Shown here piece by piece: positions 1-29,597 of a stretch of 29,597 nucleotides of DNA. Positions within the stretch are counted from its first letter, which is position 1. Every line of letters begins with the position of its first letter. A program made the position numbers and the translations under genes. The DNA comes from a virus, in IMG/VR virus record IMGVR_UViG_3300027600_000006, positions 1 to 29,597 of that record; one strand, given 5' to 3'. A model generated the notes under the pieces. The model made no database searches and had not been told where the DNA came from. It was given only the letters and a program-made list of their open reading frames with translations.

Positions 1-1282
1 AGCCTATTGCTCTAACCACGGCAACATAACTAGGATCGGCCGGTGTAACAGTGTTTCCGTTGATTGGATTAATAACTTCTGGGCCTGCCACGGGCGCAAC
101 GGCAGGTGAAACGGCAGGTGAAACGGCAGGTGGTTGAGTGCCTGCCGGAGGAGTGCCAAGTATTTGTTGATTCTGTTGAACCAGTTGCTGAATGCCTTGT
201 GGCTGCTTGCCAACTGCACCGGCACCACCACCCAACGCACCCATTGCAAAGCCAGTTACAAGCCCCATTCCTGCGGCTTCTGGAACGCCTTCAAATATAG
301 GGCGATCTGTGGCGTAGTTCATCCACACTTGTTCTTGAGCTGACTGAGGCAATTCTTGGAATGCGCCTTCAGATACTCCAGAACCAACAACGCGCTTGGC
401 AAAGTCAGCAACAGACTTAGCTGGGCCTAGTGAAGAGCCAGTTGCAAGCATGGTCTGTACGTCATCAAGGCCAAGTTTCTGAGCCAAACGACCACCAACT
501 ACACCAAAGAAAGCAGTGCCAGCACCACTTCCTAGAGAAGCTAAGGACTGTTCTGTTGTGAGTAACTTGTTTGCATTCTGTGCGCGGATGTTTTCAGCGG
601 CAGAACCAGCGCCTAAGATACCTTCACCAAGACCACCAGCAATTGCACCGCCTACTTTAGGAGCGGCTTTTAATATGCCTCTAGCTATACCTGCCCCACC
701 AATCATTTGAGGGAGAGACTCGCCAACAGCAGTAGCAATCGTGCTAGGGTTTTGTAAAACGGATTGAACTGTTCCGCCAAAGCCTTCAGCTTCTTTTACC
801 TTGCGATTGGCCGCTTGTTGGGCTTCTGAATAGTAGGTGTCTAGGATTGCACTAGCTTCTTTTGGTTTGTAACCATTTTGCTCAAGGAACTTACCCAAAG
901 CGCCTCGAGTTGGAATATCTGCCAAGCCAACAAATGACTCAGGCAAGCCAATAGCCCCTTTGAGGAAAGTAATGCCAGCATCAACGGCTGTACCTGAAAT
1001 TGTGCGCTCTGGAGATTCTTGGTTGCGCTTTTCCAATGCTGCCTTGTACGCTTGGGCATCCATCACATTAGGAGCCATTGGAGCGGCTGGTTCAGCTGGG
1101 GCTGCTTGAGCTACTGGTGCAGCGGCTGGAACTATAGATGGAAGACCAGCCTCTGGAACGTTTGGTTGAGCTTGCGTAGGAGCGCCAGCTGTATATTTGC
1201 CATAACGCGCCAGTAATTCTGTTTGCGTAATATTGTCAGGAACGCCTGTTACCGTTCTGCCATCTGGCATTAAGACATCCAT
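1..1282 (-). CDS. Large internal virion-like protein, N-terminal part (runs off left edge)
   Basis: The frame stays open from the ATG at 1282 to the window edge, showing 427 residues and no stop. The start follows the previous stop after 9 bases, with a G-rich ribosome binding site (GGGGCGGG). The N-terminus carries a motif I associate with very large phage proteins (MPDGRTVTGVPDNITQTEL, about residues 5-23). Next come a Pro/Ala-rich linker (about 34-72) and alternating helical and Gly/Ala-rich hydrophobic stretches (about 100-350). A short SPAV repeat region lies near residue 385. It follows three other Ala/Gly-rich proteins, so an internal (ejection) protein or large polyvalent protein is likely. 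This is inferred from context, because no enzymatic domain is visible in this part. Confidence 0.8.
   Translation of the reverse strand, partial: MDVLMPDGRTVTGVPDNITQTELLARYGKYTAGAPTQAQPNVPEAGLPSIVPAAAPVAQAAPAEPAAPMAPNVMDAQAYKAALEKRNQESPERTISGTAVDAGITFLKGAIGLPESFVGLADIPTRGALGKFLEQNGYKPKEASAILDTYYSEAQQAANRKVKEAEGFGGTVQSVLQNPSTIATAVGESLPQMIGGAGIARGILKAAPKVGGAIAGGLGEGILGAGSAAENIRAQNANKLLTTEQSLASLGSGAGTAFFGVVGGRLAQKLGLDDVQTMLATGSSLGPAKSVADFAKRVVGSGVSEGAFQELPQSAQEQVWMNYATDRPIFEGVPEAAGMGLVTGFAMGALGGGAGAVGKQPQGIQQLVQQNQQILGTPPAGTQPPAVSPAVSPAVAPVAGPEVINPINGNTVTPADPSYVAVVRAIG
99..132. repeat. 12-bp tandem repeat, about 2.8 copies
   Basis: The unit acggcaggtgaa occurs twice in perfect tandem (99-110, 111-122) and continues for 10 bases in a third copy. 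It lies inside the partial left-edge gene and encodes a repeated Ser-Pro-Ala-Val tetrapeptide in a Pro-rich linker. It probably arose by slippage. Confidence 0.85.
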
Positions 1283-1291
1283 GCCCGCCCC

Positions 1292-2980
1292 TTATTTTGG
1301 TAGATCTTCAAATTTTACAGGTTTGGGGCCGGAAGGTGCGCCACCTAAAAATTCTGGGACATTTCTTGCCCACCATCCGGGTTTCTTTGCCATTTCAATA
1401 ACTAAAGGTAACGGTGGTAATGGAGGTAATTCTGCCTTTGCTGTTTTAAAGTGGAACGCTCTTATTTCATACATGCGCTGTAAAGCTGCATTGAACTCCG
1501 GGGAACCGGGCTCTAAGCCGCCATTAATGCCAATACGCTCAGCCTCCCGTTTGTATTGAGGATCAGCATTTGTAGCGGCTTCTGCTTTAACAACCGCCTT
1601 ATCTTCTGCAGATGGTTTTGTTGCTTCAGCAATCCTAGCCATTTCGTTGTAATAGCCAAGCATACCTTTTTGATACGCTGCCGTATTGGCGTTTGCTGCT
1701 CTTTGGGTTGTTGCAGTTTCTTGAGTGCCGTATATATTGGCAGCCAAAGTTCCAAGGTCAGTTTTAACCTTAAAGGCATCAACAGTAAGTTTGTCAAACT
1801 CTCTTTTAGCTTTTTCTCTTTCGGCAACAGCGGCCTCAATGCCAGCTGCATCACCACGGCGTTTGGCGTCTTCCTCTTTGGCTATGCTCTTATGGAACTC
1901 AATAGCCGCAGTCTCTTGTTTGTCGCGGATGATGTCTTGTTCTTTTTGCAATACCGCTGAAGCTTCGGCAGCCACGGCACCTTGGTAACCAATACCACGG
2001 GCTGGATCGGCTTTAGCAAATGCACTAGCTTGAGCAATCAAACGATCAATACCACCACGCTCATACACTTCTTGCTCGCGCTTTTCTTTTGCAGTTTGAC
2101 GTTTTGTTGCTTCTGCATAAGGATCTTCTTTTACGCCAGCTAGCTTTTGGCTTTCTTTGATGCCCTCAAAAGCTTGGGCTCGGCTAAGAGTCTGTGGTGC
2201 AGTAGAAGTTATCTCTGGCGCTTTAGGAAGACTTGCAAGGATTGCTTCGTAAGAACCGGGTTTAGGTGCAGCTACTGGAGCTGCTCTTGGAACTGGTGTT
2301 TCATCAGTTGGCAAGTTAACCAAAGTAGTTCCAGCACTTTCAAGCATTGGGCGTCCTGTTCTTATACGAGCCTCTTGCTCCGCCCTAAGTAAACGAACAC
2401 GTTCCGCATCTGACTGATTTGGTTGATCAGAAATAAGTGCGTAATCTGGAACTTCTTCTTTAGGTAATTTATATGCAGTTTCTCCGCCAGATTGAAACGC
2501 AACAATACCGCCGCCCGCGTAACTACTCTCATTGAAGTGATTGACGGGCAAAGACATTAGCCCACCACCAGCAGCCATGACCGGTCTTGCAGGCGATGGT
2601 TGCTGCATAGGAGGAGCTTGAGTTGGGTTAAATCCTTGGGGTAATTGGGTAATGCCTTGATCGGGCTGTGCGGCCGCAGGGTTAACCATGTTTGGCGCGG
2701 CAGTTGGGTTAACTGTATAGGGGTTAGCCGTTGGGTTGATGCCTGTAGGAGCAGTCGTTAAAGCGCCAGCAACTTGGTCTTTGATAGTTCCCTTGGTTGT
2801 ATCAAGTGCCGCACTGCCTTCTTCTATTTGCTTGCGACGATTCATCTCAATCAAAGCGAGGAATGCCGGCACCTCTGGGTTTGAGCCATTGGCGTACTTG
2901 ATTAGGTCTTCATTCTTGACCGTGAACGGGTCTTGAAGACTGCTTTGAACTTGAATTAGGTTTTGTGGTTCGATGGCCAT
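1292..2980 (-). CDS. Probable internal virion protein (562 aa)
   Basis: The ATG at 2980 has a strong AGGAG site six bases upstream (AGGAGCCAAC-ATG). The N-terminal part (1-90) is mixed helical. It is followed by a Pro/Asn/Ala linker with a degenerate repeat (INPTANPYTVNPTAAPNMVNP, about 80-101). Glycine-rich hydrophobic patches come next (AGGGLMSL near 136 and AGGGIVAFQSGG near 155). A long, highly charged helical and coiled-coil segment follows (about 275-400), rich in Lys, Glu, Arg and Ala. The GGLMSL patch recurs in the 682-residue protein at 4252-6300. No catalytic motif is recognised. Position at the end of the virion operon and composition suggest a protein ejected with the DNA; the function is inferred. 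Confidence 0.8.
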   Translation of the reverse strand: MAIEPQNLIQVQSSLQDPFTVKNEDLIKYANGSNPEVPAFLALIEMNRRKQIEEGSAALDTTKGTIKDQVAGALTTAPTGINPTANPYTVNPTAAPNMVNPAAAQPDQGITQLPQGFNPTQAPPMQQPSPARPVMAAGGGLMSLPVNHFNESSYAGGGIVAFQSGGETAYKLPKEEVPDYALISDQPNQSDAERVRLLRAEQEARIRTGRPMLESAGTTLVNLPTDETPVPRAAPVAAPKPGSYEAILASLPKAPEITSTAPQTLSRAQAFEGIKESQKLAGVKEDPYAEATKRQTAKEKREQEVYERGGIDRLIAQASAFAKADPARGIGYQGAVAAEASAVLQKEQDIIRDKQETAAIEFHKSIAKEEDAKRRGDAAGIEAAVAEREKAKREFDKLTVDAFKVKTDLGTLAANIYGTQETATTQRAANANTAAYQKGMLGYYNEMARIAEATKPSAEDKAVVKAEAATNADPQYKREAERIGINGGLEPGSPEFNAALQRMYEIRAFHFKTAKAELPPLPPLPLVIEMAKKPGWWARNVPEFLGGAPSGPKPVKFEDLPK

Positions 2981-2988
2981 GTTGGCTC

Positions 2989-4242
2989 CTATTCGTTATA
3001 ACTTGTGTCTTCGGCCTCAAACCCGCCTGTATCAAATCTATTTTCATTTGGGGGGGTTTCATATGGGTTGTAACCAGTGCTTGGATCGTAGAGAGGCGAT
3101 TCAGTTGAGCCTGTTGGGATGAGCTCCCCATTAGCTCCCGGTGTATATCTTCCGCCTTGTGAATCAGTTATGTAAGTGCCATCTGGGGATAGCGTGTATC
3201 CAAATGGAACTTGATCTGGGCTAATTGAATTTCTATTTAGCAAAGTACTTGGGTTAATACCAGCAGCTTTCAGTACGTTGGTAATGGTGTCACCAGTCAT
3301 ACCAGAAGCTTTGAGGTTCTTAATAAGCTCCGCAGTGCCAGCAGCAGTACCAACAGCAGTTTGCAAGAAGCTTGGTTTAGCCATGTATTCGCTTGAAGTA
3401 GCCCCGCCAATACCTTTGATGAGGTTGGCTTGATTGGCCAATAAAGTGCCGGGATAGTTTCTTTGCTCAAGGTACTGGTTGTACAGAGCATTGAGGCCAG
3501 CTTGATTTTGAGCTTGCTGAGTATTTCCAGCAGCACCCAAAGCTGTAAGATTTTGCAATCCATACTGAGCCTGTTGGGCTCCTACGTTTCCTGCGGCTTG
3601 ATTTGCCGTCGCTGCTTGAGATAGGCCTTTGAGTCCTACATCTGTACCGTACTGAGCTTCTTGAATCCTGCGAGCTTGATCAGCATTAAATTGAGCTGCC
3701 GCCTTATCGTAGGCAGTGTTGTAGCCCTGACCGGTAATAGCAGCTAAGTTAGTTCCTAAATTGCGTTGAGTCTCAGTGTCCATCAAAGCCTGACGAGATC
3801 CGCCATATGCACCGGCTTGTGTAGCTTTAGCGTTATTTGCTAGCTGAGTGATCTGCGCTTGGCGACGGGCTTCTTCTAATTGTGGATTGAGCGCGTTCTG
3901 CAGATACGGGTTCATGTACTGCTGGGCGGCATTTGCATCAAATGCACTACCAACAGGGTTGTAACTTGTTCCAGCTGATTTGTTGCCAATATCTAAAAGA
4001 TTGGTACCGGCCGTAGTCATGGTGGACGGCAAAGTCAGGTTTGACAATCCTTGAAATGCTTTGTTTTGAAGCTCAGAGGTGCCAGCGGTTAACTGACCCG
4101 TGTACTGAGGAGCCGGGTTGTTAAGAAGCGCTTGACCCTTGTTCAGTACATCAGAGACGTAAGGTTGCGTAAAAGCGCTTGGCCCCGTTACCGTTGCTTT
4201 GGATGGGGTGTCTGTAAGCCCTGAAGATGATAGTAGTGCCAT
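2989..4242 (-). CDS. Probable internal virion protein, Ala/Gln-rich (417 aa)
   Basis: The start at 4242 is preceded by AAGGAAA. The N-terminus (about 20-55) has a QPYVSDVLNKGQALL motif and a YTGQLTAGTSELQNKAF motif. The middle (about 110-275) is a long helical region rich in Ala, Gln and Asn, with NPQLEEARRQAQI and GAYGGSRQALMD. This combination recurs, from memory, in virion-associated proteins of uncultured aquatic phages. The C-terminal 120 residues are Pro/Gly/Ser/Tyr-rich and probably unstructured. It lies between two other large low-complexity virion proteins, with 8-9 base spacers on each side. The biochemical role is unknown; an ejection or inner-core protein is the best guess. Confidence 0.8.
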   Translation of the reverse strand: MALLSSSGLTDTPSKATVTGPSAFTQPYVSDVLNKGQALLNNPAPQYTGQLTAGTSELQNKAFQGLSNLTLPSTMTTAGTNLLDIGNKSAGTSYNPVGSAFDANAAQQYMNPYLQNALNPQLEEARRQAQITQLANNAKATQAGAYGGSRQALMDTETQRNLGTNLAAITGQGYNTAYDKAAAQFNADQARRIQEAQYGTDVGLKGLSQAATANQAAGNVGAQQAQYGLQNLTALGAAGNTQQAQNQAGLNALYNQYLEQRNYPGTLLANQANLIKGIGGATSSEYMAKPSFLQTAVGTAAGTAELIKNLKASGMTGDTITNVLKAAGINPSTLLNRNSISPDQVPFGYTLSPDGTYITDSQGGRYTPGANGELIPTGSTESPLYDPSTGYNPYETPPNENRFDTGGFEAEDTSYNE

Positions 4243-4251
4243 GGTATTTCC

Positions 4252-6300
4252 TTACTTAGGAATAAATTTTTGGGGTTTAATTTGTTTGCCTTGCTTGGGA
4301 TTTCCCGTGCGGGCTCTGCGAACTTGGTCCATCATCTTGTATAAAACCTTAGCTCCAGCATCTGTCGAGCCGTTTCCAAGATGAGAGACTACATCAGCGG
4401 GAATTACAAACTCGCCATCAGCTAATCTGGCTGGTTGTTTGTTGCTGATTGAAGCTGGGATATGGTCTGACATTCCATCTCCGGGGCCTTTGAGTAACCG
4501 GCCTCCATCGGAGTAGCCACCTAAAGAAGATAGGCCTCCACCAGCCAAAGACATTAGACCGCCTTGTGCTGCAAACCGAGGGTCAAGCATTGCTTGTCCT
4601 TGGGCCGCACCATCAATAGGAGCCTCTACTGGGCGAGCATTCCAGTTAAGAACTTGTTGCCTGTAAGCGGCCGCTTGTGCAGCTGGGCTTGAACTGTCAC
4701 TAGCCAATGCACCCAAGCCTAAAGCTGCCCCGCCAACTAAAGCCGCATTTCCAAAGTTAAACCCACCACTTGTAGATGTTGGAACTTTTACGGATGCCAC
4801 AGGAGTTGAGGTTGGTGTGCTTGTCAATGATTTTGAAAGCTCTGCCAATGTAGGTTGTTGGGTCACAGGAATGATGTCAGCCAATGGATCTGTCTCCATA
4901 GCGGGCATAGACGATACTGAGTTTGGATCAATACCTATTGCATCCCAATAAGCTTTATCGCTAGCTGTAGTTTGAACGGGCGGAGTAGTAGGTGCTTCTG
5001 CAATTCCAGCAAGCGGATCAGTCTGTTGAGCGGGCATTCCAGACACGGAGTCTGGGTTAATGCCAATAGACGCTAAGAAGTCTTCTTGGCTTGTCTTGAG
5101 ATCAGGCGTAAATTCTGTATCAACTACAGGAACTTGATTGGGCTTTTCAGGAATTATGTTTGTTTGCTCAGGCGGTTCTTCTGGTTTAGTCTCCGGCCCC
5201 TTCATTAGCTCTTGCTGAAGCCCGGCTACGGCTTCATTGTCAGGAGCTAACCAAGCATTAGTCGTGGGATCGTAGAAAGCACCAGCTGGCTTGTTATCAA
5301 CCTCGGCTGAAGACATTAAACGATAGCCAAATGGGGGTCTGTAAGTTTTGGCTGCAGAACTCTCGGCATAGATTGGTGCGCCAGATACATCTACTCTATT
5401 GAGGGACGCAGCATCTATTGGGCCGGCAACTTGTACTCCCTGTGGAATAACTTGTTCGGCAAGCTCATTTGTTGAGCTTATGGATCCAGCAGCAGGATTA
5501 AATCCGCCGCCTACATCAATATTGTCAGGGCCTCTTGTGCCGCCAACTTCCGACATCTGTGCGGCTTTGTATTGGGATTTTGCTTCGTTAATACCCGCAT
5601 TAATTGCGGCGTTTACAAGAGCTTGAGTGGGATCTCCGCCCATCAGAGTGGCCGCAACAGTAGCGTTTACCGCCCTTTGAGCAGTTGGAGAGAGTTGGTC
5701 AAAGCCGGGGATTTGACTTGTTACAGCAGATGTTCCAGCTGAAATACCTGAGTTTGTAAGTGCTGTTAATGGGTCTTGGCCCATTACTACGCCTGCAGCT
5801 GTGCCACCAGCAATCTTGCCTGCTACGTTTCCAGCCACATCACCAGCCGTCCCCATGCCAGCGTCTTGAGCGGCCAGCATATTACTTTGCTGGGAGCCTA
5901 CGTCTGTTCCATATGTACTTGCGGCGCCGGCGCTATCTACACCAGCATTAACTTCTTCACCAACCGCCTGCCCTATTTTCTGTGCAACATAAGTTTTAGC
6001 AGCGGCTGTTGCGCCTTTCTCAAGAGCTTCATCAAGTTCAGCCCCATTTGCCACCTCAACCGCAGTATTGGCCGCCAAAACATAATAAGGATTACCAGAC
6101 GCAGCTGCAGCTATCTTTAACGATGTGCCTACTGGGTCTTCTTCAAAAGCATCATAGGTCTTCTGAACAGACTCAACTACAGGCGTAACAACTTCGTCAA
6201 TAACAGCTTGACCTGTATCTTCAACAAAATCGCCAACGTCAGAAACGGTATCGCTTACGCTACTACCTAAGTCACTGACTGCATCTGCTACTGCACCCAT
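4252..6300 (-). CDS. Large Gly/Ala-rich virion protein with conserved C-terminal region (682 aa)
   Basis: The start at 6300 has AGGACA just upstream and lies one base after the previous stop. Residues 1-110 are Val/Asp/Ala-rich and helical. Residues 110-260 are Gly/Ala-rich and could associate with membranes. An internal duplication lies at about 405-475, with copies around IGINPDSVSGMP and IGIDPNSVSSMP. The C-terminal third holds GGLMSLAGGGL, then a conserved-looking block (ARLADGEFVIPADVVSHLGN, then VRRARTGNPKQGKQI) close to the end. I recognise that C-terminal block as common in phage virion-cluster proteins of unknown role. No tape-measure-like hydrophobic repeat pattern is evident. Inferred internal virion protein; other roles are not excluded. 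Confidence 0.8.
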   Translation of the reverse strand: MGAVADAVSDLGSSVSDTVSDVGDFVEDTGQAVIDEVVTPVVESVQKTYDAFEEDPVGTSLKIAAAASGNPYYVLAANTAVEVANGAELDEALEKGATAAAKTYVAQKIGQAVGEEVNAGVDSAGAASTYGTDVGSQQSNMLAAQDAGMGTAGDVAGNVAGKIAGGTAAGVVMGQDPLTALTNSGISAGTSAVTSQIPGFDQLSPTAQRAVNATVAATLMGGDPTQALVNAAINAGINEAKSQYKAAQMSEVGGTRGPDNIDVGGGFNPAAGSISSTNELAEQVIPQGVQVAGPIDAASLNRVDVSGAPIYAESSAAKTYRPPFGYRLMSSAEVDNKPAGAFYDPTTNAWLAPDNEAVAGLQQELMKGPETKPEEPPEQTNIIPEKPNQVPVVDTEFTPDLKTSQEDFLASIGINPDSVSGMPAQQTDPLAGIAEAPTTPPVQTTASDKAYWDAIGIDPNSVSSMPAMETDPLADIIPVTQQPTLAELSKSLTSTPTSTPVASVKVPTSTSGGFNFGNAALVGGAALGLGALASDSSSPAAQAAAYRQQVLNWNARPVEAPIDGAAQGQAMLDPRFAAQGGLMSLAGGGLSSLGGYSDGGRLLKGPGDGMSDHIPASISNKQPARLADGEFVIPADVVSHLGNGSTDAGAKVLYKMMDQVRRARTGNPKQGKQIKPQKFIPK
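4880..5080 (-). repeat. Internal protein-level duplication (two copies of about 30 residues)
   Basis: Two segments of the 682-residue protein share the pattern IGI(N/D)P(D/N)SVS(G/S)MPA...TDPLA. They are separated by a Pro/Thr linker. The DNA copies (near 4880-4950 and 5010-5080) are diverged, so the duplication is not recent. Confidence 0.75.
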
Positions 6301-6301
6301 A

Positions 6302-6733
6302 TCATTGTCCTAAATTCAAAACAATCCGCCTGCCGCCGGATTTGAGCTTGTACTCTTTGAACCCCATGCCGGGCATTGGAGGCTTCTTAGAGATGGCGTG
6401 GAATAAAGTACTTATTGCCGGATCATCAAACTCTGTGACCAGCATGTTCATGCCAATCTTCTTGGCATAGACCACATACTGTTTACTGTTCTCTACAAAG
6501 TTACGGGCTTTGTCAGCGTTCAGAGCTTTAAAAAATGCTTGTCCGTTTTTCCCTTTGTGCAGGATAAACACGGTGTTACCAATTTGTTTTACGTCTGTAT
6601 TTGGCTGAGTTACTTCAGTAAGGATTGCGGGCATAGCCATTCTGTCTGGAACGGAGGAATGCGTGTTCTTAATTGCGATGGCAGCAATTTGTGCAAAATC
6701 TAATTTTTTCTCCTTGCTGTCCACCATTGCCAT
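6302..6733 (-). CDS. Conserved phage protein of possible GNAT-like fold (143 aa)
   Basis: I start at the ATG at 6733, the MAMVDSKEKK start, because GGAG lies seven bases upstream, inside the end of the ketosynthase gene. A longer frame upstream lacks a site. The protein has an N-terminal helix (DFAQIAAIAIKN), a beta hairpin (GNTVFILHKG then GQAFFKALNAD), a helix (FVENSKQYVVYAKKIG) and a strand-helix-strand end (MLVTEFDDPAIS, then a KKPPMPGMGFKEY loop). That order is reminiscent of an acetyltransferase (GNAT) fold, but the canonical Q/RxxGxG/A acetyl-CoA loop is not obvious. Proteins of this look are common in phage virion clusters. Placement directly behind ACP and ketosynthase genes makes an acyl-transfer role worth testing. 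Function unknown. Confidence 0.85.
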   Translation of the reverse strand: MAMVDSKEKKLDFAQIAAIAIKNTHSSVPDRMAMPAILTEVTQPNTDVKQIGNTVFILHKGKNGQAFFKALNADKARNFVENSKQYVVYAKKIGMNMLVTEFDDPAISTLFHAISKKPPMPGMGFKEYKLKSGGRRIVLNLGQ

Positions 6734-6734
6734 A

Positions 6735-7823
6735 CTAGATCTCCAGAATTGCTGCCGAATACACATTACCCATGCCAGCGGCCAAGCTGAGAATCAACCC
6801 GCCGGGGTTAGACTCATCATAGGAAAGAAACTGGTTGTCATGTGTTGTGCGGTTTTCTATCTTTGGCACAACGCCACGTTTTAAATCGTCAATTAGCAAA
6901 CATGTCTCGAGCAAGCCACTGGCGCCCATAGTGTGGCCGATTTTAGCCTTGTATGACGTTGCAATGTAATCCCCTAAACAGTAATTTAAAGCGGCCTTCT
7001 CAGCTGCATTATTGGAACTTGTTCCAGTGCCATGGGTTTTGACTACTTTGATCTGCTCGGCGGTAGCGCCAGAAACATGCAAAGCACCCTCAATAGAGCG
7101 CACAAACCCCTGCCCATCCTCTCGCTGGCCGATAGCATTTGAGTGATCCTCGCTAGCTGTGTATGCGCCTTTGAGGGTGGCCAGTGGGTTGTCCGAGTCA
7201 GCCTCAAACACCGCTAGTACAGCGCCTTGGCCAACTCTAAAGCCGTAGTTAGTGTCATCAAAAGCTGATGGCAATACGCCGCGTTCCTCATCTTTTTGAG
7301 ACAAGGACGCTCTGGCCTCGCCAAAGAACTCAAGCACCGCGTTTGATACAGCGTCTTCTACCGATAGGACAATGACCCGAGCAAACCCATAATGGTTGAT
7401 CAGGGTCTGTACATCCATCAGTGCTTTAAGACTGGAGGCGCAGGCCGTGGCATCGGTAACAACATGATCCGTAGCACCCAGAGCTTGGGCTGTTCTTCCA
7501 GCGTAGACCTGAGTAAGGGAAAAGGGGAGGAACTTGTATTCATAGGACAACCTCGTAGGCTTCTTAGAGCGTGGGTTAATTCCGGCAAAGTGGGCGTTAC
7601 CTGAAGCAAGAATAAATGCAGTCTTGCCAACGCGGTTCTCTCGTAGGGATTTGACCAGATTAGGGTCTAGAACCTTCTCGGCCAAGCGGTGAGGAGGGTA
7701 GAACATCCCAGTACTCACGCGGGCGTATGTCTCTGGAAACCAGTGAACGCTCTGAGGAAACGGCCCTTCCATCAGCTCAACCGTAGTTGAGTAGGCCGTC
7801 CGGTAGTGGGTCAGATGGATCAT
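6735..7823 (-). CDS. Beta-ketoacyl-ACP synthase (FabF/FabB-like, divergent)
   Basis: This is a thiolase-fold condensing enzyme that would elongate an acyl chain with malonyl-ACP. The ATG at 7823 overlaps the ACP stop (ATGA); an ORF start seven codons earlier lacks this coupling. Residues seen in the 362-residue product: nucleophile Cys128 in DATACASSLKAL, His264 in KTHGTGTSSNNAAEKAAL, and Lys292 with His297 in KAKIGHTMGASGLLE. The condensing Cys-His-His triad and the structural Lys are therefore intact. It is shorter than bacterial FabF (about 410). The N-terminal VVVTGxG signature is absent, and the C-terminal GFGGxN loop reads AAGMGNV, so the substrate pocket or gating may differ. It sits immediately after the cognate-looking ACP and before a possible acyltransferase. 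The substrate (fatty acid, polyketide-like or host lipid) cannot be told from sequence. Confidence 0.93.
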   Translation of the reverse strand: MIHLTHYRTAYSTTVELMEGPFPQSVHWFPETYARVSTGMFYPPHRLAEKVLDPNLVKSLRENRVGKTAFILASGNAHFAGINPRSKKPTRLSYEYKFLPFSLTQVYAGRTAQALGATDHVVTDATACASSLKALMDVQTLINHYGFARVIVLSVEDAVSNAVLEFFGEARASLSQKDEERGVLPSAFDDTNYGFRVGQGAVLAVFEADSDNPLATLKGAYTASEDHSNAIGQREDGQGFVRSIEGALHVSGATAEQIKVVKTHGTGTSSNNAAEKAALNYCLGDYIATSYKAKIGHTMGASGLLETCLLIDDLKRGVVPKIENRTTHDNQFLSYDESNPGGLILSLAAGMGNVYSAAILEI

Positions 7824-8101
7824 TTGATCTGCTCCAAAGCCCATTCCATAGACTCAGGATCGCGCGTCTTATGCAGCTGGATAAAGTCATACAGCTCATC
7901 TACAGTCTCAGGCTGGAACTCTTTAGATATCTCGTCGTCTATGTCATAGATCATGCCCATGAACATACCGATCATCAGCATGTCTAGGGAGTCAAAGCAA
8001 GTTTCCTCAAACCTTTCGTCCATCCGCTCAATAGGGACGAACTCATGGTGAGCTGGGCGAGCAACTCGGGCAACTTTGTTTAATAGCTCTATGAAATTCA
8101 T
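7820..8101 (-). CDS. Acyl carrier protein
   Basis: This 93-residue acidic helical protein has the phosphopantetheine attachment motif at residues 36-40 (FDSLD, Ser38). It is followed by the helix II/III pattern MLMIGMFMGMIYDIDDEIS and the family's TV-x-x-L segment (TVDELYDFIQ, 66-75). Size and Ser position match bacterial ACPs (Ser36 in E. coli AcpP). Activity would need a host phosphopantetheinyl transferase, since none is seen here. The ATG overlaps the stop of the preceding small fibre gene by ATGA, with GGAAGG upstream. Its stop overlaps the ketosynthase start in the same way. This ties expression to the virion operon and strongly suggests it carries the chain for the adjacent ketosynthase. 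Confidence 0.92.
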   Translation of the reverse strand: MNFIELLNKVARVARPAHHEFVPIERMDERFEETCFDSLDMLMIGMFMGMIYDIDDEISKEFQPETVDELYDFIQLHKTRDPESMEWALEQIK

Positions 8102-8448
8102 CCGACCTTCCAGTTTGTTCCGTCTGAATATACAGGCGTTTTAACTGCCCCACCCGCAGCCACAGTTGAACCAAACGTAGGCGACAAAGCATCCGATACA
8201 AACGCCCTAGCCCCAATCCCAGATGTGGCTGCACTTGGTAGGGTTGCTACTGTATAAACGGTAAGGGCGGGAAGTATCCCGCTATCTGTATTTAGTTGAT
8301 CTAATATTCCTTGTATACGATTAAAGTACAAGCGCAAAACATTACCAAGCTGACCTTGATATATGGCCGAGTATTGCTCCGGTGCTGTTGGTAGTGCAGG
8401 TGCCGCAATCCTATTAAGATCAGACTCAGAGGTAACAATGAATGTCAT
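8098..8448 (-). CDS. Small tail/fibre-associated protein (116 aa)
   Basis: The ATG overlaps the stop of the 711-residue protein (ATGA). An N-terminal helical part (about 20-55, with AIYQGQLGNVLRLYFNRI) could trimerise. It is followed by a short beta segment ending in YSDGTNWKVG, a terminus often seen in fibre or collar proteins in which a strand displays Gly-Thr-x-Trp. I infer a small fibre or nozzle-associated virion protein. No specific family is recognised. The next gene downstream is the ACP. Confidence 0.8.
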   Translation of the reverse strand: MTFIVTSESDLNRIAAPALPTAPEQYSAIYQGQLGNVLRLYFNRIQGILDQLNTDSGILPALTVYTVATLPSAATSGIGARAFVSDALSPTFGSTVAAGGAVKTPVYSDGTNWKVG

Positions 8449-10580
8449 CGTCTTCCATCCTGTCTAATGTCTAGACGGGGTGAGCCTAGTTGCCAAGTAA
8501 CTCCAGTGGCTGTAGATCTAACTTCCATAGATATTTGACGGCCTCTTACCCTTGTATAGATCTGCCCCGTAAACTCTTCAATAGGAAGAGTTGCCGTGCG
8601 AGTGATCGTGGCAGAAGCATTACCACCTACAGACTGAGGGTTGTTGTATCCAGAGCCTGAGTTTTGCATAGGTTTTAGATACATCGTAACTTGCGGGCTT
8701 GCCGCCGTAGATCCACGGAATGTAATGTCTGGCACTACGCGCCATATAAATCCAAACCTATCTCCATCCTCAAGGTCAAATTCTGCGGATGTAATGTAAG
8801 CCTCAATAGGAAGAGTAGTTCCAGTAGCGTTGTCATCAACCCCAAATTCATGGTCAACTATGTTGTAGTCGTAAGTAGCCGCAATTGGATAATCTCTTAA
8901 ACCAGAGTCAAACCATGCTGTTCTTGCCATAAACCCGTAATACCAAACACCCATACCGCCTTTGCCGTCTGGCTCAAGGTAGTTATAGACAACATAACGA
9001 TCCACAGTAGTAGAGCCTTCAGAACAGTAGAACCACCAGATCTCGTTGAAACCTTCGTTTGTTCCCGCTACTACTTGCTCAAATTGCTGTCTGTCAATGT
9101 CTTCAAATATGTATTGACGCAGATCGCATGAAAGAGTTTGTGTGCGTCCATCATATTTATAAAACTTATCTACGCCCATCCAATACGCTACACCGTTGGC
9201 ATAAGCAACAGCATTTGGCCCCGCTATAGACAGGTTATCTCCTACTAGTTGAGAACCCCAAACTACAGGCGCTCCTACATACTGAAGAGAATACAAAGAT
9301 GAGTCAGTCCATACCAAGATCTCTTGACGGGCTTGAGCCGCAGTTATGATTTCAGAACCGTGCGATAAGCGGAGATCGCCTGCCGTATTAGTTGCAGATG
9401 GAGTCCATTCCACTACGGATTCTTGGCTAGACCAACGAATCTGCATAGGATCTTGAGTAGTAGATCCAAGCGCATTACATCCAAAAGCAAACACATATCT
9501 ACTTGTATCAGAGACAAGGATAACGTTCTGTACTGTTGGACAGTTAGATGCGCTGGCTAGACTGGCAATATTGATACCTCGCGGGGATACAGAATGAACA
9601 CCAGACTGGGTGCCTGTTGTAATTATGTTTGCCCCACCAAAAGTGGCGGTCAAATTACAAGTAGCTCCAGAAACATTGGCTACATAGTAGACAGTACCTA
9701 CAGATAATCCCGTGGGCAAAGCTCCCGTAGTAGTCAATTGAATAGCTGTTCCGTTAGGCAGATTAGTCAAACTAGAAAAAGTAACCACAGCTGGAGAAGC
9801 AATCGTCACCGTAAAAGTGGAACTTGTTACACCTAGATTAGCATTCCATAGATAGATAGCACCGCCCCGTGCGCCAAAGATTAAGTCTTGCCCAAAGTTA
9901 TTTTGGCTCCAAAGACGCATGGCATCTGTAATAGTCGCACCAAATCCCCATGTTCCATATCCCCAAAGACCAGTCCCCCAGCCTGTTAATGGAACAGCAT
10001 AAGCGGGGCCAGTATTAATCTGATATTGAGTAACCACAGAACCACCGCCGGGCGATCCTGATGCATCTGTCGCATTTGCTGTGGCTGAGACTGTGATCCT
10101 ATATGTGTTTACATCAACAACCGTGACTTGAAACTCACCAGTCAAAACAGCGGCGGTAATGTTTCCACCTAACCCCACAATTCCAGCGCCGCTAAAAGTT
10201 ACATAGTCGTTTGTTATACATCCATGAGCCGTATCCGTTACAGAGATCACGCTTGAACTGGCTGTAGCCGTGAAAGGATTTGACAGGGTAACGGTGTCCC
10301 TAATAGGGGTTATGTCGTTATATATGCCGCCGCGCTCAATATAGAACTTGAGGTTAGTTCCTACGCCAAGTAAATTTAGAGCAGATAAAGTTACCCAGCA
10401 CCACAAAGAACGGCATACGCCTAAAAACGTACTGGCGGAGATGCGTTGCCACCCGCCTATTTTTTCAGGTGTGCCTTGGCGGAAGCGGATTTTGTCGCAG
10501 TCATACCAACCGCCTTCGGTTGTATAGCGAGTGTTCTCCTTATTGACCCCCGGCCTTAGTAGTATTTTTTTAAGTGGCAT
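8445..10580 (-). CDS. Tail nozzle-like structural protein (711 aa)
   Basis: The start at 10580 has AGGA upstream and lies eight bases after the endolysin stop. The N-terminus contains the conserved-looking GGWYDCDKIRFRQGTPEKIGGW (about 23-44, with IRFRQG and GGW central). Residues 108-168 form a beta module with the AHG...TGEF...VNTYRITV pattern. A similar module occurs in the protein at 25007. The remainder is beta-rich, with many aromatic Trp/Tyr blades (for example WSSQESVVEW near 390). The C-terminus ends IYTRVRGRQISMEV...WQLGSPRLDIRQDGRR. Size, beta-propeller-like pattern and ending resemble P22 gp10 or T7 gp12-type tail hub and nozzle proteins. Family assignment is from pattern memory only. 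Confidence 0.85.
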   Translation of the reverse strand: MPLKKILLRPGVNKENTRYTTEGGWYDCDKIRFRQGTPEKIGGWQRISASTFLGVCRSLWCWVTLSALNLLGVGTNLKFYIERGGIYNDITPIRDTVTLSNPFTATASSSVISVTDTAHGCITNDYVTFSGAGIVGLGGNITAAVLTGEFQVTVVDVNTYRITVSATANATDASGSPGGGSVVTQYQINTGPAYAVPLTGWGTGLWGYGTWGFGATITDAMRLWSQNNFGQDLIFGARGGAIYLWNANLGVTSSTFTVTIASPAVVTFSSLTNLPNGTAIQLTTTGALPTGLSVGTVYYVANVSGATCNLTATFGGANIITTGTQSGVHSVSPRGINIASLASASNCPTVQNVILVSDTSRYVFAFGCNALGSTTQDPMQIRWSSQESVVEWTPSATNTAGDLRLSHGSEIITAAQARQEILVWTDSSLYSLQYVGAPVVWGSQLVGDNLSIAGPNAVAYANGVAYWMGVDKFYKYDGRTQTLSCDLRQYIFEDIDRQQFEQVVAGTNEGFNEIWWFYCSEGSTTVDRYVVYNYLEPDGKGGMGVWYYGFMARTAWFDSGLRDYPIAATYDYNIVDHEFGVDDNATGTTLPIEAYITSAEFDLEDGDRFGFIWRVVPDITFRGSTAASPQVTMYLKPMQNSGSGYNNPQSVGGNASATITRTATLPIEEFTGQIYTRVRGRQISMEVRSTATGVTWQLGSPRLDIRQDGRR

Positions 10581-10588
10581 CTCAAATC

Positions 10589-11065
10589 CTATGACAAGAA
10601 CAGGGAGCGCTCGTCTTTACGGCGGTTTTCTAACCCTTTGAGTATTTTGCCACCCGCCTTGCAATACTTCAAGAGTTCTTCTGCCGCGCCTTCCATATCC
10701 CCGCGAAGAACCTTCTGACGGAGGGTTGAGCGCTGTAGTGTTCCCAGACCAACATTAAAACTAAAAGAGATAAGAGCATCGTACTGACCCTGAGTGAGGG
10801 GAACAGGACAGAACTGAACCACACCTCGCTCAAACCGAGCCAAATCTGCTTTAAGAATTCCATTGACTTCTTCCATGCTAAACGTGCGGTTGTCTGCGTC
10901 TTTAAGGGCAAACCCATCCCGCTCTTCTATCTTCATCTTGCCTTGCTCTGGGTACAGGACATGACCCACCCCCACCGTCCACAGCTTGGCTGGGCAACGA
11001 TAGGGCTTTTGACGCACACCTTCATGGTGCGTAATCATCTTCAGAGCTTTGTCTGACAGGTTCAT
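10589..11065 (-). CDS. GH24 lysozyme (endolysin)
   Basis: This peptidoglycan muramidase is needed for host lysis. I use the ATG at 11065 (MNLSDKALKM), which overlaps the holin stop as ATGA, instead of a start ten codons earlier inside the holin gene. The 158-residue product has Glu15 in HHEG, Cys24 and Thr30, spaced E-x8-C-x5-T. This is the GH24 triad with Cys where T4 lysozyme has Asp. GVGH follows at 32-35. The conserved phage-lysozyme segment LTQGQYDALISFSFNVG is present, as is RRKDERSLFL near the end. There is no signal or SAR segment, so release should depend on the holin immediately upstream. Confidence 0.95.
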   Translation of the reverse strand: MNLSDKALKMITHHEGVRQKPYRCPAKLWTVGVGHVLYPEQGKMKIEERDGFALKDADNRTFSMEEVNGILKADLARFERGVVQFCPVPLTQGQYDALISFSFNVGLGTLQRSTLRQKVLRGDMEGAAEELLKYCKAGGKILKGLENRRKDERSLFLS

Positions 11066-11568
11066 TTCTTGCCAAAGGCTTGTGTACCAAACCAAAATGA
11101 CACCACAGATGCCCAGATGATCTGAGTCTCGTTATCCCACAGCAGATCTAACGCAACCTCAAATGGCACTTCCTTGTAGAAAGCAAACCAAAAGCCAAAG
11201 ATTTCTACAAAGGCAAACAAGATGAACAAGCCATAAGTTATGGCAGGACGCACCATAGCGCGAGCGTTTACTACCCACTGGCTGGCTCCTTGACCGATAG
11301 CAATATCATGGGCATACAGGGCTTGGCGCTCTTGCATAGCCGTCTGTGCGTTGGTCACTTCAGCGTTAATCTGAATCTGTTCTGTCTGGATATGCTCAAT
11401 CTTTTCTTGTGCTTCTAAGCCAGCCTTTTTCAAAGTCAACTCGCGCTCAGTCTGCATCTGTGCCAAGGCTAGTTCATGCGACTTGTCTGCACGGTCTTGG
11501 AAGAAGTCCATCAGTTTAGGTAACCCGCCCATCAGGAAAGACAGTAGGGTTGAGAATAGTGTCATCAT
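11062..11568 (-). CDS. Holin, three-TM type (gene-transfer-agent holin-like)
   Basis: The product has 168 residues. It has a hydrophobic N-terminal segment (about 4-22), a long charged coiled coil (about 25-88) and two clear membrane segments (about 107-130, starting VRPAITYGLF, and about 147-162, ASVVSFWFG). It ends FGTQAFGKK. A coiled coil followed by an RP-initiated TM pair matches the GTA_holin_3TM-type families. The ATG at 11568 overlaps the preceding small gene's stop (ATGA), and its own stop overlaps the endolysin start. The expected role is a membrane lesion that times endolysin access. Confidence 0.85.
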   Translation of the reverse strand: MMTLFSTLLSFLMGGLPKLMDFFQDRADKSHELALAQMQTERELTLKKAGLEAQEKIEHIQTEQIQINAEVTNAQTAMQERQALYAHDIAIGQGASQWVVNARAMVRPAITYGLFILFAFVEIFGFWFAFYKEVPFEVALDLLWDNETQIIWASVVSFWFGTQAFGKK

Positions 11569-11732
11569 TTTGATTCCTTTAATTCACGTTTCAACTTACG
11601 CAACTCTTTGATTTCTTGCTTGAGTTGTGCCTTCATATATAGGGTTTCTACGTATGCCATCGAGGTTACTCCAACAATTACGCATATCGCCACTCCTATC
11701 AATATCCAGTAGACCAGCTTCGTAGTTGCCAC
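11565..11732 (-). CDS. Small TM plus coiled-coil protein, lysis cassette (55 aa)
   Basis: A short frame starts with GTG at 11732 (GGTGG a few bases upstream) and ends in an ATGA overlap with the holin gene. Its start lies 34 bases inside the preceding gene. The product has one N-terminal membrane helix (about 6-26, LVYWILIGVAICVIVGVT) followed by a basic/acidic helix (KAQLKQEIKELRKLKRELK). This architecture resembles an inner-membrane spanin or holin accessory protein, but the length is short for Rz and no Rz1-like lipobox gene is seen. The start codon choice is the main uncertainty. Confidence 0.7.
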   Translation of the reverse strand: MATTKLVYWILIGVAICVIVGVTSMAYVETLYMKAQLKQEIKELRKLKRELKESK

Positions 11733-12388
11733 ATGAACCACCCAAAAAACATAGATATAAACACAACTGCGACCCCACTACTTACCAGCCCAATCAATTC
11801 AATCTCTTCTTGCTCCTGTTTCCACCTTGCCAACCTAGTCTTGCGAATTGTTTCTGCCCTAGCCCATTCCTGTTCACGTTCAATCTTTTGGTGCATCTTG
11901 AGGAATCTACTGTACAAGTCCTTCAACTCAGGCGGGGCGTAGACCATTGCCTCCCTAGTCTGCTCCATCAACTTCTCCAGTTGCAACTCAATCAATGCCC
12001 GCTCTATGGCTTTTTGACTGGTGTTTTGCGCTGGGTCATAGTTGGTTTTGCTTGTCTCCTCTAGTTCAAGGTAATGGTTGTTAATCTGTTGTTGTGTGTC
12101 AAAGAGGACTCCGAGGTTTGCCCCAATCTCGCTGATGAGTTTGAGTTCAAGGGCTTCATAGGACTGTTGCTGTTTGGCTGTGGCTTTCTTTTGCGCCACA
12201 GGCTTTGCTTCTGACTTGGCTGGTTTACTAGCGAATAAACTAACGAACCAATCAAAAATGCCCTTGATTGCCTTGACATCGGAGATAACCCCCTCAACCG
12301 TCTTCTTTGCGCCCTCAAGTTCCATACGCCCCTCATGGAGCATAGAACATCCCTGCTTAATAAAGCCAACAGCGGCTTGAGCCGCCAT
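11699..12388 (-). CDS. Membrane-anchored helical protein, lysis region (229 aa)
   Basis: The first ATG (12388) has no good ribosome binding site. Internal ATGs at residues 16 and 22 have purine-rich upstream sequence, so the start is uncertain. The N-terminus (AAVGFIKQGCSMLHEGRMEL) resembles proteins I recall from marine and freshwater phages. A Lys/Ala/Gln linker (about 54-75) is followed by a long helical region (75-190). A single C-terminal TM (about 197-220, LVSSGVAVVFISMFFGWFMW) is followed by a short tail. The topology suggests a tail-anchored or cytoplasmic-domain membrane protein. It lies before the small TM protein, holin and endolysin, so a lysis or virion-membrane role is plausible but unproven. 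Confidence 0.8.
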   Translation of the reverse strand: MAAQAAVGFIKQGCSMLHEGRMELEGAKKTVEGVISDVKAIKGIFDWFVSLFASKPAKSEAKPVAQKKATAKQQQSYEALELKLISEIGANLGVLFDTQQQINNHYLELEETSKTNYDPAQNTSQKAIERALIELQLEKLMEQTREAMVYAPPELKDLYSRFLKMHQKIEREQEWARAETIRKTRLARWKQEQEEIELIGLVSSGVAVVFISMFFGWFMWQLRSWSTGY

Positions 12389-12412
12389 AAGTAGGGTGAA
12401 TGGGTCAATGGC

Positions 12413-12568
12413 TTACTCCGCTGGTTCGGTCTTTGGCAACTGAGGTTCTACCTGACTACGCAACTTTGTGTACAACGGATGAGCGTTGGACTGGGTTGGT
12501 AATTGACCGATGATGTTAATAACGTCAACGGCTTCTTGTGCGGTCAGGGTGATTGCAATGTCGCTCAT
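12413..12568 (-). CDS. Small conserved phage protein (51 aa)
   Basis: A short frame starts with ATG at 12568, overlapping the stop of the preceding gene as ATGA. It encodes MSDIAITLTAQEAVDVINII followed by GQLPTQSNAHPLYTKL and a Pro/Glu-rich end. The predicted strand-helix-helix looks like other tiny phage proteins found near fibre genes. The function is unknown. Coupling and the absence of any competing frame support it as real. Confidence 0.7.
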   Translation of the reverse strand: MSDIAITLTAQEAVDVINIIGQLPTQSNAHPLYTKLRSQVEPQLPKTEPAE

Positions 12569-12777
12569 GCTGATGCATCCTCTAGCGGTGTCATGTTCTC
12601 AGTTGTCCAAAAGTCTTTGGCAAGCATAATCTTTAGATGCTCTTTATTACGAGCCAAGCAGTCTGCCCAATCTTCTGCTGTCATGCCTTCTGGCTGTCCA
12701 GCGTTAATCAGGTTTACTGAATCCATTGCGGCAGAGTAGTGCTTTGCAATTTGCTGTGCTTCTGTTAATTCATTCAT
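12565..12777 (-). CDS. Small helical phage protein (70 aa)
   Basis: The start overlaps the stop of the fibre gene (ATGA). The product is helical, acidic and has Trp-containing segments (MTAEDWADCLARNKEHLKIM and AKDFWTTENMTPLEDA). I recognise this pattern from small uncharacterised proteins in phage tail-fibre neighbourhoods. No enzyme or DNA-binding motif is visible. It could act as a fibre-assembly helper; this is a guess from position. Confidence 0.8.
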   Translation of the reverse strand: MNELTEAQQIAKHYSAAMDSVNLINAGQPEGMTAEDWADCLARNKEHLKIMLAKDFWTTENMTPLEDASA

Positions 12778-14147
12778 ATTCCCACCTTTGCTTTGAGTGC
12801 GGTAATTTCTGTGGCTTGTGCATCAACGATATTCTTTAGTTCTTGGATTGCTTTAATTAACGGGCTAATAAACATTTCACGGCTAATTGCCTGTATGCCA
12901 TCTGCGCCTTCATCCCATCCAGCAAAGGTATCTACGCCTTCTGCATCCAAGGCCGTTTTGACTTCTTGAGCAATTAAGCCATGAATGACTGTTGTTGTGT
13001 CGCGAATGTTTTTTTCTTTGTAGTATGGGTTATCTTGCTCTAGTTCGTTGCTAGGTTTCCAAGTAAACTTTACAGGGCGTAAACGATTGATGAACGATAA
13101 ACCAAGAGAATCATCTTGTATGTTTTTCTTCATTCTTACATCGGATGTTTGAGTCCATGTGGCGTTTACAGTATATGAGTTGTATATTTTTCCTAAATCA
13201 CTACCAAGTGCTACTGTATTTGTTCCTTGACCAGAAAAATTAAACCCAACAACAATTTCCCTAGTATTTGCTACGGCAGAACCACGAGTTGCTGAACCAA
13301 TATAAGTATTACCGCCACCAGTTGTAGTAGCAGTTGTTGCATTTCCAGCGTTATTACCTACAAATGTATTGCTATCGCCTGTCGTTACTGCATATCCTGC
13401 GGAAGCACCAAGAAATGTATTATTTCCTTGTGTACCATTATGACTATACCCAGCCGTATAACCTACTGCTGTATTGTTAGATGCTGTGGTGTTTGCTTGA
13501 AGTGCTTGGTCACCAAGTGCGGTATTAAACTGCCCTGTAGTGTTTGCTTTTAAAGTCCACAAACCAAAAGCCGCATTACTTGTGCCAGTAGTAGTGGCAA
13601 GCATGGATTGATAACCAGTTGCGGTATTTCCTGCTACTGTATTTGCATATAGAGCCTGATAACCTACTGCTGTGTTGAAAGATGTTGTTGTGTTGGAACG
13701 CAGGGCTTCATTACCAAATGCAGTATTTGTTGAGCCAGTAGTGTTACTAGCAAGAGCGTAAGTACCAAAACCACTATTGTTTGCGCCTGTTGTGTTTGCT
13801 GTTAAAGACTGAAAACCAAGAGCATTGTTTTGTGAGCCAGATGTGTTGGCTTTTAATGATTGATAACCAAATGCAGTTGTATATAAAGCACCAGTAGTTT
13901 GCGTAGATGCGGCTTGATAACCGACTGCTGTATTTGCGTCTGAAGTAGTGTTAGCCGCTAAAGCAGAAGTGCCGATTGCAACGCTCAAACTCCCTGTCGT
14001 ATTGGCATTTAAAGCACTAGCACCCACAGCCGTGTTAGTAGATACCTCACCACCACCACGACCTACAGTCATGCCGTCTACTGATGCTGATGTGCCTGAT
14101 GCTGTTACAGGAGAAATTCCTGTGTCCCCGTTTATGACCACTGGCAT
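12774..14147 (-). CDS. Repeat-containing tail fibre/adhesin with Peptidase_S74 chaperone (457 aa)
   Basis: The start at 14147 follows AAGGAAAAA. The N-terminus (VVINGDTGI, 3-11) resembles that of the fibre at 16075 and may be the virion attachment part. Residues 38-286 are about 15 degenerate repeats of roughly 17 residues (NTAVGYQAL.ANTTG), similar in style to trimeric autotransporter (YadA-type) head repeats. They are expected to form a trimeric beta-roll. Residues 335-445 form a Peptidase_S74 intramolecular chaperone with the catalytic dyad Ser335 and Lys340 in SDVRMK and a C-terminal coiled coil (AIQELKNIV...). The chaperone should trimerise the fibre and then cut itself off after Thr334. 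A receptor-binding role is likely. Confidence 0.92.
   Translation of the reverse strand: MPVVINGDTGISPVTASGTSASVDGMTVGRGGGEVSTNTAVGASALNANTTGSLSVAIGTSALAANTTSDANTAVGYQAASTQTTGALYTTAFGYQSLKANTSGSQNNALGFQSLTANTTGANNSGFGTYALASNTTGSTNTAFGNEALRSNTTTSFNTAVGYQALYANTVAGNTATGYQSMLATTTGTSNAAFGLWTLKANTTGQFNTALGDQALQANTTASNNTAVGYTAGYSHNGTQGNNTFLGASAGYAVTTGDSNTFVGNNAGNATTATTTGGGNTYIGSATRGSAVANTREIVVGFNFSGQGTNTVALGSDLGKIYNSYTVNATWTQTSDVRMKKNIQDDSLGLSFINRLRPVKFTWKPSNELEQDNPYYKEKNIRDTTTVIHGLIAQEVKTALDAEGVDTFAGWDEGADGIQAISREMFISPLIKAIQELKNIVDAQATEITALKAKVGI
13290..14036 (-). repeat. About 15 degenerate 17-residue coding repeats
   Basis: Within the fibre gene, each unit encodes an NTA(V/F/L)G(Y/F)QAL.ANTTG-like block. 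The last four units drift to shorter NTF(L/V)G.(S/N)AG forms. DNA copies are strongly diverged, with recurrent gtgtttgct and gctgtattg words on the plus strand. The array could still allow recombination-based length change. Confidence 0.85.
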
Positions 14148-14159
14148 AGTACTTTTTCC

Positions 14160-15284
14160 TTACTTAGTTTCTAGCGCCACGATTCGGGCGGTTAGTGCGT
14201 TGATTGTTTCGGCTTGTGTGTCGTTTATTGCTTTTAGTTCTTGTATAGCCGCTGTTAGCGTTGCTACTAGGAATGATGTGTCAATGCTTTGGTGCATTGG
14301 TTTTCCATCATCGTCTACTGCGTCTTTTGTCCCTTCAACCGCTTGAGGGCAAACCTCTGCTAACTCATGGGCTATAAAACCTTCCCCATCAGAACCATCA
14401 ACTTTCCACTTATATGTAACAGGTTTAAGTTGTGCTACTTTAGCCAATGCACCCGTCATTGGCGCAATGTCTTCTTTTAGGCGGTAATCAGATGCAGTGT
14501 TATATGCAGTTGCAGAGCCAGTTACAGATATATTTCCGACAGCCGTTGCGTTGTACTTAAATTCTTGAATTTGCCCTGTTGATGTGTTTCTATTAAGAAT
14601 TACATTAAGTCCCGGTGCTGTTGTACCTATTGGATAAGTTGCATCACCAACTTTTGCAAACGTACCAGTAGTAGCGTTCCATGTTTCTACTGAACCAGTA
14701 GTTCGAAACCAAACACCACCGCTAGAGTCGATACGCATACGCTCTGCTAAGTTGCTTCCATTAGGGCGTGTCATAAACTTCAATGCGCCAGCATAATTTC
14801 CAGAGGTACTGTTTTCTTTAATTCCTGCTACAGAACCCATTCCAGCAAGACCGCTACTACCATCATATGTAGCAACAAACAAGAGAGAAGGGCCGACACC
14901 AGCGGCTTGTGCTGTTGTGCTTACCAATCCTTGCAATACATTTGTATCACCCTCACCAGCATCTGTAACTGCCCCTTGCGCTCTTAAACGATAATTTGAA
15001 CTTGTCGCTCCAACCATCACATTACCAGAGGAATCAATACGCATAGCCTCCGCACCACCTTCACTAAAAGCAATGGTGTCAGCGGCAGGGAAGAAGATGC
15101 CTGTGTTGGTATCACCTGTAGTAGTAATGGCAGGGAGTGCCGCTGTACCCGCTACAAACGCTGTTCTTTGGTTTGCGTCTATCGTGACTGCCGCTGTAGA
15201 TGCAGTTTGTAGTTGCAAAATTCCCGAAGTATCAGCAGTCGTAACCACCCCTGCGGAAGTTGAAGCATTTATTGAGGCTACCAT
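14160..15284 (-). CDS. Tail fibre with Peptidase_S74 chaperone (374 aa)
   Basis: The start at 15284 has AAAGGA just upstream, overlapping the end of the HNH gene. The N-terminal half is Thr/Ala/Gly-rich beta structure with the fibre signature EAMRIDSSGNVMVGA (near 75), repeated in shorter form near 165 (ERMRIDSSGGVWF). The C-terminal 110 residues form a Peptidase_S74 domain: Ser265 and Lys270 in SDYRLK, then DGEGFIAHEL and SIDTSFLVATL, and a trimerising helix ending IVALETK. Self-cleavage before Ser265 is expected. Together with the next fibre gene it gives two S74-type fibres in tandem, probably alternative or cooperating receptor-binding proteins. Confidence 0.93.
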   Translation of the reverse strand: MVASINASTSAGVVTTADTSGILQLQTASTAAVTIDANQRTAFVAGTAALPAITTTGDTNTGIFFPAADTIAFSEGGAEAMRIDSSGNVMVGATSSNYRLRAQGAVTDAGEGDTNVLQGLVSTTAQAAGVGPSLLFVATYDGSSGLAGMGSVAGIKENSTSGNYAGALKFMTRPNGSNLAERMRIDSSGGVWFRTTGSVETWNATTGTFAKVGDATYPIGTTAPGLNVILNRNTSTGQIQEFKYNATAVGNISVTGSATAYNTASDYRLKEDIAPMTGALAKVAQLKPVTYKWKVDGSDGEGFIAHELAEVCPQAVEGTKDAVDDDGKPMHQSIDTSFLVATLTAAIQELKAINDTQAETINALTARIVALETK

Positions 15285-15287
15285 GTC

Positions 15288-15905
15288 TTATCCTTTCAGA
15301 GCCGCAAGTGGTTGCATGGCTTTTTCCATAGTCCAACCAGCCTTTAATCTGGAGCGCAAAGTTGTTGGTTGCATACCTAATTCCTTTTCCCATTGTGAAC
15401 GAGTTTGGCGTTTACCATCCCATTCAATAAAAATATTAGCCCGTGTATTGTTTGCTTGCTGTTCACGAGTAGCCCAACGGCAATTAGCCTTATGGTAATT
15501 ACCATTGAAGTCTATGCGGTCAAGGCTAAGTCCTTCTGGTGCTTCACCCATGTCTTGTAGGAAGTTTTCAAAAGCATCCCAACGTTCATCATAAGTAATT
15601 CCACGGCAAGAATAGTCTTGATTGATGCGATTACAGCGATTACGCATTGCTTCCCACAATTTATATGTGCGGGTTTTGCTCATGCCATGCGTGATGTTTG
15701 ACTTGGCTATACGCTTTGTATGCTCACATCCACACGAACTAATCTTGCCTTGCACCATGTCAGTAGCAGGAATGTTCTTTTGAGTACCGCAATCACATAG
15801 GCACAGCCACCAAGCACCATTGTGCTGGCGTTGCTTCTCACCTAACTGCAAAACAGTCAGGCTACCAAAGCGAAAGCCTTGTAGGTTATTAAGAGGTTTG
15901 CCCAT
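15288..15905 (-). CDS. HNH homing endonuclease-like protein
   Basis: I choose the ATG at 15905 (MGKPLNN), preceded by GAGGAAG; it overlaps the previous small gene by 17 bases. The 205-residue product has an N-terminal zinc-binding cluster (Cys35, Cys37 and Cys39 in CLCDCG; Cys58 and Cys60 in SCGCEH). It also has an HNH-type nuclease core (LDRIDFNGNYHKANCRWATREQQANNTR region, with Asp129, His138, Asn141 and Asn152-153 candidates). The C-terminal DNA-binding repeat (WDGKRQTRSQWEKELGM then TLRSRLKAGWTMEKAM) is typical of phage HNH specificity modules. It is free-standing between fibre genes, transcribed with them, and probably a mobile selfish insertion that spreads by cutting related phages. 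No intron or intein boundary is visible. Confidence 0.9.
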   Translation of the reverse strand: MGKPLNNLQGFRFGSLTVLQLGEKQRQHNGAWWLCLCDCGTQKNIPATDMVQGKISSCGCEHTKRIAKSNITHGMSKTRTYKLWEAMRNRCNRINQDYSCRGITYDERWDAFENFLQDMGEAPEGLSLDRIDFNGNYHKANCRWATREQQANNTRANIFIEWDGKRQTRSQWEKELGMQPTTLRSRLKAGWTMEKAMQPLAALKG

Positions 15906-16074
15906 TGGGTACTTCCTCGTCTGCGCCATAGACCTTGCCACCTTCGGCTTGGTACTTCAAAAAGGCTTGGTAATCGGTGTTGTCTGGGTCAAATGGGATG
16001 CTGTCTTTTCCATCACGCAAAACAGAAAACACTTGATTTTCAATACCACTTTTAAGAAGTTTGTATGTTGTCAT
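15889..16074 (-). CDS. Small fibre-associated protein (61 aa)
   Basis: The start at 16074 directly abuts the stop of the preceding fibre gene, with a CGGAG site. The sequence reads MTTYKLLKSG, then SIPFDPDNTDYQAFLKYQAEGG and a short acidic tail. The motif IPFDP-N-DY-FL-W/Y-AEG is, to my knowledge, common in tiny proteins placed after phage tail-fibre genes. Possible roles include fibre assembly chaperone; this is unproven. Its 3' end overlaps the HNH gene. Confidence 0.82.
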   Translation of the reverse strand: MTTYKLLKSGIENQVFSVLRDGKDSIPFDPDNTDYQAFLKYQAEGGKVYGADEEVPNGQTS

Positions 16075-17331
16075 TTATAACTCCGCAGAAAAAATTAAAT
16101 ATGATGTATTGTTGTTATTTGCCAAAAGAGAAGAAGCCCTACCAGCGGTTAGAACAGCAGCAGTAGTCCAACCTATTTGTGCAGTTAGTGGGCTTGTAGT
16201 CCCAATAGAAGGTATAGCAGTGCAAGCAATAACACTTCCAGCGCTGTAAACAGCATAATTAGCCGCAGTTCCAGTTGTTGTTAAAGTTGGCCCTGTTCTC
16301 ATTGAAACTGGAAATTGAAGTATTTGAGAAGCAACAGTAGTGCCTTCATTCTCACCTATGCCATATCTAAAGTATGAAGAACTTGCATTTGCTGAGTTGT
16401 AATTAACGCAATACCTCTGACACAAAGCCAACTCAGTACCATAAGGTCTGTAATCAAAACTTGTTGCGGTACTGCCTTTTTCTAGTTGTACGCCTGTGAT
16501 GTAGAAGGTAGCACCGTTTGTGCCGACTACGCTTGTTGCGCCTGTGGCTGATAAAAAGTTAGAACCCGCCCATGCACCAGAAGTTCCGCTGTATGTTGAA
16601 CCAGCACCAAGACTAAACCAAACTTGCAAACCAATTCCGTTTGTGCCACCAACCCATGTTCCAGAAGTGTCACCAGCAATGGTTATTGTTTCGTATTCCC
16701 ATGTGTTAGCAGAACTAATTGTGTAAGTGAAAGGATATGAACGATTTTGTGCAGAGTTGCGTAAAACCCCGCCAAATGTTCCAGTTAAAGAACTTCGCAC
16801 CCAAAACGATAAAGTCACAGTAGCGGCAGATGCTGTTCCCCATGCCATATCTGCAAAGTTAAAGCCCTCAATTCTTTGAAGAAGACCAAAGTAATCACCT
16901 GAACCAATCGATACAGATGATGCGACTGTTGCTCCAAGATAATTACTAAATCCAGTAGGGGGCGTAACAGAACCAGCATTTTGTTGAACAGTAAACTTTG
17001 ATGCTTGCGATGCTTGGTATTGCCATCTATCCAATGTATATGCTCCGTCAGCGGGAGTAACACTAGCCCCCGCATTACGCTGGTCAATCACCATCGCACC
17101 ATTGATGATGCGGTTTTTGAAGCCGTAGTAACCAGTACTTGTTCCTGTACCGCCATAAGCCTCTGCAACCGTGCCAGAAGATATAGCACTACCACTAATG
17201 CCTGTGCTAGATGCTGTAGTCAACATCGTGCCAGTTGTGGCTGGTAGTGTGACTGTGACTGTTCCCGCTACCGCAGGTGCAGATAGGGTTACTGCCCCAG
17301 ATGTATCGCCATTAACAACAATGCTTGCCAT
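16075..17331 (-). CDS. Tail fibre/receptor-binding protein with jelly-roll-like module (418 aa)
   Basis: The start at 17331 has AAGGAAAAA upstream. The N-terminus (IVVNGDTSGAVTLSAPAV) shares the VNGDT motif with the fibre at 12774. Residues 70-105 contain FKNRIINGAMVIDQRNAG then YTLDRW, a signature I know from many phage fibre proteins with a carbohydrate-binding-like beta sandwich. The sandwich ends near GVQLEKGSTATSFDYRPY (about 283-300) and is followed by ELALCQRYC and a C-terminal beta domain. No S74 chaperone is present. It likely binds host surface glycans; the exact receptor is unknown. Confidence 0.87.
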   Translation of the reverse strand: MASIVVNGDTSGAVTLSAPAVAGTVTVTLPATTGTMLTTASSTGISGSAISSGTVAEAYGGTGTSTGYYGFKNRIINGAMVIDQRNAGASVTPADGAYTLDRWQYQASQASKFTVQQNAGSVTPPTGFSNYLGATVASSVSIGSGDYFGLLQRIEGFNFADMAWGTASAATVTLSFWVRSSLTGTFGGVLRNSAQNRSYPFTYTISSANTWEYETITIAGDTSGTWVGGTNGIGLQVWFSLGAGSTYSGTSGAWAGSNFLSATGATSVVGTNGATFYITGVQLEKGSTATSFDYRPYGTELALCQRYCVNYNSANASSSYFRYGIGENEGTTVASQILQFPVSMRTGPTLTTTGTAANYAVYSAGSVIACTAIPSIGTTSPLTAQIGWTTAAVLTAGRASSLLANNNNTSYLIFSAEL

Positions 17332-17340
17332 AATTTTTCC

Positions 17341-18456
17341 TTAAACGACTACCCAGCGACTACCGCTAGAAACAGTTACCGCTTGCCCGCTTGCTATTGA
17401 AACGGGGCCAGATGACATGGCACTATACCCAACGGCAATCGTGTAGCTTGTAGCCACTGTTTGGCTGTTCACCACAATACCGTTTAATGCTACTGGAACT
17501 GACGCTTGTAACTCACCAGTGCTTGGCTTGTACAGTAGTTTAGCGTTGCCTGTGTATAAAGTGGTCGCTGAACCTGATGTTGCATTTGCAAACAATGGGT
17601 ACAAATTACTTGCTGTACTTGTGTCATTGCTTAGGCTTGCACCACCCACTGGGTTCCATGCCGCAGATGATCCGCTGTAGCCTTCAAACTGATTAGTAGT
17701 AGTGTTGTAGCGCAACATGCCCGTGACGGGGCTGCCCGGCTGTTGTCCCGTTGTACCCTTGCTGATTAGCAACGCACCTGTCGAGCTAAATGTTGAGTCT
17801 AAGGTTGCAGTTAAAGCGCCCGTTACAGCCGCAGTTCCAGTCACAGCCAAAGATGTGCCGTTCCAAGTCAAGTTAGAAGACTGTGCAATTACGCTAGTTG
17901 ACGAGGCAAAGAAAATACCAGAATTAGTAAACGTTGTAAGGTTTGTACCGCCATTGGCCGTGCCTAAAGTTCCGGCAAGGGTAATAGCACCAGTTGTTGC
18001 TGTACTTGGGGTAAATCCAGTTGTTCCAGCACTAAACGAAGATGCCGTAGCCGTGGTTGAAACTTTAACAAAGTCAACCCCATTCCAAGCGCAAACCGCA
18101 GACTCGTTAGCAACAATGGTCACGCCCGTTGTTGGCCCTACGCCCACCAACTTAATAGACTGGGTGCTTCCTGTTTTGTTAATGACGATGTAGGTCTTAG
18201 ACTGTGCTGGCGCTGTGATAGTTCTTGTCACCGTTCCGCTTGCTGTCCATAAAAGGATAGCCTGCCTAGAGGTATTTGCCGCACCAGTTGTGGTGGTCAG
18301 GGTTACATCTGCATCAGAAGAGATGGTGGTAGTGCCTGCTACTGAAGTATCTAAAAGACTTGTAATAGCGTCATTTACCGTGGTTCCCCACGTTCCAGAC
18401 AGTTCTCCTGTGACGGGAAGTGCCAGCCCTAGTAATGATGTATATGCTGTTGCCAT
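17341..18456 (-). CDS. Tail fibre-like protein (371 aa)
   Basis: The start at 18456 is preceded by GAGGT. The N-terminal region (LLGLALPVTGELSGTWGTTV, 8-27) is a common start of phage fibre proteins, with GTWG.TVN. It is followed by Thr/Ala-rich beta repeats (30-230) and the fibre signature GMLRYNTTTNQFEGYSGSSA with AW after it (about 245-268). The C-terminus (TIAVGYSAMSSGPVSIASGQAVTVSSGSRWVVV in outline) resembles fibre tips ending in SGSRWVVV. Composition predicts an elongated trimer. It lies upstream of the three other fibre genes. Confidence 0.87.
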   Translation of the reverse strand: MATAYTSLLGLALPVTGELSGTWGTTVNDAITSLLDTSVAGTTTISSDADVTLTTTTGAANTSRQAILLWTASGTVTRTITAPAQSKTYIVINKTGSTQSIKLVGVGPTTGVTIVANESAVCAWNGVDFVKVSTTATASSFSAGTTGFTPSTATTGAITLAGTLGTANGGTNLTTFTNSGIFFASSTSVIAQSSNLTWNGTSLAVTGTAAVTGALTATLDSTFSSTGALLISKGTTGQQPGSPVTGMLRYNTTTNQFEGYSGSSAAWNPVGGASLSNDTSTASNLYPLFANATSGSATTLYTGNAKLLYKPSTGELQASVPVALNGIVVNSQTVATSYTIAVGYSAMSSGPVSIASGQAVTVSSGSRWVVV

Positions 18457-18464
18457 TTTTTACC

Positions 18465-19289
18465 TCAAGTTACGACTTCTTGCCAGTTAGGCGTTTGTGT
18501 ATCAACAACATTCGACCAAACTGGAGTCTGCGGGTTGTTGATATTTTGCCAGTTTGCTGTCTGTGAGTCATCTATTATTTTCCAATAAACTGCAATTACA
18601 GTTCCAATTTGCCCCGTTGCTGATACGCCCGTTAAGGCAACCACCCTTGGCGCTACGCTTAACAAACCAACCGAACCTGTTAGAGACAACCCCGCAAGTT
18701 CAATCGTCCTGTCTGTCGTTACGCTACCAATCTCTCCAGCTATCGTGTTAGGTAGAAGCGGGACAATTACTTGCCCCAGTGAACCAATCGCCTCTACCCC
18801 AGTCAATCCAAATTCAAGGGTTGGAACAATTGAACCAACCTCTCCACTAGCTGACAATCCTGTCAAGCTAAAACTTACATCTCTGGTAACGATTCCAATC
18901 TCACCAGAGATTACATTTCCAGTCAGGGCAAACGATGTTTCCCCCCTTGATATCGTTCCTACAGCCCCTACAGCCTCTACGCCCGTTAAATCAAGAGATT
19001 TGCCATGCGTTACTGTTCCAACCTCTCCGGCGGCCTGTACGCCCGTCAGAGCCAGCGTTAAGACTGGACTTAGTGTCCCAATTTCTCCAAATGCCGTATC
19101 CCCTGTCTCTGCCGCCGATTGGCTTGGAGTTAGAGAACCTATCTCTCCAATAGCCGATACACCCGTTAGTGCTACAGATCTATCAGGCGAGACTGACCCA
19201 ATGGCTCCAGTAGCATCTACCCCTGTTGCTTCAAGAGTGCCGCCCCAGCCATTAGCCCCCCACGTTTGGTAGCCCCAGCCGAGAGACAT
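18465..19289 (-). CDS. Tandem 20-residue-repeat protein (274 aa)
   Basis: The start at 19289 follows AAAGGG. A short aromatic N-terminus (GWGYQTWGANGWGG) is followed by about 11 repeats of 20 residues (TGVxAxGxIGxVxPxxSxAL; residues 22-235). The C-terminus has three 11-12-residue repeats around QTxxW (SQTANWQNI, PQTPVWSNV, TQTPNWQEV). The regular hydrophobic/glycine spacing suggests a stacked beta-solenoid or fibre shaft. I do not recognise a named family, although similar LTGVSATGQIG repeats occur in uncultured phage genomes as far as I recall. It lies between beta virion proteins and fibre genes, so it is probably a tail or fibre component. Confidence 0.88.
   Translation of the reverse strand: MSLGWGYQTWGANGWGGTLEATGVDATGAIGSVSPDRSVALTGVSAIGEIGSLTPSQSAAETGDTAFGEIGTLSPVLTLALTGVQAAGEVGTVTHGKSLDLTGVEAVGAVGTISRGETSFALTGNVISGEIGIVTRDVSFSLTGLSASGEVGSIVPTLEFGLTGVEAIGSLGQVIVPLLPNTIAGEIGSVTTDRTIELAGLSLTGSVGLLSVAPRVVALTGVSATGQIGTVIAVYWKIIDDSQTANWQNINNPQTPVWSNVVDTQTPNWQEVVT
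18585..19226 (-). repeat. About 11 tandem 60-bp coding repeats (diverged)
   Basis: Plus-strand words such as caatctctcc, acgcccgtta and ccaacctctcc recur about every 60 bases. They correspond to the 20-residue protein repeat. Units 8-9 (around PLLPN) are degenerate. The arrangement favours unequal recombination. Confidence 0.85.
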
Positions 19290-19299
19290 TGTTTACCCT

Positions 19300-19776
19300 T
19301 TAGGTGGTAGCTAAACGGATCAAGGCAGTTGTGGTTGTGTTCGATGGCATTGTCAAGGTGAACGTACCTGCGGTAATCGTCTGGTCACCGAAGGTATAAA
19401 CCGCCACAGCCTTATTAGACTGAGTTGAGTTATAAATCAGCACCGCATTAAACGCTGTAGTCAAAGTCACTGTTGTGTATGTTATCGAAGCAGAAGGCGT
19501 AAAGAACGCCACACCCGCAGTTGCCGAACTATTGGTCGCAGTAGGAGGAGTTGCCGCCGTTACCGTTACACCGCCCGCCGTATACCCCGTACCAGAAACT
19601 TCCCCGGTAACAGAATATGCCGTAGTTGCCGCGTTGTAGGTGGCTGAAGACAGGTATAAAGCCGCCTTGAATGTATCGGTTGCAGATGTTGCCCGTGTGG
19701 GTGCAGTACCAAAGTTATGGGTTGCAGTCATTAACTCGCCCATAAAAGAGGTACACATTGATGCTGTATTTGCCAT
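19300..19776 (-). CDS. Beta-rich virion protein, paralogue of 19971-20390 (158 aa)
   Basis: The start at 19776 has AAGGA upstream. The product has Ser/Thr/Ala-rich beta structure and ends with a block (VLIYNSTQSNKAVAVYTFGD, then FTLTMPSNTTTTALIR). This aligns well with the end of the protein at 19971 (ALIYNATQGNKSIAVLDFGS, then FTITLPANTSTSALIR). Both also share GTGYTAGG or GTGYVAGG. The paralogy implies duplication of a structural subunit. The function is unknown; a tail or baseplate decoration is inferred from position. Confidence 0.85.
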   Translation of the reverse strand: MANTASMCTSFMGELMTATHNFGTAPTRATSATDTFKAALYLSSATYNAATTAYSVTGEVSGTGYTAGGVTVTAATPPTATNSSATAGVAFFTPSASITYTTVTLTTAFNAVLIYNSTQSNKAVAVYTFGDQTITAGTFTLTMPSNTTTTALIRLATT

Positions 19777-19785
19777 AGTAGTTCC

Positions 19786-19974
19786 TTAAAAAGTACCAGT
19801 CTCACCACCAACAGTTGGCGGCTTTTTCAAAGTTACATGAGCAGAACGGTGGACTAATTCACCCTCTAGCCAATATTCTGTCCATGTGGTTGTTTCGTTT
19901 TCGTTGTCAATGTCGCCCTGTCGCTTTTCTAGCAAAGAGTCATCCATTTCGCCTTTAGTTGTCGTAACTATCAA
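19786..19974 (-). CDS. Small conserved phage protein, TTG start (62 aa)
   Basis: The frame begins with TTG at 19974 (AGGAG six bases upstream), overlapping the previous TGA stop as TTGA. An internal ATG ten codons in (MDDSLLEK) has its own weaker site and is the alternative start. The product contains KGEMDDSLLEKRQGDIDNEN, then WTEYWLEGELVHRSAHV and a Pro/Gly tail. This pattern recurs, from memory, in phage tail clusters. It is acidic, and the function is unknown. It separates two paralogous beta proteins. Confidence 0.8.
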   Translation of the reverse strand: MIVTTTKGEMDDSLLEKRQGDIDNENETTTWTEYWLEGELVHRSAHVTLKKPPTVGGETGTF

Positions 19975-20390
19975 TTTGAACTCCTAATAAGTGCGGATGT
20001 TGATGTATTGGCCGGCAAAGTGATTGTGAACGTAGTTGTACATGTCTTATCTGAACCAAAATCTAATACAGCAATAGACTTGTTTCCTTGAGTCGCATTG
20101 TAGATTAGCGCGCATCTTGTTGTGAATGCAGCTGGACTCCAAACTGGGTTTGCAAAGCTTACATAAGCCGTATATCCATCACTCTGAACAGTAACGCCAG
20201 TAAGCAATTTACCACCAGCTACATAACCAGTTCCAGTTATCTCGTTAGTAGAGCTGTAAACCGTAGTTGCTTCGTTGAGATTTGCATTTCCGGTGTACAA
20301 AGCAATGTACAAGCTGTTTGTAAGCAAATTGTGAACGCCACTGTACAGCTGCTCTTTGAAGCTGGTTGTCTGGGTTTGGACTATGCTCAT
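19971..20390 (-). CDS. Beta-rich virion protein, paralogue of 19300-19776 (139 aa)
   Basis: The start overlaps the upstream stop by four bases, with AGGAA upstream. An N-terminal helix (FKEQLYSGVHNLLTNSLYIALYTG in outline) leads into a beta domain with GTGYVAGG (about 54-61) and the conserved end ALIYNATQGNKSIAVLDFGS and LPANTSTSALIR. The alignment with the downstream paralogue is clear over the C-terminal 90 residues. It is probably a virion subunit; a tail or neck component is inferred from neighbours. Confidence 0.85.
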   Translation of the reverse strand: MSIVQTQTTSFKEQLYSGVHNLLTNSLYIALYTGNANLNEATTVYSSTNEITGTGYVAGGKLLTGVTVQSDGYTAYVSFANPVWSPAAFTTRCALIYNATQGNKSIAVLDFGSDKTCTTTFTITLPANTSTSALIRSSN

Positions 20391-21040
20391 ACGACAGGGT
20401 TCCTAACTTGTCCATCCCTGTAAGCATCCATACGTTGTTTGCCATCGCCCAAGTTCTTGAGTAAAAATATTGCCGACTCATAACGCTCTTTATACAAAGT
20501 AACAAGATCAGGCTCGCCTTTCATGTAGGCTATTGCTTCCAACATTGTTCCATTAAGAAGGGCTGAATCAAAGTTATCACCAAGCCAAGTCTGGCCAGCA
20601 GTTACGATTGATTCAGGATAGTAGTAATAGTGCAGCTCTGCGCTGTATGTTGCATCTGGTGTTGGGCCAAGAATAAACGTCAATTCTTTTACATCGGCAG
20701 ACTGCGGGCCAAAGATAGCGTAGTGTTTGGGCTTGCCTGTATCCGCCGGATTGGGGTAGGCATCTCTAATAAAGTTAACGTCTTTGTTTAACAAATATAA
20801 GTAATCGCCACCAGCAACTGGGTATACAGCCAAAGAGTATGTAGACAAAAAATCATCAGGCGCAGACAAGTACTTATTACCAGAGGTAACGGTTCCAGTC
20901 ACGTTCTTTCTCAGGTTGGAGATTTGCACCGAGTTATAGATGCGTTGCTCCGCCTGTTTAATCATAATGTTCATATCTACCGTGGGAAACGTGTTCTCAC
21001 AGTAGTCTGAAACAGCAATGACTAATTCGTTGTACGTCAT
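20387..21040 (-). CDS. Head-tail connector/adaptor-like protein (217 aa)
   Basis: The ATG overlaps the upstream stop (ATGA). The product begins MTYNELVIAVSDYCENTFPT and MNIMIKQAEQRIYNSV, then a beta segment (NKYLSAPDDFLSTYSLAVYP) and a helical C-terminus with LLNGTMLEAIAYMKGEPDLV and YKERYESAIFLLKNLGDGKQ. This helical-beta-helical plan, with AEQRIYN and an APDDFL-type turn, is characteristic of phage neck adaptor proteins (tail tube A or gp4/gp6-like connectors) in my experience. The exact family is uncertain. Confidence 0.82.
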   Translation of the reverse strand: MTYNELVIAVSDYCENTFPTVDMNIMIKQAEQRIYNSVQISNLRKNVTGTVTSGNKYLSAPDDFLSTYSLAVYPVAGGDYLYLLNKDVNFIRDAYPNPADTGKPKHYAIFGPQSADVKELTFILGPTPDATYSAELHYYYYPESIVTAGQTWLGDNFDSALLNGTMLEAIAYMKGEPDLVTLYKERYESAIFLLKNLGDGKQRMDAYRDGQVRNPVV

Positions 21041-21303
21041 GCCATCGGGCCTCTGGCCATCACGCCTTTAGTAGCAGCACCAGTTCCGCGAATCTTGATA
21101 CCAGATGTTTTAGCTGGCTCATCACCAGCAGACTTGCTGATGTTACCAACGCTCATATCGTATTCATTAAGCTTGCTGCGGTTTGGCTCTTTGCCGGGGT
21201 TGTTGGCAATCTTCATAGATTTACCGGTCATTGTGTGTGGCTCGGCATAAGTGCTGGCAGAGCCAACTTCTTTGCCCATTACTTTTTTGCTAAATGTGGC
21301 CAT
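21037..21303 (-). CDS. Small basic virion-cluster protein (88 aa)
   Basis: I start at the ATG at 21303 (MATFSKKVMGKEVGSASTYA) because GGAGG sits six bases upstream. An upstream in-frame start overlaps another gene. The product is Lys/Gly/Ser-rich and has KIRGTGAATKGVMARGPMA at its end, a GTGAATKG-type C-terminus familiar from aquatic phage clusters. It is probably disordered and basic. It could be a DNA- or capsid-associated component; the function is unknown. Confidence 0.82.
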   Translation of the reverse strand: MATFSKKVMGKEVGSASTYAEPHTMTGKSMKIANNPGKEPNRSKLNEYDMSVGNISKSAGDEPAKTSGIKIRGTGAATKGVMARGPMA

Positions 21304-21304
21304 G

Positions 21305-21481
21305 TTAGCCTCCTTGATTTTTAGCGCGTGACAGATTGCGTCCAAAATTCTTGCGATCCAAAGATGTTGGGCCGCCTTTTTTGAGCTTAGTCATTGGCTT
21401 GCCGGGATGCATCTTTTTCTCATGTTTATGCACTGCACCAGCAATCATTTTCTTGTCCTGTTTTAAGTCTTTCTTGTCCAT
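21305..21481 (-). CDS. Small Lys-rich protein (58 aa)
   Basis: A short frame from ATG at 21481, with AGGAG six bases upstream, ends one base before the next start. It encodes MDKKDLKQDKKMIAGAVHKH, then EKKMHPGKPMTKLKKGGPTS and a basic end (RKNFGRNLSRAKNQGG). It fills an otherwise empty 177-base interval, and its last codons carry the next gene's GGAGG. The strongly basic composition suggests nucleic-acid or capsid interaction, as for its neighbours. The function is unknown. Confidence 0.8.
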   Translation of the reverse strand: MDKKDLKQDKKMIAGAVHKHEKKMHPGKPMTKLKKGGPTSLDRKNFGRNLSRAKNQGG

Positions 21482-21490
21482 CTTTCTCTC

Positions 21491-21880
21491 CTAAGTTACG
21501 CTTACCGTTACTGTACCAACACTTGTTGTTGCCACCAAGTTATTTGGCGTTAATCCATCATCAAACAATCTAGAGCCACCCACTGGATACCAGCCCCACT
21601 GAATGTCCCTTGAGCCACCTGTTGGGAAGCCGTCAGGGCCAATACCCGCAGAAACATATGTTGTGTCTGGTCTAGGCTGATCTACAGCCTGTGGATCGTA
21701 GACTGGATACATGCCCAGCTGCAACTGCGGCTGATCAGGATCCCAACATGATTCGCAAACTTTTAGCTGGTAAAGCTTAGTCTTGATTATCTCCATCTTC
21801 AGCTGTTTAAGTTTGTACCGCTGCCCGCAACGGTCACACTCGGCAATCGAGTATTTACCTGATGCGTATGGACTGGCCAT
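21491..21880 (-). CDS. Zinc-ribbon virion-cluster protein (129 aa)
   Basis: The start is a TAATG overlap with the upstream gene, with GGAGGAGG just ahead. Two CxxC pairs (Cys15-Cys18 in CDRCGQRY and Cys42-Cys45 in CESCWD) are 24 residues apart and form a zinc-ribbon-like unit. The rest is Pro/Gly/Asp-rich and ends with a short beta tail (NNLVATTSVGTVTVSVT). I recall similar proteins beside connector genes of aquatic phages. A structural zinc site is more likely than catalysis; the role is unknown. Confidence 0.85.
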   Translation of the reverse strand: MASPYASGKYSIAECDRCGQRYKLKQLKMEIIKTKLYQLKVCESCWDPDQPQLQLGMYPVYDPQAVDQPRPDTTYVSAGIGPDGFPTGGSRDIQWGWYPVGGSRLFDDGLTPNNLVATTSVGTVTVSVT

Positions 21881-22812
21881 TAGATAGCGCCTCCTCCAAT
21901 AAAGGCCTGACGAGGCACAAGCCTCATTGTTGCCTTCTCATGGTCTTCACCAGCTGCTAAGTTAAATTGTTCGTCGTAGACCGATTTGAGCATCTGCAAG
22001 CGGTTTACAAGTTCGGGTTGTTTCATAGCAATGTAGTAAGCCAAACCGGCTGCTACACATGGCAAGAAACGGAAGTTCATGTCTTGAGTCTGCACACCTG
22101 AGCCAGCGTCTTGAATGCGGCGCATACGGTAGTAAACAAATTGATAGGTCTGGCTAGAGTCAGGCGTTGGCCATACAGTAAATGCTGGCAGCTGGGGAAC
22201 GTAGACTGCCGCGCCAACTGTATGTGCTGCAGCTGTAGTGTTGTTCTGTCCTCTGAATACTCCGCCTAATGAGTTTCCATCGATATAAGCGTAGTAGATA
22301 TCTTCTGTATCAAGGCGGATGTATCCCGCGCCCGCGAGGCCAACAACTGAGCTCAACGTGATTGTTGTAGTAGTTGAGTTAATGGTTGCAGCTAAAGTTG
22401 AATCTGTAGGGTTTGTTTCACCAGACAGGCGTTGAATCCACACTTGAATTGGGCGGCCTTGAGCTAACTTATTAGGGATAGTGGCGTAGGTTGATACGCT
22501 AATACGGGTAATACTCAAGTCAGCTTGAGTGTTCACTGAGTTAGCACCTGTACGGATAACATGGTCTAGCAGATCGATGGTGTCTGTAGGCAGGGCATAA
22601 GTACTTAATGCCGGAGTCAAAGTGATTGTTCCCTGCTCAATAGTCCACATGTTTAGGCCACGGTTAGCCCACTCAATGGTCATTAGGTTCATGGAACGAC
22701 GAGCTGTACGCAAGTCGTATCCACTTCGCATCTCACGGCCAGCGCGCTCCCACGCCTCCTCGGCAAGCTCCGAGAAGTCCATGTTAAATACGGAAGAACC
22801 TGTAGTACTCAT
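21880..22812 (-). CDS. Probable portal-adjacent connector/neck protein (310 aa)
   Basis: The start at 22812 has only a weak purine-rich site. The N-terminus (MDFSELAEEAWERAG, then DLRTARRSMNLMTIEWANRG) is a helical pattern found in phage adaptor proteins such as P22 gp4 or T7 gp11-like connectors. A central beta insertion (about 135-195, with TTTTITLSSVVGLAGAGYI and a GVFRGQNNTTAAAH turn) resembles a small beta-sandwich module. The C-terminus is helical (FLPCVAAGLAYYIAMKQPEL, then LKSVYDEQFNLAAGED). The role in joining head to tail is inferred from pattern and position. Confidence 0.83.
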   Translation of the reverse strand: MSTTGSSVFNMDFSELAEEAWERAGREMRSGYDLRTARRSMNLMTIEWANRGLNMWTIEQGTITLTPALSTYALPTDTIDLLDHVIRTGANSVNTQADLSITRISVSTYATIPNKLAQGRPIQVWIQRLSGETNPTDSTLAATINSTTTTITLSSVVGLAGAGYIRLDTEDIYYAYIDGNSLGGVFRGQNNTTAAAHTVGAAVYVPQLPAFTVWPTPDSSQTYQFVYYRMRRIQDAGSGVQTQDMNFRFLPCVAAGLAYYIAMKQPELVNRLQMLKSVYDEQFNLAAGEDHEKATMRLVPRQAFIGGGAI

Positions 22813-22815
22813 CTT

Positions 22816-23064
22816 TTATTTCTTCGCGGTTTTAGCAGAGTTAATGAATGCCTGCGCTGTAGGAGCACCCTTGCTGCCAACTTTACGCATCTTCTCGCCG
22901 GAACCCTTGGCAATACGTTTTTTCTTGGCATTGATGTTGGCATACAAACCAACCTTGCCGCCTTCAGCGTATTGCGTAAAGTCAGTGTCATCCCTACGGG
23001 CTTTTTTAACTCCCGTAGGCATTTTGCTGGCGTTAATAGCGCCCATGCCACGGCTAGGTCGCAT
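22816..23064 (-). CDS. Small basic GGK-motif protein (82 aa)
   Basis: The ATG immediately follows the upstream stop (TAA-ATG). The product begins MRPSRGMGAINASKMPTGVK, an N-terminus I associate with virion-cluster proteins of aquatic phages. It continues with AEGGKVGLYANINAKKKRIA and a basic C-terminal half. It shares the (N/A)(K/E)GGKV motif with its two upstream neighbours. Probably disordered and DNA- or capsid-associated; function unknown. Confidence 0.83.
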   Translation of the reverse strand: MRPSRGMGAINASKMPTGVKKARRDDTDFTQYAEGGKVGLYANINAKKKRIAKGSGEKMRKVGSKGAPTAQAFINSAKTAKK

Positions 23065-23367
23065 TTAACACATCTTTCCACGGGTTTTACCCCGTTGAGC
23101 AATACCATCAGCGCGCTTAGATGCAGAACCCACTTTGCCGCCTTTGTTAAAGGTCATATCAGATACTTCATCACTTTCGTAATTAGTATTTGTTCCGGGT
23201 TTTGTAACTTCTGTTAAAGGCTTGGGTTCGCGGCGTGGTTTGTATTCGCCAAACTTAGTGCCTTCTGGAGCTTTACGAGTCAAGCCACGTTCTTTGTTTA
23301 GAAAATCACGCAAGCTAAGACCAGAGTCTTCCAGTTCTTTTTTACTAACAATACGTCCTTGTGCCAT
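23065..23367 (-). CDS. Small basic protein with shared C-terminal motif (100 aa)
   Basis: A strong AAGGAG precedes the ATG. An N-terminal helix (SKKELEDSGLSLRDFLNKER) is followed by a Lys/Pro linker, FNKGGKVG near residue 74, and the ending RADGIAQRGKTRGKMC. The last 20 residues closely match the end region of the 129-residue protein upstream (SADGIAKKGKTKAK), showing shared ancestry of this tail. The terminal Cys is notable. Role unknown; possibly a capsid-interior or maturation peptide. Confidence 0.83.
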   Translation of the reverse strand: MAQGRIVSKKELEDSGLSLRDFLNKERGLTRKAPEGTKFGEYKPRREPKPLTEVTKPGTNTNYESDEVSDMTFNKGGKVGSASKRADGIAQRGKTRGKMC

Positions 23368-23377
23368 GATGGGCTCC

Positions 23378-23767
23378 TTAACAATATCCGCCAGATTTCA
23401 TTTTGACTTGTTTAGCTTTAGTCTTGCCTTTTTTAGCAATACCGTCAGCTGAACGAACAAAGCCACCGCCAGCCATTTTTTTGACTTTCCCGCCTTTGTT
23501 CATCATGCCCATGCCGCCACCCATAGATGTATCAGCCATAGGAGTAGGCCTTTTCATGCCATCCTTAGCCATGCTCATACCGGGCTTCATCATTGGTTTA
23601 CCCATCTTAGTTGTAGCCATTTCACCACCTCGTTTAAAAGTTTTGCCTTTATCGGCCTTGCTGAACTCTTTCCCCACGGATTGGGGAACCCCTGCTTTCT
23701 TGGCAAACTCTGGATTGTGTGCCACAGCTTCCATGAAATTGTGTTGCTTCTTGCTCTTACTTGGCAT
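23378..23767 (-). CDS. Met/Lys/Gly-rich protein with DUF3008-like N-terminus (129 aa)
   Basis: The start is a TAATG overlap with the preceding gene. Residues 1-45 (MPSKSKKQHNFMEAVAHNPE, then KAGVPQSVGKEFSKADKG) resemble the small DUF3008-type proteins, from memory. The middle is an unusual Met/Gly/Lys/Pro-rich stretch (KMGKPMMKPGMSMAKDGM, GGGMGMMNKGGKVKKMAGGG). It ends with ADGIAKKGKTKAK and a terminal Cys, like the next gene. The low-complexity Met-rich region is probably disordered. Function unknown; expression is with virion genes. Confidence 0.85.
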   Translation of the reverse strand: MPSKSKKQHNFMEAVAHNPEFAKKAGVPQSVGKEFSKADKGKTFKRGGEMATTKMGKPMMKPGMSMAKDGMKRPTPMADTSMGGGMGMMNKGGKVKKMAGGGFVRSADGIAKKGKTKAKQVKMKSGGYC

Positions 23768-24027
23768 TATCTTCCCGCTTGAATAAGCTGGTCAATCTTT
23801 GCTTCAAGGCGATTGAAGCGCTGGTCAATATGGTCAGTAATGCGTTGAATTTCTGTTTGAGTAACGTAATCACGGGCTACCTCCTCACGGGTTATGTTTA
23901 AAAGGCGCTCAACACGTTTAATGTCCTCGCCCATGTCTCTGACTTGGCCAAGCTTCTCCCGCATGAAGAAGCCAAATGCTCCCATCACAATGGATAAAAC
24001 TGCTGACCAAATAAGGTGTGCATCCAT
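23767..24027 (-). CDS. Single-TM coiled-coil protein (86 aa)
   Basis: I use the ATG at 24027, which forms TAATG with the upstream stop and has GGA about eight bases ahead. A TTG-initiated form four codons longer is possible. The N-terminal membrane helix (about 4-22, LIWSAVLSIVMGAFGFFM) is followed by a helical heptad region (GQVRDMGEDIKRVERLL, then ITDHIDQRFNRLEAKIDQLI). This resembles small phage membrane proteins sometimes annotated as hemolysin-XhlA-like or holin accessory proteins, but it is far from the endolysin. Function unknown. Confidence 0.83.
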   Translation of the reverse strand: MDAHLIWSAVLSIVMGAFGFFMREKLGQVRDMGEDIKRVERLLNITREEVARDYVTQTEIQRITDHIDQRFNRLEAKIDQLIQAGR

Positions 24028-24272
24028 TAGCATTTCCAAGCCCGCAGGCTTTTGTTAATCCTAGAGTTCGGGTCTTTCGCTGTTTTTGCGGATGTCAACT
24101 TCTTTTTCATCCCCTCCATGCGAGCGCAGAAAGAGTCTTTCCTTGATCCGCCTTCTGGTTGCGGCGGTTTCAAGTTCATCCCTTGCTTTTTCGCGGAGGC
24201 TCGGCCCTTGGCATTCAAGCCACCGCTGGGGTTCTTGCCTTCTTTGCGTTGCCATGCTGGTGACTTAGCCAT
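24027..24272 (-). CDS. Small basic conserved phage protein (DUF6321-like; 81 aa)
   Basis: The ATG lies within the last codons of the glycosyltransferase gene (8-base overlap). The product begins MAKSPAWQRKEGKNPSGGLN, then AKGRASAKKQG and SFCARMEGMKKKLTSAKTAK, ending RINKSLRAWKC. I recognise the PAWQRKEGKNP.GGLN pattern and the FCARM.GM segment as a conserved phage family of unknown function, probably the one called DUF6321. It is very basic, with Cys at the end. Possibly packaged with DNA; unproven. Confidence 0.87.
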   Translation of the reverse strand: MAKSPAWQRKEGKNPSGGLNAKGRASAKKQGMNLKPPQPEGGSRKDSFCARMEGMKKKLTSAKTAKDPNSRINKSLRAWKC

Positions 24273-25014
24273 TTACAACTTTCAATACCGGTGTGCAGTG
24301 CTCTTTTAGTAGCGGCTGCAGCACATCTTCCTCAAAGTTTCGTGTGAACTTTTCTTGTCCAACGTGAGGAAGACTGATTGATGGGTCAAGGAAAACCGTA
24401 AAACCATCTTCGGTTGCACGATCACAAAAAAGGTAATCTTCGCCGTAGTACTCACCGTTCACAATCTTTAGATCAAAGATGGCGTGATCTGTTCGGTTGT
24501 CTACATTATTGTCGTATGCCCACTCTGGGTGGTTTGCAATCATTGTCTCGATAACATGGCGTTGGATCATCATGAATCCTGTGCCAATACGCTTCACGCG
24601 AAGCAAGCCGTTCTTATCAAACTCAAGAGCGCCATTTTCATCAAGGTGATAGTCAAGGAAGAACTTGCGATCCATGCCACGGCGAGGATAGATACCAGCC
24701 GTAATGTCTTTGTCAAGACTCAGCGCAAATAACCGGAGTATTGCATCAGCTGTAACAACAACATCTGCATCAACAAACAGAAGTGTGTCTGCGTCAGATT
24801 TTAAAAAGTCAGCAACCAAGCAGTTGCGGGCTTTTGTAATAAGGGAGCACCCCGAGAGGTGCGTAAGATAAAGCTTAATCCCCAACGGCTGAACCTTAAC
24901 GGCCAGATTGGACAACGCAAAAGCCGAATCAATGTTCAGCTTCCCGTCGTAAGCTGGGATCGCAACCATAAGTTTGCGCCCAACTAGATTAATGCTTTTC
25001 TCGGTATCAGCCAT
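24265..25014 (-). CDS. GT-A family glycosyltransferase
   Basis: This enzyme would transfer a sugar from a nucleotide donor. Visible features are the first strand and loop (RKLMVAIPAYDGKLN, 13-27), the helix ITKARNCLVADFLKS, and the metal/nucleotide DxD motif at Asp82-Ala-Asp84 in LLFVDADVVV. Also present are GTGFMMIQRHVIETM and the acidic GEDYLFCDRATEDGF with a candidate catalytic acid. It is about 249 residues with no TM, which fits a soluble GT2-like domain. It overlaps the preceding virion gene by eight bases and the next by eight, so it is made with head and neck proteins. Likely targets are a virion protein or a host surface glycan, by inference. Confidence 0.88.
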   Translation of the reverse strand: MADTEKSINLVGRKLMVAIPAYDGKLNIDSAFALSNLAVKVQPLGIKLYLTHLSGCSLITKARNCLVADFLKSDADTLLFVDADVVVTADAILRLFALSLDKDITAGIYPRRGMDRKFFLDYHLDENGALEFDKNGLLRVKRIGTGFMMIQRHVIETMIANHPEWAYDNNVDNRTDHAIFDLKIVNGEYYGEDYLFCDRATEDGFTVFLDPSISLPHVGQEKFTRNFEEDVLQPLLKEHCTPVLKVVNG

Positions 25015-25513
25015 AGTAAACGTTGGCAGAAAGTAGATTGGACATACTCAAGTAGATACCGTTTTTAACCAGTATCCCTTCACCGGGAATTAACGCAAAA
25101 TTACCAAACAAGTCAGAAGCGCCAGTGTCGTAACTAGCAACCCACAACGATGCGTACACAGCTGCTGTTCCGGCAGCAATAGTTCCAGAGTTAATGTCTG
25201 TCACTGTAAAAGTGTTTGCGGTTAAACGTGTAATTACATAGTTGCCGTTTGTGCCAGATGTTCCGCTTGCTGTTGCAAACGCAAGCCCAACTACATCTCC
25301 AGTAACTAGCCCGTGTGCGCTCTTGGTAACAGTGATAAGCGTAGCCGCTCTCTCGTATGTTGCTGAGACAGGTGCTGTGGCGGTGTCAAAAATGTCCAGT
25401 GTTCCAGCTGTAGCTGTTCCAACCATAGAAATGGCTTTTAGCCTATTTCTTCCCAAAACAACAAAACCAGAGTTGTTAAGGTGACCCGCTTTTACGTCTG
25501 TTTGCATACCCAT
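25007..25513 (-). CDS. Beta-rich virion protein with an AHG module (168 aa)
   Basis: I start at the ATG at 25513 because AAAGGAG lies seven bases upstream; the frame also holds a TTG two codons earlier. The N-terminus (MGMQTDVKAGHLNNSGFVVL) leads into a beta module (about 57-110: TVTKSAHGLVTGDVVGLAFA, GTNGNYVITRLTANTFTV). This module pattern is frequent in phage structural proteins and also occurs in the 711-residue nozzle-like protein. The C-terminus (IPGEGILVKNGIYLSMSN) looks like a compact beta domain. It may be a head decoration or neck component. Confidence 0.83.
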   Translation of the reverse strand: MGMQTDVKAGHLNNSGFVVLGRNRLKAISMVGTATAGTLDIFDTATAPVSATYERAATLITVTKSAHGLVTGDVVGLAFATASGTSGTNGNYVITRLTANTFTVTDINSGTIAAGTAAVYASLWVASYDTGASDLFGNFALIPGEGILVKNGIYLSMSNLLSANVYYG

Positions 25514-25533
25514 AATCAATCTCCTTTAGAAAC

Positions 25534-25549
25534 AGGGGCCAAGGCCCCT
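25534..25549 (-). other. Intergenic RNA hairpin with CUUG tetraloop
   Basis: The palindrome aggggccaaggcccct lies between two genes. As minus-strand RNA it forms a six-pair AGGGGC stem closed by the stable CUUG tetraloop. It is followed by GUUUCU, a poor U tract, so it is at best a weak attenuator. It may instead protect or define mRNA ends. It sits just ahead of the AAAGGAG site of the next gene. Confidence 0.6.
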
Positions 25550-25557
25550 AAGATCAA

Positions 25558-26061
25558 TTACTGTTGGTTTGCGGGTGGGTTAGCGTTACCGCTAGAGTCG
25601 CGCACAATGTATTGAACAGTAACAGTAATCGTACCGGCAGTAGCGTCAGCAGTGGCTGCGGTAAAAGTACCATAAACAATTGCATCAGTTGTGCCAATGC
25701 TGTCATAAAGACCTGAAGTGGCCGCTGCAATAGTTGCTGGAGAAGTTTGAACTGCTGAAGTGCCGGTATTGACAGAAGCCATATACAGGTTAGCCGTTCC
25801 AGCGCTACCAATAGTAACGCCACAGTTAGTCGCGCCAGTCAGGGCGACATTAACTTCAAGACCAAAAGAAATAATCTTAGCGCCAGCAGGAAGCACAAAC
25901 ATTTGTTGTGCAGCAGGAGTTGCCAAAATGACGGAAGTGGGGGCCGTATAAGTCTGGGCAACGATAGTTGCGCCCATATTACGGATGGTGCCAGCAGTAG
26001 TGCCGGTTGTGTTTTTGACAGTACCCAATAACCACGGGCCTAAGTGAGTTGCGAATCCCAT
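25558..26061 (-). CDS. Beta-rich virion protein (167 aa)
   Basis: I start at the ATG at 26061 (MGFATHLGPWLLGTVKNTTG) because AAAGGAG lies just upstream; the longer frame to 26103 runs into the structured leader. The product is Thr/Ala/Gly-rich, with strands such as QTYTAPTSVILATPAAQQMF and PAGAKIISFGLEVNVALTGA. Its end has ITVTVQYIVRDSSGNANPP. It is the first gene of the transcript starting downstream of the capsid terminator. A decoration, head-fibre or neck protein is inferred; no named family is recognised. Confidence 0.85.
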   Translation of the reverse strand: MGFATHLGPWLLGTVKNTTGTTAGTIRNMGATIVAQTYTAPTSVILATPAAQQMFVLPAGAKIISFGLEVNVALTGATNCGVTIGSAGTANLYMASVNTGTSAVQTSPATIAAATSGLYDSIGTTDAIVYGTFTAATADATAGTITVTVQYIVRDSSGNANPPANQQ

Positions 26062-26145
26062 GAGGATCTCCTTTATGCACAAGTCCCTGTACCATCTGTG
26101 CATCGTCCACTAGGCTGGCTGGTACAGGTATAAATTCCTAGACTT
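26062..26145 (-). promoter_or_regulatory. Structured leader RNA with interleaved inverted repeats
   Basis: The leader of the downstream transcript holds a perfect 9-base inverted repeat (CCTGTACCA and TGGTACAGG on the minus strand; plus-strand arms 26120-26128 and 26086-26094). A perfect 7-base repeat (ATGCACA and TGTGCAT) has one arm inside the first loop. Its other arm ends right before the AAAGGAG site. A 5-base pair CTAGG/CCTAG (26137-26141 with 26110-26114) adds a third helix. The 9- and 7-base helices interleave as alternatives or a pseudoknot. The site suggests control of ribosome access; no known riboswitch class is recognised. Confidence 0.6.
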
Positions 26146-26150
26146 GTTTG

Positions 26151-26179
26151 AATATACACGATTAAATGAATATTCACAA
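26151..26179 (-). promoter_or_regulatory. Sigma70-like promoter for the neck/tail operon
   Basis: On the minus strand TTGTGA (26179-26174) and TATATT (26156-26151) are separated by exactly 17 bases. They match the -35 box at 4 of 6 positions and the -10 box at 5 of 6. Transcription would start near 26144, giving a leader of about 83 bases. The surrounding AT-rich patch contains the palindrome TGAATATTCA, overlapping the -35 end. It lies directly behind the capsid-gene terminator. Confidence 0.65.
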
Positions 26180-26189
26180 TGTTCTAAAC

Positions 26190-26216
26190 AAAAAAAGGGG
26201 GCTTGTGACCCCCTTT
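26190..26216 (-). terminator. Rho-independent terminator after the major capsid gene
   Basis: On the minus strand AAAGGGGG, a seven-base loop and CCCCCTTT form an eight-pair stem, followed by an uninterrupted seven-T run (complement of 26190-26196). It begins 12 bases after the capsid stop codon. The opposite strand lacks a good T run, so it acts mainly on the minus strand. Confidence 0.92.
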
Positions 26217-26228
26217 CTTATTTGCCTA

Positions 26229-27143
26229 TTAAGCGCCGGCAGAGCCGTACATGCCGAGAGGGTCAGACCAGCCGAAGCTGTAACGCTCGCGAGACTTGTA
26301 ACGGACGTTACCAGTGTCAAAATCACCGTCCATAGACTGTGACAGGGGGGTACGCACAAAGTGCTTCATGCCGTTAGGAACGTCTGTGGTCAAGAACCAA
26401 GCGTTTGTGTCAGTCAAGAAGTGGTTTACAGCATATCCATCAGGGATAGAACCGTTGTTCTTCAATGCGTTGATATCGTTATCGGTAGTACCGACGCGCA
26501 ACTCAGTCTCTAAGAGGCGAGTAGCAACGAACATCAATGATGGAGGAACGATCAGCTTCTTAGGCTTTGATGCGATCAACAGTCCACGCTCATCAGTCCA
26601 CAAGGAGATCTGAATAACGGCGGCTTCCAAAGAAGTCTCGTTCAAATCAGCTGCGGTAGATGGGATGTTGCTGTTAACGCCACCAGTGATCAAGGGATGT
26701 GAAGCACTAAACAAAGGCACACCATCTCCACCGTAATAAGCGGCAGAATTAGTAAAACCATTATTCAATGTTGCAGCAGCCTTAACTTGCTTGGTGTAAG
26801 CCATAGCACGGGCCAATGCCTTGGTGTAGCGAGCAGACAAGCTGTCGTACAAGTTGTCTTCGATGGCCTCTTCGGTAAGCGAAAAACCCAAAGCGATGGT
26901 TTCGTGGTTGTAGCGAGCTGTCCATGCTTCTTGAGCATTGTCATAAGCGATGGCTGAACCCTCGTTCTTGACAGGAGCTGCTGAGAAACCAGACAGTTTT
27001 GTTTCCTCTTCAAAGCTACGCTCAGATGTCTCTGTTTCGTAGATCTCTTTGTGCTCTTCGCCATATTTGGCGTACTCAAGACCGAACAATGCATTAAGTC
27101 CGGGGAGCAACTCTTTAAGTAGTTGTGCGCGTGAAATTGCCAT
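26229..27143 (-). CDS. Major capsid protein (Mu gpT-like/HK97-type fold)
   Basis: AAGGAG precedes the ATG. The 304-residue product has an N-terminal helix (LLKELLPGLNALFGLEY), an extended arm with charged residues (about 30-60), and the core YNHETIALGFSLTEEAIEDN. The conserved-looking GDGVPLFSASHPLITGG and LIASKPKKLIVPPSLMFVAT follow, with VNHFLTDTNAWFLTTDVPNG near 235-255. The SASHP and PP...AT segments are typical of the Mu-like gpT major head subunit group. It ends just before the terminator and lies after scaffold and decoration genes, as expected for a highly expressed capsid subunit. There is no protease-dependent delta domain of HK97 length. Confidence 0.92.
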   Translation of the reverse strand: MAISRAQLLKELLPGLNALFGLEYAKYGEEHKEIYETETSERSFEEETKLSGFSAAPVKNEGSAIAYDNAQEAWTARYNHETIALGFSLTEEAIEDNLYDSLSARYTKALARAMAYTKQVKAAATLNNGFTNSAAYYGGDGVPLFSASHPLITGGVNSNIPSTAADLNETSLEAAVIQISLWTDERGLLIASKPKKLIVPPSLMFVATRLLETELRVGTTDNDINALKNNGSIPDGYAVNHFLTDTNAWFLTTDVPNGMKHFVRTPLSQSMDGDFDTGNVRYKSRERYSFGWSDPLGMYGSAGA

Positions 27144-27153
27144 GATTTACTCC

Positions 27154-27750
27154 TTAAACACCAGTGGTGTTGTTATATTGGTGGGCGTTGATCTTCACCA
27201 ACAACTCGCAGTAAACACCAGCAGCAGTTGCAGTCTGTTCAACAACGTCGATAACACGGATTGGTATAGTGGAAGTAGTACCAGCACCGGTCAATGTCAC
27301 AGCAAAAGCTGAGTTTCCAGTAGTAGTAGAACCTGCGTTCAATACCAAAGCGACGTTAGAGCCGACATCAGCGCGGCTCGCAGTACCCATAGTTGTACCA
27401 GAGGTAACAACGGCTACTTTGAACAAAGCTTGTTGGTCATCCACAACGTAAGCGTAAGCTAGGTTGGTAGATGTGCTGATAGATGCTGGAATATATTGAG
27501 CTTGAACGGTTTGACCAGACGAATTAACGTACTGACCACCCGTGCAAACACCAACAATAGTGCCAGCGTTAGTAGAGGTTGATTTAATCAAATAACCATC
27601 AGCGTTGATTTGAACGGTATCGCCATTGAAAATAGCGGTGCCGAAACCAGCAGCAACAGGAATTTGGCGGAATGCACCAGCGTAGGGCTTACCATCAAGC
27701 GAGTTGATGGGCTCTAGGCCGTAAGGTGCCGAAACGGTAGGAAATGCCAT
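27154..27750 (-). CDS. Head decoration-like protein (198 aa)
   Basis: TGGAG precedes the ATG. The N-terminus (PYGLEPINSLDGKPYAGAFR) and strands such as FNGDTVQINADGYLIKS and AGTIVGVCTGGQYVNSSG form a compact beta-rich protein. The end includes IRVIDVVEQ and a COOH-terminal KINAHQYN. I recall this N-terminal pattern adjacent to major capsid genes in many uncultured phages. It may decorate or stabilise the capsid, but this is inferred from position and pattern. Confidence 0.85.
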   Translation of the reverse strand: MAFPTVSAPYGLEPINSLDGKPYAGAFRQIPVAAGFGTAIFNGDTVQINADGYLIKSTSTNAGTIVGVCTGGQYVNSSGQTVQAQYIPASISTSTNLAYAYVVDDQQALFKVAVVTSGTTMGTASRADVGSNVALVLNAGSTTTGNSAFAVTLTGAGTTSTIPIRVIDVVEQTATAAGVYCELLVKINAHQYNNTTGV

Positions 27751-27769
27751 TTAAGACTCCAATAAAAGA

Positions 27770-28219
27770 TTACATACCTTTGCCAAAACTAGTCGAGGAT
27801 TTGTTCTCTCTAAAGAGAGGCATTCTCGGGTCGCTCTGACGCATTAAGCTATTGTCAACAGCTTCGGCTTGAGCGTTGGCTTGTTTGGCGTAATGTGAAT
27901 TACGCTGTTCCACCAGCTCTTCCGGAGTCTTGCAGAGCAATAACCCGCCAATTTCGATGTTGTCTTTGAATCGACTAGTCGGATCAGCTAGCAGTCTGAA
28001 TTTTGGTTGTTCTTCTAGTGCTACTGGTTCCCAATGCTCTCTCAGTTTTGCTGAAAGGTTGCGCGGGTCAGCTGCGCCTAAGTTTGAAACACGAATCCAG
28101 CGATAACGGTACCCGGGAACTTTGTCTGGTTCTGGAAGAAGTTCAGCTGGCATCCACTGCTTAGGACGCTCTTCTATTACACGTTCTTCAAGTTCACGAG
28201 GTTTTCTGTTTTCAGCCAT
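27770..28219 (-). CDS. Conserved head-region protein (149 aa)
   Basis: The start directly follows the scaffold stop, with GGAGG inside the scaffold's last codons. The product is charged, with WMPAELLPEPDKVPGYRYRW and the adjacent IRVSNLGAADPRNLSAKL (about 22-60). A compact IGGLLLCKTPEELVEQRN follows, then a helical tail. I recognise the (W/Y)RWIRVS.LG..D..N.S.KLREGWEP-type motif from phage genes between scaffold and capsid. A head-assembly role is likely; the mechanism is unknown. Confidence 0.83.
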   Translation of the reverse strand: MAENRKPRELEERVIEERPKQWMPAELLPEPDKVPGYRYRWIRVSNLGAADPRNLSAKLREHWEPVALEEQPKFRLLADPTSRFKDNIEIGGLLLCKTPEELVEQRNSHYAKQANAQAEAVDNSLMRQSDPRMPLFRENKSSTSFGKGM

Positions 28220-29134
28220 TTAGGCCTCCAATTTAAGCATCTCCCTAGCATATTGCTCAGGAGTTAGGTTTAGTTTTTTAGCGATGTTGAGTTGACTTGT
28301 GTTCAACCTGACGCGCTTTGAGGATGTGCTGCGGTTGGCTGGAGCCACTACCGAGCTTGGTTTTGTGCCGCGACTTTCGCCGGGTTTGTCGTTCTCAAAT
28401 TTCTCTGGGAACCGGTGACGCATCGTTTCATCAATACGTCTGTAATACTCTTGTGAGGAAAGGACTACCCCTTCTTCTTTTAGTTGTTCGTGCATAGCCA
28501 AGGCCATACCTGTCATCAACTTGTCGGCTCCAAACCAAGTATTCTGTTTCTGCCAAGCTACTGCTGAGTTATCAACAGGCACTCGCTCTGGTTGCCTTGT
28601 GGGCGTTTGTACCTCAAACTCTTCGGTTTGTAAAGGCGCTGGTCGGTAATTCTTAACTTTGTCGCGTTTTATCGACGCTTCGGTTAATTTTTCTTGAGCT
28701 TCCATTACCTTTTCGGTGTCCCCAGAGTCATAAGCCTCTCGGTAAGCCCGCTTTGCCGCCTCAAGTTCCAAGTCAACTGCGCGCTGGATAGACGATAAGA
28801 CGTTCTTTTCGCTGTCGTTTAGGGTGGATTTAAGGCGTTTGTTCTCCTCAATTACCCTTTTAGCCAGCTCAACAGCCTCATCTTGCTCGCGTCTAGCGGC
28901 GTCTTTTTCCCGACGCTCGTCATGCGCCAGCTTTTTCATCTGGATAAGCTTCTTCTTGACCTTGGTCGAGTAGTCTTCTAGCTCGTCGTTGTAGAGTTCT
29001 TCTCTAACTTCCTCTGGGAGCGGGTCTTTATTCCGGTCTTCAGTAGGAGTGTCGTCTTCGAATTCGAGTTCTATCTCGTCATCTACTTTGTCTTTGTCTT
29101 CTTTTTCATCGGGAAATTTGTATTCATCTAGCAT
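28220..29134 (-). CDS. Scaffolding-like coiled-coil protein (304 aa)
   Basis: AAGGAG lies six bases upstream of the ATG. Residues 1-60 are highly acidic (many Asp/Glu), and about 60-160 form a long charged coiled coil (KKLIQMKKLAHDERREKDAA, then AKRVIEENKRLKSTL). Pro-rich linkers and a C-terminal helical region follow (NTSQLNIAKKLNLTPEQYAR near the end). Acidic plus coiled-coil plus basic C-terminus just before the capsid gene is the usual plan of phage head scaffolding proteins. Similarity cannot be verified by eye, but the context is strong. Confidence 0.85.
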   Translation of the reverse strand: MLDEYKFPDEKEDKDKVDDEIELEFEDDTPTEDRNKDPLPEEVREELYNDELEDYSTKVKKKLIQMKKLAHDERREKDAARREQDEAVELAKRVIEENKRLKSTLNDSEKNVLSSIQRAVDLELEAAKRAYREAYDSGDTEKVMEAQEKLTEASIKRDKVKNYRPAPLQTEEFEVQTPTRQPERVPVDNSAVAWQKQNTWFGADKLMTGMALAMHEQLKEEGVVLSSQEYYRRIDETMRHRFPEKFENDKPGESRGTKPSSVVAPANRSTSSKRVRLNTSQLNIAKKLNLTPEQYAREMLKLEA

Positions 29135-29143
29135 TTCTGCTCC

Positions 29144-29557
29144 TTATTTGCGCCGAATTCCGCGTGGATCGTCAACGGTACCTTCAACCGAATCATCATT
29201 GATCATTCGGAATTCTTTACCATGGATAACCAATCGGGTTCCAGCATTGGGTCTAATCAAAACAAAGTCACCAACTTTGCAATAAGCGCCAGTCGGGAAA
29301 CGACTTGGATCTTTGTAGCAATCTGGCCCCATAGCAACCACGAATAACACGGTTGTTAGAGTTTCTTCAATCATGATAGTTTCGTCAGCTTTGATGATGC
29401 CGCCGTCAAACTCTTTTTCCTGTTCTGGGATAGCGCACAGAATGCGGTATCCAGATGGGGTAGGGAGTTGTTTGGCTTTCTCGTCTGCTGTCTTGTGCAA
29501 TAGTCCTGTTAGGTCAATTGCTTTCAGTAAATCTACTGATTCACTCGTCGTCGTCAT
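29144..29557 (-). CDS. GroES-like co-chaperonin (phage-encoded Cpn10 fold)
   Basis: The product has 137 residues. It has a leader (1-32), then PSGYRILCAIPEQEKEFDGGIIKAD, where GGII matches the hydrophobic mobile-loop tip (GGIVL) of GroES. The core VLFVVAMGPDCYKDPSRFPT is followed by AYCKVGDFVLIRPNAGTRL, with the GD(F/I)V signature, and HGKEFRMINDDSVEGTVD. The order matches GroES over about 95 residues, with an extra N-terminal extension and a short basic tail. It may replace host GroES on GroEL to fold the capsid protein, as T4 gp31 does. It precedes the scaffold and capsid genes. The start overlaps the end of the upstream gene by 17 bases. Confidence 0.9.
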   Translation of the reverse strand: MTTTSESVDLLKAIDLTGLLHKTADEKAKQLPTPSGYRILCAIPEQEKEFDGGIIKADETIMIEETLTTVLFVVAMGPDCYKDPSRFPTGAYCKVGDFVLIRPNAGTRLVIHGKEFRMINDDSVEGTVDDPRGIRRK

Positions 29558-29597
29558 CTTGTTTCAGTCTTTCGTGTAGGTCTTGGATAAAGGAACG
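29541..29597 (-). CDS. 3' end of an upstream gene (partial)
   Basis: The only open minus-strand frame at the right edge encodes 18 residues, ending ERLKQDDDDE followed by TGA. The stop lies inside the GroES-like gene (17-base overlap). The acidic end gives no identity; a portal or packaging gene would be expected here in this gene order, but that is a guess. Confidence 0.6.
   Translation of the reverse strand, partial: RSFIQDLHERLKQDDDDE

Follow-up and report, generated by a model that had tools for sequence, protein, structure and literature searches.

A putative accessory cassette of acyl carrier protein and ketosynthase genes in uncultured phages

Adjacent genes for an acyl carrier protein (ACP) and a beta-ketoacyl synthase (KS) in a phage genome piece are best read, with roughly even confidence on our part, as an accessory, mobile metabolic cassette whose layout resembles that of NodF/NodE: a dedicated ACP and an elongating KS of the FabF/KAS I-II type, with host enzymes assisting. 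The genes lie on the minus strand of a 29,597-base IMG/VR virus record (IMGVR_UViG_3300027600_000006; the whole of it is called the window here), which is probably a fragment. Viruses that carry lipid genes mostly have single, host-derived copies. Here a deep and virus-only KS lineage comes with its own ACP, and the pair appears to have stayed active across hundreds of phages, being gained and lost together. The product of such a pair would be a new phage route to bending host acyl metabolism.

Residues, conservation and joining of the two genes

The KS gene (6735..7823, minus strand) encodes 362 amino acids that match Pfam PF02801 (8.5e-18) and PF00109 (3.5e-10), both beyond the curated cut-offs; NCBIfam and PDB matches also recognise the protein as a condensing enzyme. 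In the PDB, its AlphaFold model (pLDDT 91.5) has the actinorhodin KS 1tqy_A as its top structural match, and FabF is matched as well. The catalytic residues named in the original prediction were all located on the minus strand: Cys128 (codon 7442-7440), His264 (7034-7032), Lys292 (6950-6948) and His297 (6935-6933). Domain scores, KS fold and the Cys-His-His plus Lys set agree in placing the protein among thiolase-fold condensing enzymes of the KAS I/II type, with predicted activity, and not outside the condensing enzymes, a placement that would have told against the original prediction. As a FabF equivalog it fails, with 103.4 bits against the TIGR03150 cut-off of 493.75 (NCBIfam).

The gene before it (7820..8101, minus strand) encodes a protein of 93 amino acids, which we file as ACP-like from its motif and profile comparisons: a Pfam search, curated PP-binding family included, gave no match to this divergent sequence. 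The predicted phosphopantetheine serine was confirmed as Ser38 in FDSLD (codon 7990-7988, minus strand). The ACP-family profile matched 89 PDB sequences (best 1.4e-4), those among the matches listed (60) being all ACPs; in the alignments inspected, its serine aligns with the phosphopantetheine serine of the PDB ACPs; and hhalign gave an E value of 1.7e-6 when the family was compared with a profile built from AcpP, NodF and two further ACPs. The DS motif is present in 154/154 members of the aligned family.

Beyond this motif the viral ACPs are specialised. They share 12-29% identity with AcpP, carry a hydrophobic residue at the position of AcpP Glu41 in every one of 154 sequences, and have lost most of the acidic residues of helix II (net acidity 2.2, versus 6 in AcpP). 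Changes are also found on the KS side: FabF contacts ACP through Lys65, Arg68 and Lys69, and almost every viral KS has Gln, His/Asn and Trp at these positions. These changes in the ACP face and in the KS contact sites suggest that the two proteins are a co-adapted and partly insulated pair.

Conservation was examined in 154 distinct full-length viral KS sequences from all loci, the window KS included, with identities of 48-100% to the window KS and 42-100% between pairs. Cys128, His264, Lys292 and His297 are invariant in all 154, and the median dN/dS of the KS is 0.067 (215 pairs). Because the catalytic residues are unchanged at such pairwise identities and dN/dS is so low, chance is excluded, and the residues are kept by strong purifying selection; the same two observations rule out a pseudogene.

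The two genes overlap by an ATGA (7823-7820, minus strand), and a second ATGA (8101-8098, minus strand) joins the ACP gene to the gene for a 116-aa protein before it, so that both predicted overlaps exist. The 4-base ACP/KS overlap is retained in 120/153 relatives. A survey for conserved linkage, which had been proposed as a check, found an ACP immediately upstream of the KS in 153/154 cases, the sole exception beginning at a contig end. Moreover, the ACP was absent from 25/25 records that lack the KS and present in 4/4 that bear it. ACP and KS are thus inherited as a unit, on an all-or-none basis.

Viral relatives and known systems

The family is widespread in viruses. A single-protein query recovered 128 viral relatives, querying with an alignment yielded relatives on at least 567 IMG/VR contigs, and a single close prokaryotic relative was found among ~85,000 genomes, in a contig binned as Balneolaceae. 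This contig itself looks viral from its neighbouring genes, which include the same GNAT-like gene as in the window and other phage-like genes. Among deposited phage genomes, MW202545.1 (Manatee Spring; circular, 57,457 bases) has both genes, with identities of 67% and 53%; its proteins UOF78413.1 and UOF78446.1 belong to the same families, and the record names the KS alone, the ACP being hypothetical. In this record (L002 20001-20157) the KS start is apparently annotated ~150 bases late, and the full frame overlaps the ACP gene through ATGA. The families also correspond to phrog_35856 and phrog_28189, both of which have the PHROGs function entry unknown. FabF matches were also returned by unannotated 'phage' records of Listeria, Enterococcus and Staphylococcus; these appear to be bacterial contaminants, and we left them out.

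A tree of 22 viral KS rows with FabF, FabB, NodE, KS-alpha, chain-length factor (CLF) and one type I polyketide KS, a small cellular sample, united the viral sequences in one clade (support 100/100) whose branch measures 5.45 changes per column. Relative to the FabF, FabB, NodE, KS-alpha and CLF sampled, the viral KS therefore form a long-branched, virus-only clade of their own. A captured host FabF is ruled out by this single long-branched clade together with the lone close relative in 85k genomes.

The closest parallel in layout is NodF/NodE, an ACP homologue and a KS required for special unsaturated acyl chains (PMC9048898). Shared features are an ACP (93 aa) adjacent to and followed by a KS, as a dedicated pair that relies on other fatty acid synthase genes; residence on accessory mobile DNA (symbiosis plasmids in rhizobia); the full Cys-His-Lys-His set; and a Met at the Phe400 gate position of FabF, found in NodE and in all 154 phage KS (Met351 in the window, codon 6773-6771, minus strand). 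The phage pair is likewise a two-gene unit, ACP then KS, with no phosphopantetheinyl transferase (PPTase), malonyltransferase or reductase on the genome piece. The differences are that the phage KS is in a separate clade and is shorter (362 vs 402 aa), that the phage ACP is 12-26% identical to NodF, and that the nodulation acceptor genes are absent from the phage cassette. NodE grouped among the bacterial KS in the tree and not with the viral KS, and the likeness is therefore one of layout and function only; by this placement the phage pair is not a member of the NodF/NodE family.

Type II polyketide systems of the actinorhodin type (KS-alpha plus ACP) share the best structural match (1tqy_A) and a dedicated ACP, but the phage KS lacks an adjacent chain-length factor, cyclase or reductase and does not join them in the tree. 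FabF/FabB (KAS II/KAS I) with AcpP share the fold, the catalytic residues and the ACP partner, and differ in that the phage KS lies in a separate clade, far under the fabF equivalog cut-off, while the phage ACP has mostly lost its helix II acidity. These comparisons bear on a reading that we consider unlikely, in which the KS would be an extra FabF acting on host acyl-ACPs to alter the length or unsaturation of bulk membrane lipids, the ACP merely raising flux. The FabF-like fold and complete catalytic set of the KS are consistent with it, and phage ACPs have been proposed as lipid auxiliary metabolic genes (PMC8224337, PMC11705849); but a generic FabF needs no divergent ACP of its own, the pair is all-or-none, and the KS is neither a captured host FabF in the tree nor like FabF at its ACP-binding positions.

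Viral ACP and/or KS genes have been reported before (PMC8224337, PMC7029224, PMC5463345, PMC11705849), namely fabG-acpP-fabF in Rhodobacteraceae prophages, fabF in a Fonsibacter pelagimyophage, and lone phage ACPs. Those are host-like sets or single genes, whereas the present family is a virus-only two-gene unit on >500 contigs. We found no paper on this viral ACP-KS family in the literature searched, though one may exist.

Genomic slot, mobility and loss

In the window, the pair occupies a slot among virion genes, all on the minus strand. Upstream are the 116-aa protein (8098..8448), for which there was no family match, and a gp10/stabilisation-like virion structural protein (8445..10580; phrog_3287, 2.1e-57); the downstream flank is a probable internal/ejection protein (4252..6300), followed by a DNA ejection protein-like gene (2989..4242; phrog_4287, 8.3e-11). 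A slot between tail/stabilisation-type and ejection-type genes holds 137/152 pairs. The remaining 15 (L061, L068, L072, L081 and 11 further loci) are found in a replication module, with a helicase-like gene before and a small sigma-like gene after (gene names assigned by eye). In the window, the late position is more readily squared with a virion role than with early metabolism, although it is not shared by these 15 pairs.

The slot is often empty. Of the gp10-anchored relatives whose records run on for at least 2 kb downstream, 49/55 lack the pair there, and mapping its presence or absence on a tree of 75 gp10 proteins requires at least 9-11 changes. One relative (L231) has a gp10-like protein 80% identical to that of the window, yet its slot is without ACP, KS and GNAT genes. 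A deletion is preserved in two records from different metagenomes, L158 and L157, which are 99.98% identical over 5,646 bases: in the scar (L158 3880-4040, also in L157) the ACP gene is reduced to its first few bases and the KS gene to a 72-base remnant in which the catalytic His297 codon has become Phe, and an intact GNAT gene (78%) comes next. The 116-aa gene is intact too, as are the ejection proteins (72% and 88%), and the 23-kb L158 record has no ACP or full KS elsewhere. Since the pair was deleted while the virion genes remained intact, it is dispensable for virion production, at least in that lineage. Nor is its location in the virion operon essential.

The cassette is thus accessory, changes its genome site and is open to loss. 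The tie to the virion that had been predicted found no support in the form stated: 15/152 pairs are in the replication module, 49/55 slots are empty, and one lineage has deleted the pair with its virion genes intact. The original prediction had also named relatives lacking the pair, or carrying inactivated copies, as evidence against it. Such relatives and one inactivated copy were indeed found, and they point to an accessory character without implying that the proteins are not enzymes. A virion-bound pair is weakened by the replication-module copies and the L157/L158 scar. A purely structural use in the virion, with no catalysis, is highly improbable: 137/152 loci do lie among virion genes, but the catalytic residues are invariant in 154 sequences, copies occur in the replication module, and the natural deletion leaves the virion genes intact.

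Several other minus-strand genes of the window were noted in passing. A GroES/Cpn10-like protein near the capsid genes (29144-29557) scores 19.1 bits with PF00166, just below the cut-off, and a chaperonin 10 kd subunit is annotated at the corresponding place in MW202545.1. A glycosyltransferase-like protein among the head genes (24265-25014) matches phrog_12406, with Anp1 and GT8 under the cut-off; an HNH endonuclease, possibly a homing endonuclease, lies amid the tail fibre genes (15288-15941); and the start of a long protein truncated by the record end (2-1282) is phrog_30335-like and, more weakly, resembles the virion RNA polymerase and DarB-like families.

Host enzymes, possible products and the GNAT-fold neighbour

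The original prediction saw no malonyltransferase, reductase or PPTase in the window, and this extends to its relatives: HMMs of ACPS (PF01648), malonyl/acyl transferase (PF00698) and short-chain reductase (PF13561), with bacterial controls positive, detected no PPTase, malonyltransferase or ketoreductase in any of 33 virus records, of which several are fragments and MW202545.1 is circular and complete. The remaining fatty acid synthase partners were thus not found elsewhere in these phage records, and host enzymes would therefore be needed by the pair.

We infer the mechanism and the product of the cassette as follows. A host phosphopantetheinyl transferase would arm the phage ACP, and host FabD would load malonate on it; the phage KS would take up a host acyl chain on Cys128, and His264, His297 and Lys292 would decarboxylate the malonyl-ACP, leaving the phage ACP with a beta-ketoacyl chain that host reductases and a dehydratase may complete. 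The acceptor of the chain may be a lipid, a small molecule or a protein. Having its own ACP would separate the phage chain from bulk fatty acid synthesis, as with NodF/NodE in rhizobia. The probable outcome, with host enzymes assisting the KS, is a special acyl chain made in the course of infection. The weaker acidity of ACP helix II and the loss of the Lys65, Arg68 and Lys69 equivalents in the KS may or may not allow acceptance of the ACP by host AcpS and FabD.

The absence of downstream biosynthetic enzymes in the 33 virus records also agrees with a decoy or control function, in which host fatty acid synthesis or the stringent response would be lowered by an ACP that sequesters phosphopantetheine, malonate or regulators that bind ACP, and by a KS that decarboxylates malonyl-ACP. 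A divergent ACP could compete for host partners. We think this reading quite unlikely, as a decoy has no use for a fully conserved elongation set and an ACP stripped of much of its acidic face would bind many host partners more weakly.

Directly after the KS in the window is a 143-aa protein (6302..6733, minus strand), a possible acyltransferase or a gp13/internal-virion-protein-A-like protein. It has a GNAT fold (AlphaFold pLDDT 93.7; Foldseek matches to PDB GNATs with E ~1e-4 and TM ~0.55), and it also resembles a viral 'internal virion protein A' (3.3e-5). By eye, the Q/RxxGxG/A CoA-binding loop was not seen, LNADTA being aligned there. Acyltransferases of the HlyC/RtxC type have a GNAT fold and an acyl-ACP donor, and in one of them, ApxIC, the CoA-binding elements are absent (PMC8339906). 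Because HlyC-type enzymes combine a GNAT fold with acyl-ACP use and no CoA elements, and the neighbour shares the fold without a canonical CoA loop, a role as an acyl-ACP transferase is conceivable.

On this basis a three-gene module may be proposed, a suggestion that we regard as doubtful: ACP and virus-only KS would form a minimal phage type II synthase in a large group of uncultured phages, producing acyl-ACP, and the GNAT-fold protein would transfer the acyl group, HlyC/RtxC-like, either onto a virion or host protein, at a lysine or amine, or onto a small signal molecule. Co-occurrence argues for it. A GNAT-like gene comes after the KS in 131/145 loci; its subfamily is present in 38/38 KS-bearing records tested and in G034, with two records (G021 and G034) having it unlinked, elsewhere and on the opposite strand, while the pair is in the replication module; and 0/24 KS-lacking gp10 relatives give a strong match. 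Against it, ACP-KS accompanies the GNAT gene in 66/69 loci, and the three exceptions, L157 and L158 (the same virus, ACP-KS deleted) and L203 (no ACP-KS), rule out an obligate trio; in a difference from HlyC/RtxC, the GNAT gene is retained where ACP-KS is lost. In L236, L248 and L279, other divergent GNAT-like proteins occupy the slot without ACP-KS. The likeness to internal virion protein A also weighs against the module, and the co-occurrence may be explained by linkage and descent (hitch-hiking).

The predicted making or modification of an acyl product by the phage is therefore upheld in part, as to a condensing enzyme with a conserved active site and a dedicated ACP, and not as to the virion. 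Under the preferred reading of an accessory, host-assisted cassette, acylation of a virion component is possible as one option only; a GNAT-fold protein usually follows the pair but outlasts it. At one locus (L078 9100-9753) a 218-aa gene, 2OG-Fe(II) oxygenase-like by eye, lies between the KS and GNAT genes.

Follow-up and report, generated by a model that had tools for sequence, protein, structure and literature searches.

A double-pseudoknotted 5' leader, probably cis-acting, at the ribosome-binding site of phage capsid cement genes

The window, i.e. the whole stretch of DNA that was analysed, is a 29,597-nt (29.6-kb) virus record of IMG/VR (IMGVR_UViG_3300027600_000006). On its minus strand, a leader (26062-26145) is located between genes for a Mu gpT-like major capsid protein and a capsid cement/decoration protein, the latter starting with an ATG at 26059-26061 (minus strand; Table 1). 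The minus strand is the strand of the element; the original prediction, which had been made from the sequence alone, gave none. Transcription in the window is predicted to start near 26144 (minus strand) from a sigma-70-like promoter (TTGTGA-17-TATATT). A terminator-like hairpin, for which the scan gave a score for the plus strand only, is located upstream of this promoter and thus fits the capsid transcript, not attenuation; a terminator or attenuator reading of the leader was rejected on this ground. A 14-nt direct repeat at 26149-26180 (86% identical, also an imperfect inverted repeat) overlaps the predicted promoter and may be fortuitous or mark a regulator site. The gene at 24265-25014, a short distance beyond the cement gene in the downstream direction, shows a weak glycosyltransferase match (phrog_12406, E 2e-6) and also matches phrog_1574 (function unknown).

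Table 1. Features of the leader and its flanking genes, listed 5' to 3' on the minus strand; positions are those of the window.
Feature	Position	Strand	Evidence
Mu gpT-like major capsid protein gene (upstream)	26229..27143	-	phrog_371, E 7e-22; Pfam Phage_capsid_4, Mu-like_gpT
Terminator-like hairpin of the capsid transcript, GGGGG/CCCCC then T7	26190..26219	-	Inverted repeat; T7 by reading the sequence
-35-like hexamer TTGTGA	26174..26179	-	With the -10 hexamer, 9/12 consensus matches, 17-nt spacer
-10-like hexamer TATATT	26151..26156	-	Promoter scan; relatives with a -10 box before P1
P1 5' arm CTAGG	26137..26141	-	Covariation; four-helix parse
P3 5' arm CCTGTACCA	26120..26128	-	Inverted repeat; covariation
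P2 5' arm CCA	26116..26118	-	Four-helix parse; 100% of cells paired in relatives
P1 3' arm CCTAG, in P2 loop and within P3 loop	26110..26114	-	Covariation; parse
P2 3' arm TGG	26107..26109	-	Covariation; four-helix parse
P4 5' arm ATGCACA, within P3 loop	26097..26103	-	Inverted repeat; covariation
P3 3' arm TGGTACAGG	26086..26094	-	Inverted repeat; covariation
P4 3' arm TGTGCAT, abutting the Shine-Dalgarno	26075..26081	-	Inverted repeat; SD-P4 spacing in relatives
Shine-Dalgarno AAAGGAG	26068..26074	-	Sequence; 6 nt before ATG
Capsid cement/decoration protein gene, 167 aa (downstream)	25558..26061	-	Family profile matches; aligns to the DSL-LC04 cement protein

The leader is ~75-80 nt in length and consists of four helices (P1-P4), with its 3' end at the ribosome-binding site. 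The elements are arranged in the order P1a-P3a-P2a-P1b-P2b-P4a-P3b-P4b-SD-ATG, so that P3 is crossed by P1 and P4 by P3, a double-pseudoknot topology. Three of the helices are the perfect complementary pairs of 9, 7 and 5 bases that the original prediction had listed within ~80 bases and that are all exact in the window sequence: the 9-base pair is P3, the 5-base pair is P1, and the 7-base pair, which indeed has one arm in the loop of the 9-base pair and the other against AAAGGAG, is P4. To these is added P2, absent from that list, a small 3-bp helix (CCA/TGG) that clamps the 3' arm of P1.

The four-helix score of the window was 61.5, compared with a maximum of 51.5 among 300 dinucleotide shuffles, as given by a parser that was devised after the family had been seen and whose thresholds are not independent of it. 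The free energy of the nested fold is unremarkable (z -1.6), as pseudoknots are beyond the reach of such a fold and the energy minimum of the window also relies on a 7-bp helix (26079-26085/26141-26147) that is absent in the near-identical relative L002. Single-sequence folding, blind to the pseudoknots and misled by this non-conserved helix, was rejected as a guide to the structure.

Relatives were gathered in three ways, i.e. by homology of the capsid protein, by homology of the downstream protein, and by the DNA pattern of the core. In an alignment of 41 leaders, pairing is kept in 96.3% of cells, and changes on both sides occur at 19 of the 22 pairs; sliding the partner arm, as a control, reduced pairing to 23-40%. 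A covariance model (R1, with rough E-values) was built from P2 and P3 only, and its alignment was therefore not fitted to P1 or P4. In the alignment of 68 leaders, 94.9% of cells are paired, 21 of 22 pairs contain double changes, and double-change cells number 384 versus 97 in shuffles, which were not tree-aware. The P3 pairs include 37 G-U cells versus one A-C cell, an excess suggesting that it is the sense strand that functions. On the capsid-protein tree of 175 loci, the pair type of two P1 pairs changes at least 21 and at least 15 times, a part of which could be accounted for by leader recombination. Comparison of the relatives shows that compensatory changes in the sense strand preserve the four helices. 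The structured leader ending at the ribosome-binding site, as originally proposed, is thus conserved and strongly covarying, with both the repeats and compensating changes found in the relatives.

The proposal that the helices form alternative hairpins held only in part. The conserved form is mainly the double pseudoknot, with P1, P3, and P4 each kept in 90-97% of cells. In most leaders, the 5' arm of P1 has an alternative in a short local hairpin (P0), which is not clearly present in the window; 80% of P0 cells are paired, but neither the counts of pairs nor those of pair types exceed shuffles. The doubt raised in the original prediction about a strained full pseudoknot was fair: the P3-P4 linker measures 4-6 nt in 179 of 197 leaders and P3 mostly has 10 bp. 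With so short a linker over ~10 bp, the outer P3 pairs may have to open and compete with P4, and the helices may be unable to form in full all at once.

A full four-helix parse was obtained in 257 of 281 capsid-homologue loci with enough downstream sequence, representing 197 distinct leaders, and a full parse of any kind was found in only 25 of 591 shuffled leaders. All but one of the distinct real leaders (196/197) score at or above the 99% level of shuffles that were not tree-aware. Because the 281 loci include some picked by RNA core or cement protein, the fairest prevalence is that of R1 matches among 81 sources (the window and 80 loci picked by capsid homology), namely 69/81; several of the misses are cut off at a contig end or too divergent for the model. 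Cultured carriers include Pelagibacter phage HTVC023P (E 1.8e-7), and the element was also found in phage DSL-LC04 (E 0.003). In the cultured pelagiphage HTVC027P and in phage 023Pt_psg01, where none of 300 shuffles scored as well as the four-helix parse, the element sits one or two small genes further downstream. The full four-helix parse was not found in the Caulobacter and Alcaligenes relatives. The leader of Synechococcus phage MinM2 (L280:1570-1634) contains in the same place a 9-bp stem (GACCCGGGG/CCCCGGGTC) and, covering the SD, a 7-bp CCGTCTC/GAGACGG pair; the two resemble P3 and P4 on visual inspection, but equal scores were reached by 12 of 300 shuffles, and MinM2 was therefore not counted as a member.

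Of the 26 phage records with a match, 25 contain a single copy of the element. The exception (locus L311, record G001, 65 kb) carries a leader behind each of two distinct capsid loci and is possibly a chimeric assembly or two joined phages. The capsid gene is located upstream in 104 of 118 core matches in IMG/VR, and 13 of the remaining 14 lie <1 kb from a contig end. As an insertion hotspot, the interval that separates the leader from the capsid gene has taken up genes encoding HNH-like and GIY-YIG endonucleases and, in some cases, GNAT acetyltransferases (seen in L078, L079, L020, L121, L133, L161, L167, L212, L037, L254, and L265). One of these intervals also contains an abiF RNA (RF03085, 45.5 bits) at L079:1798-1835, near an HNH-like gene. 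Where such genes split the capsid gene from the leader, the leader remains with the cement gene. This constant company across intervening genes identifies the element as a 5' leader, and a 3' element of the capsid gene was ruled out.

The profile of the downstream family in the window matches solved cement/decoration proteins (7eel, E 5e-4; 8cjz, E 0.004; 7dn2, E 0.011), and the family can be aligned to the protein annotated as cement in phage DSL-LC04; by these sequence-profile similarities, the gene product is identified as a capsid cement/decoration protein. Cement proteins of at least four families (31, 11, 4, and 3 distinct cases) are encoded behind the same leader core. In L002, the leader is nearly identical to that of the window, yet the downstream protein is only 45% identical. 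Cement proteins (e.g. those of L281 and L066) look mosaic: their N-terminal stretches are alike (STFxGP...; hhalign 93% across the first 37 columns), and the bodies that follow differ.

A scan of Rfam 15 with the leaders of the window and the scanned relatives gave no family matches, only chance matches being obtained at permissive E-values, and the absence of a known riboswitch, originally judged by eye, was borne out by this comparison. The RNA Mu-gpT-DE (RF03012), which was reportedly defined in a NAR paper, occupies the same site, in that it follows a Mu gpT-like capsid gene and runs up to the SD/ATG of the gene behind it, and the window leader likewise lies downstream of such a capsid gene and ends at the next gene start. 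Both RNAs have a CAG/CUG-AC hairpin core and a helix involving the SD. Mu-gpT-DE is shorter (53 positions versus 91 in the window-type leader), and its outer CCUG/CAGG helix encloses everything, including a CAGcc/ggCUG hairpin, without P1 or P4 of the window type; no such enclosing arrangement is found in the covarying P1-P4 helices. The Rfam and ZWD versions of Mu-gpT-DE differ, according to a passage in PMC7657543. Against the window, RF03012 reached at best 9.1 bits (E 0.65), below the gathering score of 49 bits, which none of the relatives carrying the P1-P4 leader reached either. Roseobacter phages CRP-901 and CRP-902 pass this model with 72.3 bits, and CRP-902 gives no four-helix parse. 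From the 9-bit score and the differing topology, we conclude that the window leader does not belong to Mu-gpT-DE, and a common origin of the two is possible. In CRP-902 (L283:5201-5253) and CRP-901 (L286), Mu-gpT-DE is located directly upstream of a cement-like gene, suggesting that it is also a 5' leader rather than a capsid 3' element.

Other known RNAs resemble the leader in part. The preQ1-II and SAM-II riboswitches are compact, pseudoknotted, and SD-sequestering, and share with it a pseudoknot helix at or over the SD; the window leader differs in topology, in having no Rfam match, and in lacking a metabolic gene context. HDV-like ribozymes have a double-pseudoknot topology, with a G at the cleavage site opening P1. 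The likeness extends to P2, which flanks the 3' arm of P1 as P1.1 does, and to an NGA-type joint before the next helix. In the present leaders, however, P1 nearly always begins with C, not G (CCGGG, CTGGG, CTAGG, and similar), P4 is not a local hairpin, and the predicted transcript already begins at P1; an HDV-like ribozyme was rejected on the P1 sequence and the lack of an Rfam match. The T4 gene 32 leader contains a single H-type pseudoknot bound by its own gene product, gp32, in autogenous control. The likeness lies in a 5' leader pseudoknot before a phage gene that is strongly expressed and reportedly controlled at translation (PMC3014915, PMC535899), whereas the pseudoknot found here is double, reaches the SD, and has one core common to different cement families.

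A -10 box (5-6/6 matches) precedes P1 by 7-10 nt in 169 of 197 leaders, and from this fixed distance the predicted transcription start is ~2-4 nt upstream of P1. Measured from the end of P4, the first base of the SD falls at -6 to +2 nt in 184 of 197 leaders; in most members the SD itself is outside P4, starting 1 nt after it, and in L035, L044, and L083 P4 pairs with the SD itself, as read by eye. With the SD at or in P4, a closed P4 should hinder 30S binding. We consider it probable that the element is a cis-acting, double-pseudoknotted 5' leader that controls translation of the cement gene, and probably also mRNA stability, in a large phage group whose capsid proteins are Mu gpT-like; translational control is most likely, judging from the position of P4. 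Of the two roles that the original prediction had offered, anatomy thus favours translation control, and a metabolite or protein sensor is possible. Transcription would start 2-4 nt before P1 from the element's own sigma-70-type promoter, and the nascent 5' arm could first fold as P0 and would then be captured by P1 when the P2 loop emerges. P3 and P4 would close last, setting the SD against or inside P4; translation would then depend on the opening of P4, and the compact 5' end would probably shield the mRNA from decay. Candidate openers of P4 are the initiating ribosome, the conserved capsid protein, a host factor, and a small molecule. Different cement families follow near-identical cores; this speaks against autoregulation and makes a generic factor a better candidate than the downstream protein.

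The leader might instead act mainly as an mRNA stabiliser, its compact 5' end blocking 5'-end-dependent decay of an abundant late message with no switching and little effect on translation. The predicted transcript start 2-4 nt before P1 agrees with this, a start close to a structured 5' end being the geometry of known 5' stabilisers of the ompA type, and cement proteins are required in hundreds of copies; this reading is nevertheless unlikely, as a plain hairpin would suffice and the conserved link between P4 and the SD and the double pseudoknot are left unexplained. A bolder reading, to which we give similarly little credence, is that an undescribed RNA family, widespread among abundant phages of sea and fresh water, acts here as a two-state switch (P0 versus P1-P4) that senses a late-infection signal, such as the capsid protein or a metabolite, and gates cement translation.

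Less likely again is a protein operator, in which the leader would be bound by the capsid protein, or by a part common to the cement proteins, and the cement gene repressed until capsids are assembled. Almost always the leader has the capsid protein gene as its conserved neighbour, and protein-bound pseudoknots in phage leaders exist, such as that of T4 gene 32 (PMC3014915, PMC535899); as to the downstream protein as the ligand, near-identical cores before different cement families, and in one case a near-identical leader before a protein of only 45% identity, stand against it. A riboswitch that responds to a metabolite or ion and sets the timing of cement production to suit the condition of the cell under infection is improbable. 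The complex fold, the helix at the SD, the competing 5' hairpin P0 in most leaders, and a handful of unpaired bases that hardly vary (A-C on either side of P2, G-A ahead of the P3 3' arm) would suit it, but these bases are few for a ligand pocket, the leader occurs in a single gene context, the named relatives stem from quite different hosts, and no Rfam riboswitch matches.

The best reading of these comparisons is a new family of cis-acting 5' leaders before capsid-cement genes that is absent from Rfam 15. Our search of openly accessible papers found no description of the leader, and a prior description elsewhere, e.g. in subscription papers or the ZWD alignments, is possible. Pseudoknotted 5' leaders touching the ribosome-binding site are a known kind of regulator, and what is unusual here is the double-pseudoknot build. 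The leader is near-universal in the sampled phage group and is carried by hundreds of related water-borne phages. How phages match the supply of cement protein to that of capsids becomes a directly testable question.
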